NCBI GenBank assembly: GCA_902619925.1
Contig: CACNFY010000001.1
Location: forward strand, 1 to 64,000
Origin: an uncultured Pelagibacteraceae bacterium
GTDB taxonomy: Bacteria; Pseudomonadota; Alphaproteobacteria; Pelagibacterales; Pelagibacteraceae
Direction of reading: 5' to 3'
DNA length: 64,000 nucleotides
Made by a program: the position numbers and the translations under genes. Shown here one piece after another: positions 1 through 64,000 of the stretch; position 1 is the stretch's first letter; every line of letters begins with the position of its first letter. The notes below the pieces were generated by a model, which made no database searches, had not been told where the DNA came from, and worked only from the letters and a program-made list of their open reading frames with translations.

Positions 1-855
1 AACTACATTGATACTTACCACAGATCTGGTCTTTACCCTGTACCACTTCCTTCAGGTATTGGTTTAGAGGGAGCAGGTATAATACAAAAAGTTGGAACTG
101 ATTGTGATGGTTTTAAAGAAGGAGACAAAGTAGCATATGCAGCTGCACCAATTGGATCTTATGCAACACACAGAATTTATCCCATTAAAAGTTTAGTAAA
201 AGTGCCAGAGGGAATCGATCTTGAGATCGTTGCAGCAATAATGACAAAAGGTTTAACTACATTTTATCTCTTGCACAAAACTTATGAAGCTAAATCTAAT
301 CAAATTGTATTATTTCATGCAGCAGCAGGTGGTGTAGGCCAAATATTTTGTCAATGGGCAAAAAGCTTAGGATGCACTGTAATTGGAACAGTTGGTTCAG
401 ATGAAAAAAAAGAAATCGCTAAAGAGTATGGATGCTCTCATGTTATTAATTATAATAAAGACGACTTTCAAAAAGAGGTTATGAAAATTACGAACAATGT
501 CGGTCTACCTGTTGTTTATGATGGTGTTGGAAAAGTTACAATGGAAAAGTCATTAATGTGCTTAAAAATGAGGGGAACTTTTGTCTCTTTTGGTAATGCC
601 TCAGGTAAACTTGATCCAGTTGATGTTGGTAAACTGATTGCACCTAAAGGTTTATATTTAACACGTCCAAGTATAGCTCATTATACATCAACAAGAAAAG
701 AATTAGATGAGGCTGCAAATAAATTATTTGAAATGGTAAAATCAAAAAAAGTTAAAGTTAAACTTTTTAAAAAATATGCATTAAACGAGGTTGTGCAAGC
801 TCATAAAGATTTAGAAGGTAGAAAGATAATTGGACCAGCTATCATTAGTCCTTAA
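1..855 (+). CDS. Quinone oxidoreductase (zinc-free MDR family), 5' end missing
   Basis: The reading frame is open from base 1, so the N-terminus lies outside the window; about 284 residues are present. It encodes an NADPH:quinone reductase-like enzyme of the medium-chain dehydrogenase/reductase superfamily. The visible part starts at a Y-H-R-S-G-L-Y-P segment typical of the family's substrate domain and then shows a Rossmann nucleotide-binding motif (AAAGGVGQ, around bases 320-345) followed by GTVGSDEK. No zinc-binding cysteine cluster is seen, as expected for this zinc-free branch. It probably reduces quinones or enals in the cytoplasm with NADPH. Its 3' end overlaps the convergent DUF2721 gene by 11 bp. 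The family is clear; the substrate is not. Confidence 0.9.
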   Translation, partial: NYIDTYHRSGLYPVPLPSGIGLEGAGIIQKVGTDCDGFKEGDKVAYAAAPIGSYATHRIYPIKSLVKVPEGIDLEIVAAIMTKGLTTFYLLHKTYEAKSNQIVLFHAAAGGVGQIFCQWAKSLGCTVIGTVGSDEKKEIAKEYGCSHVINYNKDDFQKEVMKITNNVGLPVVYDGVGKVTMEKSLMCLKMRGTFVSFGNASGKLDPVDVGKLIAPKGLYLTRPSIAHYTSTRKELDEAANKLFEMVKSKKVKVKLFKKYALNEVVQAHKDLEGRKIIGPAIISP

Positions 856-1252
856 ACTTAACATCCATATCGGATAAATGTAATTTCAAAGCTTTTGTTG
901 ATATTTGTATTTCTCTAATAAAAAAGACTATTGAAATCATCATAGATAAACAACATGACGCGAAAATTATTCTAGCCATAAACACCTCATCTAAGTAAAG
1001 AGCAAATACTGTTCCCATATTAAATAAAAAACCAAATGCCGCAAATAATATTGAGAACTTTAATACACCCACTCTATTATTCAAATTTATTAATTGGCTC
1101 CGCCACTCTGGGGGTGTGTGTTTTTCAAAAACATATTCGTCGTGTATTTTTCTTATCAAATTACTCAATGTGTGAAATCTGTTACTGTAAACTGCCATTA
1201 TAAGTGGTATGGCTGGGAACATTAACGCGGTGACCGTATAATCTATATTCAT
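845..1252 (-). CDS. DUF2721 small membrane protein
   Basis: This is a 135-residue membrane protein with an N-terminal hydrophobic helix (about residues 5-20) and two further helices (about 65-87 and 92-112). The central soluble part contains RFHTLSNLIRKIHDEY, and the arrangement matches the DUF2721 family, whose biochemical role is unknown. The ATG at 1250-1252 gives a sensible N-terminus (MNIDYTVTALMFPAIPL). It is convergent with the quinone oxidoreductase and divergent from ubiA, whose start is only 47 bp away, so the two share a short promoter region. The function remains open; family assignment is by sequence pattern only. Confidence 0.7.
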   Translation of the reverse strand: MNIDYTVTALMFPAIPLIMAVYSNRFHTLSNLIRKIHDEYVFEKHTPPEWRSQLINLNNRVGVLKFSILFAAFGFLFNMGTVFALYLDEVFMARIIFASCCLSMMISIVFFIREIQISTKALKLHLSDMDVKFKD

Positions 1253-1299
1253 AACAAAGATTGATAAAATTATTATGCTTTGTTATCTACATTAAAATT

Positions 1300-2172
1300 A
1301 TGTCAGAAAAATTGCAAAACTTTATTCGATTAACAAGACTTGATAAACCAATAGGTTTCATGCTCTTGTTATGGCCGTGTGTGTGGGGTTTAACTGCTGC
1401 ATATGATTTTGACTCGGGTTTAAAAATATTTATTTATTATTCAATATTATTTTTTCTAGGCTCCGTGCTAATGAGAACTGCAGGATGTATAATTAATGAC
1501 GTTGTAGATAAAAAATATGATGGCAAAGTAGAAAGAACAAAAGATAGACCTATTGCAACTGGTGAAATAACTGTTTTTAATGCTCTAAGTTTAGCTTTTT
1601 TTTTATGTTTATTAGCTTTTATAGTTTTAATTCAGTTTAACAATCTAACTATTATTATTGCATTAATTTCAATGCCTCTTGCATTTACATACCCCTATAT
1701 GAAAAGGTATACTTATTGGCCACAACTATATTTAGGTATTACCTTCAATTATGGTCTTTTACTAGGGTGGACAAGTGTGCAAAATGGTATTTCCTCAATA
1801 CCTGTATTGTTTTATTTGGGAGCCATATTTTGGACATTAGGATATGATACTATATACGGGTTTCAAGATATTAAAGATGATGAAATTATAGGTTTAAAAT
1901 CGACTTCTATCAAATTTAAAAATAATCCAAAATTATTCTTATCAATATGTTACTTAATTACAATTACTTCATTTCTTTTAGTCGGGGCATTAATGAATTT
2001 TAATATATATTTTTTTATTTCTATTATTCTGTCCTCAATTCACTTATTTTTTCTTCAAATTTATAAAGTTCAAATAGAAAATGATATTTCGTGTCTAAAA
2101 GTGTTTAAATCTAATAATGTATTTGGGCTTCTAATCTTTTTAAGTTTCGTTATTGGTAAAATTACATCATGA
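1300..2172 (+). CDS. ubiA: 4-hydroxybenzoate polyprenyltransferase
   Basis: This integral membrane enzyme attaches the polyprenyl tail to 4-hydroxybenzoate in ubiquinone synthesis. The protein has about 290 residues if it starts at the ATG at 1300 (MSEKLQNFIRLTRLDKPIG). I prefer that start over the upstream TTG at 1261, because homologues begin close to the RLDKPIG motif. The two aspartate-rich prenyl-diphosphate/Mg sites are visible: NDVVDKKYD with a following R-T-K-D-R-P, and YGFQDIKDDEIIGLKS. Multiple hydrophobic helices fill the rest. Its stop overlaps the msbA start as ATGA, making it the first gene of a five-gene run (ubiA-msbA-waaA-lpxK-lpxL). Linking quinone and lipid A genes is probably simple operon packing. 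Confidence 0.93.
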   Translation: MSEKLQNFIRLTRLDKPIGFMLLLWPCVWGLTAAYDFDSGLKIFIYYSILFFLGSVLMRTAGCIINDVVDKKYDGKVERTKDRPIATGEITVFNALSLAFFLCLLAFIVLIQFNNLTIIIALISMPLAFTYPYMKRYTYWPQLYLGITFNYGLLLGWTSVQNGISSIPVLFYLGAIFWTLGYDTIYGFQDIKDDEIIGLKSTSIKFKNNPKLFLSICYLITITSFLLVGALMNFNIYFFISIILSSIHLFFLQIYKVQIENDISCLKVFKSNNVFGLLIFLSFVIGKITS

Positions 2173-3908
2173 ATAATTTAGAGATAATTAAAACATTATA
2201 CAGACGATACACAAAACAATTTTTATCTAAAATATTTTTGTCTGTAATATTTTCAGTCATAGTGGCAGTCAGTACATCAGCGATAGCGTGGCTATTAGAT
2301 CCCGCAATTAAGAAAATTTTTATTGAAAAAGATCAATCTTTAATAATAATTATTCCTCTAGCAGTGCTACTTGCTTTCGCTTCTAAAGGCGCATCATTAT
2401 ACTATGCAAAAACGATATTAATTCGAGTGGCAGAGGAAGTTACAAAAATTTTGCAATTACAACTTATGAAATCAGTTATAAAGGGTGACACAGATATTAT
2501 TGATAAAAAACATTCTGGAAAGTTTATTTCACATTTAAGTTTTGATATAGGAATGATGTCCACTTTAATAAGTACTGTAATTTTAAATTTAGCAAAAGAT
2601 ACTCTGACTTTATTAGGATTAGTGGGTGTCATGTTTTATCAAAATTGGAAACTAGCCTTATTTGCATTGATAATGATACCTTTGGCATCTTTTGCTGCAA
2701 AATCTTTAGGGAAAAGAATAGGCAAGGTTTCTACTGAGGCTCAAGAAAGCTCGGGAGTGCTAACGTCATATTTATTAGAAATATTTAAAAACCACAAGAT
2801 TATAAAAATTTTTCAAAAAGAAGATTATGAATTATCTAGAACTGAAAAATTTATTAATGATTTAAAAAATAAATCTATCAAAATCGCAACTATAATGGTT
2901 CGAGCTTCTCCAATAATGGAGACACTTACAGGAGCAATGATAGCATTATTAATCTATATTTCAGGAAAATTAATTCTGCAAGAACAACTTGATGTTAATA
3001 ATTTTTTTTCTTTTTTAGCTGCTATGATGCTTGCCTATCAACCAGTAAGATCATTAGCCACTTTGAATATGGCGATAAATCAAGGTCTCTCAGCAGCTAG
3101 AAGAATACTGCCTGTTATAGATACAAAGAATAAAATTTACGATTATGAGGGTAGTAAAGACATAGTTTTAGATAATGGATCAATTGAATTCAAAAATGTC
3201 AGTTTTAAGTATAATAAAGAGGAAAAGCAAATTTTAAAGAATATTGATTTAAATATTGAAGGTGGTGAAATGACATCACTAGTAGGACACAGCGGGGCTG
3301 GAAAATCATCTATAATGAATTTGATACCTAGATTTTATAATGTTGAATCTGGTGATATTTTGATAGACGGTCAATCTATTTATGACTCAAAAATTTCTTC
3401 ATTAAGATCAAATATATCACTAGTGACTCAAGATGTAACACTTTTTGACGATTCAATTAAAAATAATATAGCTTATGCAAATTTGGATGCATCAGATAAA
3501 GAAATCATGGAAGCAGCAGAGTTATCTCATTGTGATGAATTTATATCTAAAATGCCAAATAAATATAATACTTTAATAGGAGAGAATGGAATAAGACTTT
3601 CTGGAGGTGAAAAACAAAGAATATCAATTGCAAGAGCAATGTTAAAAAAAAGTAGAATTATACTTTTAGATGAAGCAACCTCATCTCTTGATGCAGAGAC
3701 AGAAAAAAAGATTCAAGATGCATTAAAATTACTTACGGTTAATAGGACCTCATTAGTTATAGCTCATAGACTATCAACTATTGTAAATTCAAAAGTAATA
3801 TATGTTATAGATGAAGGCAAAATAATTGCTAAAGGTAATCATTCAAATCTACTTAATACATCTGATGTTTATAAAAATTTTTATAATAAACAATTGAGAA
3901 AAGTTTGA
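2169..3908 (+). CDS. msbA: Lipid A flippase, ABC transporter MsbA type
   Basis: This 579-residue half-transporter fuses six transmembrane helices (roughly residues 15-305) to a nucleotide-binding domain (about 335-579). Seen in the sequence: Walker A GHSGAGKSS near residue 372, signature LSGGEKQR near 477, and Walker B IILLDEATSSLD near 497. In the MsbA family it flips lipid A-core across the inner membrane using ATP. The neighbours waaA, lpxK and lpxL all act on lipid A, which supports this over a generic multidrug exporter. It starts at ATG 2169 inside the last codons of ubiA and ends in a TGATG overlap with waaA, so translation is probably coupled through the operon. Confidence 0.9.
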   Translation: MNNLEIIKTLYRRYTKQFLSKIFLSVIFSVIVAVSTSAIAWLLDPAIKKIFIEKDQSLIIIIPLAVLLAFASKGASLYYAKTILIRVAEEVTKILQLQLMKSVIKGDTDIIDKKHSGKFISHLSFDIGMMSTLISTVILNLAKDTLTLLGLVGVMFYQNWKLALFALIMIPLASFAAKSLGKRIGKVSTEAQESSGVLTSYLLEIFKNHKIIKIFQKEDYELSRTEKFINDLKNKSIKIATIMVRASPIMETLTGAMIALLIYISGKLILQEQLDVNNFFSFLAAMMLAYQPVRSLATLNMAINQGLSAARRILPVIDTKNKIYDYEGSKDIVLDNGSIEFKNVSFKYNKEEKQILKNIDLNIEGGEMTSLVGHSGAGKSSIMNLIPRFYNVESGDILIDGQSIYDSKISSLRSNISLVTQDVTLFDDSIKNNIAYANLDASDKEIMEAAELSHCDEFISKMPNKYNTLIGENGIRLSGGEKQRISIARAMLKKSRIILLDEATSSLDAETEKKIQDALKLLTVNRTSLVIAHRLSTIVNSKVIYVIDEGKIIAKGNHSNLLNTSDVYKNFYNKQLRKV

Positions 3909-5158
3909 TGTTAATTATTTATAGATCACTCATAAATTTATTATTATTAATTTCCCCAATTATCTTAATATTGAGAATTTTAAAAGGAAAAGAAGATTCG
4001 TCACGATTTTTTGAAAAATATGGTTTTTCCTCATTAGAGAAGAACAGAAATAATTTAATTTGGTTTCATGGATCAAGTGTTGGAGAAATTTTAAGTGCAA
4101 TTCCTATTATAGAAAAAATAGAAAAAGAAAAAAAAAATATACAAATATTGATAACCTCAAATACATTAAGCTCATCAAAAGTTTTAAAAAAATACAACTT
4201 CAAAAGAACTTTTCATCAGTTTTTACCGATTGATAGCAACATAATAGTAAAAAAATTTTTGAATCATTGGGAACCAAATTTAGTTATATTTATTGAGTCT
4301 GAGATCTGGCCAAATTTCTTAAATGAGGTTAAAAATAGAAAAATTCCATTGATTTTGTTAAATGCCAGAATAACAAAGAAAACTTACAAAAATTGGATGC
4401 ATTTCCAAAAATTTGCAAAAGACAATTTTAACAAATTTGATTTATGTTTAAGTCAAAACAAAGAAACAACTTTTTATCTGAAAAGACTGGGAGGTAAAAA
4501 GATTGTTAAATATGGAAATCTAAAGTTTTCAACTCCAAATTCTAGAATTTTAAAAACTTTGAATAAAAAAACTACTAATTTTTTTTCAATGAAAAAAATT
4601 TTATTTGGTGGATTTAGTACACACAATACTGAGGAAAAGTTTTGTGTAGATATACATCTAAATTTAAAAAATAAATTTAAAAGATTATTAACAATTATAG
4701 TACCCAGACATACATTTAGAGCAGATGAAATTGTTGAAGAGTTAAATAGAAGGAAAATTAAATTTCATAGACATAGTTCGAATAATAAAATTCAAAAGGA
4801 TACTGAGATATATATAGTTGATACTTTTGGCGAAACTGAATTATTTATGAAATATTGTAAAATTGTTTTTTTAGGCGGTTCTTTAATAAACCATGGAGGA
4901 CAAAATCCAATAGAAGCAGCTAGAAATGGTTGTAAAGTAATTCATGGACCCAGTATTAGTAACTTTAAAGAGGTTTATAAACTTTTAAATAACTACAATA
5001 TTACTAAACAAATAAGGTCGAAAAACACAACAATTAATTTAATTAGGAAAGCGTATAGTAATAAAAATAATTCTAATAGAATTAAACTGAAACTTAACTC
5101 TTTGGGTAGAACAATATTAATCAAAAATTATAATGCATTGAACAAATATCTAAGATGA
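3908..5158 (+). CDS. waaA: 3-deoxy-D-manno-octulosonic acid (Kdo) transferase
   Basis: This 416-residue GT30 glycosyltransferase adds Kdo from CMP-Kdo to the lipid A precursor at the inner membrane. The family's WFHGSSVGE motif with its catalytic glutamate lies near residues 50-58, after a single N-terminal membrane anchor. VPRHTFRADE and a late GGSLINHGGQNPIEAA donor-binding segment are also visible. The ATG at 3908 overlaps the msbA stop (TGATG) and is preferred over the TTG one codon upstream. It ends in an ATGA overlap with lpxK. Whether it transfers one or two Kdo residues cannot be told from the sequence. Its presence shows the organism makes a Kdo-containing lipopolysaccharide. Confidence 0.92.
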   Translation: MLIIYRSLINLLLLISPIILILRILKGKEDSSRFFEKYGFSSLEKNRNNLIWFHGSSVGEILSAIPIIEKIEKEKKNIQILITSNTLSSSKVLKKYNFKRTFHQFLPIDSNIIVKKFLNHWEPNLVIFIESEIWPNFLNEVKNRKIPLILLNARITKKTYKNWMHFQKFAKDNFNKFDLCLSQNKETTFYLKRLGGKKIVKYGNLKFSTPNSRILKTLNKKTTNFFSMKKILFGGFSTHNTEEKFCVDIHLNLKNKFKRLLTIIVPRHTFRADEIVEELNRRKIKFHRHSSNNKIQKDTEIYIVDTFGETELFMKYCKIVFLGGSLINHGGQNPIEAARNGCKVIHGPSISNFKEVYKLLNNYNITKQIRSKNTTINLIRKAYSNKNNSNRIKLKLNSLGRTILIKNYNALNKYLR

Positions 5159-6084
5159 TAATAAAAAAACCTAAATTTTGGGATAAAAAAAATAATTCAA
5201 TTTTTTCAATAATATTGTATCCAATATCTCTATTATATTTATTTATTTTTAAAACTCTAAGTTTTAGAAAAACTAATAAATTTAATATTCCTGTTATTTG
5301 TGTTGGAAATATTTATTTAGGAGGAACAGGAAAAACACCATTGGTAAGAGAAATTTACGAATTATTAAAAAATTGTAATAAACAACCCGCAATAGTAAAA
5401 AAAAATTACAATTACTTAAAAGATGAAATTAATTTTTTAAATAAATTTACAAAATTATATACATCTAAAGATAGAGTGGCTGGTATAAATAGACTTATAG
5501 AAGACAATAATAAAGTTGCAATTTTAGATGACGGTCTTCAAGATAAATCTATAAATATAGATTTTAAAATATTGTGTTTTAACGCTAAACAATGGATTGG
5601 AAATGGTCAAGTAATTCCCTCAGGTCCATTAAGAGAACCTGTAAAAAGTGTAATTGATTATGACTGTATAATTATTAACGGTAAAAAAGACGTCATAAAA
5701 GAAAAAGTCTTAACAAAATATAATCCCTTATTAAATATATTTTATTCTAGTTATGAGCTAATTGAAAAAGATTTTTTTGTAGGAAAAAAGATTGTAGCTT
5801 TTGCAGGAATAGGAAACCCAAAAAATTTTTTTGATTTAATTTTAGAAAATAATTTAAACTTAATTAAATCTTTTAGTTATCCTGATCATTATGAATTTAA
5901 AGAAAAAGAGATGGACGAGATGTTGGAATTTAGCGAAAATAACAATTCCATATTAATTACAACTGAAAAAGATTATTTTAGACTAAATAATATATACTGT
6001 AATAAAGTTAAACCTGCCAGAGTTAAGTTAAATATAGAAAACTATAAAGAATTTGAAAAATTATTATTAAATAAAATTAAATGA
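5155..6084 (+). CDS. lpxK: Tetraacyldisaccharide 4'-kinase
   Basis: This 309-residue membrane-associated P-loop kinase phosphorylates the 4' position of the lipid A disaccharide. It shows an N-terminal hydrophobic stretch (about residues 16-38), the Walker A-like GGTGKTPLV near residues 59-67, the characteristic DDGLQD motif near residue 125, and GPLREP further on. Length is normal for the family (about 310-340). It starts in an ATGA overlap with waaA and ends the same way with the acyltransferase. The tetraacyldisaccharide is made by LpxA-D/B, none of which lie in this window. Confidence 0.93.
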   Translation: MIIKKPKFWDKKNNSIFSIILYPISLLYLFIFKTLSFRKTNKFNIPVICVGNIYLGGTGKTPLVREIYELLKNCNKQPAIVKKNYNYLKDEINFLNKFTKLYTSKDRVAGINRLIEDNNKVAILDDGLQDKSINIDFKILCFNAKQWIGNGQVIPSGPLREPVKSVIDYDCIIINGKKDVIKEKVLTKYNPLLNIFYSSYELIEKDFFVGKKIVAFAGIGNPKNFFDLILENNLNLIKSFSYPDHYEFKEKEMDEMLEFSENNNSILITTEKDYFRLNNIYCNKVKPARVKLNIENYKEFEKLLLNKIK

Positions 6085-6941
6085 AAAAGATTAAATATTT
6101 TATTGAGTATACTTTTATTAGTTTACTTTTTTTAATTTGCAAATTTTTAGGTTATGAACAAGGATCTAATCTTGGTGAAAAAATTGGAAAAAAATTAGGA
6201 CCCTTATTCAGAAACAAAAAAATTATTTTAGAAAATTTAAATAATGCAAAAATTAATGAAAAAAATTTTGATATTAAAAATTTAATAAATGATATGTGGG
6301 GAAACTACGGAAGAATACTTTGTGAATATCCTTTTATTAGTTCTTTAAGTGGCACGAATAACAACAAATACTTAAAGGTAAATGGTAAGGAAGTCTTAGA
6401 AAGATTAAAAAAAGAGAATAAAAAAGCAGTTTTTATATCTGGTCATTTCAATAACTTTGAATTAATGGCTATGCAAATATCAAAACAAGGTATTGATTTG
6501 GCTGCTATTTATAGACCATTAAATAATATCTTTTTAAACAAAAAGATGGAAAGTATTAGAAAAAAATTTATTTGCAAAAACCAGATTAAAAAAGGTATTG
6601 CGGGAACCAGAGAAATAATAAAGTTCATAAAAAACGGCTATTCAATTGCATTAATGATTGATCAAAGAGTTAGTGAGGGAATTGAATCTAACTTTTTTAA
6701 TAAAAAAGCATTTACAACAACAATACCAGCACAATTACATTTAAAATATGGATTAGAAATTGTTCCAGTTTATATAGAAAGAAAAAATAAACATTATTTT
6801 ACAGTTTATTTTTACGAACCCCTAAGTTTTGATAATAATAAGGATCAAATATATATAACTAACAAACTAAATAATGTTCTTGAAAATTTAATTTTAAAAA
6901 ATCCAAGTCAGTGGATATGGACACACGACCGTTGGAAATAG
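6081..6941 (+). CDS. lpxL: Lipid A biosynthesis lauroyl/myristoyl acyltransferase
   Basis: This 286-residue member of the LpxL/HtrB family transfers a secondary acyl chain to (Kdo)2-lipid IVA. The catalytic HX4E motif is seen as GHFNNFE near residues 120-126. It is followed by AIYRPLNN, the ALMIDQR block and C-terminal WIWTHDRWK, all family landmarks. An N-terminal hydrophobic segment anchors it to the inner membrane. It starts in an ATGA overlap with lpxK and is the last gene of the operon. LpxL and LpxM cannot be separated reliably here, so the symbol is the generic choice. It is convergent with the DUF2093 gene, with 7 bp between the stops. Confidence 0.85.
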   Translation: MKKIKYFIEYTFISLLFLICKFLGYEQGSNLGEKIGKKLGPLFRNKKIILENLNNAKINEKNFDIKNLINDMWGNYGRILCEYPFISSLSGTNNNKYLKVNGKEVLERLKKENKKAVFISGHFNNFELMAMQISKQGIDLAAIYRPLNNIFLNKKMESIRKKFICKNQIKKGIAGTREIIKFIKNGYSIALMIDQRVSEGIESNFFNKKAFTTTIPAQLHLKYGLEIVPVYIERKNKHYFTVYFYEPLSFDNNKDQIYITNKLNNVLENLILKNPSQWIWTHDRWK

Positions 6942-6948
6942 AAAACTA

Positions 6949-7137
6949 TTAACTATTATTTTTTTTTTTCTGTGCCTCCTTATATGAAAAGTAAGGTTCT
7001 TGAGCATCTACATTCCAATAGTTAAGATTTTCGAGAGGTATTTTTTTTCCTGAGACTGCACATTCTACGTGATCACCTTCAGAAATAATTTCAAATTTAT
7101 TTGGAAAATATTTTAATTTAGCTAATTTTTTAGTCAT
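6949..7137 (-). CDS. DUF2093 family small protein
   Basis: This is a 62-residue cytoplasmic protein. I choose the ATG at 7135-7137 (MTKKLAKLKYFPNKFE) rather than the longer frame to 7197, because the extension would overlap purD and family members begin near the L-x-Y-x-P motif. The core reads GDHVECAVSGKKIPLENLNYWNVDAQEPY, condensed here to its key parts: C-A-V-S-G-K-x-I, L-x-Y-W-x-V-x-x-Q-E-x-Y. This is the DUF2093 pattern, an alphaproteobacterial family of unknown function. The conserved cysteine near residue 27 might bind metal, but that is a guess. It is divergent from purD with only 21 bp between the start codons. Confidence 0.75.
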   Translation of the reverse strand: MTKKLAKLKYFPNKFEIISEGDHVECAVSGKKIPLENLNYWNVDAQEPYFSYKEAQKKKNNS

Positions 7138-7158
7138 TTTTAGTTTATAAAGTATAGC

Positions 7159-8427
7159 ATGAATATAGGTATAATTGGAAGTGGAGGAAGAGAGCATGCT
7201 ATTTGCTATAAAATTAATAAATCAAATTCAAGTCATAAAATTTATTGTTTTCCAGGCAATGCTGGAACAAGTAAAATCTCAACAAATGTTCTTATTAATC
7301 CTGATAATTTTGATGAGCTTTACGATTTTGTTATTAAAAAAAATATTGATTTAATAATTGTTGGTCCTGAAAATTCTTTAGTAAACGGAATTGTAGACTT
7401 TTTTGAGAATAAAAATATTAAGATATTTGGTCCAAATAAAAAAGCATCTAAACTTGAAGGCTCAAAAATTTTTATGAAGGACTTTTGTATAAAAAATAAA
7501 ATTCCAACAGCAAAATATATTGAGGTTAAAGATTTAAAAAGTGCACAAGATTTCTTAATTTCTTCAAATTTTCCAGTAGTTGTAAAATCTGATGGTTTAG
7601 CTGCCGGTAAAGGAGTAACAATTTGTAATAATACTGATGAAGTTTTAAAAGATGTTAAAAGAATTTTGGATGGGAAATTCAAAAGTTCAAAAAAAGTTAT
7701 TATTGAAGAGTTTTTAAAAGGTGAAGAAGCTAGCTATTTTGTAATTACAGACGGTATAAATTTTAAAAACATTGGAACAGCACAAGATCATAAAAGAGTT
7801 GGAGAAGGTGATATTGGTTTAAACACAGGAGGTATGGGTGCTTATTCTCCATCTTATTTAATAGATGATGAAGTAGAGGAGAAGATAGTTCAGAAAATTA
7901 TTAAACCAACAATTGATGGAATGAGAAAAATGGGAACACCTTACAGGGGGATTTTGTATGCAGGATTAATGATACACGATAAAGAACCTAAATTAATAGA
8001 ATATAATATAAGATTTGGAGACCCAGAATGCCAAGTTCTTATGTTGAGAATGAAGAGTCAACTTTTAGATATAATATTATCAATATTTGACAATACATTG
8101 AAAGAGAAAAAAATAATTTGGGAAGAAAATCCTGGAATAACTATTGTGGCAGCTAGCAAAGGTTACCCAGAAAGTTTTAAAAATAATGTTGAAATAAAAA
8201 ATTTAGAAAATTTAAAACTAACAAACTCAAAACAAATCTTTCATGCTGGAACAATAAAGAACGAAAAAGGAAAAATATTATCTAATGGTGGAAGAGTATT
8301 GAATTCAACTGTAGTTTCTGAAACATTAAAAAATGCAAGAATTGAAGCTTTAGATCTCCTTGACCAATTAGATTGGGAAAATAAATACTATAGAAGAGAC
8401 ATAGGTTTTAGAGTTATTAAAAAATGA
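7159..8427 (+). CDS. purD: Phosphoribosylamine-glycine ligase (GAR synthetase)
   Basis: This 422-residue ATP-grasp enzyme makes glycinamide ribonucleotide in the second step of purine synthesis. The start MNIGIIGSGGREHAI is the classic PurD N-terminal domain. It is followed by FGPNKKASKLEGSK, VVKSDGLAAGKGV (ATP-grasp), the TAQDHKRVGEGDIGLNTGGMGAYSP signature (only partly quoted here) and NIRFGDPECQ. Full length with no missing motif. It overlaps rsmD by 4 bp (ATGA). The start lies 21 bp from the divergent DUF2093 gene, leaving little room for separate promoters. Confidence 0.97.
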   Translation: MNIGIIGSGGREHAICYKINKSNSSHKIYCFPGNAGTSKISTNVLINPDNFDELYDFVIKKNIDLIIVGPENSLVNGIVDFFENKNIKIFGPNKKASKLEGSKIFMKDFCIKNKIPTAKYIEVKDLKSAQDFLISSNFPVVVKSDGLAAGKGVTICNNTDEVLKDVKRILDGKFKSSKKVIIEEFLKGEEASYFVITDGINFKNIGTAQDHKRVGEGDIGLNTGGMGAYSPSYLIDDEVEEKIVQKIIKPTIDGMRKMGTPYRGILYAGLMIHDKEPKLIEYNIRFGDPECQVLMLRMKSQLLDIILSIFDNTLKEKKIIWEENPGITIVAASKGYPESFKNNVEIKNLENLKLTNSKQIFHAGTIKNEKGKILSNGGRVLNSTVVSETLKNARIEALDLLDQLDWENKYYRRDIGFRVIKK

Positions 8428-8987
8428 GAATCATATCAGGTAATTTAAAAGGTAAAAAAATAGAGTTACCCAGTGATAAAAGCACAAGACCTTTAAAAGA
8501 TTTAACTAAAGAGTCTATTTTTAATATAATACAGCATTCAAACTTATGTAAATTAGAATTAAAAAAATCAAATATTCTTGATTGTTTTTCTGGTACAGGG
8601 TCTTTTGGACTAGAATGTATCTCCAGAGGGGCAAAAAAGGTAATTTTTATAGAAAATTATGAGCCCGCGATTCAGATTTTAGAGAAAAATATTACAAATT
8701 TAAAAGTACAAAATATATGCGAAATTTACAGGAGTAATATAAGTAATTTTTTTAAAAATCATAATGGCAGTAAATTCGATCTTATTTTTTTTGATCCACC
8801 TTACAAATTTAAGGAAATTAATAATATTTTTAAAATTATTTATGAAAATAATCTCTTAGATAAAAATGGTATAATTATTTTACATAGACATAAAAAGAGT
8901 ATTGAAAAATTACCAGTCAACTTCAATCAAATTGAAAGTAAAATTTACGGTATATCAAAGATAATTTTTTACAAATCAACTTATTAG
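8424..8987 (+). CDS. rsmD: 16S rRNA (guanine966-N2)-methyltransferase
   Basis: This 187-residue class I SAM methyltransferase modifies G966 of 16S rRNA. The N-terminal MRIISGNLKGKKIELP and RPLKDLTKESIFNI are family hallmarks. A SAM-binding loop, LDCFSGTGSFGLECISRGA, follows near residues 50-68, and the catalytic motif IV appears as FFDPPYKF. It starts at ATG 8424 in an ATGA overlap with purD. Its 3' end overlaps the convergent pgi gene by 12 bp, so the last four codons of each gene are antisense to the other. Confidence 0.93.
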   Translation: MRIISGNLKGKKIELPSDKSTRPLKDLTKESIFNIIQHSNLCKLELKKSNILDCFSGTGSFGLECISRGAKKVIFIENYEPAIQILEKNITNLKVQNICEIYRSNISNFFKNHNGSKFDLIFFDPPYKFKEINNIFKIIYENNLLDKNGIIILHRHKKSIEKLPVNFNQIESKIYGISKIIFYKSTY

Positions 8988-10127
8988 TTTTTTTGTCTCT
9001 CGTTTTATTAACTCTACAGATGGTTGATCAAATGGATTTACTTTAAGCGCTTTACCAATTAGGATCGTTTCTAATACAAAAAACGTAAATAAAGCACCTA
9101 TGGTTTCCTCGTCTCTTTTCAATATTTGAAATGATCTAAATTGCAATTTTTTTTTTCTAAAAATATTTTGAGAAGCTTTGCTTTGGGCTTTTAAGATATT
9201 ATTCAGTTTCTTATTTCTTAAGTAAATTTTTGATTTTAATATATTATTAGGTAGCGCCTCACTATTATAGTGCTCTACATTAAAAAAAGTATAAAAGTTT
9301 TTCTTTGATCCATCTAAGTAATATTGCAATAAACTATGATTATCTTTAGGCATCGAAGATATAAGGGGAAGCAATCCTTTTGATTTTTTTCCTAATGATT
9401 CGGATACTAGTTGTTGATACCACTTAAATAAATTATCAGAATTTTCATCATAATTTATTATTATTGAATTAAATTTCCCTCTTTTAATTAAATTAAGAAT
9501 TGTATCTACATTTACAATAAGGGAATTTAAAAAATTCTTATTATTTATCAATTTATTGAATTGTTTAAATTTCCTCTCATTGAGACCCATCAATTCAGCT
9601 GGCAACATACCAACTTCTGATAAAACTGAGTATCTGCCCCCAATATAGTTTTTGTGTTCTATTACATCGGCTTTAATATTTTGTGCTAATTGTGTTATAT
9701 AACTGTCTTTATTTTCAGTAATAAATATATTTTTTTTTTGTTTTTTTTTATTTAAAATATAAAAATTTGATATTGTCTCTAAGGTCTCTCCAGATTTTGT
9801 GATAATTAAATTTACCGCACTTTCTTTATTTTCTATTCTTGGTTTTAAATTGTCCAAAAATAGAAATTTTTTTTTCACTTTTTCTCTAAGAAAATCATAA
9901 ATAGCACGAGTGCCTAATACAGATCCTCCCATACCAATAATTCTGAATTTTTTATAATTTTTTAAATTTTTTACATATTTTTTTGAGTAGCTATATTTAT
10001 ATTCACTAGAATAACTATTAAGAAGTGGAAAATTTTTTAACCAATTAATTTTTTTTAATTCATAAATTTTATTTTGATTAATTTTTTTTTTTTTAAAATT
10101 AATAAATTTAATATTTTTAGTTAACAT
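8976..10127 (-). CDS. pgi: Glucose-6-phosphate isomerase, short form
   Basis: This SIS-fold enzyme interconverts glucose-6-phosphate and fructose-6-phosphate. Seen: IIGMGGSVLG near residue 65, the phosphate-binding TKSGETLET near 110, SESLGKK carrying the catalytic glutamate, DNHSLLQ with the catalytic histidine, and C-terminal PSVELIKRETKK with the likely catalytic lysine. At 383 residues it is far shorter than the roughly 550-residue enterobacterial enzyme, mainly through a reduced N-terminus and trimmed loops. It begins 2 bp after the bamF stop, as the last gene of the operon from the HAD phosphatase. The catalytic set is present, so I expect it to be active. Confidence 0.88.
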   Translation of the reverse strand: MLTKNIKFINFKKKKINQNKIYELKKINWLKNFPLLNSYSSEYKYSYSKKYVKNLKNYKKFRIIGMGGSVLGTRAIYDFLREKVKKKFLFLDNLKPRIENKESAVNLIITKSGETLETISNFYILNKKKQKKNIFITENKDSYITQLAQNIKADVIEHKNYIGGRYSVLSEVGMLPAELMGLNERKFKQFNKLINNKNFLNSLIVNVDTILNLIKRGKFNSIIINYDENSDNLFKWYQQLVSESLGKKSKGLLPLISSMPKDNHSLLQYYLDGSKKNFYTFFNVEHYNSEALPNNILKSKIYLRNKKLNNILKAQSKASQNIFRKKKLQFRSFQILKRDEETIGALFTFFVLETILIGKALKVNPFDQPSVELIKRETKKLIS

Positions 10128-10129
10128 AT

Positions 10130-10438
10130 TTAATTATTAATCTTCTCAAGAATTTTATTTTCTAAACTAGTATTTTTATTTGTATTTTCTTTTTTTGTAT
10201 TATTTGTTTTTATGTTTAATATTTCTTTTAAATTATTTTGATTATCAGACTTATTACTTTCATCATCAGTTGGCTCAGGTAGTTCATTAAAATCTGGAGG
10301 CATAGATAGTGGATTTTTCTTTTCAACTAAAAATTCATCATTTCTATCAGATCTTGTTTTTCCTGAGAAAACTTCACCCCCACATGAGTAAAGCAAAGCA
10401 AACATGATTGTAAAGAATAATATATTTTTGATTTTCAT
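10130..10438 (-). CDS. bamF: Outer-membrane assembly lipoprotein BamF (DUF3035)
   Basis: This 102-residue lipoprotein has a signal peptide ending in ALLYSCGG, so the cysteine near residue 19 is the lipidation site. The following FLVEKKNPLSMPPDFNELPEP is the hallmark of the alphaproteobacterial DUF3035/BamF family, a component of the beta-barrel assembly machine described in Caulobacter. The C-terminal half is asparagine- and lysine-rich and probably disordered. It overlaps lspA by 4 bp; lspA encodes the peptidase that would mature it, which is the usual gene order in alphaproteobacteria. It is shorter than many homologues. Confidence 0.8.
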   Translation of the reverse strand: MKIKNILFFTIMFALLYSCGGEVFSGKTRSDRNDEFLVEKKNPLSMPPDFNELPEPTDDESNKSDNQNNLKEILNIKTNNTKKENTNKNTSLENKILEKINN

Positions 10439-10926
10439 TTCTTTATAAATATGTACTCTTTAAGTTCTATTAAAATAAGGCAAATTATACCTAAAGAAAT
10501 AAAAATATCAGCAACATTAAATATAAACCAATGAAATCCATTATAATGAAAATCTATAAAATCTGGCACAGCCGAATAATATAATCTATCAAATAAATTT
10601 CCTAACGATCCGCCTAAAATTATTACATAAAAGAAAGATCTTAAAAAATCAGATGTAACTACTAAATAAATAATTATTAGATTAATTAAGATTATGAGTG
10701 AGGTTATTAGATTATAAAATACAGAACTGTCGTACGAAAATAATCCAAACCCAATACCTTTATTCCATATTAAAATAAGACTTAAAAAATTGCTAATTGA
10801 AATATTAATGTCACCAAATTTTTCTGACTCATTTATAATATATAATTTAGATAATCTATCCAAAGTAAAAATTATTAATACAGTAAATAAATATAAAAAA
10901 TAATATTTAGAGTTTTTTTTTATCAT
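10435..10926 (-). CDS. lspA: Lipoprotein signal peptidase (signal peptidase II)
   Basis: This 163-residue inner-membrane aspartyl protease removes signal peptides from prolipoproteins. Four transmembrane helices are visible. The conserved motifs include N-K-G-I-G-F-G-L, GGSLGNLFDRLYY with the first catalytic aspartate region (D in VPDFIDFHY), and FNVADIFISLG with the second catalytic aspartate. It starts 3 bp after the ileS stop and overlaps bamF at its end, so it is in the operon HAD-ribF-ileS-lspA-bamF-pgi. Substrates in this window include BamF and the lipoproteins at 30681 and 40987. Confidence 0.95.
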   Translation of the reverse strand: MIKKNSKYYFLYLFTVLIIFTLDRLSKLYIINESEKFGDINISISNFLSLILIWNKGIGFGLFSYDSSVFYNLITSLIILINLIIIYLVVTSDFLRSFFYVIILGGSLGNLFDRLYYSAVPDFIDFHYNGFHWFIFNVADIFISLGIICLILIELKEYIFIKK

Positions 10927-10929
10927 TTG

Positions 10930-13656
10930 TTATAGATTGCCATGTCTCTCACACTTAGCTTCTCTTATTTTCCAACATACAGGACATTTATTTCCATTAG
11001 CTTTCTTTGCAATCGTAACAATTTCTTCTTTAATACTCGTATTATTTTTTAAATTTACCTTAGATGTAATAAATAACTCCTCAAAATTAAATCCTTTAAA
11101 TTTATTATATAATTCATCGTTGAGCTCTAAGTCTACTTCAGCTTCCAAACTGGATCCGATAATTTTTTCTGATCTTTTTTCCTCGATACTAATATTGCAT
11201 TTATCCCTAATTTTAATTAAATCATTCCATCTTGTTTCTAAGTTACTGTTCTCCCAATTACTTGGTATGGATGGAAAGTTTTCTAAATGAATACTTGAAT
11301 CTTTATGATTTATTATTTTAAAAATTTCTTCACATGTAAAAGTTAAAATTGGTGCAAACCATCTTAATAAACAATTAATAATGATATTTAAAACTAGTAT
11401 ACATGATCTTCTTTTTTCGGAGTCAATAGGATCACAGTATAAAGTATCTTTTCTTATATCAAAATAAAATGCTGACAAATCTACTGTACAAAAATTTAAT
11501 AATTCTTTATATAAATTATGAAACGTATAATTTTTAAAATTATAATTAAATTCATTATTTAGTTTATAAATTTTGTTTAACATATATTGCTCTAGCTCAG
11601 GGAGATTGGTCACTTTAATACTTTTTAAATCATTAAATTCAACTTCATCCTTAAGATTTCCTAATAAATATCTAAATGTATTTCTTATCTTTCTATATGC
11701 CTCAGCATGTTGTTCTAATATTGAATAATCAATTCTCAAATCTTCAGCGTAATTTGATGCTGCAACCCAAATTCTTAAAATGTCTGCTCCATATTTTTTT
11801 AAAATTTCTTCAGGAAGTATTGTATTGCCTGAAGACTTAGACATTTTTAATCCTTTACCATCAACTACGAAACCATGAGATAAAATACTTTCAAAAGGCG
11901 CTCTACCTCTAGTCCCACATGATTCTAATAATGAAGAATGAAACCATCCTCTATGTTGATCTGATCCTTCCAGATACATAGAGGCAGGCCATTTTAAATC
12001 CTCTCTTTTCTCAAGAACAAAAGAGTGTGTTGAGCCACTATCGAACCATACTTCCACAATATCACTTAGTTTATTGTAATCTTTAGCATCATACTTTTCT
12101 CCAAGAAATCGTTGAGGATTATCAGAAAACCAGCAGTCAGAACCCTCCTTTTCATAAATTTTTGCAATATTTTCAAATACTTCGTCGTCAATTAATACTT
12201 TGTTATTATCTTTTTTTACAAATATTGGAAGTGGAACACCCCAAACTCTTTGTCGTGAAACACACCAATCAGGTCGACTCTCTATCATTGATCTTATCCT
12301 TTCTTTTCCTTTACTTGGATAGAAAGTTGTTTCATCTAAAGCCTTAAGTGCTTTTTTCCTCAACCCATGACTTTCCATAGATATAAACCATTGTTGAGTT
12401 GCTCTATGTACAAGTGGTGCTTTAGATCTCCAGGAATGAGGGTAGGAATGGTTTAGCTTTCCATTTGATAGTAAATTTTTAAATTTTAATAGTTTTTCTA
12501 TAACAATTGGGTTAGCCTTAAAAATATGAATACCCTCAAAGGAAGGTATATGTTTTGTGTACTTTCCATCATCGTCTACAGTCTCTACAGCTTTAATATT
12601 ATTATTTAAGCAAAGATTGAAATCATCAGGTCCATGACTAGGGGCGCAATGAACTATTCCAGTTCCTTGCTCTAATGTGACAAATCTAGCTTCTAACATT
12701 GGAACATCATAATCAAAACCATCCTCTGAAAATGGATGATTGCAAATTACACCTTCAAATTTTGCTCCAGAAAATTCATTTAAAATTTCGAATTTTTCTA
12801 ATTTACATTCGTCAATCATCGATTGAAGTAGTTCCTTGGCTACTACTATTTTTCTGTCTTTGAAATCGCTATCATCTTTAATTTTGATTATTAAATATTT
12901 TAAATTTTCATTATAAGCCAAAGCTTTATTTGCAGGAATAGTCCATGGTGTGGTGGTCCAAATTATAATTTCAGTATTTTTAAGTTCTTGAAAACTGGTT
13001 TTTTTTACTTTGAAAGAAACATAAATTGTATCAGATGTATGATCCATATATTCAACTTCAGCATCCGACAAAGCTGTTTTTTCAACAGTAGACCATAGCA
13101 CTGGTTTATACCCCTTATATAAACTTCCCTCTTTAAGAAACTTACCCAATTCTCTTACAATTTGTGCTTCTGCGTCATAGCTCATTGTGGAATAATAATT
13201 TTCCCAATCTCCCACAACTCCTAGCCTTTTAAATTGCTCCTTATGAATTAAGATCCATTTACTTGCGAATTCTCTACATTCTTTTCTAAATTCAACAATT
13301 GGAATATCATTTTTATTTTTTTTCTTTTTTTTGTATTGCTCTTCAATTTTCCACTCTATTGGTAAACCATGGCAATCCCAGCCAGGAACATAAACTGAGT
13401 CTTTTCCATCCATTTGATGAAACTTTGTAATAATATCTTTAAGAATTTTATTTAAAGCTGTACCCATATGTATATTCCCATTTGCGTAAGGAGGGCCATC
13501 ATGTAAAACAAACTTTTCTTTACCCTTGGTATTTTTTCTTAATTTTTCATAAAGTCCAATTTCATCCCAATATTTAATTAAATCAGGTTCTTTATTAGGC
13601 AAATTCGCTTTCATAGAAAACGATGTTTTAGGTAAATTTATCTGATCTTTGCTCAT
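10930..13656 (-). CDS. ileS: Isoleucyl-tRNA synthetase
   Basis: This 908-residue class I synthetase charges tRNA-Ile. The HIGH motif is present as GNIHMG near residues 60-65, the KMSKS motif as KMSKSSGN near residue 603, and the CP1 editing domain lies between them (TTTPWTIPANKAL). The C-terminus ends in a zinc-finger-like C-P-V-C-W-K...C-E-R-H cluster. Length fits the bacterial type. The gene overlaps ribF by 4 bp and precedes lspA by 3 bp; the order ribF-ileS-lspA is common in bacteria. Confidence 0.97.
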   Translation of the reverse strand: MSKDQINLPKTSFSMKANLPNKEPDLIKYWDEIGLYEKLRKNTKGKEKFVLHDGPPYANGNIHMGTALNKILKDIITKFHQMDGKDSVYVPGWDCHGLPIEWKIEEQYKKKKKNKNDIPIVEFRKECREFASKWILIHKEQFKRLGVVGDWENYYSTMSYDAEAQIVRELGKFLKEGSLYKGYKPVLWSTVEKTALSDAEVEYMDHTSDTIYVSFKVKKTSFQELKNTEIIIWTTTPWTIPANKALAYNENLKYLIIKIKDDSDFKDRKIVVAKELLQSMIDECKLEKFEILNEFSGAKFEGVICNHPFSEDGFDYDVPMLEARFVTLEQGTGIVHCAPSHGPDDFNLCLNNNIKAVETVDDDGKYTKHIPSFEGIHIFKANPIVIEKLLKFKNLLSNGKLNHSYPHSWRSKAPLVHRATQQWFISMESHGLRKKALKALDETTFYPSKGKERIRSMIESRPDWCVSRQRVWGVPLPIFVKKDNNKVLIDDEVFENIAKIYEKEGSDCWFSDNPQRFLGEKYDAKDYNKLSDIVEVWFDSGSTHSFVLEKREDLKWPASMYLEGSDQHRGWFHSSLLESCGTRGRAPFESILSHGFVVDGKGLKMSKSSGNTILPEEILKKYGADILRIWVAASNYAEDLRIDYSILEQHAEAYRKIRNTFRYLLGNLKDEVEFNDLKSIKVTNLPELEQYMLNKIYKLNNEFNYNFKNYTFHNLYKELLNFCTVDLSAFYFDIRKDTLYCDPIDSEKRRSCILVLNIIINCLLRWFAPILTFTCEEIFKIINHKDSSIHLENFPSIPSNWENSNLETRWNDLIKIRDKCNISIEEKRSEKIIGSSLEAEVDLELNDELYNKFKGFNFEELFITSKVNLKNNTSIKEEIVTIAKKANGNKCPVCWKIREAKCERHGNL

Positions 13657-14588
13657 ATTTTTACTCTTTTACAATCAAAAATATCTTTGTCGATTTGTTT
13701 TTTTAGTTGATTAATGTTTCTAAATTTTCTTTCAGCCCTAATAAACTTAATAAATTCAACTTTTATTTTTTTTAAGTAAATATTTTTTGAGAAATTAAAT
13801 ATATTCACTTCCAGTAGTATTTTTTTTTGGTTGAATGTTGGTCTGTACCCTAAATTAGCAATACCTTTTAAATATTTTTTATTTTTTCCAATCTGAATTT
13901 TTACTGAATACACTCCTGGTTTTGCAATTACATAATCTTTGATATCTATATTACATGTAGGAAAACCAATTTTTCTTCCCATTTTTCTCCCAACTCTGAC
14001 CTTGCCAATTATGCTCCAGTTTCTATTTAAGTATTTGTTGGCTAATTTTAACTTACCTTTAATAAGGAGTTTTCTTATCAAGGTTGATGAAATAACTTTT
14101 GATTTTTTTTTTAGTGGAGCTGGTTTGACAACTTTATAGTCAAATGATTTAGAATATTTTATTAAAGAATTTACATTGCCCTCTCTTTTATTTCCAAATT
14201 TGAAGTTATTACTCACAAAAATAAATTCTGGATTAATTTTTTTAAAAATAATTTTTTTTATAAAGTCGTAATAGCTTGTCTTAGAAAAGCTTAAATCAAA
14301 TTTTTTGTTTATAATAAAGTCCACATTACACCTCGTTAGAAAATTAATTTTTTCTTCTAAATTTGAAATTCTATAATTTTTGAAATTGGGATTAAAAAAC
14401 ATTTTTGGTATTGGATCGAAAGTTATAACACCAATTTTTAATTTAAATTTATTTTTATACTTATTTGCAAAATTAAATAATTTTTGATGGCCTATATGTA
14501 ACCCATCAAAATTTCCTATTAGTATTATAGATTTTTTGTCAAATTTTTTTATGTCAAAATTTTTATATAATTTTATTTTTTTTACCAT
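13653..14588 (-). CDS. ribF: Bifunctional riboflavin kinase / FAD synthetase
   Basis: This 311-residue enzyme converts riboflavin to FMN and then FAD. The N-terminal adenylyltransferase domain carries the nucleotidyltransferase signature GNFDGLHIGHQKL near residues 26-38. The C-terminal riboflavin kinase domain begins near residue 190 with GKVRVGRKMGRKIGFPTCNI, where the P-T-C-N stretch is the family's PTAN-type motif. Both domains appear intact. It overlaps the upstream HAD phosphatase by 7 bp and ileS by 4 bp. The protein is extremely lysine-rich, which fits the AT-rich genome. Confidence 0.95.
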   Translation of the reverse strand: MVKKIKLYKNFDIKKFDKKSIILIGNFDGLHIGHQKLFNFANKYKNKFKLKIGVITFDPIPKMFFNPNFKNYRISNLEEKINFLTRCNVDFIINKKFDLSFSKTSYYDFIKKIIFKKINPEFIFVSNNFKFGNKREGNVNSLIKYSKSFDYKVVKPAPLKKKSKVISSTLIRKLLIKGKLKLANKYLNRNWSIIGKVRVGRKMGRKIGFPTCNIDIKDYVIAKPGVYSVKIQIGKNKKYLKGIANLGYRPTFNQKKILLEVNIFNFSKNIYLKKIKVEFIKFIRAERKFRNINQLKKQIDKDIFDCKRVKI

Positions 14589-15397
14589 TTTAAATATAGT
14601 TGGTTAAATTTTGCTTTGACATTATACTGCTTAAATAAACTATCTAGATCTAAATTATTTTCATTTTTATGAATACCAGAGGTAATAAACAAAGAGTCAT
14701 ATTTTTGTTTTAAAGCTCCTTTGATGTCAGTATTCAGATTATCTCCTATACATAAAACTTTTTTATTTTTGATATCTGTAGAAAGTTTATAAACTAAAGA
14801 ATAAGGTTTACCAAAGTATTTTACAATCCCTCCTATATCCTCAAAAATTTTAGCAATAGAACCTGCACACAATTCTTTTTCCTCACCTCGATTAACAATT
14901 AAGTCTGGGTTAGTGCATATCATAATTTTTTTTGTCTGCTTTAATAATAAATTTTTATAAAATTTGAGGTCATTCATATGATCTTCAAATAGACCAGTAC
15001 ATAAAATAAAATCAGCTGCATCTATTTCCTTTGATTTATTACTCTCAAATGACATGAATAAATCAAAATCTCTTGGTGGACCTAAATGAAAAAATTTAGA
15101 AAATTTATAGTGTTTATTTATATATTTGAGAGAGGCTTCGCCTGATGTATAAACATTTTGTGAACAAAATCTTGGTAAGCCCATTTTATTTAAAAAATTA
15201 ATTACAGTTTTATTCGGGCGTGGTGCGTTTGTTAATAACACATAGGTCTTTGATAATTTGTTTAAATTATTTAGAACTTCTACGGAGTCTTTGTATAAAT
15301 TTATTCCATTATGAACCACCCCCCATACATCGATGAAGAATAAATCATATTCATTTACAATAGAGCTTAGGCCTTTTTGATCCAAATTTATGCTCAT
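14582..15397 (-). CDS. HAD-superfamily phosphatase (TIGR01459-like)
   Basis: This 271-residue HAD hydrolase carries motif I as FFIDVWGVVHNG (nucleophile aspartate, general acid aspartate replaced by W-G context as in the NagD-like subclass), motif II as LLTNAPR, and motif III/IV as CIGDNLNTDIKGAL. It resembles the TIGR01459 subfamily found next to ribF in many alphaproteobacteria; the substrate is unknown. I choose the ATG at 15395-15397 (MSINLDQKG), since family members begin close to the G-L-S-S-I segment; an upstream in-frame ATG at 15424 would add nine residues. It is the first gene of a six-gene operon and is divergent from groES. Confidence 0.78.
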   Translation of the reverse strand: MSINLDQKGLSSIVNEYDLFFIDVWGVVHNGINLYKDSVEVLNNLNKLSKTYVLLTNAPRPNKTVINFLNKMGLPRFCSQNVYTSGEASLKYINKHYKFSKFFHLGPPRDFDLFMSFESNKSKEIDAADFILCTGLFEDHMNDLKFYKNLLLKQTKKIMICTNPDLIVNRGEEKELCAGSIAKIFEDIGGIVKYFGKPYSLVYKLSTDIKNKKVLCIGDNLNTDIKGALKQKYDSLFITSGIHKNENNLDLDSLFKQYNVKAKFNQLYLKW

Positions 15398-15466
15398 AAT
15401 TGAGATATAACTTAAAAAAACCAATAATTCTTGAGTTTTTTAGATATTTTAATTTTTAATCAATAT

Positions 15467-15495
15467 CTTGAAATAATAGAGACATGTATTTATAT
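15467..15495 (+). promoter_or_regulatory. Putative RpoH (sigma-32) promoter of groES-groL
   Basis: CTTG at 15467-15470, followed by AAA, is separated by 18 bp from TTTATAT at 15489-15495. The alphaproteobacterial RpoH consensus is CTTG-N17/18-CYTATNT, so 10 of 10 informative positions match except the first C of the -10. The predicted transcript would have a leader of about 20 nt before AGGAG. I see no CIRCE inverted repeat here, so HrcA control is unlikely. Confidence 0.6.
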
Positions 15496-15520
15496 GAACT
15501 CCATATTTATAGGAGAAAAT

Positions 15521-15814
15521 ATGAAGTTTAAACCATTACATGATAGAGTTTTAATAGAAGTATTAGATAGCAGCGAAAAAACTGCTGGAGGAATTATTAT
15601 ACCTGATACAGCTCAAGAGAAGCCTCAAGAAGGTAAAGTTGTTGCTGTAGGAGGTGGGGCAAAAACAGATGACGGAAAAATTATTCCAATGGATGTTAAA
15701 GTAGGAGATAAAGTCTTGTTTGGAAAATGGTCTGGAACAGAAGTAAAAATTGATGGTAAAGAATATAACATAATGAAAGAGTCCGACATTATGGGTATTT
15801 CTACCGGTAAATAA
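15521..15814 (+). CDS. groES: Co-chaperonin GroES
   Basis: This 97-residue co-chaperonin caps GroEL. It has [14 protein letters not shown] at the N-terminus, the mobile loop [17 protein letters not shown] and the C-terminal [17 protein letters not shown]. The ATG at 15521 is chosen over in-frame upstream starts because it matches the family and sits 5 bp after a strong AGGAG (15511-15515). It is followed 21 bp later by groL, with its own AAAGGAGAA. A heat-shock promoter lies directly upstream. Confidence 0.98.
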
Positions 15815-15823
15815 TTAAATTAA

Positions 15824-17494
<1,671 letters not shown>

Positions 17495-17520
17495 GACTCA
17501 TTTCGGTCATTAAAAAATTC

Positions 17521-17552
17521 AAAAAGGGTGGTTTTTACTGCCCTTTTTTTTT
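17521..17552 (+). terminator. Intrinsic terminator of groES-groL
   Basis: A 7-bp stem pairs GGGTGGT (17526-17532) with ACTGCCC (17537-17543) around a TTTT loop, with two G-U pairs. It is flanked by five A on the left and nine T on the right (17544-17552). Position and polarity fit groL. Confidence 0.9.
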
Positions 17553-17740
17553 ATCAAAACAAAAATCATTCTTATAAAAAGATGGTGATAAGTGTAAATT
17601 TTTTTCAAGAGAGTTTAAGAAATGTGAAGAAGAATAGTTATCACCTCATGGTGGATGAAGTGTTAATCTAACAAATTTATGTAGTCTAATTCTAACGAAC
17701 CACATATTATTATTTTAACAGAAAATGAAGATTGTAGTAA
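17553..17740. other. Intergenic stretch with inverted repeat and possible 29-codon ORF
   Basis: Between the groL terminator and the convergent YczE gene lie about 190 bases. GGTGATAA (around 17585) and TTATCACC (around 17638) form an 8-bp inverted repeat about 45 bases apart. A small plus-strand frame runs from ATG 17582 to TAA 17671 (MVISVNFFQESLRNVKKN is its start), but I see no convincing ribosome binding site. Because the repeat arms lie inside this frame, the region could be a small RNA rather than a peptide. No known RNA family is recognised. Confidence 0.3.
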
Positions 17741-18394
17741 TCACTTTTTGGTAGAAATTTTATCCACAATAAATAGTCCAAAAGCAACACAAGGACCAAT
17801 TCCAAAAGCAAATAATAAAGTTCCTATTCCAACTGTGCCTCCTAAATACCAACCAATAGAAACTACAGATATTTCTAAAAAAGCTCTAACGGATGCGATG
17901 GGTAAATTAGTTTTTTTTTGTAAACCAGTCATAAGTCCATCTCTTGGACCGGGCCCTAAATTTGCAATTAGATAAATTCCACTTCCTATACCAATAATTA
18001 ATACAGAAAATATTGCTAACACAATTTTTAACTCAAAACTTTCTGGTGTTGATATATATTTTAAACAAACATCAATCATTGCAGCAATAATAATTGCATT
18101 TAACACCGTACCAATTCCTGGTTTTTGGCTTAAAAAAACCCACAAAAAAATTACAAAAAGACTAATTAAAAATGTTATAGTTCCAATTGATAAATCAACG
18201 TAATTAGAAATTCCTTGCGCAAGAACACTCCATGGTGAAGCTCCTGTAAACGAAACTAAAAGTAAGCCTTCTCCTATTCCAAAAAGGGTTAATCCAAAGC
18301 AAAGAAAGAAAAAAGTACTAATTTTTGGTTTAAAATTTAAAGGCTCTTTAGAACTCCATGATACTTTAGGTATATTTCTTATAGTTAAAAACAT
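17741..18394 (-). CDS. YczE/YitT-like membrane protein
   Basis: This 217-residue protein has five to six transmembrane helices. The segment NLGPGPRDGLMTGL and the following GGTVGIGTLLFAFGIGP are the landmark motifs of the YczE/YyaS (YitT-related) family. Its biochemical role is not established; members are often neighbours of regulators or transport genes. The start at 18394 gives a short cytoplasmic N-terminus and is 29 bp from the divergent DUF6134 gene. The gene is convergent with groL. Confidence 0.75.
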   Translation of the reverse strand: MFLTIRNIPKVSWSSKEPLNFKPKISTFFFLCFGLTLFGIGEGLLLVSFTGASPWSVLAQGISNYVDLSIGTITFLISLFVIFLWVFLSQKPGIGTVLNAIIIAAMIDVCLKYISTPESFELKIVLAIFSVLIIGIGSGIYLIANLGPGPRDGLMTGLQKKTNLPIASVRAFLEISVVSIGWYLGGTVGIGTLLFAFGIGPCVAFGLFIVDKISTKK

Positions 18395-18423
18395 TTTATG
18401 ACTATATATTTTAATATTTATTT

Positions 18424-19143
18424 ATGAATTGTTATATTATTTATATTAATAGATATATTAAATTTTTTCTTATATTTTTAATCTTATTGCTCTATCCAGC
18501 TTATTCAACTTCACACCCACAAGATTATAAAAAATTTAAAGCAATAGAGATGCAAGTCTTAAGAGATGGAAAATTAATAGGATTTAGTAAATATTTGTTT
18601 AAACATAAAGATGATTTTTTAGAGGTTAGAAATGAGACAAAATTTGAAGTAGATCTCCTAGGGGTTAAATTATTTACAATCAGTAGCAAAGGTATTGAGA
18701 AATATTATAAAAACTTACTTGTCTCATTTAATTCTGAAACTTTTCAAAATAAAAAAAAGAAATTTGTGAATTTAAAATTAAGTGAAAATAAGAAAGAATT
18801 TAGAATTATGGGATCCTCTTATAAAGGAAATGTTAGTATTAATAGTATTGTAGGTAACTGGTGGAATCATGACATTTTAGAGGTAGATAATCAAATTAGT
18901 CCTTTATCTGGGAGTATAAAACCACAAGTAGTTAAATTTATAGGAGAAGAAAATATTATTATTAATGATAAGAATTATTCTACCAAACATTATAAATTAC
19001 AATCTAAAGACCCAAATACACCAGAGGATAAGAAGCTCAATTTTGATATTTGGTATAACAAAGATGAAAATTTAATTTTAAAGATCGTATATGATAAGAT
19101 GGGTTATTGGGAATATAACGTAATAAATTTCGAAAAAAATTAA
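18424..19143 (+). CDS. DUF6134-like exported protein
   Basis: This 239-residue protein starts with a hydrophobic signal sequence (about residues 12-31, ending near AYSTSH), so it is likely periplasmic or outer-membrane associated. The mature part is all-beta in appearance: MQVLRDGKLIGFSKY, then FEVDLLGVKLFTI, a W-W-N-H-D motif near residue 146, and a late FDIWYNKDENLILKI. This succession resembles DUF6134, a family of unknown function in which a fatty or sugar ligand has been proposed only by analogy. It shares its last bases (TTAA, 19140-19143) with the convergent small membrane protein. Confidence 0.6.
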   Translation: MNCYIIYINRYIKFFLIFLILLLYPAYSTSHPQDYKKFKAIEMQVLRDGKLIGFSKYLFKHKDDFLEVRNETKFEVDLLGVKLFTISSKGIEKYYKNLLVSFNSETFQNKKKKFVNLKLSENKKEFRIMGSSYKGNVSINSIVGNWWNHDILEVDNQISPLSGSIKPQVVKFIGEENIIINDKNYSTKHYKLQSKDPNTPEDKKLNFDIWYNKDENLILKIVYDKMGYWEYNVINFEKN

Positions 19144-19436
19144 ATATTAAGAATTCTTAAAAGAATTTGATTCATAAAAGACATAAAAATTACAAAACCT
19201 AAAAAAAAAACAAAGTACATAAATGTAACAGCTCTATTTCTTTTTCTTCTTAAAATTACTAAATTCTTATCATCTTCTAATGTAACATCTCTTTTGCCTA
19301 CTACATGATAATCGTAACTATACTTCCAAATTGATGATCCTAGTCTGGTATCTAATTTACTATAATATTCTATCCAAGATACAGACCATCTATAAATTCC
19401 ATAAAGAATGATTAATACAAAAATAGTTGTGGTCAT
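19140..19436 (-). CDS. Small two-helix membrane protein, unknown
   Basis: I do not recognise this 98-residue protein. It has one N-terminal membrane helix (about residues 3-16) and one C-terminal helix (about 70-92), separated by a polar, charged linker containing YHVVGKRDVTLEDDKNLVILRRKRNR. The linker would most likely be cytoplasmic, given the positive charges just before helix two. It lies 30 bp from the divergent TerB/J-domain gene. The reading frame is bounded by genes on both sides and uses the same codons as they do, so it is likely real. Confidence 0.6.
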   Translation of the reverse strand: MTTTIFVLIILYGIYRWSVSWIEYYSKLDTRLGSSIWKYSYDYHVVGKRDVTLEDDKNLVILRRKRNRAVTFMYFVFFLGFVIFMSFMNQILLRILNI

Positions 19437-19466
19437 AATAATTAAATTATATTAAAAAATTATAAT

Positions 19467-20192
19467 ATGTCTATCTGGGGAAGTTTAATAGGAGGAATGA
19501 TTGGCCTTTCACTAGGAGGTCCTTTCGGAATGCTTTTAGGTTCTATTTTAGGTGGAAAAATTTCAAGAGCTAGGGCTCAAGGAGGTTTTTCAGCAATTGG
19601 TCAAAGTCAAAAAATTTTTGCGCTATCACTAATTGTTTTATCTGCAAAACTAAGTAAGGCAGATGGTCAAGTAAGTCGTGAGGAATTAATTGCCGTAAAA
19701 GATAAATTAAAAATTCCTGAAAACGAGTTAGACGAAGTGGGTAAAATATTTAATCGAGCAAAAGAGGAGAGCACTGGGTACGAGCCATATGCCCAACAAA
19801 TTGCACAGTTTTATAAGGGAAATTTAAACGTTTTAGAGGAGGTTATTAATATTCTATTTTATATAGCAGAGTCCGATGGAAAGGTAAGCCCTGAAGAGAC
19901 AAAAATGATCGAAAATATAGCCTATATTTTTGGATTAAGTGAAACACAATATAATAGTATTAAAGAAAGCAGAAAATCATCCGATAAGTTAAATCCTTAT
20001 ATGGTTTTAGAAAGCAGTCCTGAGGATGATTTGCAAACAATTAGAAAAAGATATTTAAAGTTATCTAAAGAACATCATCCAGACTTACTATTAAGTAAAG
20101 GAGTTCCTGAAGAGGTAATTGAGGAAAGTAAAAAAACAATGAGAGCTATAAACTCTGCATGGGATCAAGTTCAAAAACTAAAAAAAAATTAG
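19467..20192 (+). CDS. djlA: TerB-J-domain co-chaperone, DjlA-like
   Basis: This 241-residue protein begins with a glycine-rich hydrophobic segment ([22 protein letters not shown], residues about 9-30) that should anchor it in the inner membrane. A TerB-like helical domain follows (about 45-160, with [11 protein letters not shown] and [11 protein letters not shown] repeats). A C-terminal J-domain follows (about 172-241) with the HPD motif in KEHHPDLL. This is the DjlA layout. It would stimulate DnaK at the membrane. Its stop shares bases with the convergent aceA stop (TTAG at 20189-20192). Confidence 0.82.
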
Positions 20193-21466
20193 AATTGTTC
20201 AGACTCTGTTGAGCCTTCCATTGCAGTAGTAGAACTTTTACCACCACTTATAGTATTAGATACTGCATCAAAATAAGAAGTGCCAACTTCTCTTTGGTGT
20301 TTAACACTAGTGTAGCCATCCTTTTCTCTATCAAATTCTTGCTGTTGAATTTTAGAGTATGCTGCCATTCCATCTTTTTTATATTTTTCAGCAAGTTCAA
20401 AAATAGCAATATTTTGAGTATGAAATCCTGCTAAGGTTATAAATTGAAACTTGTAACCCATTTCACCAATTTTTCTTTGAAAAGTACCAATTTCATCATC
20501 TGACAAATGTTTTTTCCAATTAAAAGATGGAGAGCAGTTATAAGCTAATAATTTCCCAGGAAATTTGGAGTGAATTGCATCAGCAAATTTTTTAGCCTCC
20601 TCTAAATTGGGAGTTGCAGTTTCACACCAAATTAAATCTGCATAAGGAGCGTAAGCAAGTCCTCTAGAAATTGCTTGTTCTATTCCAGCTTTAACATAAT
20701 AAAATCCTTCAGGTGATCTCTCTCCTGTTAAAAAGGGTTTATCATTCTCATCATGATCGTTCGTAATTAATTTTGCAGCGTTAGCATCAGTTCTTGCAAG
20801 AATTATTAATGGAACATCTGCAATATCTGCGGCTAATCTTGCGGCTTTCAAATTTCTAACTGCGGTTCCAGTTGGTACTAAAACTTTTCCTCCCATATGC
20901 CCACATTTTTTTTCACTTGCTAATTGGTCTTCAAAGTGAACTCCTGCTGCACCAGCTTTTATAAATTTTTTAGTTAATTCAAAAACGTTTAATGGACCAC
21001 CAAAACCAGCCTCACCATCTGCTATAATCGGTAACATATAATCTGTTCTATCTTTGGAGTCCATTTCACCATCTTGAATTTCCATATGTTGAATTTGATC
21101 TGCTCTTACTAAAGCATTATTAATACTATCCACAAGTTTTGGAGCGCTATCAAAAGGGTATAATGATTGATCAGGATACATCTCTCCAGCAGTGTTTGCA
21201 TCAGCGGCTACTTGCCATCCACTAACATAAATTGCTTTTAAACCAGCTTTTGCATGCTGGACAGAATGATTTCCAGACAATGATCCTAGTGTATTTACAT
21301 ATGGCTCTTTATTTAATAAGTTCCACAATTTTTTCGATTGTTGTTCACACATCGAATATTGAATTTTTATTGATCCTCTTAAACGCTCGACTTCTTCGGG
21401 GGTATAATCTCTTTTAATACCTGAAAATCTTTTAAGATCGTATGAAACCTTTTTTTCTGAACTCAT
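20189..21466 (-). CDS. aceA: Isocitrate lyase
   Basis: This 425-residue enzyme cleaves isocitrate to glyoxylate and succinate in the glyoxylate shunt. The catalytic KKCGH motif is present near residues 185-189, with the preceding [10 protein letters not shown] and [12 protein letters not shown] landmarks. Length matches the short bacterial type. The start at 21466 follows GAGGGG. Malate synthase is not in the window. The divergent ScfR-type regulator and the box array between them suggest that this gene is controlled by acyl-CoA availability. Confidence 0.96.
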
Positions 21467-21512
21467 TTAAACCCCTCAATTTAAATATTAATTAGAAAGT
21501 GGTATGTATGGA

Positions 21513-21677
21513 TTAGTTTGAGCTATACTCGTTTGTGAACTCATTCATACCGCTAGAACCCCAATCACAATGATCATCTCTTAAGTAAATACCAGACTTA
21601 TTTCTTTTGTCGCTTGTGTCTTGTTGGTTGCTATTAGCCTGATTTTCTTGAGTTTTTTTAATGTTTTCGTTGTTCAT
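21513..21677 (-). CDS. Possible small protein (54 aa) upstream of aceA
   Basis: On the minus strand a frame runs from ATG 21677 to TAA 21513. It begins MNNENIKKTQENQANSNQQD and ends in a tryptophan- and serine-containing part (DDHCDWGSSGMNEF). The N-terminal half is polar and glutamine/asparagine-rich, and the C-terminal half is acidic with one Cys and one Trp. The stop is 46 bp before the aceA start, so it would be co-transcribed with aceA. I find no strong ribosome binding site (only AAAG) and recognise no family. I support it as a candidate because the composition looks like a protein rather than translated AT-rich spacer. Confidence 0.45.
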   Translation of the reverse strand: MNNENIKKTQENQANSNQQDTSDKRNKSGIYLRDDHCDWGSSGMNEFTNEYSSN

Positions 21678-21690
21678 GTAAACTTTATAA

Positions 21691-21780
21691 TTTACATAAT
21701 TTACAAAATCTACAAAATTTTCAAAAAAGCTTGTAAATACGTTAAATTTTTTGTAAATTTATATTTACTAAATTTACAAA
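21691..21780. promoter_or_regulatory. Array of TTTACAAA/TTTGTAAA boxes, probable ScfR operator
   Basis: Boxes seen: TTTACAAA 21700-21707, TCTACAAA 21709-21716, CTTGTAAA 21730-21737, TTTGTAAA 21750-21757 and TTTACAAA 21773-21780, plus partial matches at 21691 and 21676. Starts are 9, 21, 20 and 23 bp apart, near multiples of a helical turn. TTTGCAAA-type sites are known for ScfR-family regulators, so this is the likely autoregulatory and aceA operator. Confidence 0.55.
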
Positions 21781-21789
21781 TAGTAAATT

Positions 21790-23214
21790 ATGAGTCAAAT
21801 AGATTTAAAAATCGGACCAAAAATAAAGGCTTTTAGAAGACAGCTAGGTCTTCAAGCGAACAAATTATCTGAACAATTGGGTATATCTCCAAGTTATTTA
21901 AATTTAATTGAGAGTGGAAAAAGAAAAATCGACGGAGATCTTCTTTTAAAAGTTTGCGAAGAGTTAAAAATAGAATTATCAGATTTAACAAATAAATCAG
22001 ATTTAAATCTTGCAAATAATTTATCTGAGTTATTAGGCGATGAGCTTTTTGAGGATTTAGATATATTGGGACCAGAGGTCCAGGATTTAGTAAATACAAA
22101 CCCTAAAATTGCGAGAGCACTTATTAAATTAGGCGACAATTATAAACAAAAAGGTCAAGAAATTGTAAGCAAAGTTGAAAATATTTCGGGTAAGATTATT
22201 GATGGAAGAAAAGCATCTTTTCCAGGAGAAGTAGTGTCAGATTTTTTGCAGGAAAATAAAAATTATTTTTCTAAATTAGAAAAATTTGCAGAAGATATAT
22301 TTAATAGAATACAAATAAACAATAGAGCAACTTATATGGCTCTTTGCAATTTTCTTAAAACAGAATACGGAGTAAAAGTAAAAGATGTACTACCTGAGGA
22401 TGGTAAACCATTTTCAAAAATTTATTATAAATCTCAAAAAGAATTACATTTAAGTGACTATGTAGCTCTAGAAACTAAAAAATTATATGCAGCAGCACAA
22501 ATAGCACAAGAGGGTGCTATGGTTATTATTGAGAAATATTTGACAGCATTTAAGTTTCCGTCAGAGGAGTCAAAAAAACTTACTAAAGTGGCACTACTAA
22601 ACTACTGTGGTGCTGCTATTTTAATGCCATATAAACTATTTCACCAAGAGTGTATAAAACAGAAATACGACCTAGAATTATTACAAAATACATTTGCATG
22701 TACTTTTGAACAGATTGCCCATAGAGTAACATGTTTACAAGATCCAAAACTTCCGGGCATACCATTTCATTTTCTAAGGGTAGATGTCGCTGGCAATATT
22801 TCAAAAAGATTTTCATTATCAGGAATAGAGATCCCAAGGTATGGTGGAGCTTGCCCAAGATGGAATGTCTATTCTGCTTTTTCGAGACCTGGAGTAATTC
22901 AAGCTGCTGTTAGCAAGATGTCTAATGGGGAGAAATATGTTTGTATCGCTAGAACAGTCGAAAAAGGAGTTGGAAGATATGGAAAAAAGAAAAGTATTTT
23001 ATCAATCGGTTTAGGATGCCAAGCCAAATATGCAAAAGATTTTGTGTACACCGAAAATTTAGATTTGAACGATAAGAAAACAGAAATTCCTATTGGAGTA
23101 TCATGCAGAACATGTGATAGGCTAGATTGTTCTCAAAGAGCATTTCCACCACTTCATAAAAAATTTGATGTAGATATTAATAATCGTGGTGTATCTGTAT
23201 ATGTTACAGAATAG
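21790..23214 (+). CDS. ScfR-type short-chain acyl-CoA transcriptional regulator (XRE-DUF2083)
   Basis: This 474-residue regulator has an N-terminal XRE helix-turn-helix (about residues 8-65, SEQLGISPSYLNLIESGKR). It has a central ImmA/IrrE-related DUF955 domain and a C-terminal DUF2083 domain ending in the cysteine cluster C-R-T-C-D-R-L-D-C-S-Q-R-A-F-P-P. No HExxH metalloprotease motif is seen; the corresponding segment reads EQIAHRVTCLQ, as in RamB/PccR-like regulators. Those proteins sense acetyl- or propionyl-CoA and control acetate and propionate genes. The placement beside aceA matches that role. The start at 21790 follows directly after the box array. The 3' end overlaps the lysine-rich protein gene by 11 bp. 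Confidence 0.85.
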   Translation: MSQIDLKIGPKIKAFRRQLGLQANKLSEQLGISPSYLNLIESGKRKIDGDLLLKVCEELKIELSDLTNKSDLNLANNLSELLGDELFEDLDILGPEVQDLVNTNPKIARALIKLGDNYKQKGQEIVSKVENISGKIIDGRKASFPGEVVSDFLQENKNYFSKLEKFAEDIFNRIQINNRATYMALCNFLKTEYGVKVKDVLPEDGKPFSKIYYKSQKELHLSDYVALETKKLYAAAQIAQEGAMVIIEKYLTAFKFPSEESKKLTKVALLNYCGAAILMPYKLFHQECIKQKYDLELLQNTFACTFEQIAHRVTCLQDPKLPGIPFHFLRVDVAGNISKRFSLSGIEIPRYGGACPRWNVYSAFSRPGVIQAAVSKMSNGEKYVCIARTVEKGVGRYGKKKSILSIGLGCQAKYAKDFVYTENLDLNDKKTEIPIGVSCRTCDRLDCSQRAFPPLHKKFDVDINNRGVSVYVTE

Positions 23215-24400
23215 TTTGTTTTTTTCTTTGTCTTTCTCTTGATAATAATTGAGTTAATGAGTCAACCATTGTGTCAGAGGCTTTAAATATTTCATTTGAT
23301 TTGAATTCGTGAGAATAGTTTTTCTCTGGGTTTGTTTTGTCTTCAATAATAATTCCTTTATCAGGAGAATTGTCTTTAATATAAATTAGTATAAGCCAAT
23401 CTTCATCATTAGACTCATCCCATTTGATAAAAATTTCACCTGTTTCAAATCTTCTATCTATACATCTAAATATAGACATGTGTCTTGTAATATGCCTTTT
23501 ATTTAATTGAAATACCAAACTAGCTGCACTTCTATAAAAGCTTTCTAGAGATGTTTCTATTTTATGCCTTTCTATAGAATATTCTCTTTCTTTTTTTAAA
23601 AGAGTTTCTCTATCATCTGTCTCTAAAGTTTTAATTCCAAGAGACTCTACTCTTTCCCTAATTTTTTGGTCTCTAATTAGTCGATATTTTTCTTTTAATT
23701 TATCAATTCGTTCTTGTAGAGCTACATAATCATCTCTTTTTTCTTTTAATGAAATTTTTTCTAATTTTTCTAATTCCTTTACTTCTCTAACTCTAAATTT
23801 TTCAATTTGTTGTTCCAGTCTTAATTCTTGTAGGAATCTTTTCTGCCTTTCGGCTTGTTCCTTTCTCAAGAGAGCTTGTTCTTTTCTTAAAAATAATTTA
23901 ATGTCTTTTGTAAGTTCTCTCTCAAGTCTTTCTTCATCTTTTACTAATTTTATCTTTTCTTTTAAGATTCTTTGCTCTTCCTCTTTGATTTTAATTTCGC
24001 GTTGTTCTTTCTCTAATCTTTCGCTTTCTAGTTTTTCGACTTTTAGTCTTTTATTTTCCTCAGCTTTTAGGTTTTTGTATTCATAAAATTTATTATCAAT
24101 ATTTTGAAAAAACGATTGAATTGCTCTATCAATTTTAAATAAATCAAAACTAAAATTAAATTTAAAATTATCTTTAAATTTGTTTTGAAGCCTAATTATA
24201 CTTAAAAGTAGTCCAGACGGCTTTTTTGTTTTAGTAAATATATAATTTTTTGATCTTTTGAAACGTCTGATTTGCTTTATTTTTTTTTTCCTTTTCTTTT
24301 TAATTTTTTGAGAAAAAATTCTTTTTGAATTTTTTTTTTTATTAGATTTTATTTTTTTAATTTTAATTTTTTTTTTTTTACGTTTTTTATTTTTTTTCAT
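23204..24400 (-). CDS. Lysine-rich coiled-coil protein, unknown
   Basis: I do not recognise this 398-residue protein. Residues 1-60 are dominated by lysine and arginine (start MKKNKKRKKKKIKIKKIKS). Residues about 100-280 are a long charged coiled coil rich in E, K, R and L (LEKEQREIKIKEEEQRI is typical). Residues about 285-385 look globular, with a beta-rich pattern including GEIFIKWDESNDEDWLILIY. No signal peptide or membrane helix is seen. The basic N-terminus could bind nucleic acid, membrane or ribosomes. It follows cfa and the DapA-family gene on the same strand, 28 bp after cfa, so they may share a transcript. Confidence 0.75.
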   Translation of the reverse strand: MKKNKKRKKKKIKIKKIKSNKKKNSKRIFSQKIKKKRKKKIKQIRRFKRSKNYIFTKTKKPSGLLLSIIRLQNKFKDNFKFNFSFDLFKIDRAIQSFFQNIDNKFYEYKNLKAEENKRLKVEKLESERLEKEQREIKIKEEEQRILKEKIKLVKDEERLERELTKDIKLFLRKEQALLRKEQAERQKRFLQELRLEQQIEKFRVREVKELEKLEKISLKEKRDDYVALQERIDKLKEKYRLIRDQKIRERVESLGIKTLETDDRETLLKKEREYSIERHKIETSLESFYRSAASLVFQLNKRHITRHMSIFRCIDRRFETGEIFIKWDESNDEDWLILIYIKDNSPDKGIIIEDKTNPEKNYSHEFKSNEIFKASDTMVDSLTQLLSRERQRKKQTIL

Positions 24401-24428
24401 TAAGTATTATAGATTTATCAATAATCAC

Positions 24429-25619
24429 CTAATAAATATAGTCTCTTGTATTTGGTGTTGATAACAATTTTTTACTTAATTGAAACTGAAATACAACCTG
24501 GTCTCCCCATTTAAAAGCCATTTCACAACCTGCTAGATAAAATTCCCACATTCTAAAAAATTTTTCATCAAACATTTCAAGAATATCCTCTTTTTTACCC
24601 ATGAACCTTTTTTTCCAATTTCTTAAAGTGTGAGAGTAATGCATTCTTAAAACTTCCATATCTGATATTATCAAATTAGAGTTTTCTATTGGTCTAGCGA
24701 GTTCACTAAGGCTAGGCGTATAACCTCCAGGAAAAATATATTTTGAAATCCACGGATGAGGATCTCGTGGTGTCATTACAGATCCAATGGTATGTATTAA
24801 AGCTACACCATCCTCGTTTAGAAAATTTGAGACAGATTTAAAATATTTGTTATAAAATTTCTTACCCACATGCTCAAGCATTCCTACGCTTACTACTCGA
24901 TCAAATTTCTCATTGAGCTGCCTATAGTCGATTAATTTAAATCTAACCTGATTTTCTAGATTAAATTCTTTAGCTTTTTTTTGACTGTATTCTAATTGAT
25001 TTTTTGAAAGAGTAATTCCAAGCACTTCGCATTTACTTTGTTTTGCTATTTCTAATGCTAAAGTTCCCCATCCAGATCCAATGTCTAAAACTTTTAAATT
25101 TGGTTTTAAATGAAGTTTTTTTATTATATGATTCATTTTATTTGCTTGGGCTTGTTCTATTGTTTCATTTTCATTTTTAAAGTAAGCACAAGAATATTGT
25201 CTATTTTTATCTAAAAACAAATCATACAATTTTTCAGAAATATCATAGTGATGTGCAACATTTGATTTAGACTTTTTAATAAAATTAAACTTTGTTATAT
25301 AGCTATAAATTCCCATCAATTTTTTTATAAGTGTAGCATAATTACTTGTTGGACCACGTCCAATATTTTTCATAGTAATTTCTAAAAACTCCGTCAAAGT
25401 ACCATTCTCTATTACAGCAGAACCATCAACGTAAGCTTCTCCAAAGTATAAATCTGGTAATAGAAGAAGTTTTGTGTGAAGACTTTTATCTAATAATTTT
25501 AATTTTATTGGAGGATTTTTTAAAGGTTTTCCTATTGTATATTCTTTCTTATTCGCATCTACAATTATAAATCCATCAACTTTAAAAAGATTTTTCAAAA
25601 ATTGATTTAAAGATTTCAT
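24429..25619 (-). CDS. cfa: Cyclopropane-fatty-acyl-phospholipid synthase
   Basis: This 396-residue SAM-dependent methyltransferase adds a methylene bridge to unsaturated phospholipid chains. Family landmarks: NVAHHYDISEKLYDLFLD, YSCAYFKNENETIEQAQ, the SAM-binding LDIGSGWGTLA near residue 180, and SVGMLEHVGKKFY. An N-terminal domain of about 90 residues precedes the methyltransferase fold, as in E. coli Cfa. It lies 2 bp downstream of the DapA-family gene and 28 bp upstream of the lysine-rich protein, all on the minus strand. Confidence 0.92.
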   Translation of the reverse strand: MKSLNQFLKNLFKVDGFIIVDANKKEYTIGKPLKNPPIKLKLLDKSLHTKLLLLPDLYFGEAYVDGSAVIENGTLTEFLEITMKNIGRGPTSNYATLIKKLMGIYSYITKFNFIKKSKSNVAHHYDISEKLYDLFLDKNRQYSCAYFKNENETIEQAQANKMNHIIKKLHLKPNLKVLDIGSGWGTLALEIAKQSKCEVLGITLSKNQLEYSQKKAKEFNLENQVRFKLIDYRQLNEKFDRVVSVGMLEHVGKKFYNKYFKSVSNFLNEDGVALIHTIGSVMTPRDPHPWISKYIFPGGYTPSLSELARPIENSNLIISDMEVLRMHYSHTLRNWKKRFMGKKEDILEMFDEKFFRMWEFYLAGCEMAFKWGDQVVFQFQLSKKLLSTPNTRDYIY

Positions 25620-25621
25620 AA

Positions 25622-26497
25622 TTATAAATAATCAATATTAAAATCTAATTTTTCCAATTCTTCAAATAATTTTTTTTCATCTTCCTTCGGTAATAAATCT
25701 AATATTGGCAATAAATTTTTAAAAATAACGTCTTTTTTTGCCATATATGAATGTAACGCTGAAATAAGATTATATTTTTCAAATACCTTCCTAACATCAC
25801 AAAGTTTTTTATTTACCGTCTGAATTTTTTCCTGATGAAAGTCTTCGAAAACTTTTCTTGCTAGACTTGAAGTTACATTGCATGTAGCGGTAATTGCTCC
25901 TTGGCATCCTAAATTTAAACTATCTAATAATTTTTCCTCAGATCCAACAAAAATAGAAAAGTTGTCATTTTTATAATGACTATAAATATTATAACTACTA
26001 TCTTTAATGCCAATAATTTGCTTTGGAAATTCTTTTTTTAATTGCTTAATGCATTCAATACTAAATTTATAACCACTTAGTTTTTCAAAATTATAAAGTA
26101 TTATTTTACATTTATCTGCTTTATTTATGATTTTTTCAAAATATTTTACAACATCTTTATCTTTGTATTTATAATACGCAGGTGGCATAACCAAAAAATA
26201 TTCTATTCCTATAGATAACGTTATATTGATTAAATTAATAGCATCTCCCAGTGAATTTAATCCGGTACCAACAATAAATTTTTTAAAATTTGTACTTTTT
26301 GGTAAGGAATTGATTAATTTAATTTTTTCTGAAATAGAAACTAATTGAGATTGACCAGTGCTCCCAAATATAACAACCCCATGACAACCATTATCAATTA
26401 AAAAATCAGCATGATTTAATGTTCTTTCAACGTTTAAAGATAAATCATCATTAAATAATGATAAAGAGGCCGCATAAATGCCTTGAATTTTGTTCAT
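25622..26497 (-). CDS. DapA/NanA-family aldolase
   Basis: This 291-residue TIM-barrel enzyme belongs to the dihydrodipicolinate synthase / N-acetylneuraminate lyase family. The Schiff-base lysine lies in GIKDSS near residue 164, and the tyrosine of ILYNFEKLSG matches the catalytic tyrosine position. The substrate loop reads GSTGQSQL near residues 45-52, where true DapA enzymes have GTTGE. This points away from lysine synthesis towards a 2-keto-acid aldolase or hydratase, with the substrate unknown. It is first in a three-gene run with cfa. Confidence 0.72.
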   Translation of the reverse strand: MNKIQGIYAASLSLFNDDLSLNVERTLNHADFLIDNGCHGVVIFGSTGQSQLVSISEKIKLINSLPKSTNFKKFIVGTGLNSLGDAINLINITLSIGIEYFLVMPPAYYKYKDKDVVKYFEKIINKADKCKIILYNFEKLSGYKFSIECIKQLKKEFPKQIIGIKDSSYNIYSHYKNDNFSIFVGSEEKLLDSLNLGCQGAITATCNVTSSLARKVFEDFHQEKIQTVNKKLCDVRKVFEKYNLISALHSYMAKKDVIFKNLLPILDLLPKEDEKKLFEELEKLDFNIDYL

Positions 26498-26546
26498 TAA
26501 TTAAAATGTATATAAAATAATTTTTTAGTAAAGTTGTTTGATAAAT

Positions 26547-27506
26547 ATGAATATACTTATAATTCAAAGTCGAATGGGTATTGGAGATATGGTAATTTTT
26601 TTACCTTATATAGAAGCAATTTCAAAAAAGTATAATACCTCTGTAACTTGTCTTGTTAAAAAAAGTTCTAAATCAGAAGAAATTTTGAAGAATAATAAAT
26701 ATATTAAAAAATTAATTATTTTAGATAGGGAAGATAATGGTGGTAAACATAATGGATTGTTAGGGACTTTAAAATTATCTGCAGAGCTAAAAAAGAATAA
26801 ATTTGATAAAGCTTTTATTTTCAATTCATCTTTAAGATTTAATATTATATGTAGATTGTCGGCAATAAAAGAAATCTACCAGTACCCACTTTTTAAAAAA
26901 CGTAATCAACATTTGATTAATACAGCTAAAGAATTTTTAAAAACAAAATTAAATTTAAACGTCGAAAGTAACCCTCAAATAAATATAGATCCTAAATTGG
27001 TTGAAATGTATAGAAAAAAATTTGAAATGAATGAGAAAAAAATTAATATTTTACTAGGAGTTGGTGGTTCAGGACCAACAAAGAGAATTCCAGCCAAAAC
27101 ATTTATAAAATTCATGAAAATTGTTAGCAAAAAATATGACTGCAAATTTTTTCTAGCTACAGGAAAAAGTGAAGATGAGCAGTCAATTCTTAACGAAATT
27201 AAAAACACGGAACTAAATAGTAAATGTGTTTCTTTAGATAATTTAACTATTAATGAAATTCTACCAATAATTAAAAACTGCGATATTTCTATTTGCAATG
27301 ACTCTAGTTTTAGTCATTTATCTGCAGCTTTAGAAATTAAAACCATAGTTCTCATGGCTGATACTCCACTCATCTATGGAAATTACAGTCCAAAAATGTT
27401 TCCAATTATTCCAGATGGTTTTAAAAATGTAACTCATAATACTAATGGTAAAGAGAAAATTAATCCTGATAAAATTTTTCAAAAATATGAAGAAATAATC
27501 AATTAA
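26547..27506 (+). CDS. GT9 family glycosyltransferase (heptosyltransferase-like)
   Basis: This protein of about 319 residues has the GT-B fold of the GT9 lipopolysaccharide transferases. It has an N-terminal ILIIQSRMGIGDMVIFLPYI (acceptor domain) and C-terminal NDSSFSHLSAALEIKTIVLM, the sugar-nucleotide site with the usual S/G-x-x-H-L/I-A pattern. I use the ATG at 26547 (MNILIIQSRMG) rather than the in-frame TTG three codons before, because it fits the family. It probably adds a core heptose or hexose. It lies between divergent genes and shares TTAA (27503-27506) with the convergent J-protein stop. Confidence 0.8.
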   Translation: MNILIIQSRMGIGDMVIFLPYIEAISKKYNTSVTCLVKKSSKSEEILKNNKYIKKLIILDREDNGGKHNGLLGTLKLSAELKKNKFDKAFIFNSSLRFNIICRLSAIKEIYQYPLFKKRNQHLINTAKEFLKTKLNLNVESNPQINIDPKLVEMYRKKFEMNEKKINILLGVGGSGPTKRIPAKTFIKFMKIVSKKYDCKFFLATGKSEDEQSILNEIKNTELNSKCVSLDNLTINEILPIIKNCDISICNDSSFSHLSAALEIKTIVLMADTPLIYGNYSPKMFPIIPDGFKNVTHNTNGKEKINPDKIFQKYEEIIN

Positions 27507-28012
27507 ACTATATCTTTAATAATTACGTCTTTAGCTTCGTTGACGATAGAAGCCAACCTGGTTAGTTCTGGACTCACATCAGGATGTATTTTTTTCATAA
27601 TTTTTTTATAAGCATTCATTATTTGCTCTTTGCTGTATTTTTTTTTAGGATCTAAGTTTAAAATTTTATAAGCTTCCTCTAAAGAAACAGTTTGAGTATT
27701 TAAATTTTGACTTGAACTACCAAAATTATATCTTCCATAATTTTTAAGCACTCTAAGTAATCCCCAGATTCTTAATATTTGCAATAGAGTAAAGCCGGCT
27801 TTAGTTTTTATGAGCGGTAAAACCATCATTAAAAAAGGTAGAGAAAATATATACCTTCCAGCGAAAGCCATTAAAACTGCTAATAATATAGAAACTATTA
27901 TAATTAATGACCTTATAGTTTTTGCAACCTTTTTTGTTGAACTTTTGGCAAACCAATTAAGAAATAGGTATATTAAGACAAAAATAACAAGTGTTATAAT
28001 AAAAATATTCAT
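27503..28012 (-). CDS. Membrane-anchored J-domain protein
   Basis: This 169-residue protein has two or three hydrophobic helices in its first 95 residues (IITLVIFVLIYLFLNWF and the following ones). It ends in a compact J-domain with HPD in KKIHPDVSP near residue 145. The layout, N-terminal membrane segments and C-terminal J-domain, resembles the Pam18/Tim14-like proteins of alphaproteobacteria that recruit DnaK to the inner membrane. Its start is 15 bp from the divergent oligopeptidase gene. Confidence 0.75.
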   Translation of the reverse strand: MNIFIITLVIFVLIYLFLNWFAKSSTKKVAKTIRSLIIIVSILLAVLMAFAGRYIFSLPFLMMVLPLIKTKAGFTLLQILRIWGLLRVLKNYGRYNFGSSSQNLNTQTVSLEEAYKILNLDPKKKYSKEQIMNAYKKIMKKIHPDVSPELTRLASIVNEAKDVIIKDIV

Positions 28013-28027
28013 ATATTAACTTTTTCA

Positions 28028-30103
28028 ATGAAAGTACCACAACTTAAAAAAAAAACTGAACTTAAATCTTGTCACAATACAACTTGGGAGGATAATTATA
28101 GTTGGGTACATCAGTCAAATATACTTGATGTTTTAAAAGATAGTTCGAAACTTGATCCGGAAGTAAGGAAATATCTGGATGAAGAGAATAAATTTACTGA
28201 TTTTCATTTAAAAGATACAAAACAATGCCAAAAAAAATTATTTGATGAAATTAAGGGTCGCATTAAATTAGATGATGAGTCTATTCCATTTAAAGATAAA
28301 ACTTATGAATATTGGACTAAAACAACCAAAAAAGGAAATTACTCTATTAAACTTAGAAGATTAATTGGCAGTGAAATAACTGAGGAGTATTGGAATGGAG
28401 ATGAAGAAAAAAATAAACTGAAAACTGAATATTTTGGTGTAGGAGATTTAGAAGTAAGTCATAATGATAAAATTCTAGGGTATTCTCTAGATTTGAAAGG
28501 ATCAGAATATTATACAATTTACTTAAGAGATATAAAAACTGGAAAAAGTATTTCTGATAATATTAAAGATACCTCTGGAAGTATTACATTCAGCTTGGAT
28601 GATAAGTACATTTTTTATTCTAAATTAGACAAGTTTCATAGACCAAGAAAAATCTACAGACATACAATCAGTAGTAACTCAAGTGACGATATTTTAATTT
28701 TTGAGGAAAAAAGTGATGCTTTTACTGTGGGAATTGGAATTACCTCGGATGAAAAATTTTTCATAATAACTACTTCAGATCACAACACTTCTGAACAATA
28801 TTATTTTGGAATAAATGAAGAAAAACCAGAACCAAAATTGATTAAAAATAGAAAAAAAGGAATAATTTATTCTGTGAATTCTTGGGATGGACAATTCTAT
28901 ATGCACACAAACGAAAATGCAGAAGATTTTAAAATAGATATTTGTAAAGATTTATCAAAACAAGAGTGGATATCTTATATACCCCCTCAAGATGAGGTTC
29001 TAGTAGGTGGGTTAACATTCTTGAATAATTGGACCATAAGATCTGAGGTTTCCGATGCATTAGCTAAAATTTTTGTAAAAAATAAATTAACGGGAGAAGA
29101 GGAAGAAATATCATTTACAGATGAAAAAGTTATAGAACCAGGAATTTCTTTAGTTCAAAAAGATAGAAATACTGATGAAATTTATTTAAGTTATTCTTCC
29201 CCAAAAACTCAAAGTAGAACATACTTATACAATATCAAAAGTAAGAAAAGGAAATTAGTAAAAGAACAAGAAATACCATCGGGACATGATCCGAATAATT
29301 ACATTGTTGAGAGAATAGAGTGTATTTCTCACGATGGTAGAAAAGTTCCAATTACTTTAACAAGACATAAAAAAACCAAATTAGATGGCTCAGCTCACTT
29401 ACTTCTTTATGGATATGGATCATATGGAAGTTCAATGTCACCTTCATTCTCTTCTACAAAATTGAGTTTAATAGATAGAGATATAATATGGGCAACAGCA
29501 CATATTCGAGGAGGAATGGAAAGAGGAATGAAGTGGTGGAAAGAAGGAAAGTTATTAAATAAAAAAAATACTTTTGAGGATTACCTTGCTGCTGGAGATT
29601 ATTTGGTTAAAAAGAAATATACATCAAAGAAAAAAGTCATTGGTTTTGGAGGCTCAGCTGGTGGATTATTAATGGGGGCTGCAGTAAATAAAAATCCTGA
29701 TTTATTTCTTGCAATTATTATGGCTGTACCTTTTGTTGACTCGCTTACGACAAATCTTGATCATACCTTACCTTTGACTGTTGGGGAATTTGATGAGTTT
29801 GGTAATGCAAAAGAAAATAAAGAGCATTTCGATTATATTTATTCATACGCACCATATAATAATATAAAAAAAATGGAATATCCGCATATTTTAATTACAA
29901 CAAGCTTAAGCGATAATAGAGTACTATTTGATGAACCATTAAAATTTACTGCAAAACTTAGAGATTATAAAACTGATAATAATTTGTTGCTTTTAAAAAC
30001 TGAAATGAATGCTGGACACGGTGGTAAGTCAGGTAGAGACGGTGCAATAGAGGAGATAGCATTAGACTATGCGTTTGCTTTAAAAGTTTCAAATAAAATA
30101 TAA
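28028..30103 (+). CDS. ptrB: Oligopeptidase B (S9 family)
   Basis: This 691-residue serine peptidase cleaves short peptides after basic residues. It has an N-terminal beta-propeller (about 60-400) and a C-terminal alpha/beta-hydrolase domain. The nucleophile is in GGSAGGLLMG near residue 543, and a late NAGHGG carries the catalytic histidine; the YGSYGSS strand is also typical. The protein lacks a signal peptide, so it should be cytoplasmic, as in the S9A family. It is followed 8 bp later by the start of the hsp20 control region. Confidence 0.88.
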   Translation: MKVPQLKKKTELKSCHNTTWEDNYSWVHQSNILDVLKDSSKLDPEVRKYLDEENKFTDFHLKDTKQCQKKLFDEIKGRIKLDDESIPFKDKTYEYWTKTTKKGNYSIKLRRLIGSEITEEYWNGDEEKNKLKTEYFGVGDLEVSHNDKILGYSLDLKGSEYYTIYLRDIKTGKSISDNIKDTSGSITFSLDDKYIFYSKLDKFHRPRKIYRHTISSNSSDDILIFEEKSDAFTVGIGITSDEKFFIITTSDHNTSEQYYFGINEEKPEPKLIKNRKKGIIYSVNSWDGQFYMHTNENAEDFKIDICKDLSKQEWISYIPPQDEVLVGGLTFLNNWTIRSEVSDALAKIFVKNKLTGEEEEISFTDEKVIEPGISLVQKDRNTDEIYLSYSSPKTQSRTYLYNIKSKKRKLVKEQEIPSGHDPNNYIVERIECISHDGRKVPITLTRHKKTKLDGSAHLLLYGYGSYGSSMSPSFSSTKLSLIDRDIIWATAHIRGGMERGMKWWKEGKLLNKKNTFEDYLAAGDYLVKKKYTSKKKVIGFGGSAGGLLMGAAVNKNPDLFLAIIMAVPFVDSLTTNLDHTLPLTVGEFDEFGNAKENKEHFDYIYSYAPYNNIKKMEYPHILITTSLSDNRVLFDEPLKFTAKLRDYKTDNNLLLLKTEMNAGHGGKSGRDGAIEEIALDYAFALKVSNKI

Positions 30104-30111
30104 ATTTTAGT

Positions 30112-30139
30112 ATTGAAATCAAGAAATCTACACCTATAT
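30112..30139 (+). promoter_or_regulatory. Putative RpoH promoter of hsp20
   Basis: ATTGAAA (30112-30118) resembles the -35 CTTGAAA, and CCTATAT at 30133-30139 matches CYTATNT exactly, with 17 bp between the TTG block and the -10. The predicted start would fall around 30145, directly at the base of the leader hairpin. Confidence 0.62.
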
Positions 30140-30143
30140 GTAA

Positions 30144-30200
30144 ATTGAGGTTGCCTTATGGGACCTCAATATAAACCTTGCTAACAAAGGAGGAAATATG
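30144..30200 (+). promoter_or_regulatory. Predicted ROSE-like RNA thermometer in the hsp20 leader
   Basis: Hairpin I pairs ATTGAGGT (30144-30151) with ACCTCAAT (30163-30170), extended by an inner CC/GG around a TTAT loop. Hairpin II can pair TTGCT (30178-30182) with AGGAA (30191-30195) of the ribosome binding site, including the G-G mismatch that typifies ROSE elements. The AUG starts at 30198. Repression at low temperature is inferred. Confidence 0.55.
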
Positions 30201-30644
30201 ACAAGTAAGGATCTATCTATATTTAACTCTCTAAGACCGTTTTCGATTGGTTTCGATGATATGTTCGATCAATTTGAAAACATGCTCGGAAATGGTAATT
30301 TAAGTATGCAGTCAAATTACCCACCATATAACATCAGAAAGACTGGCAAAGACAAATATTCAATAGAAGTTGCACTTGCTGGGTTTAATAAAAATGATGT
30401 TGAGGTTGAATTCGAGGATAATTTGTTAACTGTAAGAACTAAACAGATAAATAAATCCGAGGATAAAGATGTTAATGGGGAAATTATTCATAAAGGAATC
30501 TCTCAAAGACAATTTGCTAGGTCATTTACAATTGCTGATGATGTTAAAGTAAATGGTGCTGAACTAAAAGATGGTCTTTTAAGAATCGCTTGTGAAAGAA
30601 TAGTACCAGAGCACAAAAAAAAGAAACTTATTGAGATTAAATAA
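30198..30644 (+). CDS. ibpA: Small heat shock protein Hsp20 (IbpA type)
   Basis: This 148-residue alpha-crystallin protein holds unfolded proteins for DnaK/ClpB. The N-terminus (DLSIFNSLRPFSIGFDDMF) is typical of the alphaproteobacterial IbpA class. The core spans about residues 35-135 (YPPYNIRKTGKDKYSIEVALAGF, and the VNGAELKDGLLRI pre-tail motif). The C-terminal I-x-I-like motif appears as LIEIK. It has a strong AAGGAGG site. The RpoH promoter and leader hairpins upstream show heat control at two levels. Confidence 0.93.
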   Translation: MTSKDLSIFNSLRPFSIGFDDMFDQFENMLGNGNLSMQSNYPPYNIRKTGKDKYSIEVALAGFNKNDVEVEFEDNLLTVRTKQINKSEDKDVNGEIIHKGISQRQFARSFTIADDVKVNGAELKDGLLRIACERIVPEHKKKKLIEIK

Positions 30645-30656
30645 GTGTTAAACTTG

Positions 30657-30682
30657 CTTGTGGGGGTAAGCCCCACAAGTTT
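30657..30682. terminator. Bidirectional hairpin terminator of hsp20 and lipoprotein gene
   Basis: CTTGTGGGG (30657-30665) pairs with CCCCACAAG (30671-30679) around GTAAG, a GC-rich 9-bp stem flanked by short AAA/TTT. It sits between the convergent stops of hsp20 and the lipoprotein. T-tracts are short in both directions. Confidence 0.72.
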
Positions 30683-30983
30683 AAATACATCCGCTAGATG
30701 AAAATCCTATTATAGTTCCGTTAGTGTTTATTGTAAATTTCCTCTCACAAGGAATTCCGTATTTTTTAGTTTTGTAAACTAATGTCTCATTTCCTAAATC
30801 ATTTATGAAATCATCGGTTGGAGCGCCTAATTCCATTTTTAGTTCAGATACTTGCTTACCCACAAATTGACCAAATTTTTCGTTTTCTCTTTCAGCAACC
30901 TCGTCAGATTTATTTTTTATAGTTTGACAACTACTTAAAAAAGACAAAATCATTATACTAAATAGTAATTTTTTATAATTCAT
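30681..30983 (-). CDS. Small lipoprotein, unknown
   Basis: This 100-residue lipoprotein has a signal peptide ending in LSFLSSCQT, so the cysteine near residue 19 is lipidated. The mature part contains EKFGQFVGKQVSELKMELG-type motif FVGKxxxELxxELGAPT, reminiscent of the SmpA/OmlA (BamE-like) fold, and ends in a cysteine-containing tail (SSSGCI). A second cysteine (GIPCERK) may pair with it. I use the ATG at 30981-30983, preceded by AAAGGAT, over a start five codons earlier. The function is unknown. Confidence 0.62.
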   Translation of the reverse strand: MNYKKLLFSIMILSFLSSCQTIKNKSDEVAERENEKFGQFVGKQVSELKMELGAPTDDFINDLGNETLVYKTKKYGIPCERKFTINTNGTIIGFSSSGCI

Positions 30984-31152
30984 GTATCCTTTTAACATCC
31001 AAATGTGTCAAAAGTTTATAATTTCTATAATAAAAAAAATTAACTTTTAGGTTGAAAAAAAGATACCTTTAATAACAATCATAACACATATTGAAAATAT
31101 ACATAGGATTTTCGTTAAAGAATCGTTTATTTTAATTTTTTTTGGAGGTTCA

Positions 31153-32442
31153 ATGTTAGACAATTATTTTAATTATAAAAAATATAAAACTGATTTTAAG
31201 ACAGAAGTTGTTGCCGGTGTCTCAACTTTTTTGACTATGGCATATATAATGTTCTTAAATCCAGTGATTCTTGCTGATGGCGGTTTTGACTTTGGGGGTG
31301 TATTTACTGCTACAGCGTTAGCAACTGCAATTGCATGTTTTATTGCAGCCTTTTACGCAAAAACTTGGCCAGTAGGCTTAGCACCAGGTATGGGCATCAA
31401 TGCTTTTGTAGCTTATGGAGTTTGCCTAGGTATGAAATATACGCCTGCTGAAGCATTGGGAGCTGTGTTGGTTGCTGGTGTAGTATTTTTAATTATTTCA
31501 TTAACACCCATTAGAGCTTGGTTAATAAATTCAATTCCAAAAAGTCTTAAATTAGGTATTGGTGCTGGGATTGGTCTTTTTCTTGCGATTATAGGTTTTG
31601 AAATTATGGGTTTAACTGCTGATAATCCAGTGACGCTTGTTCAACTTGGAGATTTATCTAATCCATTATTATTGTTGGGTGCAGGGGCTTTTATTTCTAT
31701 GATTGTTATGGAAAAATTTAATATTAAAGGAAATATAATCATAGGTATTGTTGCATTTAGTGCAATTGCTTGGCTCACTGGTGTTGGAAAGTTTAATGGA
31801 GTAGTGTCAGCACCACCACCAATGACACATTTATTAACTTTTGACTTAGGGGCAGCATTAAGTGCTTCAATGGTAACAGTAATTTTTACGTTATTCTTCA
31901 TTGATTTTTTTGATACGGCTGGGACATTAACTAGTGTTGCAAATGTGTCTGGTAAAATTGGCAAAGATGGAAAAATAAAAGATATCGATAAAGCAATGTT
32001 ATCTGATAGCGTTTCCACAGTTGCAGGATCTATGTTAGGTACCTCAACCGTAACTACTTATGTTGAAAGTGCTGCTGGAGTAAAGGCAGGTGGTAGAACA
32101 GGTATGACATCTTTAGTTATTGGTGTTTTATTTCTAGCTTGTTTGTTCTTCAGTCCATTAGCAACATCATTACCTAAAGAAATTGATGGTGCTGCACTAA
32201 TATATATCGCAACTTTATTTGTCAGAAATATTACCGACATTGAGTGGGATGATATTGCTGAAAGTGCTCCTGCTGTTCTTGCTATGATCGCAATGCCATT
32301 TACATACTCAATCTCAAATGGAATAGCTTTGGCTTTTGTTTCTTACGCACTAATTAAAATTTTTACTGGAAAATTTAATGATACAAGTCCGGCTATTTGG
32401 ATTGTAGCTGCACTAAGTGTAGTAAGTTTTATTGTAGGATAA
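31153..32442 (+). CDS. Purine permease, NCS2/AzgA family
   Basis: This 429-residue protein with 12-13 hydrophobic helices is an adenine/guanine/hypoxanthine permease. Landmarks: FKTEVVAGVSTFLTMAYIMFLNP, GLAPGMGINAF, LFFIDFFDTAGTL and GTSTVTTYVESAAGV, which define the AzgA branch. It starts behind GGAGG, 6 bp upstream. A convergent purine phosphoribosyltransferase follows, separated only by a shared hairpin terminator, which suggests a salvage pair. The 170-bp leader shows no purine riboswitch. Confidence 0.9.
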   Translation: MLDNYFNYKKYKTDFKTEVVAGVSTFLTMAYIMFLNPVILADGGFDFGGVFTATALATAIACFIAAFYAKTWPVGLAPGMGINAFVAYGVCLGMKYTPAEALGAVLVAGVVFLIISLTPIRAWLINSIPKSLKLGIGAGIGLFLAIIGFEIMGLTADNPVTLVQLGDLSNPLLLLGAGAFISMIVMEKFNIKGNIIIGIVAFSAIAWLTGVGKFNGVVSAPPPMTHLLTFDLGAALSASMVTVIFTLFFIDFFDTAGTLTSVANVSGKIGKDGKIKDIDKAMLSDSVSTVAGSMLGTSTVTTYVESAAGVKAGGRTGMTSLVIGVLFLACLFFSPLATSLPKEIDGAALIYIATLFVRNITDIEWDDIAESAPAVLAMIAMPFTYSISNGIALAFVSYALIKIFTGKFNDTSPAIWIVAALSVVSFIVG

Positions 32443-32450
32443 ATTATTTA

Positions 32451-32484
32451 AAAAAAGGCTAGAAAATATTTTCTAGCCTTTTTT
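32451..32484. terminator. Bidirectional intrinsic terminator between permease and gpt
   Basis: A near-perfect palindrome pairs GGCTAGAAAA (32457-32466) with TTTTCTAGCC (32469-32478), with six A on the left and six T on the right. The right arm overlaps the last codons of gpt on the minus strand, including its stop. Confidence 0.93.
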
Positions 32485-33000
32485 ATGTTTATTTATAATC
32501 TCATTTATTCTTATTTCTTCATAATGTTCTGTTGGTTGTACTATCCACGGATCATCATCTAATTTGATTGGGCAAAAATCTGGTATAAATTTTGAAGACT
32601 TTTTTTTCCACAGGCAAGCTGTTTTAATTTCAGAAATATGATCTTTAATAGGTTTATAATTTTTAAGCCAATCTATACTTTTATTAAGTGTCAATCCTGT
32701 ATCCGACAAATCATCAACTAATAATACCCGTTTAAAATTTTCAGCTTTCGCAATTGAACTAATATCACGGGCAAAAACTAACTCGCCTTGTTTATCCTCC
32801 TGACGTAAACCAGAATAACTTTGAATTACAATATATGCTGTGGGCAATTTGAATATTCTTGATAAAATATCGATAATTGGGGCTGCTCCTCTCATTATTC
32901 CAACTAAAACAGTAGGATTATAGCTTTTATTAATTTCAATTGATAGTTTTTCAACAACCTCAAGGTAGTTTTCGAAGGAGATAATTAATTTTTTTTCCAT
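32473..33000 (-). CDS. gpt: Purine (xanthine/guanine) phosphoribosyltransferase
   Basis: This 175-residue type I PRTase has the PRPP loop RVLLVDDLSDTGLTL near residues 90-104 and a C-terminal DDDPWIVQPTEHYEEIR, which match bacterial xanthine/hypoxanthine phosphoribosyltransferases. It would trap imported purine bases as nucleotides. The neighbouring AzgA permease supports this. The symbol is used in a broad sense; guanine or xanthine preference is not visible. Its last codons and stop lie inside the shared terminator hairpin. Confidence 0.75.
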   Translation of the reverse strand: MEKKLIISFENYLEVVEKLSIEINKSYNPTVLVGIMRGAAPIIDILSRIFKLPTAYIVIQSYSGLRQEDKQGELVFARDISSIAKAENFKRVLLVDDLSDTGLTLNKSIDWLKNYKPIKDHISEIKTACLWKKKSSKFIPDFCPIKLDDDPWIVQPTEHYEEIRINEIINKHKKG

Positions 33001-33041
33001 AAAAGCTTTTAATATAGTATTAAATTAAATTAAATATATTT

Positions 33042-33929
33042 ATGAAAATATTTGATTGTTTCATGTATTTTGACGAGGATAATCTTTTAGAAATCAGACT
33101 TAATATATTAGATAAAAATGTTGACTACTTTGTAATAGTAGAAAGTAAATACACTCATAGTGGGAAACCTAAACCATTAAGATTTAATTTAAAAAAATAC
33201 AACGATTTTAAAAATAAAATAATATACTTAGTACATGATGAAGTTCCACAAGGTATTAAAAAGATATATGAAAATGATGATGAGGGCGAAAAATCTAAAA
33301 AGTTTATTAATAACGCTTACTTAAGGGAAAATTCTCAAAGAAATTTTATTTTAAAAGGTCTAGGTGAAGCTAAAAAAGAAGACTTAATATTGATTTCAGA
33401 TTTGGATGAAATACCTGATTTGACAAAAGTAGATTTAAAAAATTCTAGAGAAAAAATAATATTATTTGAACAAAATATGTTTTATTACAAGTTTAATCTA
33501 ATGTCTTCAAATTTGTGGGTGGGGAGTAAATGTTGTAGAAAAAAATTTTTAAAAAGTCCGCAGTGGTTAAGAGATGTTAGAGGTAGAAAATATTCACCAT
33601 TAAGAATTGACTTACTTTTGTCAAATAATAAATATATCAACGTAAAGTTGGTTGGTAATGGTGGATGGCATTTTACTAACTTAAAAAAACCTAGAGAAAT
33701 AAGAGAAAAATTATCCTCTTACCTTCATCACAGAGAATTTGATGTTAATCCTTTAAGTACGGAGGATATAGAAAGTATAATAAATAAAAAAAAAACAGTC
33801 TATGATTTAGGAGTTGACAAAAAAATAAATAAATTTGGGGAAGGGAAAGACCTAATTAAAGTAGATATGACATATTTGCCAAATTTTATAATCAAACATA
33901 AAAATAAGTATAAAGAGTGGTTCGATTAA
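33042..33929 (+). CDS. Glycosyltransferase family 17
   Basis: This 295-residue protein resembles GT17 N-acetylglucosaminyltransferases. The N-terminal MKIFDCFMYFDEDNLLEIRL, then YFVIVESKYTHSGKPKPL, the DLDEIPD metal-binding motif near residue 130 and GGWHFTNL near residue 210 are the family's landmarks. In bacteria it probably modifies a surface glycan. It shares a TAATG overlap with the DUF1330 gene. No signal peptide is seen. Confidence 0.82.
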   Translation: MKIFDCFMYFDEDNLLEIRLNILDKNVDYFVIVESKYTHSGKPKPLRFNLKKYNDFKNKIIYLVHDEVPQGIKKIYENDDEGEKSKKFINNAYLRENSQRNFILKGLGEAKKEDLILISDLDEIPDLTKVDLKNSREKIILFEQNMFYYKFNLMSSNLWVGSKCCRKKFLKSPQWLRDVRGRKYSPLRIDLLLSNNKYINVKLVGNGGWHFTNLKKPREIREKLSSYLHHREFDVNPLSTEDIESIINKKKTVYDLGVDKKINKFGEGKDLIKVDMTYLPNFIIKHKNKYKEWFD

Positions 33930-34225
33930 TGAAAGCATATTGGATAGCTACATATAAAAAAATAGAAAATTTAGATAAGCTCAAAGAATACGCAAAAAAA
34001 GCTACACCAATAATAAAAACATTTGGTGGTAAAGCAATAGTTAGAGGAGGAAAGTATCAACTAATAGATGGGGAAGAATTTGTAAGAACTGTAATATGGG
34101 AGTTTCCAAGTTTTGAGCAAGCAATGTTTTGTTATAATTCTGATGAATATCAAAAAAGTTGGAATATTGCTAAAAATAGTACTAAAAGAAATTTACAGAT
34201 AGTTGAGGGTCTTAATATTGAATAG
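33929..34225 (+). CDS. DUF1330 family protein
   Basis: This 98-residue protein starts at ATG 33929, overlapping the GT17 stop by one base. It shows the DUF1330 pattern: AYWIATYKKIENLDKLKEYA at the start, FGGKAIVRGGKYQLIDG, and EFPSFEQAMFCYNSDEYQ. It is a ferredoxin-like dimeric alpha/beta-barrel fold of unknown substrate. Its 3' end overlaps the convergent AlkA gene by 14 bp. Confidence 0.85.
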   Translation: MKAYWIATYKKIENLDKLKEYAKKATPIIKTFGGKAIVRGGKYQLIDGEEFVRTVIWEFPSFEQAMFCYNSDEYQKSWNIAKNSTKRNLQIVEGLNIE

Positions 34226-34838
34226 GCTCATCATCAATAGATCTCCATAAATACCATGTAGCAACTGAACAGTAAGGATTAAACTTTTTTTTTAATTTCT
34301 TTACAAAATTTATAGGAGGTAGATATGTTTTATTATAATTATTGGATATGGCTCTAAGTAAACCTATATCTTGAATAGGCCAGATATTTGATCTGTTAAA
34401 AGTAAATAATAATATCATTTCAGCTGACCATCTTCCAATCTGTCTTAAAGTGGATAGGTACTCAATTGCCTCCTCGTCATCCATGTTGAAAATTAGATTG
34501 GGATCAAAGGATTTGTTCAAAAATCTTATTGATAACTCTTTAATACCTATTGCCTTTTGCTTGCTAAGTCCACATTTCTTTAATTTTAAAATTCCTAATT
34601 TTTTTACATTTCTAGGTGTTATCTTTTTTTTACAAGCTATATTAAATTTACTAAAAACTGAATTTGCTGCTGCCACACTTATTTGTTGACCTATAATACT
34701 TTTGCATAATGAATAAAAAACATCTTTTCTTGTGCTTAATGTGGTATCATCATATTTTTTTATCAAATATTTCATAACTTTGTCCTTTTTCGATAAATAT
34801 AATTTTGCTTTTTTCCAGTAATGTGGAGAATTAGTCAT
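34212..34838 (-). CDS. alkA: DNA-3-methyladenine glycosylase II, AlkA family
   Basis: This 208-residue HhH-GPD glycosylase removes alkylated bases. The helix-hairpin-helix reads LRQIGRWSAEMILLF near residue 130, and the catalytic aspartate lies in WPIQDIGLLRA. Like other short AlkA/Mag proteins it lacks the N-terminal domain of E. coli AlkA. It overlaps the upstream DMT exporter by 8 bp and so is probably co-transcribed with it. Nothing unusual is seen in the active site. Confidence 0.87.
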   Translation of the reverse strand: MTNSPHYWKKAKLYLSKKDKVMKYLIKKYDDTTLSTRKDVFYSLCKSIIGQQISVAAANSVFSKFNIACKKKITPRNVKKLGILKLKKCGLSKQKAIGIKELSIRFLNKSFDPNLIFNMDDEEAIEYLSTLRQIGRWSAEMILLFTFNRSNIWPIQDIGLLRAISNNYNKTYLPPINFVKKLKKKFNPYCSVATWYLWRSIDDEPIQY

Positions 34839-35712
34839 GTCTTGGTGCTGAAATTTGTTTATTTAAAAATATTTCTCTTCTAAAAATAATCACTGATGAC
34901 AGTATTACTAAAATTGAACCAGCTAAAGTTTTTAAAGTTGGGGTCTCCTCCCAAATAAAATAACCAAATATAATTGCAAAAACTAAACCAAGATATTTAA
35001 GTGGTGTAACCAGGGATACCTCAGAATACTTGTATGATTGACTTAACCACAAATTAGCAACTCCACCAAATATACCTAAAAATGTTAAAATAATAAAATC
35101 ACTTAAGCTTGGTACAATCCAGCCACTAGGAATGGTAGTTAAACTAACTATTGTTATTGAGATTGAAAAATAAAGTGAAATTAACCATACAGGTTCTGTT
35201 CTTGATAATTGTCTTATTGAAATAGCTACATAGGCCATTCCTAAGCAAAAAATTACTGGGTAAATATAATATATATTTAATTCAGTTAATCCTGGTTCAG
35301 CTATAATTATAATTCCAATAAAACCGATGAAAACTGCAAGCCACCTATAAACTCCAACTTTTTCACTCAAAAAAAATATGGAAAAAATAGTAGTAAATAT
35401 TGGTGCAGCAAAAGATATACTTACAACAGTAGCTAAAGGTAAATTTCTAAGAGCTGTAAATATTGAGAGTAAGGCTATTAATCCAAAAAAACATCTTAAA
35501 AAATGTAACCCAGCTTTTTTTGTATAATAAAAATTTTTTATTCTATCTCTTGGTATGATTAAAAAATATATTAGGGCACCAACAAAACCTCTAAAAAACA
35601 GAACTTGCCCTAAAGGATAGCCATCTGACCATTTAACAACTAAATCCATCAAAGAAAAGGCACAAACCGACAAAAACATGTACAAAAAGCCTAATTGATT
35701 TTTAGACAACAT
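34831..35712 (-). CDS. DMT superfamily exporter (EamA, RhaT-like)
   Basis: This 293-residue protein has ten hydrophobic helices in two EamA repeats (about residues 8-140 and 150-285). It starts with LGFLYMFLSVCAFSLMDLVVKW and carries the repeat ends with SLLYFSIS-like helices. Substrate is unknown; S-adenosylmethionine, amino acids and metabolites are exported by relatives. It is divergent from msrA, with 34 bp between the starts, and overlaps alkA. Confidence 0.85.
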   Translation of the reverse strand: MLSKNQLGFLYMFLSVCAFSLMDLVVKWSDGYPLGQVLFFRGFVGALIYFLIIPRDRIKNFYYTKKAGLHFLRCFFGLIALLSIFTALRNLPLATVVSISFAAPIFTTIFSIFFLSEKVGVYRWLAVFIGFIGIIIIAEPGLTELNIYYIYPVIFCLGMAYVAISIRQLSRTEPVWLISLYFSISITIVSLTTIPSGWIVPSLSDFIILTFLGIFGGVANLWLSQSYKYSEVSLVTPLKYLGLVFAIIFGYFIWEETPTLKTLAGSILVILSSVIIFRREIFLNKQISAPRHD

Positions 35713-35746
35713 GTATTTAACTTAAGTCATTAAAGATTTTATATCA

Positions 35747-36187
35747 ATGGAAATTGCAATATTAGCAGCCGGTTGTTTTTGGAGCCCTGAAATAAAGTTT
35801 AGCAAACTTAATGGAGTGATAAAAACTGAAGTAGGTTATTGTGGTGGAAAAAGTGCGCAAACTACCTATAAAGAAGTCTGCACAGGTAAAACTAATCATG
35901 CCGAAGTAGTTAAAATTGAATTCGACAATAAATTAATTTCTTATGAGCAAATTCTAGATTATTTTTTTGAGATACATGACCCTACTACTTTAAATCAACA
36001 AGGGTACGATGTAGGTACTCAATATAGAAGTGAGATTTTTTATACTTCAAAAGATCAAAAAGAAATCGCGGAAAAAGTCTTAAATAAAACCAACCATAAA
36101 TTTAATGGAAAAATAGTTACAAATATTTCTGAAAATAAAAATTATTGTAGAGCTGAAGATTATCACCAAAAATATTTAGAGCGATAA
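35747..36187 (+). CDS. msrA: Peptide methionine-(S)-S-oxide reductase
   Basis: This 146-residue enzyme repairs oxidised methionine. The catalytic motif reads AAGCFWSPE near residues 7-15, where most MsrA proteins have GCFWG; the serine after tryptophan is a conservative change in several alphaproteobacteria. VGYCGG, TGKTNHAEVV and the YDVGTQYRSEIFY segment are present. It has no C-terminal MsrB fusion. It is 5 bp upstream of the sulfurtransferase, so they probably form an operon with the RND pair. Confidence 0.9.
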   Translation: MEIAILAAGCFWSPEIKFSKLNGVIKTEVGYCGGKSAQTTYKEVCTGKTNHAEVVKIEFDNKLISYEQILDYFFEIHDPTTLNQQGYDVGTQYRSEIFYTSKDQKEIAEKVLNKTNHKFNGKIVTNISENKNYCRAEDYHQKYLER

Positions 36188-36192
36188 ATAGA

Positions 36193-37014
36193 ATGTCTTT
36201 AGTTTCAACAAAATGGCTTTTTGAAAATAGAGAACGTGTTAAAATTATTGATAGCTCCTGGCATTTGCCTAGTGAGAACAGAAAAAGTGAAGATGAATAC
36301 AACGCAGAACATATAGATGGGGCTATTTATTTTGATATAGATGAAAATTCTGATCAAAATTCAAGTCTACCTCATATGCTACCAAATAAAATTCAATGGG
36401 AAAAAATAATGTCCAAATTGGGAATATCAAATAAGGATATAATTGTTGTTTATGATAATTCAGATGTGATTAGTTCCTGTAGACTTTGGTTTACATTACA
36501 ATATTTTGGTCACAGTAAAGATATGATCCATGTTTTAAATGGAGGTTATAATAAATGGAAAAAAGAAAAATTACCAATCACAAGTAAAAAAACTAATGTA
36601 ATAAAAGCAAAATATATTGCGTCAGAGAAAAATGAAATGGTAAAACAACTAAAAGAAATAAATATTAATATTGAGAAAAAAGAATTTAAATTAGTAGATG
36701 GTAGAAGCATAGATCGTTTTGAAGGAAAAGTTGAAGAACCAAGAAAAGGTTTGAAATGTGGATCAATAAAAAACTCGCTGTGCTTGCCTTTTAAAAATGT
36801 AATTAACTTAGATAAAACTTTTAAGAGCAAAAAAGAGTTACAATATATTTTTACTGAGGTAATTCAGGATATAAATAATAATAATTTAGTCTTTTCATGT
36901 GGGTCTGGTATCACATCATGTGTTTTAGCGCTTGCATATTCTTTAATTAATAATAATTATAAACCAACAATATATGACGGCTCATGGGCAGAATATGGAA
37001 AAATTGAAAAATGA
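36193..37014 (+). CDS. sseA: Rhodanese-type sulfurtransferase (3-mercaptopyruvate type)
   Basis: This 273-residue protein has two rhodanese domains (about residues 1-130 and 145-273). The active-site loop is CGSGITSC, where mercaptopyruvate sulfurtransferases have C-G-S-G-V/I-T-A/S, so this is probably a SseA-type enzyme rather than a thiosulfate rhodanese. It transfers sulfur from 3-mercaptopyruvate. It overlaps the RND adaptor by 4 bp (ATGA) and follows msrA by 5 bp. The operon therefore joins sulfur chemistry to efflux. Confidence 0.85.
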   Translation: MSLVSTKWLFENRERVKIIDSSWHLPSENRKSEDEYNAEHIDGAIYFDIDENSDQNSSLPHMLPNKIQWEKIMSKLGISNKDIIVVYDNSDVISSCRLWFTLQYFGHSKDMIHVLNGGYNKWKKEKLPITSKKTNVIKAKYIASEKNEMVKQLKEININIEKKEFKLVDGRSIDRFEGKVEEPRKGLKCGSIKNSLCLPFKNVINLDKTFKSKKELQYIFTEVIQDINNNNLVFSCGSGITSCVLALAYSLINNNYKPTIYDGSWAEYGKIEK

Positions 37015-37880
37015 AAAAAACTACTAAAGTCATATCTATAATAATAATTTTTTTTATAATTATAATATCTGTGGTAGTCGGAAGAACTATGATTGGTAAT
37101 CATTTTAAAAAAAAATTTAGTAAAAGACCTCCTCCATCAATTATTGTATCTGAAGTGATTAAAAGCGAATTCTCAGATAATATTGAGAGTTTTGGTACTG
37201 CGTTAGCAAAAAAAACAGAAACTTTTAGAATTGAAAAAAATAATCTTTTATCAGAGCTGAATTTAAAAAAGTTTGTTCAAAAAGGTGAAGTAATTATAAA
37301 ATTAAAAGATAAAGACATAATTGCTCCATTTAGTGGCGCCTTAGGTTTTAGGGGCATAACAGAGGATGTGCTTGGCTCTGAAAACTCGTTTATATTAACA
37401 TTAGACGATAGCTCTGAAATCTTTGCTGATTTAAAAATACCCGGAAATTTTGCCTCAGTTTTAAAACAAGATCTTGAGGTAAAAGCAAGATTTTCGGGAA
37501 CAAAAGATAAAATTTTTTATGGTAAAGTTGACGGTGTTTCGAGTAGGATTAATGCAGAAACCAGAAGTATTTTAACCAGAGTTAGAATTAATAATCCGGA
37601 TTATGAACTAATTCCAGGGTCTCTTCTAGAGGTGACTTTAAGTTTTAATAAAAGAGAAACTCTAAGTATTCCAGATACAAGTATAATCTTAGAAGGTAAC
37701 AAAGCTTACGTTTATAAGATATCAAAAGAAAATATTGCTAATCGATTAGAAATTCAAATAGGTTTAAGGAATGAAGGAAATGTAGAAGTAATCTCTGGCC
37801 TAAACTCAGGAGATCTGATTGTAGCAGAGGGTTTAAAAAAAGTCAGACCTAATGGTAAAATAAAACCAATAAATAAATAA
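37011..37880 (+). CDS. RND efflux periplasmic adaptor, lacking the coiled-coil hairpin
   Basis: This 289-residue membrane-fusion protein has one N-terminal anchor (about residues 8-28), then the first beta-barrel/lipoyl region. In typical adaptors the two lipoyl half-motifs are split by a long alpha-hairpin. Here KGEVIIKLKDKDIIAPFSGALGF joins both halves directly (quoted pieces: KGEVIIKL and IIAPFSGALGF), so the hairpin appears to be missing. The barrel and membrane-proximal domains follow normally, including IPDTSIILEG and GLNSGDLIVAEGL. Total length is well below the usual 360-400. It overlaps the RND pump gene by 1 bp. Confidence 0.82.
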   Translation: MKKTTKVISIIIIFFIIIISVVVGRTMIGNHFKKKFSKRPPPSIIVSEVIKSEFSDNIESFGTALAKKTETFRIEKNNLLSELNLKKFVQKGEVIIKLKDKDIIAPFSGALGFRGITEDVLGSENSFILTLDDSSEIFADLKIPGNFASVLKQDLEVKARFSGTKDKIFYGKVDGVSSRINAETRSILTRVRINNPDYELIPGSLLEVTLSFNKRETLSIPDTSIILEGNKAYVYKISKENIANRLEIQIGLRNEGNVEVISGLNSGDLIVAEGLKKVRPNGKIKPINK

Positions 37881-40800
37881 TGTTTATAACAGAACTAAGC
37901 ATCAAACGTCCTGCATTCTCATGGGTTCTATCATTAATATTAGTTTTATTTGGTACATTTGTTTTTTGGAAATTACCGGTGAGAGAGTTACCTTCTGGTC
38001 TCCAACCTCCAGTGGTACAAATAAATGTTGAATATGCATCTGCTTCCTCTCAAATAGTAGATGAAGAAGTTACACAAGTTCTTGAAGAAGTTATCGGTGG
38101 AGCTGAGGGTATAAAAAATATTGACTCAATATCAGAAAATGGAAAAAGTAAAATTAATGTGGAGTTTGACACTGATATAGATTTGGATAATGCGGCAAAT
38201 GATATTAGGGAAAGAGTTGCTCGGGTTGTTGAAAGACTTCCATCTGAGTCAGATCCACCAAGAATATTAAAACAAGCAGCGGGATTTACTACTACTATGT
38301 GGCTGTCTTTATCTTCTCCGACATGGAGTGATCTTGAGCTAGGGGATTATGTTGAGAGATATCTAATTGATCAATTTTCAAGTGTAAAAAATGTGGGTAG
38401 AATTAGGACTGGAGGTTTGAGAGAACTAAGTGTAAGAGTGTGGCTAGATCCTATTAAGTTAGCAGCCTACAACTTAACTACCCATGAAGTAGAATTAGCT
38501 TTGCAGAGAGAAAATGTAAGGTTACCTGCAGGTTCTTTAGAAGCAGAAAATAAGGATTTAACTTTAAATATTGATAAATCATACAATGATATAAATAAAC
38601 TCAAGCAACTTCCAATTAAAAAAATTCAAAATAGCTCAATAATATTATCAGATATTGCTGAGATAGAGTTTGGTCCTGTATCTGAAAAAGCTTTTTTTAG
38701 ATCGCAAAGTAAAAATGCATTAAATTATAATTCAGTGGGCATAGGTATTTATGCAAGGAGTGGTGCCTCAACTGTTGAGCTATCTAATGACATTAAAAAA
38801 AAAATTAAACAAATAAAACCTAATCTGCCTGAGGGATTAAACTTGGAAGTTGCTTTTAATAGAGCTACCTACATAAGTGTTGCAATTAAGGAGGTTTATA
38901 AAACACTATGCATTGCATTTATTTTAGTTGTAATCATAATATATTTGTTCCTTGGTAATTTAAAAGCTGTGATTGTCCCAGCTGTTGCACTTCCAGTTAG
39001 CTTAATTGCAACTTTTCTAGGAATATATATTTTCGATTTATCAATTAATATTTTTGTATTATTAAGTTTTATACTAGCGATAGGAATAATTACTGATGAT
39101 TCTGTAATAATGACTGACGCTATATATAGAAGGATAGAGCAAGGAGAAACACCATTGGTTGCAGCGTATAAAGGTTCTAAACAAATAACTTTTGCAATTA
39201 TAGCCACTACTTTAATTTTAGTTGCTGTATTCTTACCGCTTATATTTATAGAGGGAATCGCTGGAACATTATTTAAGGAAACAGCTATAGCTCTTTCATT
39301 TGCAATTGTTATTTCATCATTAGTTGCTTTAACTTTATCACCCATGCTTGGAAGCAAATTTTTAGATAATAAAAAAAAATCAAATTTATTAGTAAAAAAC
39401 TTTAACAGATTTTTTATAGGTTTTTTAAACTTTTATAAGGATACATTGCAGTATTGGTTATATCGTAAAAATATTGTTATTTCTTTTATAGTATTGATAA
39501 TTATTAGTTCTGCACTTTTATACAATTATACAAAAAAAGAATTGTTACCATTAGAGGATAGAGGAGCCTATTTAGTTATTGGTTTCACAGACGAGGGGAG
39601 TTCATTTGACTATACTCAGAAAAGAGCAGAAGATGTTGAGCAGAGGTTAATACCACTTTTAGACTCTGAGGAAAGTCCATATAAAAAATTTTTGATGATT
39701 GTACCTGGTTTCGGCGCTGATAATAGCTTTTTAATAATATCTTTACTTGATAATTGGAAAAATAGATCAGAGGATTCACAAACAATCATGCGTAAAGCTA
39801 TTGGTAAAATAGTAACAGTCCCCCAGACACTAGCATTTCCAATATCACCTCAATCAATAAGAACATCAAATTACAATAAACCAGTTCAAATGGTGATATA
39901 TGGCAATACTTACGAAGATTTGGAAGAAACCCAAAAAAAAGTAATAAAATCTATAAGAAAAAATCCAAATCTTATGCGAATTGAGTCAGATTATTCTAGA
40001 AATAGACCAGAAATAAAATTACTAATCAATAAAAACAAAGCAAAAGATTTAGGTATTTCAACTAAGACAATTGGTGAAACGCTAGAAATACTATACGGAG
40101 GTAAAATAGTAACGAAATTTAATAAGCTGGGAAAAGAATACCCTATAATTTTGCAGCAATATAAAGATGATAGAAAAAATCAACAAAGTTTGAGTAAAAT
40201 ATTTGTTAGATCGGAAAATACAGGTGAGCTAGTATCTATTGCAAATCTCGTCGAATATGAGGAACAAGGGTCAGCAAATAAGTTATCGAGGTACAATAGA
40301 CAAAGAGCGGTAACAATCTCAGCTGATATTAGTGAAAACTATACTTTAGATGAAGCGATCAAATTTTTAGAAAGCACTATGTTGGAAATTGCATCCGATA
40401 AACAAATAACCTGGAAAGGTAAATCTGAAGAATTAAAAGAAACTAGCAACGAATTATATATTATTTTTGTACTCGCATTATTGACAGCATATTTGGTTAT
40501 GGCAGCAACCTTTAACTCTTTTATTCATCCATTTATTATAATTTTAACAGTACCATTAGCAGTATTTGGTGGTTTGGTTTTTATACTTTTTTTAAATAGT
40601 TCAATAAATGTCTTCTCTCAAATTGCATTGATTATTTTGATTGGTATATCTACAAAAAATAGTATTTTAATTGTCGATTTTGCAAATCAATTAAGGATGG
40701 CAGGAAAAAATATTGAGATAGCTTTAAAAGAAGCATGTTATTTAAGATTTAGACCAATAATAATGACTTCATTAAGCACAATGATAGCGATGATACCTTT

Positions 40801-40990
40801 AGTAATAGGAAATATAGGTCCAGGAGCAGGAGAAGGGTCTAGGTTAGCTGTAGGATGTACAATTTTAGGGGGTATGTTCATATCTACTTTTTTTACACTT
40901 TACGTTACTCCTACTATGTATCTGACACTAGCCAAAAATACAAAAAGAATAGATGCTGTCGATATTGAATTAAAAAAACAACTACGTTAA
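37880..40990 (+). CDS. RND efflux pump, HAE1/MdtB type
   Basis: This 1036-residue proton-driven transporter has 12 transmembrane helices and two large periplasmic loops. Landmarks: RPAFSWVLSLILVLFG at the N-terminus, GIITDDSVIMTDAIYR of TM4 with the proton-relay aspartates, and a late ISTKNSILIVDFANQ with the TM10 lysine region. Drug, sterol or fatty acid export are possible; the substrate is unknown. The gene pair ends at the convergent frameshifted lipoprotein, sharing TTAA (40987-40990). No TolC-like gene is in the window. Confidence 0.9.
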   Translation: MFITELSIKRPAFSWVLSLILVLFGTFVFWKLPVRELPSGLQPPVVQINVEYASASSQIVDEEVTQVLEEVIGGAEGIKNIDSISENGKSKINVEFDTDIDLDNAANDIRERVARVVERLPSESDPPRILKQAAGFTTTMWLSLSSPTWSDLELGDYVERYLIDQFSSVKNVGRIRTGGLRELSVRVWLDPIKLAAYNLTTHEVELALQRENVRLPAGSLEAENKDLTLNIDKSYNDINKLKQLPIKKIQNSSIILSDIAEIEFGPVSEKAFFRSQSKNALNYNSVGIGIYARSGASTVELSNDIKKKIKQIKPNLPEGLNLEVAFNRATYISVAIKEVYKTLCIAFILVVIIIYLFLGNLKAVIVPAVALPVSLIATFLGIYIFDLSINIFVLLSFILAIGIITDDSVIMTDAIYRRIEQGETPLVAAYKGSKQITFAIIATTLILVAVFLPLIFIEGIAGTLFKETAIALSFAIVISSLVALTLSPMLGSKFLDNKKKSNLLVKNFNRFFIGFLNFYKDTLQYWLYRKNIVISFIVLIIISSALLYNYTKKELLPLEDRGAYLVIGFTDEGSSFDYTQKRAEDVEQRLIPLLDSEESPYKKFLMIVPGFGADNSFLIISLLDNWKNRSEDSQTIMRKAIGKIVTVPQTLAFPISPQSIRTSNYNKPVQMVIYGNTYEDLEETQKKVIKSIRKNPNLMRIESDYSRNRPEIKLLINKNKAKDLGISTKTIGETLEILYGGKIVTKFNKLGKEYPIILQQYKDDRKNQQSLSKIFVRSENTGELVSIANLVEYEEQGSANKLSRYNRQRAVTISADISENYTLDEAIKFLESTMLEIASDKQITWKGKSEELKETSNELYIIFVLALLTAYLVMAATFNSFIHPFIIILTVPLAVFGGLVFILFLNSSINVFSQIALIILIGISTKNSILIVDFANQLRMAGKNIEIALKEACYLRFRPIIMTSLSTMIAMIPLVIGNIGPGAGEGSRLAVGCTILGGMFISTFFTLYVTPTMYLTLAKNTKRIDAVDIELKKQLR

Positions 40991-41587
40991 AAAATAATAT
41001 ACTTTTTCGTTGTTAAAGAATTCTTACATTTAATAAGCTGATTTTTGTATTTGGAGGATTGCTTTTCTACTTTTTTAGCAAGATTAATCACTTTTTGATT
41101 TTTCTTATAATTTTTAAAAGCCCCCCAACCCTCATGATATGCAATATATTGTTTAAAAGCATCATCTTTGGAAACATTAAGTATTTTTTGAGTTTTATTT
41201 GTATACCAGCCAATAAAATCAACACTATCTTTAAATCTAGTTCTTAAAGCATAATTATTTCCTGTTTCCTCTTTATACTGTTTCCAGGTACCTTTTACAG
41301 CTTGAGAGTATCCAAATGATGATGATGGTCGTTTAAACGGTATAACTTTAAATATTTTATTTCTTTGTGGTTTTGCAAGCCAATCAAAGTCGGACTCCAT
41401 CTTTATTATAGCCAGTTGAATATAAATTGGAGTACCCCATTTTATCTCTGTTTTTTTTTGCATGTTTGTACCAAAGATATCTTTCAGAAAATATCGAACA
41501 ACCATCAGCAGTATTTTTTGGTATAGATGAACAACCCGAAATTAAAATTAGTAAAAAATATAATAGATGCTTTTTTGATAGAATCAC
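40987..41587 (-). pseudogene. Transglycosylase SLT-like lipoprotein, frameshifted at an A9 run
   Basis: The gene is split in two frames. From ATG 41587 the N-terminal part encodes a lipoprotein signal (LLYFLLILISGCSS) followed by CSIFSERYLWYKHAKK; it then runs out at 41384. The rest of the protein (KTEIKWGTPIYIQLAIIKMESDFDW, partly quoted; then FGYSQAVKGTWKQY and AYHEGWGAF) is in the next frame down to 40987. The two frames meet at nine A (minus strand; T9 at 41451-41459). Removing one A gives a continuous 199-residue protein of the alphaproteobacterial SLT-domain lipoprotein class. Real mutation, slippage, or sequence error are all possible. Confidence 0.7.
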
Positions 41588-41602
41588 TAATACACTTATA
41601 AT

Positions 41603-42112
41603 TTATTTATTGATTTTTCTCCATGACCATGGATACTCAAATTTCATAGCCCATAGCCCTAATTTATTTTCTTTAGCAAAATTTTGTTCACTTTGATATT
41701 TGCCTTTAGAGTATTTAACATAGTCAAATGCATATCCGTTTCTGACCATAAATGAAGATATACTCTCTTGTTTTAAAAAACATTCAGCAATGATTCTTTT
41801 ATATCTATCTATATTTTCTGGTATACAGATAACAAATTGGTTTTTAATTTTATCTTTAAGTACTTTTTTAGATATATTACCGCAAAAAATTTTTTCACCA
41901 CTTGTGAGAGAATTACAAATTTGTGATTTGCCCTTATAATAACTTTCAGGTGCATCAATACCGCTAAAACGAATTTTAAAATTATTTATGTAAATTGTAT
42001 CACCATCAATTACTTTTGCTATTCCTGAAATTTTATCATTACCAGTGCTTTTGCTTGATAAAAAAATTAACAAAATGAAAATTTTACATAAAGTCTGACT
42101 TAGCCTTTTCAT
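41603..42112 (-). CDS. Exported thermonuclease-like nuclease (SNase family)
   Basis: This 169-residue protein has a signal peptide (about residues 1-24) and a staphylococcal-nuclease OB-fold. Catalytic landmarks: KVIDGDTIYI (metal aspartates), RFSGIDAPES with the first arginine and glutamate region, and DRYKRIIAECFL with the second arginine. It probably degrades nucleic acids outside the cytoplasm, a plausible phosphorus source. The gene overlaps the zeta-inhibitor gene by 29 bp, and I see no better downstream start. Confidence 0.82.
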   Translation of the reverse strand: MKRLSQTLCKIFILLIFLSSKSTGNDKISGIAKVIDGDTIYINNFKIRFSGIDAPESYYKGKSQICNSLTSGEKIFCGNISKKVLKDKIKNQFVICIPENIDRYKRIIAECFLKQESISSFMVRNGYAFDYVKYSKGKYQSEQNFAKENKLGLWAMKFEYPWSWRKINK

Positions 42113-42392
42113 TAAATTCTCTCATTTTTGACCTGATTTCGCTATCGTCAATATTTTTCTCTGATAAGTCAGATTTTATTTTTCTAAAAACATCTTCATC
42201 GCCAACTTCGGCAAAATCAGCCTTTATGACTTCTTGAATATACTGATTTTTTTGTTCTTCTTTAAATTCCAAAATGGTTGATACCCATTCAGCAATATAT
42301 TTATTCTTCTTTGCATTAATTTTAAATTGAAGCTCTTCATCGTGTGCAAATTTTTTTTCAAAACTTTTTTTTCTATCTTCAAATGAACTCAT
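42084..42392 (-). CDS. ATP synthase F1 inhibitor, zeta subunit (DUF1476)
   Basis: This 102-residue protein starts MSSFEDRKKSFEKKFAHDEEL, the signature of the DUF1476 family. In Paracoccus this family (zeta) inhibits ATP hydrolysis by the F1-ATPase through its N-terminus. The rest (YIAEWVSTILEF and DDSEIRSKMREF) is helical, as in known members. I choose the ATG at 42390-42392, behind GGAGAA, rather than the in-frame start four codons earlier. It overlaps the VanZ-like gene by 1 bp. Confidence 0.85.
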   Translation of the reverse strand: MSSFEDRKKSFEKKFAHDEELQFKINAKKNKYIAEWVSTILEFKEEQKNQYIQEVIKADFAEVGDEDVFRKIKSDLSEKNIDDSEIRSKMREFNEKAKSDFM

Positions 42393-42754
42393 TAATTTCT
42401 CCAATATTTAAAAACTCTTATTAAAATTACAGACACAATAATACCAAATACATTACCAAATAAGTCACTAAATTGAAACGATCTGTTAGGTATTATTATA
42501 TGAGATAATTCTAAAAAAATTGATAATAAAATTAAATAATTAATTATTTTTTTTAAGTCTTTAAAACTAAATAGCCCTATTAAGGAAATTATGAAAAAAG
42601 TATAGAAATGATTTGATGACAAACCTAAAAAATCATTAGTTATTTGAGGCTGCTTATAAAGGTTTCTATAAAAAATATATCCAATTATGCTACCAGGATA
42701 TAGATATAGTATTATTAAAAAAAAATTACATATATAAAATAATTTCTTTAACAT
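42392..42754 (-). CDS. VanZ-like membrane protein
   Basis: This 120-residue protein has four hydrophobic helices. The segment LSIFLELSHIIIPNRSFQFSDLFGNVFGI (key parts: LELSH and FSDLFGNVFG) is like the VanZ family motif with E-x-x-Q/H and D-x-x-x-N. Function unknown. The gene is divergent from gpmA, with 32 bp between starts, and followed by the zeta inhibitor with a TAATG-type overlap. Confidence 0.6.
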   Translation of the reverse strand: MLKKLFYICNFFLIILYLYPGSIIGYIFYRNLYKQPQITNDFLGLSSNHFYTFFIISLIGLFSFKDLKKIINYLILLSIFLELSHIIIPNRSFQFSDLFGNVFGIIVSVILIRVFKYWRN

Positions 42755-42786
42755 ATAAATATTTTATTTATAAATAAAAATAAATC

Positions 42787-43497
42787 ATGAGTCATTTAAT
42801 TTTAGTAAGACACGGTCAAAGTATTTGGAATTTGCAGAATCGATTTACTGGATGGGTGGATGTAGAATTATCTGAGCAAGGTAGAAAAGAAGCTACTAAA
42901 GCAGGTGAATTAATTCGAGATTTAAATTTAGATTTTAAGTCAATTTATACGTCATATCTAAAAAGGGCTAAAGAGACATTAGATATAATTTTAGATGTGA
43001 ATAATTTAAAGAATAAAGAAATTATAAAAGCATGGGAATTAAATGAAAGGCACTATGGAAATTTAACTGGATTAAATAAAGACGAAATGAGAAAAAAACT
43101 TAGTGAAGAGAAAGTCCATGAACTGAGAAGGTCATGGGATACTCCGCCTGATAAGTTAGATAGAGGAAGTCCATATCACCCTATTAATAATCAGATTTAT
43201 AAAGATATTCCTTTGGATCATATACCAGATACAGAGTCCCTCAAAGATACTTATGAAAGAGTGATACCTTATTATAAAAAAAATATAATGAACAAAATTC
43301 GTGATAACATTCTTATATCTGCACATGGAAATTCTATAAGAGCTCTATGTAAATATTTATTCAAACTTGATAATAATATTATTTCAAAACTAGAGATACC
43401 AACAGGTAACCCGTTGATTTTAATTTTTGAGGACAATGTTATTAAATCTGCGAAATATTTAGACCAGAGTAGATCTAAAGATTTAATTATTTTTTAA
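42787..43497 (+). CDS. gpmA: 2,3-bisphosphoglycerate-dependent phosphoglycerate mutase
   Basis: This 236-residue glycolytic enzyme interconverts 3- and 2-phosphoglycerate. The phosphohistidine motif LVRHGQSIWN lies at residues 5-14, followed by FTGWVDVELSE, the ELNERHYGNLTGLNK segment and SAHGNSIRAL with the second histidine. Length is normal for the dPGM type. It overlaps the convergent murU gene by 11 bp. Confidence 0.95.
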   Translation: MSHLILVRHGQSIWNLQNRFTGWVDVELSEQGRKEATKAGELIRDLNLDFKSIYTSYLKRAKETLDIILDVNNLKNKEIIKAWELNERHYGNLTGLNKDEMRKKLSEEKVHELRRSWDTPPDKLDRGSPYHPINNQIYKDIPLDHIPDTESLKDTYERVIPYYKKNIMNKIRDNILISAHGNSIRALCKYLFKLDNNIISKLEIPTGNPLILIFEDNVIKSAKYLDQSRSKDLIIF

Positions 43498-44176
43498 TAA
43501 TTTCCTTATAAATTGATAGGTCAGTTAGGTGTAAAAAGTTCTGATAACTTTCAAATCCATTTAAATTAAAATTTTTTATTTCCCTATCCCAAATTTTGTT
43601 CATAGAAAATTTTTTATTTTTAACATCATTAAAAATAGATTTATGAAGAATTTGTAAACCAGTATAAATATATAAATTTTGACTTTCTCTGACTAATTTT
43701 GAGTTTTTCATATTGAAATCACCCTTTAAATTTTTATCAAAACTATTTTTTTTGTTTGTAACTAATAGTAAATTATTCAAATTATTATTCTCATAGAAAT
43801 AAATCATATCAGTGACTGTTGTGATATAATTATCATCCCAAAGCGTATCAGGATTAAATACTAAGAAATTATCTCCCCGAATATGTTTAATCATATTTTT
43901 TATACCACCCCCCGTGTCTAATATCTCACTTCCATCATTAATTATTTCAATTTTATTTCTTAGTTTGTGATTTCTAACAAAATTAGTGATTTGATCAGGC
44001 AAATAAAAACTATTGATTTTAATATTGTTTATTCCCAAGGAAAATATCAATTCTATTGTACGAGTTAACAAAGTTTTATTTTTGACTTCAATTAATGGCT
44101 TAGGTTTAGATAATGTAATTGGATTTAGTCTTTTCCCATACCCAGCACATAAAATAAATGCAGTATTAATTTTCAT
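43487..44176 (-). CDS. murU: N-acetylmuramate-1-phosphate uridylyltransferase-like
   Basis: This 229-residue nucleotidyltransferase has the signature GYGKRLNPITLSKPKPLIEV at residues 12-31. It resembles MurU, which with AmgK converts recycled MurNAc to UDP-MurNAc. It lies directly behind the amgK-like gene with a 4-bp overlap, as in other alphaproteobacteria. Sugar-1-phosphate specificity is inferred from context; a glucose-1-phosphate enzyme is the main alternative. Confidence 0.75.
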   Translation of the reverse strand: MKINTAFILCAGYGKRLNPITLSKPKPLIEVKNKTLLTRTIELIFSLGINNIKINSFYLPDQITNFVRNHKLRNKIEIINDGSEILDTGGGIKNMIKHIRGDNFLVFNPDTLWDDNYITTVTDMIYFYENNNLNNLLLVTNKKNSFDKNLKGDFNMKNSKLVRESQNLYIYTGLQILHKSIFNDVKNKKFSMNKIWDREIKNFNLNGFESYQNFLHLTDLSIYKEIIKK

Positions 44177-45111
44177 TTCTGTATCCTAATTTTTTTTGGA
44201 AAATATTTTTCTAAAAATAAACTTAATTCTTTAAAGTGAAGATTTGAATTACGTCTATCATCTATCAGCTGCCAGGCATATGGTATCAATTTTAGATATG
44301 CATGTTTTTTATCTCTTTTTGAGAGTCTAGTGAAAATACCAATGATTTTAAAATTTCTTAAAACAGATAAAATTTCAAAATCATTCCTAAATTTCGATTT
44401 ATTAATTTTTTTTAATTTTAGTAAATATTTTTTAAACAATTTTTCTCTATTTTTTAAGCTATTTTTTATTCTTACATCATCGATAAGAGATGCAAGATCA
44501 TACGTCTGATTACCGTAGACTGCATCTTGACTATCTATAATGAAAAAATGTTTTTTATAATACATGGTATTTGATAAATGAAAGTCTCTATGAACGAATA
44601 CTTTTTCTTTAAGCTTTAAATTATTTATTAAGTTTTTTATTATTATATTAAATTTTTTTGAAACTTGATCAGGTTGATACTTTATTACCTGAGGAATATA
44701 CCATTTTGAGAATAGTTGTGTTTCATTTATAATTAAATTTTTTGTATACTTCGGTATTGTATAAATATTATTTAAAACAGTTTTAATTTTCTTTTGTCTA
44801 ATTTTCCTAAATCTGATTAATATATTAAATAAACTAAGATAATTATTAATTTGAAATTTTTTGTCTTTTTTAAGACCAGATATATTTCCTAAATCACTTA
44901 TTTCGATATAATTATTTTTATAATTTTCCCTTAACAAATGTGGTGACTTAATTTTATTTCTATCAAGAAGTTTATTTATCGCATCATAGACAATTAAATT
45001 CTTAAATTTATCTTTTCTGCAATAAACAATAATAGATTTATTTTTTTTGTTTCTATAAAAATTTCTAAATGAAGCATCACCTGATAGTTTTTTTGAATTT
45101 TTAAATTTCAT
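44173..45111 (-). CDS. amgK: AmgK-like sugar kinase (aminoglycoside phosphotransferase family)
   Basis: This 312-residue kinase has the APH fold. Landmarks: LSGDASFRNFYR at the N-terminus, FVHRDFHLSNTMYY with the catalytic aspartate, and FIIDSQDAVYGNQTYDLASL with the metal aspartate. AmgK phosphorylates MurNAc or GlcNAc at the anomeric position, and the next gene encodes a MurU-like uridylyltransferase. It overlaps tsaE by 11 bp. The residues are as expected; the true substrate is inferred from context. Confidence 0.77.
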   Translation of the reverse strand: MKFKNSKKLSGDASFRNFYRNKKNKSIIVYCRKDKFKNLIVYDAINKLLDRNKIKSPHLLRENYKNNYIEISDLGNISGLKKDKKFQINNYLSLFNILIRFRKIRQKKIKTVLNNIYTIPKYTKNLIINETQLFSKWYIPQVIKYQPDQVSKKFNIIIKNLINNLKLKEKVFVHRDFHLSNTMYYKKHFFIIDSQDAVYGNQTYDLASLIDDVRIKNSLKNREKLFKKYLLKLKKINKSKFRNDFEILSVLRNFKIIGIFTRLSKRDKKHAYLKLIPYAWQLIDDRRNSNLHFKELSLFLEKYFPKKIRIQK

Positions 45112-45574
45112 TGATGTTTTTAAAATTATTTGTACTTATAGTAAGTGATCTTTTTTGCAGGTCATCCTCGAAGAAAAAATTTAAACTAAGGAATTCTGAA
45201 ATACTGTTTTTAACTAAATCAGGCCATTCAATAAAAGTTAATGCGTCATTGTGATTTATTATTTGACCTAAATTCATTAACTCATTATGATCTTTAACTC
45301 TATAAAGATCGTAATGAAGAATTTTTAAATCTTTTATTTCATACTCATTCAATATATTGAAGGTGGGACTGGGTATTTCATCAACAATTTCATTTCTTTT
45401 TTTTTGTAAACAATTAATGAAATGTTTTACAAATGTTGTTTTTCCAGTTCCTACTTCACCATATAAAAAAACTACATCTCCCTTTTTTAAATAATGAGTG
45501 AGTTTTTCAGATATTTCTTTTGTCTTTATTTCTGATGTTATATCAAATTTTTTTGAATTAATACCGATATGCAT
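45101..45574 (-). CDS. tsaE: tRNA threonylcarbamoyladenosine biosynthesis ATPase TsaE
   Basis: This 157-residue ATPase works with TsaB and TsaD to form t6A37 in tRNA. The Walker A is [14 protein letters not shown] near residues 39-52, followed by [11 protein letters not shown] and HYDLYRV, which are family landmarks. It starts inside the last codons of ahcY (17-bp overlap) and precedes amgK. tsaB and tsaD are not in the window. Confidence 0.92.
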
Positions 45575-46844
45575 CGGGCTTATAAGGTCCCTCTTGTTTT
45601 ACGCTAATATAATCAGCTTGATCCTTTGAAAGTTTTGTAAGTTTTGCCCCAACTTTTTCTAGGTGTAACATGGCTACTTTCTCGTCAAGATGTTTTGGCA
45701 GAACGTAAACTTTTTTTTCATATTTATCTGAATTGTTCCATAATTCGATTTGTGCTGTAACTTGGTTAGTGAATGATGCACTCATTACAAAACTAGGATG
45801 ACCAGTTGCACAACCTAAATTAACCAATCTTCCCTCTGCAAGCAAAATTATCCTTTTGTTACTTGGTAAAGTAATTTCATGAACTTGTGGCTTGATCTCA
45901 TCCCATTTATAATTTTTTAATGCATCTACTTGAATTTCATTATCGAAGTGTCCAATATTACACAATATTGCCCTGTCTTTCATTTCTCTCATATGATCAG
46001 CTGTAACAATGTCTTTGTTACCTGTTGCAGTAACAATTATATCTGCTTGGCTAATCATATCATCCATAGTAACAACTTCATAACCCTCCATTGCAGCTTG
46101 AAGTGCACAAATTGGATCAGTTTCAGTTACCATTACTCTCGCACCTGATTGTCTTAGTGAGGCTGCGCTACCCTTACCTACATCACCAAAACCTGCTACT
46201 ATTGCAACTTTACCTGACATCATAACATCTGTTGCTCTTTTAATTCCATCTACTAAACTTTCCCTGCAACCATATAGGTTATCAAATTTTGATTTCGTTA
46301 CTGAATCATTAACATTGATAGCAGGTACTAAAAGTGTACCTTCTTGTTCCATTTTCTTAAGTGCCAATACACCAGTTGTTGTTTCTTCTGATAAACCCTT
46401 AATATTTTTCATTAATTCTTTATAATCTTTATGCATTAAAGCCGTAAGATCACCACCATCATCTAAAATCATGTTAGGTTTCCAATCTTTCTTACCTTCA
46501 ATAGTTTGCCTAACACACCACCAATATTCCTCCTCGGTTTCACCTTTCCAAGCAAATACTGGAATACCGGCTTTAGCTATAGCTGCAGCTGCATGATCTT
46601 GCGTTGAGAATATATTGCAAGATGACCATCTAACCTCCGCACCAAGCTCGACTAAAGTCTCAATTAATACCGCAGTTTGAATTGTCATATGAAGGCATCC
46701 AACTATTCTAGCACCCTTTAAAGGATGTTTGCCCTTATATTCTTTTCTAAGGGCCATTAAGCCTGGCATTTCTGTTTCAGCTAGTGAAATTTCTTTTCTA
46801 CCAAATTCAGCTTCATTAATATCTTTAACTTTATAGTCTGTCAT
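45558..46844 (-). CDS. ahcY: S-adenosylhomocysteinase
   Basis: This NAD-dependent enzyme splits SAH to adenosine and homocysteine, keeping methylation running. The frame from ATG 46844 gives 428 residues ([19 protein letters not shown]). An in-frame TTG six codons earlier is less likely. NAD-binding [15 protein letters not shown], the early [13 protein letters not shown], and the C-terminal KPDAYRY are clear. It follows chvG on the same strand. I see no SAH riboswitch in the 38-bp space, which instead holds a perfect palindrome TTGATTAATCAA at 46870-46881. Confidence 0.95.
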
Positions 46845-46869
46845 GAGCGAGGCTTTTAACAACTTTATA

Positions 46870-46881
46870 TTGATTAATCAA
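46870..46881. repeat. Perfect 12-bp palindrome between chvG and ahcY
   Basis: TTGATTAATCAA is fully self-complementary and sits between the chvG stop and the ahcY start. It could be a regulator half-site or chance; in such AT-rich DNA a 12-bp AT-biased palindrome has weak significance. Confidence 0.35.
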
Positions 46882-46882
46882 C

Positions 46883-48418
46883 TTAAGAATTGTCTCTTGG
46901 AAAAATAATTTCAACATTTGCACCTTTATCCTTATTATTCTTTGCAGTAATTGAGCCATTATGAAGCTCTACAAGATTTTTCACAATATTTAACCCTAAG
47001 CCAGAATGTTCGCCAAATTTATCAGGTCTATTACTATAAAATCTTTTAAATATTTTTTTTGTATCACCCTCCCTAAAACCCCTTCCCTCGTCTACAACAT
47101 TTAATTTAATGTTACTTTTATTGTCTGAATTTAAGGTGACTTTGATCTCTTTATTATCATCGCTAAAAGAAACAGAGTTATCTAAAAGGTTTGCAACTAT
47201 TTGTTCAATTCTATTTTCAATTCCCAATATATAATAGTTTTCACTACCGTTTGATGTTAGTTTAAAAGATATACCTCTTTTAGAATTATATATATTATTA
47301 AAATCGTCTACAACGGAGTTTAAAATATTTTTTAAATCAAGCTTGACCATTTTCTCAGCTGAGATAGCAGCTTCGTCTTTTAACATCTGTGAGTAGTCTG
47401 TTACAAGTCTTTCTATCCTTTCTACATCGTGAGAAACAATTTTAATAAGTTTATTTTTTTGATCTTTATCATCTGAGTCTGAAATAATTTCGGCAGCACT
47501 TTTTAAAGATGCTAAAGGATTTCTAATTTCATGAACAAGGTCTCGTGAAAAATTTTCTGCAGTATTTATACGATTTTGAAGTTCACTAGTCATTTCATCC
47601 ATAGAATTTGAAAGTATACCTAATTCATCTTTTCTATTTTTGTATTGATCGATATTTGTATCCTCTTTACTTTTACCTTTTATAATTTCTGTATAATGAA
47701 CTAAATTTTTTATTGGTTTTAAAAAGTACCTATTTAAAACATATGAGAAAATTAAAATAACCAATGCTATGATCGCTGCGGTTCTTAAAACAAAGTTTTG
47801 CCTCTCATTTATTGCGAATTTTATATCGTTGGCCATCTCAATAACAGCTATATAACCCAGACTCTTATCTTCTATAGATATATTTTTAACAGATAAAAGT
47901 AAAAATTGATCATTTGTATCATAAGTAAATGTGAAAGGATCATTTAAATTTTTTGAATTTGAATAATCTTCTAATATTTTTTTTAAAAAAAAGTTATTTT
48001 GACTATTATCTAAATTTTGATCAATCGCAAAACTTTTGCCGTCACTTAAAATATCTGTTTCTAAAATTCCAAAATTTCTAGAAAATGATCTAGGATCCAA
48101 GTCAAGAGTATCTGTATCAGATATACTATTAAATCCATTGTCATAAATAATAACTCTATCAATTGTCTGAAATAAAAACTTAGTTGAGAATAAAAACTTT
48201 CTTATATCTTCTTGAATGAAATTTACATTAAGACGTTGAATATGATCAATAGTATTATTGATAATTTTATAATGATTAGTAGATTTTTCTTTTATCAAAC
48301 TAGGCTGTATATTATTTATATAAATGAGAGTAAAAATACTAATTATCAAAAAAAAAATAAAATTGATAAATAAAAATTTTTTTAAAATAGAGAAGTTTTT
48401 TAATATATTACTCAACAT
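46883..48418 (-). CDS. chvG: Sensor histidine kinase, ChvG type
   Basis: This 511-residue kinase has an N-terminal membrane helix (about 15-37), a periplasmic sensor region (about 38-205), a second helix (about 208-230), and a HAMP segment. The dimerisation histidine lies in DLVHEIRNPLASLKSA near residue 296, and the ATPase domain has NLLDNSVSF and GLGLNIV. Partner ChvI overlaps by 1 bp. The system controls envelope, acid and central-metabolism genes in other alphaproteobacteria. Gene order with ahcY matches that group, but the usual hprK and PTS genes between them are missing. Confidence 0.85.
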   Translation of the reverse strand: MLSNILKNFSILKKFLFINFIFFLIISIFTLIYINNIQPSLIKEKSTNHYKIINNTIDHIQRLNVNFIQEDIRKFLFSTKFLFQTIDRVIIYDNGFNSISDTDTLDLDPRSFSRNFGILETDILSDGKSFAIDQNLDNSQNNFFLKKILEDYSNSKNLNDPFTFTYDTNDQFLLLSVKNISIEDKSLGYIAVIEMANDIKFAINERQNFVLRTAAIIALVILIFSYVLNRYFLKPIKNLVHYTEIIKGKSKEDTNIDQYKNRKDELGILSNSMDEMTSELQNRINTAENFSRDLVHEIRNPLASLKSAAEIISDSDDKDQKNKLIKIVSHDVERIERLVTDYSQMLKDEAAISAEKMVKLDLKNILNSVVDDFNNIYNSKRGISFKLTSNGSENYYILGIENRIEQIVANLLDNSVSFSDDNKEIKVTLNSDNKSNIKLNVVDEGRGFREGDTKKIFKRFYSNRPDKFGEHSGLGLNIVKNLVELHNGSITAKNNKDKGANVEIIFPRDNS

Positions 48419-49116
48419 TAACTAACATTCCACCTATAGCCACTTCCATATCTAGTTTCAATAGCGGCAAAATTACTGTCAACTTTTTTAAATTTTTTTC
48501 TAATTCTTTTAACATGACTATCAATTGTTCTGTCTTCAATGTCTGTGTCTTCTCTATATGCAATATCCATTAATTGTGCTCTTTCTTTAATTATGCCAGG
48601 TCTTTTTGCTAATTCTTTAACTATTAAAAATTCAGTAGTGGTTAATTTGTCCGGTAATTGTTTGCCATTCCATTCACACTCTAATTGAGAGGGATCTAAT
48701 TTAAGTTTACCATGAGATATAATATTTTTTACATCCTCTATACTATTATCTTTTTTTCTGAGTTGTACTCTGATTCTCTCTATCAAAACTTTTATTGAAA
48801 ATCCTCCCGATTTTTTTACAAAATCGTCTGCTCCAAGTTTAAGACCTAATAGTTCATCAACTTCATCATCTTTGGAAGTCAAAAATATAACTGGCATAGT
48901 TGTTTTTTTTCTTAATTTTTTTAAAAGTTCCTCTCCATCCATTTTTGGCATTTTAATATCTACAATTGCTAGATCAGGAGGCATTCTAGAAAGTCCAATT
49001 AGCGCACTTTCACCATCTAAATATGTTTGTACTTTATACCCTTCTTTTTCAAGTGCTATACTTATACTTGTTAAAATATTTCTATCGTCGTCAACTAAAG
49101 CTATTGTTTGTGTCAT
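48418..49116 (-). CDS. chvI: OmpR-family response regulator, ChvI type
   Basis: This 232-residue regulator has a receiver domain (phosphorylated aspartate in LAIVDIKMPKMDG near residue 53; conserved DD near the N-terminus) and a winged helix with REDTDIEDRTIDSHVKRIRKKF (key part: DIEDRTIDSHVKRIR). This matches ChvI very closely. The kinase gene follows with a 1-bp overlap. It is divergent in function from the RegA system at 53500. The upstream region leads to the polA gene (53 bp), which is on the same strand. Confidence 0.88.
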   Translation of the reverse strand: MTQTIALVDDDRNILTSISIALEKEGYKVQTYLDGESALIGLSRMPPDLAIVDIKMPKMDGEELLKKLRKKTTMPVIFLTSKDDEVDELLGLKLGADDFVKKSGGFSIKVLIERIRVQLRKKDNSIEDVKNIISHGKLKLDPSQLECEWNGKQLPDKLTTTEFLIVKELAKRPGIIKERAQLMDIAYREDTDIEDRTIDSHVKRIRKKFKKVDSNFAAIETRYGSGYRWNVS

Positions 49117-49169
49117 TAATACAATTAAAAATACTAAATTGTTCTAATTTGGGCAATACTTACTGATGA

Positions 49170-51944
49170 TTAGTGTAATAATCCCCAATTATCACCAACA
49201 TTTACATCAACTGATAGAGGTATAGAAAAAGAGTGAAGATCGCTATTTCTAACACTGGTCATCTCATCTTTAATTATCTTGGATATAGCTTTGAATTCAT
49301 TTTTAGGTACCTCAAATATTAACTCATCATGTATTTGAAGTATCATTCTAACAGATTTATTTTTTTTATTATTTAATTTATCATTTAATCTAACCATGGC
49401 TAAACGCATTATTTCCGAGGCAGAACCTTGTATGGGAGCATTGATCGCGGCTCTTTCTTGAAAATTTCTTACATTAAAATTTTTATCATTTATACCAGTA
49501 ATGTGTGTTCTTCTTCCAAAAATATTACTTACATAACCGCTTTTTCTACAGAACTTTATAGTTGATGACATATAATCTTTGATTTCTGGAAATTTTAAAA
49601 AGTAAGAATTTAAAAATTCAGCGGCCTCATTATTTGAAACATTTATTTGTTTTGCTAATCCATATTGCGATATTCCATAAATAATTCCAAAATTTATTGC
49701 CTTAGCCTTTCTTCTCATGTCTGTGTCGACTTTACTTTGACTTACATTAAATACCTGGCTAGCTGTCAAAGAATGAATATCTTCATTATTTTTAAAAGCT
49801 TTTTTTAGCTCTTTTACATCAGCAAGATCAGATAATATCCTCATCTCTATTTGATTATAATCTGCAGAAATTAAACAATTACCTTTTTCTGCTACAAAAG
49901 CTTTTCTGATATCTCTTCCATCATCTGATTTGATTGGAATATTTTGAAGATTAGGATCACTCGAGGCTAACCTTCCGGTAGATGTAGCTGCCAAAAGAAA
50001 AGACGTATGAATTCTTTGAGTAGTTTTGTTGACGTGCTCAGGTAAAGAGTCTGAATAGGTATTTTTTAATTTAGAAATTTGTCTCCACTCAAGAACCAAT
50101 TTGGGTAATTGATGACCTTTAAAAGCCAAATCTTCTAAAACATTAGCACTAGTTGCAAAACTACCTTTTTTTGTTTTTTTTAATTGCGAAATCTTTAATT
50201 CATTATACATGATTTCTCCTAGTTGTTTTGTTGATGCGATGTTAAATTTTTTTTTGGAGATTTTAAAAATTGATTTTTCAAGGTCAAAAATTTTATTTTC
50301 AAATTTCTTAGATAGTTTTTTTAAAAAGTTTTCATCTATTTTTACTCCATTAATTTCCATCATAGATAAAATTTTAATAAGAGGTTTTTCAAAGATTTCA
50401 TAAATATCAAATAATTTCTCTGTTTTTAAATTTTTAAGAAATATTTTGTATAGTCTGTATGTAATATCAGCATCCTCAGCCGCGTAATTTTTCGCATCAT
50501 TAATTTTTACGTCACTAAAGTTAATTTGTTTTTTTCCAGATCCTACTAATTCTTTATAAGAAATTGGTGAATGGTTAAGATGTATTTTTGACAATGTATC
50601 CATATTGTGTCTGTTTTTACCTGCGTCAAGTACATAAGACATCAACATGGTATCCTCCATAGAATTCATCTCAACACCTCTTTTAAATAAAACAATAAAG
50701 TCAAATTTAATATTTTGCCCTATTTTTTTTACACTAGCATCTTCTAAAACAGGTTTTAGAATTTTGAGCACATTTTTTTCATCTAAATTTCTGAAGTTTT
50801 TGTGCCCAAGAGGTATATAACAAGCATATCCAGTTTTGACTGATAATGAAACACCAACCAATTCTGCTTCATGCGGATTGAGAGACGTAGTCTCAGTATC
50901 AATACAAATCTCACCTTTATCATTTGCCTCATCTATAAAATTTTCAATTTTTTTTAAATTATCAATTAATGTGTAATTTTTATTTGAAATTTTGCTTTCA
51001 AGTGAATTTTTGTCTTGTATACCAATTTCCTTATCAAATGATAGTTCTCCATATTTGGATATCGCTGAACTCAACAATCTATTAAACTCCATTTCTCTTA
51101 AAAATGTAAACAATTTATCTTTATCAATTTCTTTTAACAAAAAAGTTTCTACTTTGTCTTTAACAGGAACATCATTTTTGAGTGTAACAAGTCTTTTGCT
51201 AATTAGAGCTTTCTCACTATTATTTATTAATGTTTCGCGTCTTTTATTTTGTTTTATTTTATCAGTATTATTTAATAAATTATCTAATGTTCCAAAGTTA
51301 TTTATGAGCTCTGCAGCGGTTTTAACTCCAATACCAGGTACTCCTGGAACATTGTCACTACTATCTCCAGCTAATGCCTGAACATCTATAACCTTCTCTG
51401 GTTTAACTCCAAATTTATTTATGATGTCTTCCTCGTTTATAAATTTATTTTTCATTGGATCATAAATTCTTATGTTTTTTTTGTATAGTTGCATCAAATC
51501 TTTATCAGAGGAAACTATAGTTGCTTTTGCACCAGCTTTAAGTATTTGTTCGCAATAAGTTGCAATTAAATCGTCTGCCTCATAATTAATTAATTCAATT
51601 GAAGGTAAATTAAAAGCTGTAACTGATTTTCTAATATAATCAAATTGTGGTACGAGATCATCTGGTGCTTCAGATCTGTTACCCTTATAATCTTCATAAA
51701 TTTCATTTCGAAAATTTTTTCTAGCTGAATCAAAGATAACAGCAAAATGAGTAGGTTTATTTTTATTATCCTCAGATTTTGCATCTTCGAGTAATTTAAA
51801 TAACATACTACAAAAACCACTAACTGCTCCAGTTGGAAGTCCATCGCTTTTTCTTGTTAGAGGAGGTAAGGCGTAATAAGCTCTAAAAATATATCCAGAC
51901 CCATCAATTAAGTAAAAATGATCATTTTTTTTAATTTTGTTCAT
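49170..51944 (-). CDS. polA: DNA polymerase I
   Basis: This 924-residue enzyme has all three domains: 5'-nuclease (about 1-310, start LIDGSGYIFRAYYALPPL); 3'-5' proofreading exonuclease (about 325-500, with DTETTS near residue 347, GQNIKFDFIVL and YAAEDADITYRL); and polymerase (about 520-924, with SADYNQIEMRIL and QIHDELIFEVP). The exonuclease residues look intact. Divergent from the ABC ATPase, 49 bp apart. Confidence 0.97.
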   Translation of the reverse strand: MNKIKKNDHFYLIDGSGYIFRAYYALPPLTRKSDGLPTGAVSGFCSMLFKLLEDAKSEDNKNKPTHFAVIFDSARKNFRNEIYEDYKGNRSEAPDDLVPQFDYIRKSVTAFNLPSIELINYEADDLIATYCEQILKAGAKATIVSSDKDLMQLYKKNIRIYDPMKNKFINEEDIINKFGVKPEKVIDVQALAGDSSDNVPGVPGIGVKTAAELINNFGTLDNLLNNTDKIKQNKRRETLINNSEKALISKRLVTLKNDVPVKDKVETFLLKEIDKDKLFTFLREMEFNRLLSSAISKYGELSFDKEIGIQDKNSLESKISNKNYTLIDNLKKIENFIDEANDKGEICIDTETTSLNPHEAELVGVSLSVKTGYACYIPLGHKNFRNLDEKNVLKILKPVLEDASVKKIGQNIKFDFIVLFKRGVEMNSMEDTMLMSYVLDAGKNRHNMDTLSKIHLNHSPISYKELVGSGKKQINFSDVKINDAKNYAAEDADITYRLYKIFLKNLKTEKLFDIYEIFEKPLIKILSMMEINGVKIDENFLKKLSKKFENKIFDLEKSIFKISKKKFNIASTKQLGEIMYNELKISQLKKTKKGSFATSANVLEDLAFKGHQLPKLVLEWRQISKLKNTYSDSLPEHVNKTTQRIHTSFLLAATSTGRLASSDPNLQNIPIKSDDGRDIRKAFVAEKGNCLISADYNQIEMRILSDLADVKELKKAFKNNEDIHSLTASQVFNVSQSKVDTDMRRKAKAINFGIIYGISQYGLAKQINVSNNEAAEFLNSYFLKFPEIKDYMSSTIKFCRKSGYVSNIFGRRTHITGINDKNFNVRNFQERAAINAPIQGSASEIMRLAMVRLNDKLNNKKNKSVRMILQIHDELIFEVPKNEFKAISKIIKDEMTSVRNSDLHSFSIPLSVDVNVGDNWGLLH

Positions 51945-51993
51945 TATAAATATGTTATCTTAAAAATTCCTAATGTTGAAAAATTAAATTGTT

Positions 51994-52923
51994 ATGAAAG
52001 ACAAAAAAGTTTTAAAAATAAATAAGCTTAATAAAACTTATGCAAAAAATGGTTTAGATAAAGTAGAGGCTTTAAAAAATTTAAACTTGGAGGTGAAAGA
52101 GGGTGAGATATTCGGTTTACTTGGACCAAATGGTGCGGGGAAAAGTACATTTATAAATATTCTCGCAGGATTAGTCGTTAAAACCTCAGGATCTGTAAAT
52201 GTTTGGGGTTTTGATATAGATAAAAATCCAAGACAGGTTAGAGCCTCAATTGGAATAGTTCCTCAAGAATTAAATTTAGATCCCTTTTTTAATCCAAGAA
52301 AATTACTTGAATTACAAGCTGGAATGTATGGTGTAAAAAAAAAGGATAGAATTACTGACACAATTTTGGAGATGGTATCGTTAGACAATCAAGCTCAAAG
52401 TTATTCTAGAGGTTTATCTGGTGGGATGAAAAGAAGGTTGATGATAGCAAAAGCGCTTGTGCATCAACCTCCAATAATTATATTAGATGAGCCAACAGCT
52501 GGTGTTGATGTAGAGTTAAGAAAAAATCTTTGGGAAAATATTAAATTACTAAATAAAAAAGGTGTTACTATTATCCTAACAACACATTATTTAAATGAGG
52601 CAGAAGAAATGTGTGATAGAATTGCTATAATTAATAAAGGTGAGTTAGTTGCTTTAGATAGCACAGAAAATCTTATAAAAAAAATTAAAAATAAAATTGT
52701 AAAATTGAAACTAAATAAAAATATAGAGATTTCTGATGGTAGTCTAAATTCACTTAAGGTCTTGTCGAAAAATAATAATTTAATAACATTATCATACGAA
52801 AAGGAAAAATTGACTGTAGGAGAAATAATCAATTTTTTAAATAAATTTGATGCAGAAATAGTTGATATGTCTACTGACGATGGTGATTTAGAAGACGTAT
52901 TTGTCTCGTTAATTAATAACTAG
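51994..52923 (+). CDS. ABC transporter ATP-binding protein, ABC-2/DrrA type
   Basis: This 309-residue ATPase has Walker A GPNGAGKST, signature LSGGMKRRLM and Walker B IIILDEPTAGVD. The C-terminal 70 residues resemble the DrrA/NodI-type extension (ABC-2 exporters). No transmembrane partner is next to it: the following gene is bioY, 32 bp later. The permease must be elsewhere or lost. Substrate unknown; membrane lipid or drug export are typical. Confidence 0.85.
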   Translation: MKDKKVLKINKLNKTYAKNGLDKVEALKNLNLEVKEGEIFGLLGPNGAGKSTFINILAGLVVKTSGSVNVWGFDIDKNPRQVRASIGIVPQELNLDPFFNPRKLLELQAGMYGVKKKDRITDTILEMVSLDNQAQSYSRGLSGGMKRRLMIAKALVHQPPIIILDEPTAGVDVELRKNLWENIKLLNKKGVTIILTTHYLNEAEEMCDRIAIINKGELVALDSTENLIKKIKNKIVKLKLNKNIEISDGSLNSLKVLSKNNNLITLSYEKEKLTVGEIINFLNKFDAEIVDMSTDDGDLEDVFVSLINN

Positions 52924-52955
52924 AAATTTAAAAATTTAATTGTTAAAATATAAAT

Positions 52956-53507
52956 ATGGAAATTTCAAAAACTTTACAAAATTATAAATATTTAAAATAT
53001 TTATTATTTATTTTTTTAGGATCTATTCTAATTACATTGTCTGCAAAAATTAAAATACCGTTTTATCCTGTTCCTATGACAATGCAGACATTTGTAATTA
53101 TAATGCTGGGTATTGTTTTTGGCTCAAAGATTGGTACAGCGACTGTTTTTTTATATTTACTAGAAGGACTGTTTGGGTTACCCGTTTTTTCTAACTCTCC
53201 AGAGAGAGGTGTTGGTTTGGTTTATTTTACAGGGCCAACCATGGGTTATTTAATTGGTTTTCTATTTGCGGCTTATAGTGCTGGTAAAATAAAATTAGAC
53301 TCAAATTACTTAGAAATTTTTATTAAAATTATATTTTCTGTGTTAATTATATATTGTCTTGGAATGCTTTGGTTGGGTATTTTGATTGGTTGGGATAAAC
53401 CGATATTTAGTTTAGGTGCCAAACCATTTTTGTTAGCTGAATTACTAAAAATTACTTTATTAATTGTATCTGCGAAATATTTATTGAGATTTAGAAAATT
53501 TATCTAG
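52956..53507 (+). CDS. bioY: Biotin transporter BioY
   Basis: This 183-residue S-component of an ECF-type transporter binds biotin in the membrane. The sequence shows the family's IKIPFYPVPMTMQTFVI, then FLYLLEGLFGLPVF and GPTMGYLIGFLFAAY. No bioM/bioN are near, and solitary BioY can work alone. Gene end overlaps the convergent regA by 8 bp. An uptake gene fits an organism dependent on external vitamins, but biotin synthesis cannot be judged from this window. Confidence 0.9.
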   Translation: MEISKTLQNYKYLKYLLFIFLGSILITLSAKIKIPFYPVPMTMQTFVIIMLGIVFGSKIGTATVFLYLLEGLFGLPVFSNSPERGVGLVYFTGPTMGYLIGFLFAAYSAGKIKLDSNYLEIFIKIIFSVLIIYCLGMLWLGILIGWDKPIFSLGAKPFLLAELLKITLLIVSAKYLLRFRKFI

Positions 53508-54063
53508 GTGATCTTTTTGATAAAATTCTTTGAAGTGTTCTTCTGTGCATTTTTAAACGCCTCGCTGTCTCAGAAACATTTCGATTACACAACTCAAAAA
53601 CACGATGTATATGTTCCCACTTAACACGATCTGCTGACATTGGATTTTCTGGTGGATCAGCTTTTTTATCTCTATCGGCAAGCAGTGCTTTCTCAACATC
53701 ATCCGCGTCTGCTGGCTTAGCAAGATAATCAATTGCACCTCTTTTAATTGCTGCTACAGCTGTAGGAATATTTCCATATCCAGTTAGCATAACTATTCTG
53801 CTTTTTTCATTTGAATTCTGAATTTCTTTTACAACTTCTAGTCCATTACCATCATTCAGTCTTAGATCAACTACCGCAAATGCTGGTTTTTTGACTTTTA
53901 CTGCATCAATACCTTTTTTAACACCTTCAGCTTGTATAACCTCGAACCCTTTTTTTTCCATAGCTCTTGCTAGTCTTTCTCTGAATGGATTATCATCATC
54001 CACTAAAAGCAAGGATTTATCATCAAAATCAGTAATTTTTTTCAGGTTTTCTAATGCGTTCAT
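53500..54063 (-). CDS. regA: Redox response regulator RegA/PrrA/ActR
   Basis: This 187-residue regulator consists of a receiver domain (LLVDDDNPFRERLARAMEKKGF at the start, with aspartate in FAVVDLRLNDGNG) and a Fis-type helix-turn-helix at the C-terminus (NVSETARRLKMHRRTLQRIL). This sequence pair is a hallmark of RegA, which responds to redox state via the RegB kinase. The kinase gene is not adjacent, as is sometimes the case. It is divergent from the polyamine operon; 145 bp separate the starts. Confidence 0.93.
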   Translation of the reverse strand: MNALENLKKITDFDDKSLLLVDDDNPFRERLARAMEKKGFEVIQAEGVKKGIDAVKVKKPAFAVVDLRLNDGNGLEVVKEIQNSNEKSRIVMLTGYGNIPTAVAAIKRGAIDYLAKPADADDVEKALLADRDKKADPPENPMSADRVKWEHIHRVFELCNRNVSETARRLKMHRRTLQRILSKRSPR

Positions 54064-54152
54064 AAGCGCTGATATAGATATGAAAAAAATAATTTCAATA
54101 GTATTATTTACTTTACATTACCTCAATAATCCCATAATTCACGTTTTTATAT

Positions 54153-54184
54153 AAACTTGCATAACAGATATGCAGGTTTTTTTT
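54153..54184 (+). terminator. Putative transcription attenuator in the leader of the polyamine operon
   Basis: AAACTTGCATA (54153-54163) pairs with TATGCAGGTTT (54169-54179), 11 bp with one G-U pair, loop ACAGA, then eight T (54177-54184). It is oriented on the plus strand before the decarboxylase; the neighbouring regA gene runs the other way, so it is not that gene's terminator. Confidence 0.6.
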
Positions 54185-54208
54185 ATTAAATTTTTTTTAG
54201 GAGCTAAT

Positions 54209-55387
54209 ATGAAAAAATTTAAATCAGTTGAAAAGTTAATTAATCAACTGAAACCAAATGACCCGGTATATTGTATAAGGAGGCAGCCTATAAACACTGC
54301 TTCTAAGTATTTTCAAAAAAATTTTCCAGGCAAAATATTGTATGCTGTCAAAACGAACCCCAATCCTGAAGTTCTAAAGACCATACTTGAAAGTGGCATT
54401 AATCAATTTGATGTTGCCTCAATAAAAGAAATTGTGGCTATAAAAAAAATCAATGCTGATGTTAAATGCTCTTATATGCATACAGTCAAAAGTAGGCAGA
54501 ATATTAAAGATGCTTATTTTAACTACGGCGTTAAGACCTTTGCATTAGACTCTAAGGACGAATTAATTAAAATTATAGAAACCACAAATTATGCAAAAAA
54601 TTTAGAATTGTTTGTTAGGTTATCAGTGTCAAATGAACATGCGGAAATAGATTTATCAAAAAAATTTGGTGCTAGTCTATCTGATGCTGCAGGACTATTA
54701 AGGCTAACAAAACAATATTCAAAAAAAATCGGAATTAGTTTCCATGTTGGTTCTCAATGTATGCACCCGATATCCTACACGAAGGGAATTGAAGAGATAG
54801 GTAAAATTATTAAGAAAACAAAAATATTACCTGATTATATAAATGTTGGTGGCGGTTTCCCAACTATTTATCCTGATTTAATATCACAACCTTTAGCTAA
54901 TTATTTTCAAGAGATTAAAAATAGTTTAGAAAATTTAAAACTGAATAAATTACCGCAAATCATTTGTGAACCAGGTAGAGCTATAGTTGCTGAAAGTGGT
55001 TCGACAGTAGTTAGAGTAATCTTAAGAAAAAAACAAAAATTATTTATCAATGATGGAACATACGGATCTCTATTTGACGCTGGAGTTCCTAATATTGTTT
55101 ATCCTTCCAAATTAATTACAGATGGTAGGATTAAATCAAAAAAAATGACAGCCTTTGATTTTTATGGTCCTACTTGTGATAGCATGGATTATATGAAGGG
55201 ACCTTTTTTATTACCTAATAACGTTAAAGAAGGTGATTATATCGAGCTTGGTCAACTTGGAGCTTATGGTTTAACTTTTAGAACAGAATTTAATGGATTT
55301 TATTCTAATGAAATATATGAGGTTGAGGATTCTCCTATAATGACAATGTACGACAAAGAAACTAAAGGTGAATTTCTTGTTGCTTAA
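54209..55387 (+). CDS. Ornithine/lysine/arginine-type PLP decarboxylase (fold type III)
   Basis: This 392-residue enzyme decarboxylates a basic amino acid. It shows the PLP-lysine motif YAVKTNPN near residue 50, NVGGGFPTIYPD, EPGRAIVAESG and the catalytic GPTCDSMDY. I use the ATG at 54209, preceded by AGGAG, rather than the in-frame ATG at 54170 which would lie in the hairpin region. Ornithine decarboxylase is the default call. Genes aguB and aguA downstream handle agmatine, so an arginine activity is also possible. Together with the next three genes it forms an operon. Confidence 0.83.
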   Translation: MKKFKSVEKLINQLKPNDPVYCIRRQPINTASKYFQKNFPGKILYAVKTNPNPEVLKTILESGINQFDVASIKEIVAIKKINADVKCSYMHTVKSRQNIKDAYFNYGVKTFALDSKDELIKIIETTNYAKNLELFVRLSVSNEHAEIDLSKKFGASLSDAAGLLRLTKQYSKKIGISFHVGSQCMHPISYTKGIEEIGKIIKKTKILPDYINVGGGFPTIYPDLISQPLANYFQEIKNSLENLKLNKLPQIICEPGRAIVAESGSTVVRVILRKKQKLFINDGTYGSLFDAGVPNIVYPSKLITDGRIKSKKMTAFDFYGPTCDSMDYMKGPFLLPNNVKEGDYIELGQLGAYGLTFRTEFNGFYSNEIYEVEDSPIMTMYDKETKGEFLVA

Positions 55388-56430
55388 TGTCAGACAAAAA
55401 TAAATTAGGCCATAATAGTAAAAAAGACTTTTTAAAAAAACCTGTAGAACATATCGATATTACATCATTTGACTCACGGAAAATAATTTCATCTATGAAG
55501 AAAATGTCTTTTGTATCCAGAGAAACAGGAAATGCAGCAGATATATTTAATCAAATGCTAAAAGATAAAAACTGTACAATTTTTTTAACTTTAGCTGGAT
55601 CTACTTCTGCAGCTGGATGTATGAACATTTATAGAGATATGGTGAAATATAATATGGTTGATGCGATTGTAGCCACAGGAGCTTCGATTATCGACATGGA
55701 CCTTTTTGAGGCTTTAGGTTTTAAACATTATCAAGGTTCACAGTTCCAAGATGATAATGAATTAAGAAAAAATTATATAGATAGAATCTACGATACATAT
55801 ATTGATGAAGATGAATTACAACTTTGTGACAAAACTATATGTGAAATAGCTGATAATTTGAAACCTAAAAGCTATACATCAAGGGAATTTATATATGAAA
55901 TTGGTAGATATCTAAAAAAAAATTCCAAAAAAAAAGAGTCATTAATTGAAACAGCTTACGATAATAATGTTCCAATTTTCTGTCCTGCTTTTACCGATTC
56001 AAGTGCTGGTTTCGGTTTAGTTATGCATCAGGAAAAAAACCCGTCAAAACATATAACCATTGACTCTATTAGAGAATTTCGAGAACTTACAGAAATTAAA
56101 ATAAAATCAAAAGGTTCTGGTTTATTTATGATTGGTGGGGGTGTTCCGAAAAACTTTATACAAGATACTGTAATTTGCGCAGAGTTACTTGGTAGAGAAG
56201 TGGATATGCATAAATATGCTATACAAATTACAGTAGCGGATTCTAGAGATGGGGCTTGTAGTAGCTCAACATTAAAAGAGGCTAGCTCTTGGGGTAAAGT
56301 AGACACAACTAAAGAACAAATGGTTTTTGCGGAAGCAACAAGTGTTTTACCTTTAATTGCAAGCGATGCATATCATAAAGGTGAATGGAAAAATAGAGAT
56401 AGAAAAAATTTCTCAAATTTATTTAAATAA
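55387..56430 (+). CDS. Deoxyhypusine synthase-like protein
   Basis: This 347-residue NAD-dependent enzyme resembles eukaryotic and archaeal deoxyhypusine synthase. Landmarks: FLTLAGSTSAAGC, IVATGASIIDMDL, FCPAFTDSSAGFG, GGGVPKNFI and EASSWGKV. The lysine in SWGK near residue 304 corresponds to the lysine that forms the enzyme-intermediate in the human enzyme. Bacteria lack the eIF5A substrate, so it must use another acceptor; homospermidine synthesis or another aminobutyl transfer is plausible. It overlaps the decarboxylase by 1 bp, and aguB starts 1 bp after its stop. Confidence 0.85.
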   Translation: MSDKNKLGHNSKKDFLKKPVEHIDITSFDSRKIISSMKKMSFVSRETGNAADIFNQMLKDKNCTIFLTLAGSTSAAGCMNIYRDMVKYNMVDAIVATGASIIDMDLFEALGFKHYQGSQFQDDNELRKNYIDRIYDTYIDEDELQLCDKTICEIADNLKPKSYTSREFIYEIGRYLKKNSKKKESLIETAYDNNVPIFCPAFTDSSAGFGLVMHQEKNPSKHITIDSIREFRELTEIKIKSKGSGLFMIGGGVPKNFIQDTVICAELLGREVDMHKYAIQITVADSRDGACSSSTLKEASSWGKVDTTKEQMVFAEATSVLPLIASDAYHKGEWKNRDRKNFSNLFK

Positions 56431-56431
56431 A

Positions 56432-57313
56432 ATGTCAAAAAAAACAAAAGTTGGTGTTATTCAACTTAAAATTACAAAAAATAAAGAATTTAATTTAAAA
56501 AATTCAATTAGCAAAATAAAAGAGGCAGCGCTTAAGGGCGCAAAAATTATTTGTATGCCTGAGCTATTCTTGACAGAATATTTTTGTAAGGTTGAAAATC
56601 ACTCCTATTTTAAAATTGCAGAAAAAGTTCCTGGTTCTACTTCTGATATTTTTTGTAAGTTAGCAAAAGAATTGAACATTATATTAATTATTTCCTTATT
56701 TGAAAAAAAATTATCTGGGATTTATTATAATACCTGTATCACTATTAACAACAATGGAAAAATAATATCAAAATATAGAAAGATGCATATACCGGATGAC
56801 CCGGGATATTATGAAAAATTTTATTTTGCACCAGGTGATTTAGGATTTAAAAATGTGAAAACTAAATTTGGCGATATAGGAACACTTATTTGTTGGGATC
56901 AGTGGTTTCCTGAAGCAGCTAGACTTACTGCATTAAAAGGTTCTGAGATAATATTTTACCCTACGGCAATTGGATGGCATCCTAAAGAAAAAAAGAAGTA
57001 TGGAAAATCTCAACTAGACTCTTGGATTACAATACAAAGATCACACGCAATTGCTAATGGTGTTTTTGTTGTTGCAATAAATAGAGTTGGAAAAGAAAAA
57101 AAAGGTAAAAGAGAAATTGAATTTTGGGGTAATTCTTTTGTTATAGATCCTAATGGAAATATAATATCGAAACTAAAATCAAACAAAGAAGGAATCTTAG
57201 TTTGCGACATAAATTTAAAAAAGGTAGAAAGCGCTAGGCAACACTGGCCCTTTCTGAGAGACAGAAGAATTGATGCTTATAAAGGTTTAATCAAAAATCA
57301 AAACAATGATTAA
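56432..57313 (+). CDS. aguB: N-carbamoylputrescine amidase
   Basis: This 293-residue nitrilase-family enzyme hydrolyses N-carbamoylputrescine to putrescine. The catalytic triad is visible: E in MPELFLTEYF, K in YRKMHIPDDPGYYEK and C in TLICWDQWFPEAAR. These match AguB closely. I use the ATG at 56432 (MSKKTKVGVIQL), as a longer frame would overlap the previous gene. The next gene encodes its partner, agmatine deiminase, with an 8-bp overlap. Confidence 0.92.
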   Translation: MSKKTKVGVIQLKITKNKEFNLKNSISKIKEAALKGAKIICMPELFLTEYFCKVENHSYFKIAEKVPGSTSDIFCKLAKELNIILIISLFEKKLSGIYYNTCITINNNGKIISKYRKMHIPDDPGYYEKFYFAPGDLGFKNVKTKFGDIGTLICWDQWFPEAARLTALKGSEIIFYPTAIGWHPKEKKKYGKSQLDSWITIQRSHAIANGVFVVAINRVGKEKKGKREIEFWGNSFVIDPNGNIISKLKSNKEGILVCDINLKKVESARQHWPFLRDRRIDAYKGLIKNQNND

Positions 57314-58376
57314 AAACTTTTCTCTTCTTGGTTTTAGAATGCCAGGTGAGTGGGAAAAACAAGATTCCATTTGGATTACATGGCCTTATAATAAAAAAGA
57401 TTGGCCAGGTCTATTTGAAAATATCCCCTTCACCGTATCAAAAATAGTATCTGCTATATCAAAAAATCAAGTTGTAAATTTAATTATTAAACCTAATGAA
57501 GATATAGATAAAATAAAAAAAATATTGTTGAGGCAAAAAACAAAATTAAAACTTGTTAGGTTTCATAAAATTCCCTCAAATAGAGTATGGATTAGAGATT
57601 TTGGTCCAATTTATTTGATAAATAAAAAAATTAAAAAAAAAGTTTTTATAAATTTTCAATTTAATGGTTGGTCTAAATATAATAATTTTAAGTTAGATAA
57701 TAAGATCAATGATAAAATCTCAAAAATTACCAAGATCAGAAAGTTAGAGCCTACATTTAAAATTGGAAAAAAAATAAGAAAATTTGTATTGGAGGGTGGC
57801 GCAATTGACGTAAATGGCATGGGTTCAATTTTATTAACTAAAGAATGTCTTCTCAGCAAGATTCAACAAAGAAATTTTGGTATAAAAAAAAAAGATTATG
57901 AAAACATGCTATCTAAATTTTTAAATGTTAATAATTTTATTTGGCTTAACAAGGGCATCAAGGGTGATGATACGCATGGCCATATTGATGACATTTGCAG
58001 ATTTGTATCTCCTGATACAATTATGACGGCAGTAGAAAATAATAAAAAAGACGTAAATTACAAAATTTTGCAAAATAATCTTAATATTTTAAAAAAAGCA
58101 AAAACTATTAATGGTAAAAATTTTAATTTAATTAAAATTCCCATGCCAAAAGCAATTTTTATAAATAAGATAAGAGTTCCTGCAAGTTACTTAAATTTTT
58201 TAATATGTAATAAATCTATTTTATTACCATTATTTAATGACAAAAATGATAAGGTGGTGATTAAAATATTTAAAAAATTTTTTAAAACAAGAAAAATAAT
58301 CGGTATAGATTGTACAAATTTGATTTGGGGTTTTGGAGCCATACATTGTATGACCCAAAGTGAACCAAGCGTTTAG
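57306..58376 (+). CDS. aguA: Agmatine deiminase
   Basis: This 356-residue enzyme converts agmatine to N-carbamoylputrescine. Family signatures: RMPGEWEKQDSIWITWPYN, NRVWIRDFGPIYL, GDDTHGHIDDICRF with catalytic His/Asp, and late GFGAIHCMTQSEP with the nucleophilic cysteine near residue 349. It overlaps aguB. As the last gene of the operon it lies 1 bp before the convergent yhhQ. Confidence 0.94.
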   Translation: MIKNFSLLGFRMPGEWEKQDSIWITWPYNKKDWPGLFENIPFTVSKIVSAISKNQVVNLIIKPNEDIDKIKKILLRQKTKLKLVRFHKIPSNRVWIRDFGPIYLINKKIKKKVFINFQFNGWSKYNNFKLDNKINDKISKITKIRKLEPTFKIGKKIRKFVLEGGAIDVNGMGSILLTKECLLSKIQQRNFGIKKKDYENMLSKFLNVNNFIWLNKGIKGDDTHGHIDDICRFVSPDTIMTAVENNKKDVNYKILQNNLNILKKAKTINGKNFNLIKIPMPKAIFINKIRVPASYLNFLICNKSILLPLFNDKNDKVVIKIFKKFFKTRKIIGIDCTNLIWGFGAIHCMTQSEPSV

Positions 58377-58377
58377 A

Positions 58378-58926
58378 TCAAACTGGTTTAAGTGTTGATA
58401 ATAATAATCTAAAAGGAATTAACATTATTAAGGCAACAAATAATTTCACTGCTAAATCACCGAGAGAAAGTGTAAACCATGGTATACCAGTCCCATAAAA
58501 TGATATTGAGAAAAATAAAAAAGTATCGACAGTTGAACCTATAATTGAAGATCCTAATGGTGCAATGAACCATTTCTTTTTTCTTAATTTATCAAAAATT
58601 TGTACGTCTAACAATTGGGCAATTAAAAATGCTGTTCCTGATCCAATTGCAATCCTTAAAGATATTAAATCAGTAAAATTAGTTGAAAATAAAAGAGTAA
58701 AGCTAATACCTATAGAAAATCCAATATAAACAATTTTTCTGGCAGCTAGTTTTCCGTAAGACCTATTTGCTAAATCTGTAATTAAAAATGCAATCGGATA
58801 GCTAAAGGCACCATAAGTTAGTATTTCCTCAAGGCCATATGCTTTTACAGGGAACTGAACAAGAAAATTAGAGCTTAACACTACCAAGCCCATTAATATT
58901 GATAAAGTTAAAAAAACTTTATTCAT
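58378..58926 (-). CDS. yhhQ: Queuosine precursor transporter YhhQ
   Basis: This 182-residue membrane protein of the VUT family imports queuine or preQ1. It has six helices and conserved YPIAFLITDLANRSYGKLAARK and GSSIIGSTVDTFLFF motifs. The downstream end is convergent with aguA. It starts at the stop of rpmB with a 1-bp overlap. A queuine salvage route would need Tgt, not in the window. Confidence 0.9.
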   Translation of the reverse strand: MNKVFLTLSILMGLVVLSSNFLVQFPVKAYGLEEILTYGAFSYPIAFLITDLANRSYGKLAARKIVYIGFSIGISFTLLFSTNFTDLISLRIAIGSGTAFLIAQLLDVQIFDKLRKKKWFIAPLGSSIIGSTVDTFLFFSISFYGTGIPWFTLSLGDLAVKLFVALIMLIPFRLLLSTLKPV

Positions 58927-59207
58927 TATGATGATTTATTTAAGATAGATTTTTTTAATTTTTTTACTCTAAAAGATAAATTTTTTATTTTAGCTGATTT
59001 CAGGAATTCATCAAAACTTCCCTTTTTGTCTACAGACCTAACTCCTGCATTAGATACATTAAGTTTTAAACTTCTTTTCAAAATTTCACTTTTAAATCTT
59101 ACTTTTTTAAGGTTTGGCAAAAACTTTCTTTTAGTTTTATTATTTGCATGACTAACGTTATGACCTTTGAGTGGTATTTTGCCAGTAAGTTCACATTTTT
59201 TTGACAT
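58926..59207 (-). CDS. rpmB: 50S ribosomal protein L28
   Basis: This 93-residue ribosomal protein begins [27 protein letters not shown], with its first 20 residues matching L28 (S-K-K-C-E-L-T-G-K). [13 protein letters not shown] and [15 protein letters not shown] are also L28 signatures. Only one cysteine is kept in the N-terminal region, so it is a zinc-free type. It follows pyrD by 36 bp and overlaps yhhQ by one base. Confidence 0.95.
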
Positions 59208-59243
59208 AAGATACGATTTATATAAAGTTACTTGTATTAATCG

Positions 59244-60290
59244 TCAAGCTGAATTTTTTGTTCCAATTAATTCTCCAATATTCTTAATTCCCTCTTTAAT
59301 TAAAATATTAGAAAGATCCTTGTTTATTTTATTTGCTATATTAGGACCTTCATAAACCATTCCTGTATATAGTTGTACCAATGATGCTCCACTTGATATT
59401 TTGTCATAAACCCCTTTTGCATCGTTCACACCACCAACTCCAATTATTTTAACTTTTTTTCCCACAGTTCTATAAAATTTAGATATTAAATTATTTGATA
59501 TCTTTTCGATTGGCTTACCTGATAAACCTCCCTTTTCAAGTTTATTAATATTTTTTAAAACTTCTCTATTTTTGTCGGTAGAGTTTGAAACAATCAAGAT
59601 ATCTATTTTTTTATTTATTAAAATTTCAGAAATTCTATCAATTTGCTCAAGTTTTATGTCTGGAGAAATTTTTATTGCTAAAGGGGTTTTTGATTTTAAT
59701 TTTTTTTTTTCCTCATTAATGGCAGTTAATAAATCTATTAATTCATTTTCATTGTGAAAATTTCTTAAATTCTCTGTATTAGGGGAAGAAATATTTATAG
59801 CAATATAATTACCTAGATTATGAAACTTTTTATAACATTCTAAATAGTCATATATTTTATTTTTTGTATCTTTGTTAGGGCCAATATTTATTCCTAAATA
59901 TTCATTTGGTAGGTTGTTGCTAATTCTCTTAAGAATATCATTACTACCCTTGTTGTTGAAACCTAGTCTATTAATTAATGCTTCATCTTCTTCTAGTCTA
60001 AATACTCTTGGTTTAGGATTTCCGTACTGTGGTTTTGGAGTAATTGTTCCGACTTCTACAAATCCAAAACCTAAATTATAAAGAGAATTATATACCTCTG
60101 CATTTTTGTCAAATCCTGCGGCTACTCCTATAGGAGATTTTATTTTTTTATTAAAAAAATTTGTTTCTAATAAATTTGATTTATGAAATTTATGCTTAGT
60201 TAAATAATTTAGTTTTAATACTTTTATTGCAAGGGAATGTGCTTTCTCAGGACTTAATTTAAATAAGATAGGTTTTATAAAATCAAACAT
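59244..60290 (-). CDS. pyrD: Dihydroorotate dehydrogenase (class 2)
   Basis: This 348-residue FMN enzyme oxidises dihydroorotate with quinone in pyrimidine synthesis. The start MFDFIKPILFKLSPEKAHSLAI is the class 2 membrane-associating helix pair. GVAAGFDKNAEVYNSL, LGINIGPNKDT, ISSPNTENLR and LVQLYTGMVYEGP are landmarks. It overlaps lysS by 8 bp and precedes rpmB. Confidence 0.96.
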   Translation of the reverse strand: MFDFIKPILFKLSPEKAHSLAIKVLKLNYLTKHKFHKSNLLETNFFNKKIKSPIGVAAGFDKNAEVYNSLYNLGFGFVEVGTITPKPQYGNPKPRVFRLEEDEALINRLGFNNKGSNDILKRISNNLPNEYLGINIGPNKDTKNKIYDYLECYKKFHNLGNYIAINISSPNTENLRNFHNENELIDLLTAINEEKKKLKSKTPLAIKISPDIKLEQIDRISEILINKKIDILIVSNSTDKNREVLKNINKLEKGGLSGKPIEKISNNLISKFYRTVGKKVKIIGVGGVNDAKGVYDKISSGASLVQLYTGMVYEGPNIANKINKDLSNILIKEGIKNIGELIGTKNSA

Positions 60291-61872
60291 GATTTATTTT
60301 TTTTTTTATTAAATCTTTAGTTTCTCGTAGACCAAAAAAACTTATAAAAAAACCCATTCTTGGTCCATTTTCGTCTCCAAAAACCACTTGATATATTAAC
60401 TTAAACCAATCTCTTAAGTTATCTTTATATCCATTTTCTTTACCTACAGTATAAATCTCTGTTTGTATTTCTTCTGGCGTCATTTTATCATTACATCTTT
60501 CTAAAGCTCCAACTAAAGCACTTAATGCTTTCATTTCGAACTCATTTGGTTTTTTGTAAACTTTATTTTTTTTTGATACTTCTTTAAAATATTTGATTGC
60601 ATACTCTACAAGTTTATCAAATATTGGTTGCTCTTTAATGTTTATATTTGGTTTATTTTTTTTTATGAATTTCCACAATAAATCTTTTGAGTCCGCATTA
60701 CTTGTCTCTACAAGATTTAATAACATTGAAAAATTCATTATCGAATTTTCGTAAGGAATTTCGCCATTATGAACGTGCCAAAGAGGGTTCATTAAAATTT
60801 GTAATTGACTTTGTTTTTTGCTTTTTTCCATAAAATCAAAGTATTCATCAACTGCTTTTGAAACAATTTCTTTATAGAGTTTTTTTGCTCTTTTTGGATT
60901 TTGATACATAAACATTGATAGGCTTTCAGGTGAAGCATAATTTAGCCATTCGTCTATGGTTATTCCATTACCTTTAGATTTTGAAATTTTTTCTCCATTT
61001 TCATCCAAAAAGAGTTCATAAGCAAAACCTGATGGATTTTTTTTACCAAGAACTTTAATTATTTTAGTGGATAAAATTGCACTTTCTATTAAATCTTTTC
61101 CATACATTTCAAAATCTACATCTAATGCGAACCAACGCATTGCCCAATCAACTTTCCATTGTAGTTTGCAATTACCGTCTAAAATACTTTTCTCTAATTC
61201 TTTGCCATTATTATCAAAAATTAATTTAAAATTTTTTTTATCTATTTCTTTTATTGGTATTTCTAAAACTATACCTGTTTCTGGGCAGATAGGTAAAAAT
61301 GGAGAATAAGTTTTTTGCCTATCTTTACCTAAAGTTGGTAAGATTATATTCATAATTTCATCCAAATTTTCTAAAATAATTTTAAGACTTTTATTAAAGA
61401 AACCGTTTGAATATAAATCAGTAGAGCTTATGAATTTGTAGTTAAAACTAAATTTATTTAAAAATTTTTTTAACATTTCATTATTATGTTCTCCAAAACT
61501 GTCATATTTTCCAAAAGGGTCAGGTACTTTAGTTAAAGGTTTATGCAGGTTTTTAATTAACAGATCTTGGTTAGGAACATTTTCTGGAACTTTTCTTAGC
61601 CCATCCATATCATCTGAGAAAGTTATAATTTCTTTAGGAACATCTGTTAAACAGTTTAACGCATTAACTACCATGGATGTCCTAGCGACTTCCCCAAATG
61701 TTCCTATATGTGGCAATCCGCTTGGGCCATACCCTGTTTGTAAAATTATTTTACCTTTTTTTTTTATGCTCTCAGATCTCTCTTTTAATATTTTTTTTGC
61801 TTCTACGAATGGCCAGGCATTTGTTTTATCAATATCAGCTTTATTAATCACAATTTTCTTTATTTTCCTCAA
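60283..61872 (-). CDS. lysS: Lysyl-tRNA synthetase, class I
   Basis: This 529-residue synthetase is the class I (LysK) form. HIGH-type motif is GPSGLPHIGTFGE near residues 48-60, and KMSKS-type is EKISKSKGNG near residue 290. Class I LysRS is common in archaea and alphaproteobacteria and unrelated to class II LysS. No class II form is in the window. It is the first gene of a run lysS-pyrD-rpmB-yhhQ and lies 67 bp from the divergent trkH. Confidence 0.95.
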   Translation of the reverse strand: MRKIKKIVINKADIDKTNAWPFVEAKKILKERSESIKKKGKIILQTGYGPSGLPHIGTFGEVARTSMVVNALNCLTDVPKEIITFSDDMDGLRKVPENVPNQDLLIKNLHKPLTKVPDPFGKYDSFGEHNNEMLKKFLNKFSFNYKFISSTDLYSNGFFNKSLKIILENLDEIMNIILPTLGKDRQKTYSPFLPICPETGIVLEIPIKEIDKKNFKLIFDNNGKELEKSILDGNCKLQWKVDWAMRWFALDVDFEMYGKDLIESAILSTKIIKVLGKKNPSGFAYELFLDENGEKISKSKGNGITIDEWLNYASPESLSMFMYQNPKRAKKLYKEIVSKAVDEYFDFMEKSKKQSQLQILMNPLWHVHNGEIPYENSIMNFSMLLNLVETSNADSKDLLWKFIKKNKPNINIKEQPIFDKLVEYAIKYFKEVSKKNKVYKKPNEFEMKALSALVGALERCNDKMTPEEIQTEIYTVGKENGYKDNLRDWFKLIYQVVFGDENGPRMGFFISFFGLRETKDLIKKKINHV

Positions 61873-61939
61873 AAAACTAGTTTTTATTTATTTCATATAG
61901 AGTTGAAATTTATTTACCATAAAATAATGTTCATTCAAA

Positions 61940-63388
61940 ATGTCCAATTATAAAACAGTTTTTTTCACTTTAGGTCTTTTGCAAATCATTTTAGGTTTAT
62001 CGATGATAATACCAATATTTGCGCAAGTTATGTATGATGAGTTAGATGCAGGCTTTATTGGGTCAGGTATTATATCCATTATTTTTGGAATGCTATTTTA
62101 CTTGTCAAACCTGGATCATGATAAGAGGATTAACCTTCAACAAGCTTTTTTGCTTACATCATTATCTTGGCTAAGTATTGCTATATTTGGCTCTCTTCCA
62201 TTTATATTTTCTGAATTAAATTTAAAAGTTGTTGATGCTTTTTTTGAAAGTATGTCAGGAATCACTACAACTGGGTCGACTATTATTGAGAATTTAAATG
62301 AATCTCCAAAAAGTATACTTTTATGGAGAGCCATGCTCCAGTGGCTTGGAGGAATAGGTATTATTGTAATGGCCATTACTTTAATGCCTATAATGAATAT
62401 TGGTGGTATGCAGCTATTTAAAATTTCATCTAGCGATACTAACGAAAAAATATTACCTAAAACTAAAGAGATTGCTATCAGATTGATGCTAATATATTTA
62501 TCTCTGACCATAACTTGTATGGTTTTATATAAACTGTGCGGAATGAGTTTTTTCGATAGTATTACTCATTCAATGACCACAATTGCAACTGGCGGTTTTT
62601 CAAATTATAACGAGTCAATCGGATATTTTAACAACGAGTTAATAGAAATAACTTCTATTATATTTATAATATCTGGAAGTATTCCTTTTATTATTTATTT
62701 AAAATTTCTTAATGGTGACAGGAAAGTTTTTATTTCAGATATTCAAATAAGATCCTTTTTAAAAATTTTAATAATATCTACTTTTATACTGTTTTTTTAC
62801 CTAGTCGTGAAAAATAAAAGTTTTACTGACATAAGCTTTCTTTCAGTCACTTTTAATGTAGTTTCAATTTTGACTGGTACAGGATATGTGACTGAAGATT
62901 TTAGTATGTGGGGGAATTTTCCATTAATATTTTTTTTAATACTTATGTTCATAGGAGGTTGTGCTGGATCAACCTCATGTGGAGTTAAAATATTTAGAGT
63001 TCAAATTCTTTTTTATTTTTTTTCTAATCAAATAAGAAAAATAATTTACCCCCATGGTATATTTAAGCTTAAGTATGGTAAACAAAATATAAATGATAAA
63101 TTTATGTCATCAGTAATCGCATTTATATATTTGTACATTTTAATTTTTTTCATGGTAACTGCACTATTGTCAATTAATGGCTTAGATTTTGTAACATCCA
63201 TTTCTGCTGCAGCTACATCAATTTCCAATGTTGGTCCTGGTTTAGGTGAGTATATTGGGCCTAATGGAAATTTCTCACAGTTACCAAATATATCAAAATG
63301 GATTTTAAGTTTTACTATGATGCTGGGAAGATTAGAAATTTTCGCAATTCTAATTTTATTTTTACCTGCGTTCTGGAGAAAGTATTAA
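61940..63388 (+). CDS. trkH: Potassium uptake protein TrkH
   Basis: This 482-residue K+ channel-like transporter subunit has four MPM repeats with selectivity filters; seen: SGITTTGSTI, TIATGGFS, ILTGTGYVTEDF and SNVGPGLG. It works with the regulatory protein TrkA, which is not in the window. It shares a TAATG overlap with the AmpG-like gene. Confidence 0.94.
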   Translation: MSNYKTVFFTLGLLQIILGLSMIIPIFAQVMYDELDAGFIGSGIISIIFGMLFYLSNLDHDKRINLQQAFLLTSLSWLSIAIFGSLPFIFSELNLKVVDAFFESMSGITTTGSTIIENLNESPKSILLWRAMLQWLGGIGIIVMAITLMPIMNIGGMQLFKISSSDTNEKILPKTKEIAIRLMLIYLSLTITCMVLYKLCGMSFFDSITHSMTTIATGGFSNYNESIGYFNNELIEITSIIFIISGSIPFIIYLKFLNGDRKVFISDIQIRSFLKILIISTFILFFYLVVKNKSFTDISFLSVTFNVVSILTGTGYVTEDFSMWGNFPLIFFLILMFIGGCAGSTSCGVKIFRVQILFYFFSNQIRKIIYPHGIFKLKYGKQNINDKFMSSVIAFIYLYILIFFMVTALLSINGLDFVTSISAAATSISNVGPGLGEYIGPNGNFSQLPNISKWILSFTMMLGRLEIFAILILFLPAFWRKY

Positions 63389-64000
63389 TGTCTAAAAAAA
63401 ATAAATATGAGGGATTTTTTAAATATTACTATGATATTAGAATGCTTAAGATTTTACTCCTTGGAATTATTAGTGGCTTCCCTTGGGTAATTATAGGTAG
63501 CAGTTTATCACTTTGGTTAAAAGAGGAAGGATTAAGCAGATCGACCATTGGTTGGGCAGGATTAATATTTGCAGTTTATGCATTTAATTATCTCTGGGCA
63601 CCACTAATTGATAAGATAAGAATTCCATATTTATCTTTAAGGTTTGGACACAGGCGAAGCTGGATAATTCTAATGCAGTTAATAATATTAATTTGTCTTG
63701 TGCTGTGGAGCTTGATGGAACCAGTTGAAAATCTGTCTATTGTGATATTTGTAGGATTAATAATTGCAATTGCATCATCTACGCAAGATATAACAGTCGA
63801 TGCTTTTAGGATTGAACAGGTGGGAGAAAACGAAAATAAAGCCATGGCTGCAGGTGCTGCAATGGCGGTGGTTGGATGGTGGACTGGCTACAAGTTAGGT
63901 GGGGTAATTTCTTTATCTTCAGCTGAAATATTTCAAAATATGGGTATTAATAATTACTGGCAATTAACTTTTCTAATACTTTTTTTGTTAGTTGTTTTAA
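63388..64000 (+). CDS. AmpG-like MFS transporter, 3' end missing
   Basis: The frame is open from ATG 63388 to the end of the window (204 residues). It begins MSKKNKYEGFFKYYYDIRML and contains GIISGFPWVIIGSSLSLWLKEEG (key: SGFPW), GHRRSWI and SSTQDITVDAFRIE, typical of the AmpG muropeptide permease family. It would import anhydromuropeptides; other MFS uses are possible. It overlaps trkH by one base. With murU and amgK about 18 kb away, a peptidoglycan-recycling role is reasonable. Confidence 0.8.
   Translation, partial: MSKKNKYEGFFKYYYDIRMLKILLLGIISGFPWVIIGSSLSLWLKEEGLSRSTIGWAGLIFAVYAFNYLWAPLIDKIRIPYLSLRFGHRRSWIILMQLIILICLVLWSLMEPVENLSIVIFVGLIIAIASSTQDITVDAFRIEQVGENENKAMAAGAAMAVVGWWTGYKLGGVISLSSAEIFQNMGINNYWQLTFLILFLLVVL

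Follow-up and report, generated by a model that had tools for sequence, protein, structure and literature searches.

Does the short leader of an hsp20 gene in an uncultured Pelagibacteraceae (SAR11) bacterium act as an RNA thermometer, and with which partner would its regulatory segment pair? The gene (30198-30644, forward strand; 148 aa) lies in a 64,000-nt stretch of DNA, analysed as a whole and referred to here as the window, from a genome of 1.1 Mb that is 89% complete. An initial annotation had proposed a ROSE-like thermometer in which a stable hairpin (30144-30170) precedes TTGCT (30178-30182), the latter pairing with AGGAA (30191-30195) of the ribosome binding site with a G opposite G, and all three elements are present at these positions. 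The downstream reading frame does encode an Hsp20 protein (Pfam PF00011, E 2.6e-16); the top NCBIfam model, IbpA, scored 102.2 bits, below its cutoff of 212.

The leader (30144-30197) is located immediately 5' of the gene and comprises two hairpins. Hairpin I (30144-30170), identified by folding, by covariation among host and viral leaders, and by alignment to hairpin I of the Rfam family ROSE_3, consists of a nine-pair outer stem, a bulged G30153, C30154-C30155 paired with G30160-G30161, and a UUAU loop. In hairpin II, the predicted anti-Shine-Dalgarno segment or ROSE box, CCUUGCU (30176-30182), recognized by host conservation of CT[CT]GCT and the ROSE_3 alignment, would face the Shine-Dalgarno (SD) sequence AGGAGG (30188-30193), its partner according to that alignment and to folding. 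Upstream of the leader, TTGAAA (30114-30119) and CACCTATAT (30131-30139) make up what we take, from the sigma32 consensus, to be a sigma32-like promoter (30114-30139, forward strand); a sigma-70 scan called no site at these positions, and TTGAA occurs upstream of hsp20 in 116 of 119 distinct Pelagibacteraceae stretches. Transcription would then start at about 30145, and the leader length of ~53 nt depends on this predicted start. The suggestion that this is one of the smallest such leaders holds insofar as it is shorter than the Pseudomonas putida ibpA leader, whose start-codon G is position 65 (PMC3669281), but the two are of the same kind of size. Beyond the hsp20 stop codon, a GC-rich inverted repeat, CTTGTGGGG...CCCCACAAG (30657-30679), is probably a transcription end or an mRNA-stabilising hairpin; a terminator scan called none at this position, and similar repeats lie 3' of hsp20 in four other loci (L206, L208, L211, L217).

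In folding, the 72 nt from 30144 to 30215 outperformed 199 of 200 dinucleotide shuffles (z -2.93). For comparison, the DNA upstream of hsp20 was read in the window itself, in 80 genome and 64 viral contigs, in 85 genome loci, and in 20 phage records. Twelve of these 250 sequences missed the first motif pattern and, together with repeats, are absent from the anchored stem, SD-exposure, promoter-motif, and codon-helix counts; two viral loci (L146, L147) and three fragment loci (L225, L234, L235) were not used. Among the 129 Pelagibacteraceae sequences, 128 have upstream DNA (the exception is L065), and all 128 of these leaders (116 distinct) contain CT[CT]GCT and GGAG; the U(U/C)GCU box thus precedes the SD throughout, its variable position being occupied by U or C. 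Of the 128, 126 also carry the core pattern of hairpin I.

Compensatory variation is concentrated in hairpin I. With 67 distinct host stems aligned by the core motif alone, the inner five stem positions were paired in 94% of cases, compared with 12-39% when the strands were slid by 1-2 nucleotides. The fourth position displays six kinds of pair and is paired in 59 of the 67 stems (no more than 50 in any of 2000 shuffles), the seventh is paired no better than shuffled stems, and the two innermost hardly vary. Covariation scores from covariance-model alignments, which are fitted to structure and thus biased toward it, reached 0.343 in a host-dominated set (47 distinct rows; 45 of 50 matches from Pelagibacteraceae) versus 0.150 shuffled and at most 0.090 with partners slid, and 0.425 in viral leaders (49 distinct rows) versus 0.183 shuffled and at most 0.081 slid. 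One of five measures, the number of viral pairs changed on both sides, was 10 against 8.5 in shuffles and was reached by 45 of 500 of them. A first anchored count had failed to favor the expected register over one slid by a single position, both in viral leaders (0.53 versus 0.60) and in other alphaproteobacteria (0.56 versus 0.71), in our reading because the anchoring motif had been placed on the wrong G within GGGG; for the viral leaders we substituted the model-based alignment, which leans towards structure. Two MAFFT alignments (A1 and A2) misplaced the SD or the box and were excluded from counting. The shuffle test, the compensatory changes, and the recurrence of the element before hsp20 in relatives together exclude a chance hairpin.

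Hairpin II, by comparison, is near-invariant and covaries far less, with U·G to C-G changes opposite the SD at the variable position of the box; its pairing is thus suggested by invariance and by analogy. Conservation of TTGCT and covariation, whose absence would have counted against the initial annotation, were both found, the latter located in hairpin I. An alternative is a structured leader that does not sense temperature but stabilises the mRNA or is the target of a protein or small RNA, in which case weak pairing of the SD would be incidental. The much stronger covariation of hairpin I, the marked conservation of its core sequence, and the modest modelled effect of temperature on the SD (see below) speak for this view. 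We regard this as improbable, given that the box facing the SD is invariant, that the leader is tied to hsp20, and that the same layout acts as a thermometer in Pseudomonas (PMC3669281).

How the leader relates to known ROSE elements was examined with Rfam. A scan of 30135-30215 alone returned only ROSE_3 (RF02523), with 19.0 bits and E 0.027, which misses the gathering cutoff of 43, although all 69 model positions (1-69) aligned to 30145-30203. Wider scans of the window found no ROSE, and classical ROSE and ROSE_2 had no match in it. Sub-threshold ROSE_3 matches appeared in three of 20 phage loci (Melnitz-2, 34.1 bits; C48C1, 26.8 bits; S-8S56, 21.1 bits), while 20 alphaproteobacterial loci scanned at E 0.1 gave one tRNA and no ROSE. 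With ROSE_3 and the short Pseudomonas ibpA elements, the leader shares two hairpins, a U(U/C)GCU box facing the SD, a hairpin I core of UGCC-loop-GGG with a bulged G, a small heat-shock gene, and a heat-shock promoter upstream; it differs from ROSE_3 in being AT-rich, in its ~53-nt length, in its score of 19 bits against 43, and in that its box may also pair with codons 3-4. Judging from layout and consensus, the Pseudomonas ibpA leaders themselves probably belong to ROSE_3. Their two-hairpin structure is a tested thermometer, reported to be thermoregulated by hairpin II alone, whereas hairpin I does not melt (PMC3669281). A single core, Y(G)CY opposite RGG with a bulged G, can describe both hairpins of the present leader.

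Classical ROSE elements of rhizobia and Caulobacter and the enterobacterial ibpA ROSE likewise place a U(U/C)GCU box opposite the SD of a small heat-shock gene, but have three to four hairpins (PMC3669281) instead of two, and their Rfam models are unmatched here. ROSE-G, reported upstream of ABC transporter genes with a CUGCU box and two opposed bulged Gs (PMC12857270), has a related box/SD pairing, and its opposed Gs resemble the register first proposed for the window; the box here is instead CUUGCU.

Four pairings of the box were compared in isolation at 15 °C. The TTGCT/AGGAA register with G opposite G was the least stable (-2.2 kcal/mol), followed by the ROSE_3 register, CCUU(G)CU (30176-30182) with AGGAGG (30188-30193) and G30180 bulged (-5.5 kcal/mol), the plain CCUU/AAGG register (-5.6 kcal/mol), and pairing of the box with codons 3-5 of the window's hsp20 (-10.1 kcal/mol). 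In the fold of the window, the central pair of the ROSE_3 register had a probability of 0.18-0.20 at 5-15 °C, whereas the register with opposed Gs had a probability of 0.00 and was abandoned. The box-SD pairing with a bulged G fits the ROSE_3 alignment, and competing pairings are equally or more stable; relatives and the Rfam alignment, rather than the energy model of the window, single out the ROSE_3 register. Vienna energies leave out the non-canonical pairs of ROSE hairpins.

Modelled exposure of the SD is in line with a closed leader. Across 107 distinct host leaders folded without coding sequence, the SD had a mean unpaired probability of 0.17 at 15 °C, versus 0.46 (sd 0.24) for shuffled leaders. 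Its rise with temperature was modest, from 0.14 at 5 °C to 0.28 at 45 °C, and including 37 nt of coding sequence left the SD more open (0.33 at 15 °C; 0.51 at 45 °C). Compared with other genes of the window, hsp20 ranked fourth in SD accessibility among only 7 qualifying ORFs, an uninformative sample.

In our view, a ROSE-type thermometer in the hsp20 leader is the best explanation and quite likely correct, its heat response being a prediction. In its favor are the gene, the two-hairpin layout, the box facing the SD, conservation, and ROSE_3 as the sole, sub-cutoff Rfam match of the leader scanned alone; the exact pairing register of the original proposal is not supported. The sigma32-like promoter would yield an hsp20 mRNA that starts just before hairpin I, the stable 5' hairpin. 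The ROSE box CUYGCU would pair with AGGAG of the SD in a short hairpin containing a bulged G and a U·G wobble, and at normal seawater temperature this weak hairpin would hide the ribosome binding site. Heat would melt it and allow hsp20 to be translated. Codons 3-4 could be another partner of the box in the genus of the window and in closely related genera, either locking the open state or adding a second closed one.

To follow the element beyond the window, we trained a covariance model, R1, on 20 leaders of Pelagibacteraceae plus that of the cyanophage S-SSM4; the training set excluded the window but included close relatives. R1 scored the window leader at 47.7 bits (E 6e-9) and recovered every one of 45 additional Pelagibacteraceae sources, which include the window. 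Outside the family, matches at E ≤1 were limited to 4 of 29 loci from other alphaproteobacteria and, in the sister family f2, 1 of 8. Within the window's own genome, where 150 of 1468 first-look candidates were scored, a single place was significant; the next had E 0.17, and no additional copy of the leader with E <0.1 was found among the scored candidates. Across 297 Pelagibacterales genomes, R1 matched once each in 218 at E ≤0.001, all of them Pelagibacteraceae. The order contains hsp20 in 259 of these genomes, of which 40 are f2 and hence 219 Pelagibacteraceae. Ten matches checked by eye all adjoin hsp20; one Pelagibacteraceae genome with only hsp20 fragments (G149) has no match, and in another (G188) the match is on a different contig from an hsp20 fragment.

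The sister family f2 (L226-L230, L232, L233) carries a different, AAUCGCUUAAGGAGGAUU-like hsp20 leader in which box and SD nearly touch. In those f2 leaders that were read, UCGCU adjoins the SD, and the arrangement appears to be a distinct design of ROSE type.

For SAR11 strain HIMB5, a survey published in 2019 notes a "possible RNA thermometer", for which its main text names no gene (PMC6429828). HIMB5 belongs to the same clade. This may be the leader described here, and the SAR11 part of our finding may therefore not be new. Passages of PMC9111926, PMC2864753, PMC11342760, and PMC2704228 do not name a Pelagibacter hsp20 leader, and the main text of PMC2704228 contains no occurrence of hsp, heat shock, or thermometer.

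The two-hairpin layout also precedes hsp20 in pelagiphages and cyanophages. At E ≤1, R1 matched 66 times in 84 viral and phage loci, in every case just 5' of hsp20 and on its strand; a few of these matches align poorly in hairpin I. In whole phage genomes (20 records less L241; S-SSM4, one of those scanned, belonged to the training set), R1 matched in 17 of 19, and for 16 the top match was judged by eye to lie at the hsp20 start, two of these being weak (HTVC008M, E 0.32; S-T4, E 0.87). Paride matched elsewhere and not at the hsp20 start, S-CREM1 had a second weak match elsewhere (E 0.43), and the ACG-2014f and Atu_ph07 genomes gave no match. By eye, the leaders of Paride, ACG-2014f, and Atu_ph07 resemble the layout. 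Hairpin I is closed by C(UUCG)G in several cyanophages. Near hairpin I, ATAAATA, which resembles the T4 late promoter, occurs in 22 of 34 viral, 6 of 18 phage, and 5 of 119 host stretches; TTGAA is also present in 10 of the 34 viral stretches.

Several individual records deviate in detail. Among four cyanophage records (L246, L248, L239, L250), the annotated hsp20 start does not fit the leader: in P-HM1 and S-SRM01 it falls inside hairpin I, and in S-SSM4 and S-T4 it falls 3' of the ATG that comes after the SD. In viral contigs L121-L123, L126-L128, and L137-L145, CUGUCU replaces CUYGCU before the SD; some of these have a longer lower stem (UUAAC/GUUAA), and the variant box still permits a bulged G.

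In a protein tree, from which three rows were left out as too short, 13 of 17 viral contigs and HTVC008M group with all Pelagibacteraceae rows (support 97/84), and the cyanophages form another group. The hsp20 gene and its leader may therefore have been transferred jointly between SAR11 and its phages. Among the open-access titles and abstract openings searched, none describes a phage hsp20 thermometer.

Besides the SD, the box CUUGCU has a second complement in hsp20 codons 3-4 (AGU AAG), which together with the first base of codon 5 form the possible alternative partner AGUAAGG (30204-30210), suggested by invariance and pairing energies. These two codons are invariant in 113 of 113 distinct 148-codon hsp20 genes, and after codon 10 only 1 of 94 codons with an invariant amino acid likewise never varies. 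AAG is a minor lysine codon (38 of 320 Lys codons in ten ORFs of the window). In two neighbouring control genes, invariant codons make up 4 of 45 and 2 of 31 of those with an invariant amino acid, versus 2 of 54 in hsp20, and the early codons fixed there are in common use (AAA, CCA, TGT); two further control genes were excluded for too few sequences (0 and 14). We then asked how often random synonymous recodings pair with the box as well as the native start. The proportion was at most 5% in 29 of 29 distinct box/start combinations of the window's genus (g1, presumably Pelagibacter) and in 2 of 3 from the close genera g5 and g6, but in none of 5 from other genera of the family, none of 7 from f2, 1 of 26 from viruses, none of 18 from phages, and none of 17 from other alphaproteobacteria. 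The codon helix was not seen in g2, g3, g7, f2, isolated phages, or other alphaproteobacteria (g4 is borderline), which rejects it as a general feature of the element and restricts it to g1, g5, g6, and perhaps g4. A constraint on codons 3-4 is well supported by these comparisons; box pairing may be its cause.

What such a helix would do can be read in either direction. As an extension of the thermometer in g1, g5, g6, and perhaps g4, heat might hand the box over from the SD to codons 3-4 (CUUGCU:AGUAAG), switching the leader from an SD-closed to an SD-open state rather than simply melting a single hairpin. In 98 distinct host leaders (those with CTTGCT up to L218), the modelled mean probability of the SD hairpin fell from 0.50 to 0.25 between 15 and 45 °C as that of the codon helix rose from 0.16 to 0.43, and the frozen codons and the recoding result for g1 and g5/g6 point the same way. 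Both strands are invariant, however, with no compensatory change, the g1 combinations come from close relatives, and invariant codons are no rarer in the controls, so that only the choice of AAG is odd. Most other lineages do without the helix, including all but one of the 26 viral combinations, and the start codon would remain in a 21-nt loop closed by it. We therefore hold this two-state switch to be possible but tentative. The same loop, containing SD and AUG, could instead make the codon helix a second OFF state whose stem of 6-7 bp must also melt. In isolation, this helix was more stable than the alternatives at every temperature evaluated (-10.1 kcal/mol at 15 °C), and its 3' strand sits where the ribosome requires single-stranded mRNA, yet it leaves the SD itself unpaired and other lineages manage without it, which makes this role doubtful.

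More broadly, the element might be a portable heat-sensing leader that the ocean's most abundant bacteria have in common with the viruses infecting them, among them marine T4-like phages whose hsp20 has a ROSE-type leader behind late-promoter-like sequences, and act in Pelagibacter as a two-state switch using synonymously frozen codons; we offer this only as a speculative synthesis. SAR11 genomes are small and encode few transcription factors, and direct control of heat responses by RNA would therefore bear on how these very abundant ocean bacteria meet warming. The frozen codons offer a clean synonymous test of a ROSE thermometer as a two-state switch. If phages do carry a thermometer on their own chaperone gene, viral expression would be tuned by temperature during infection.
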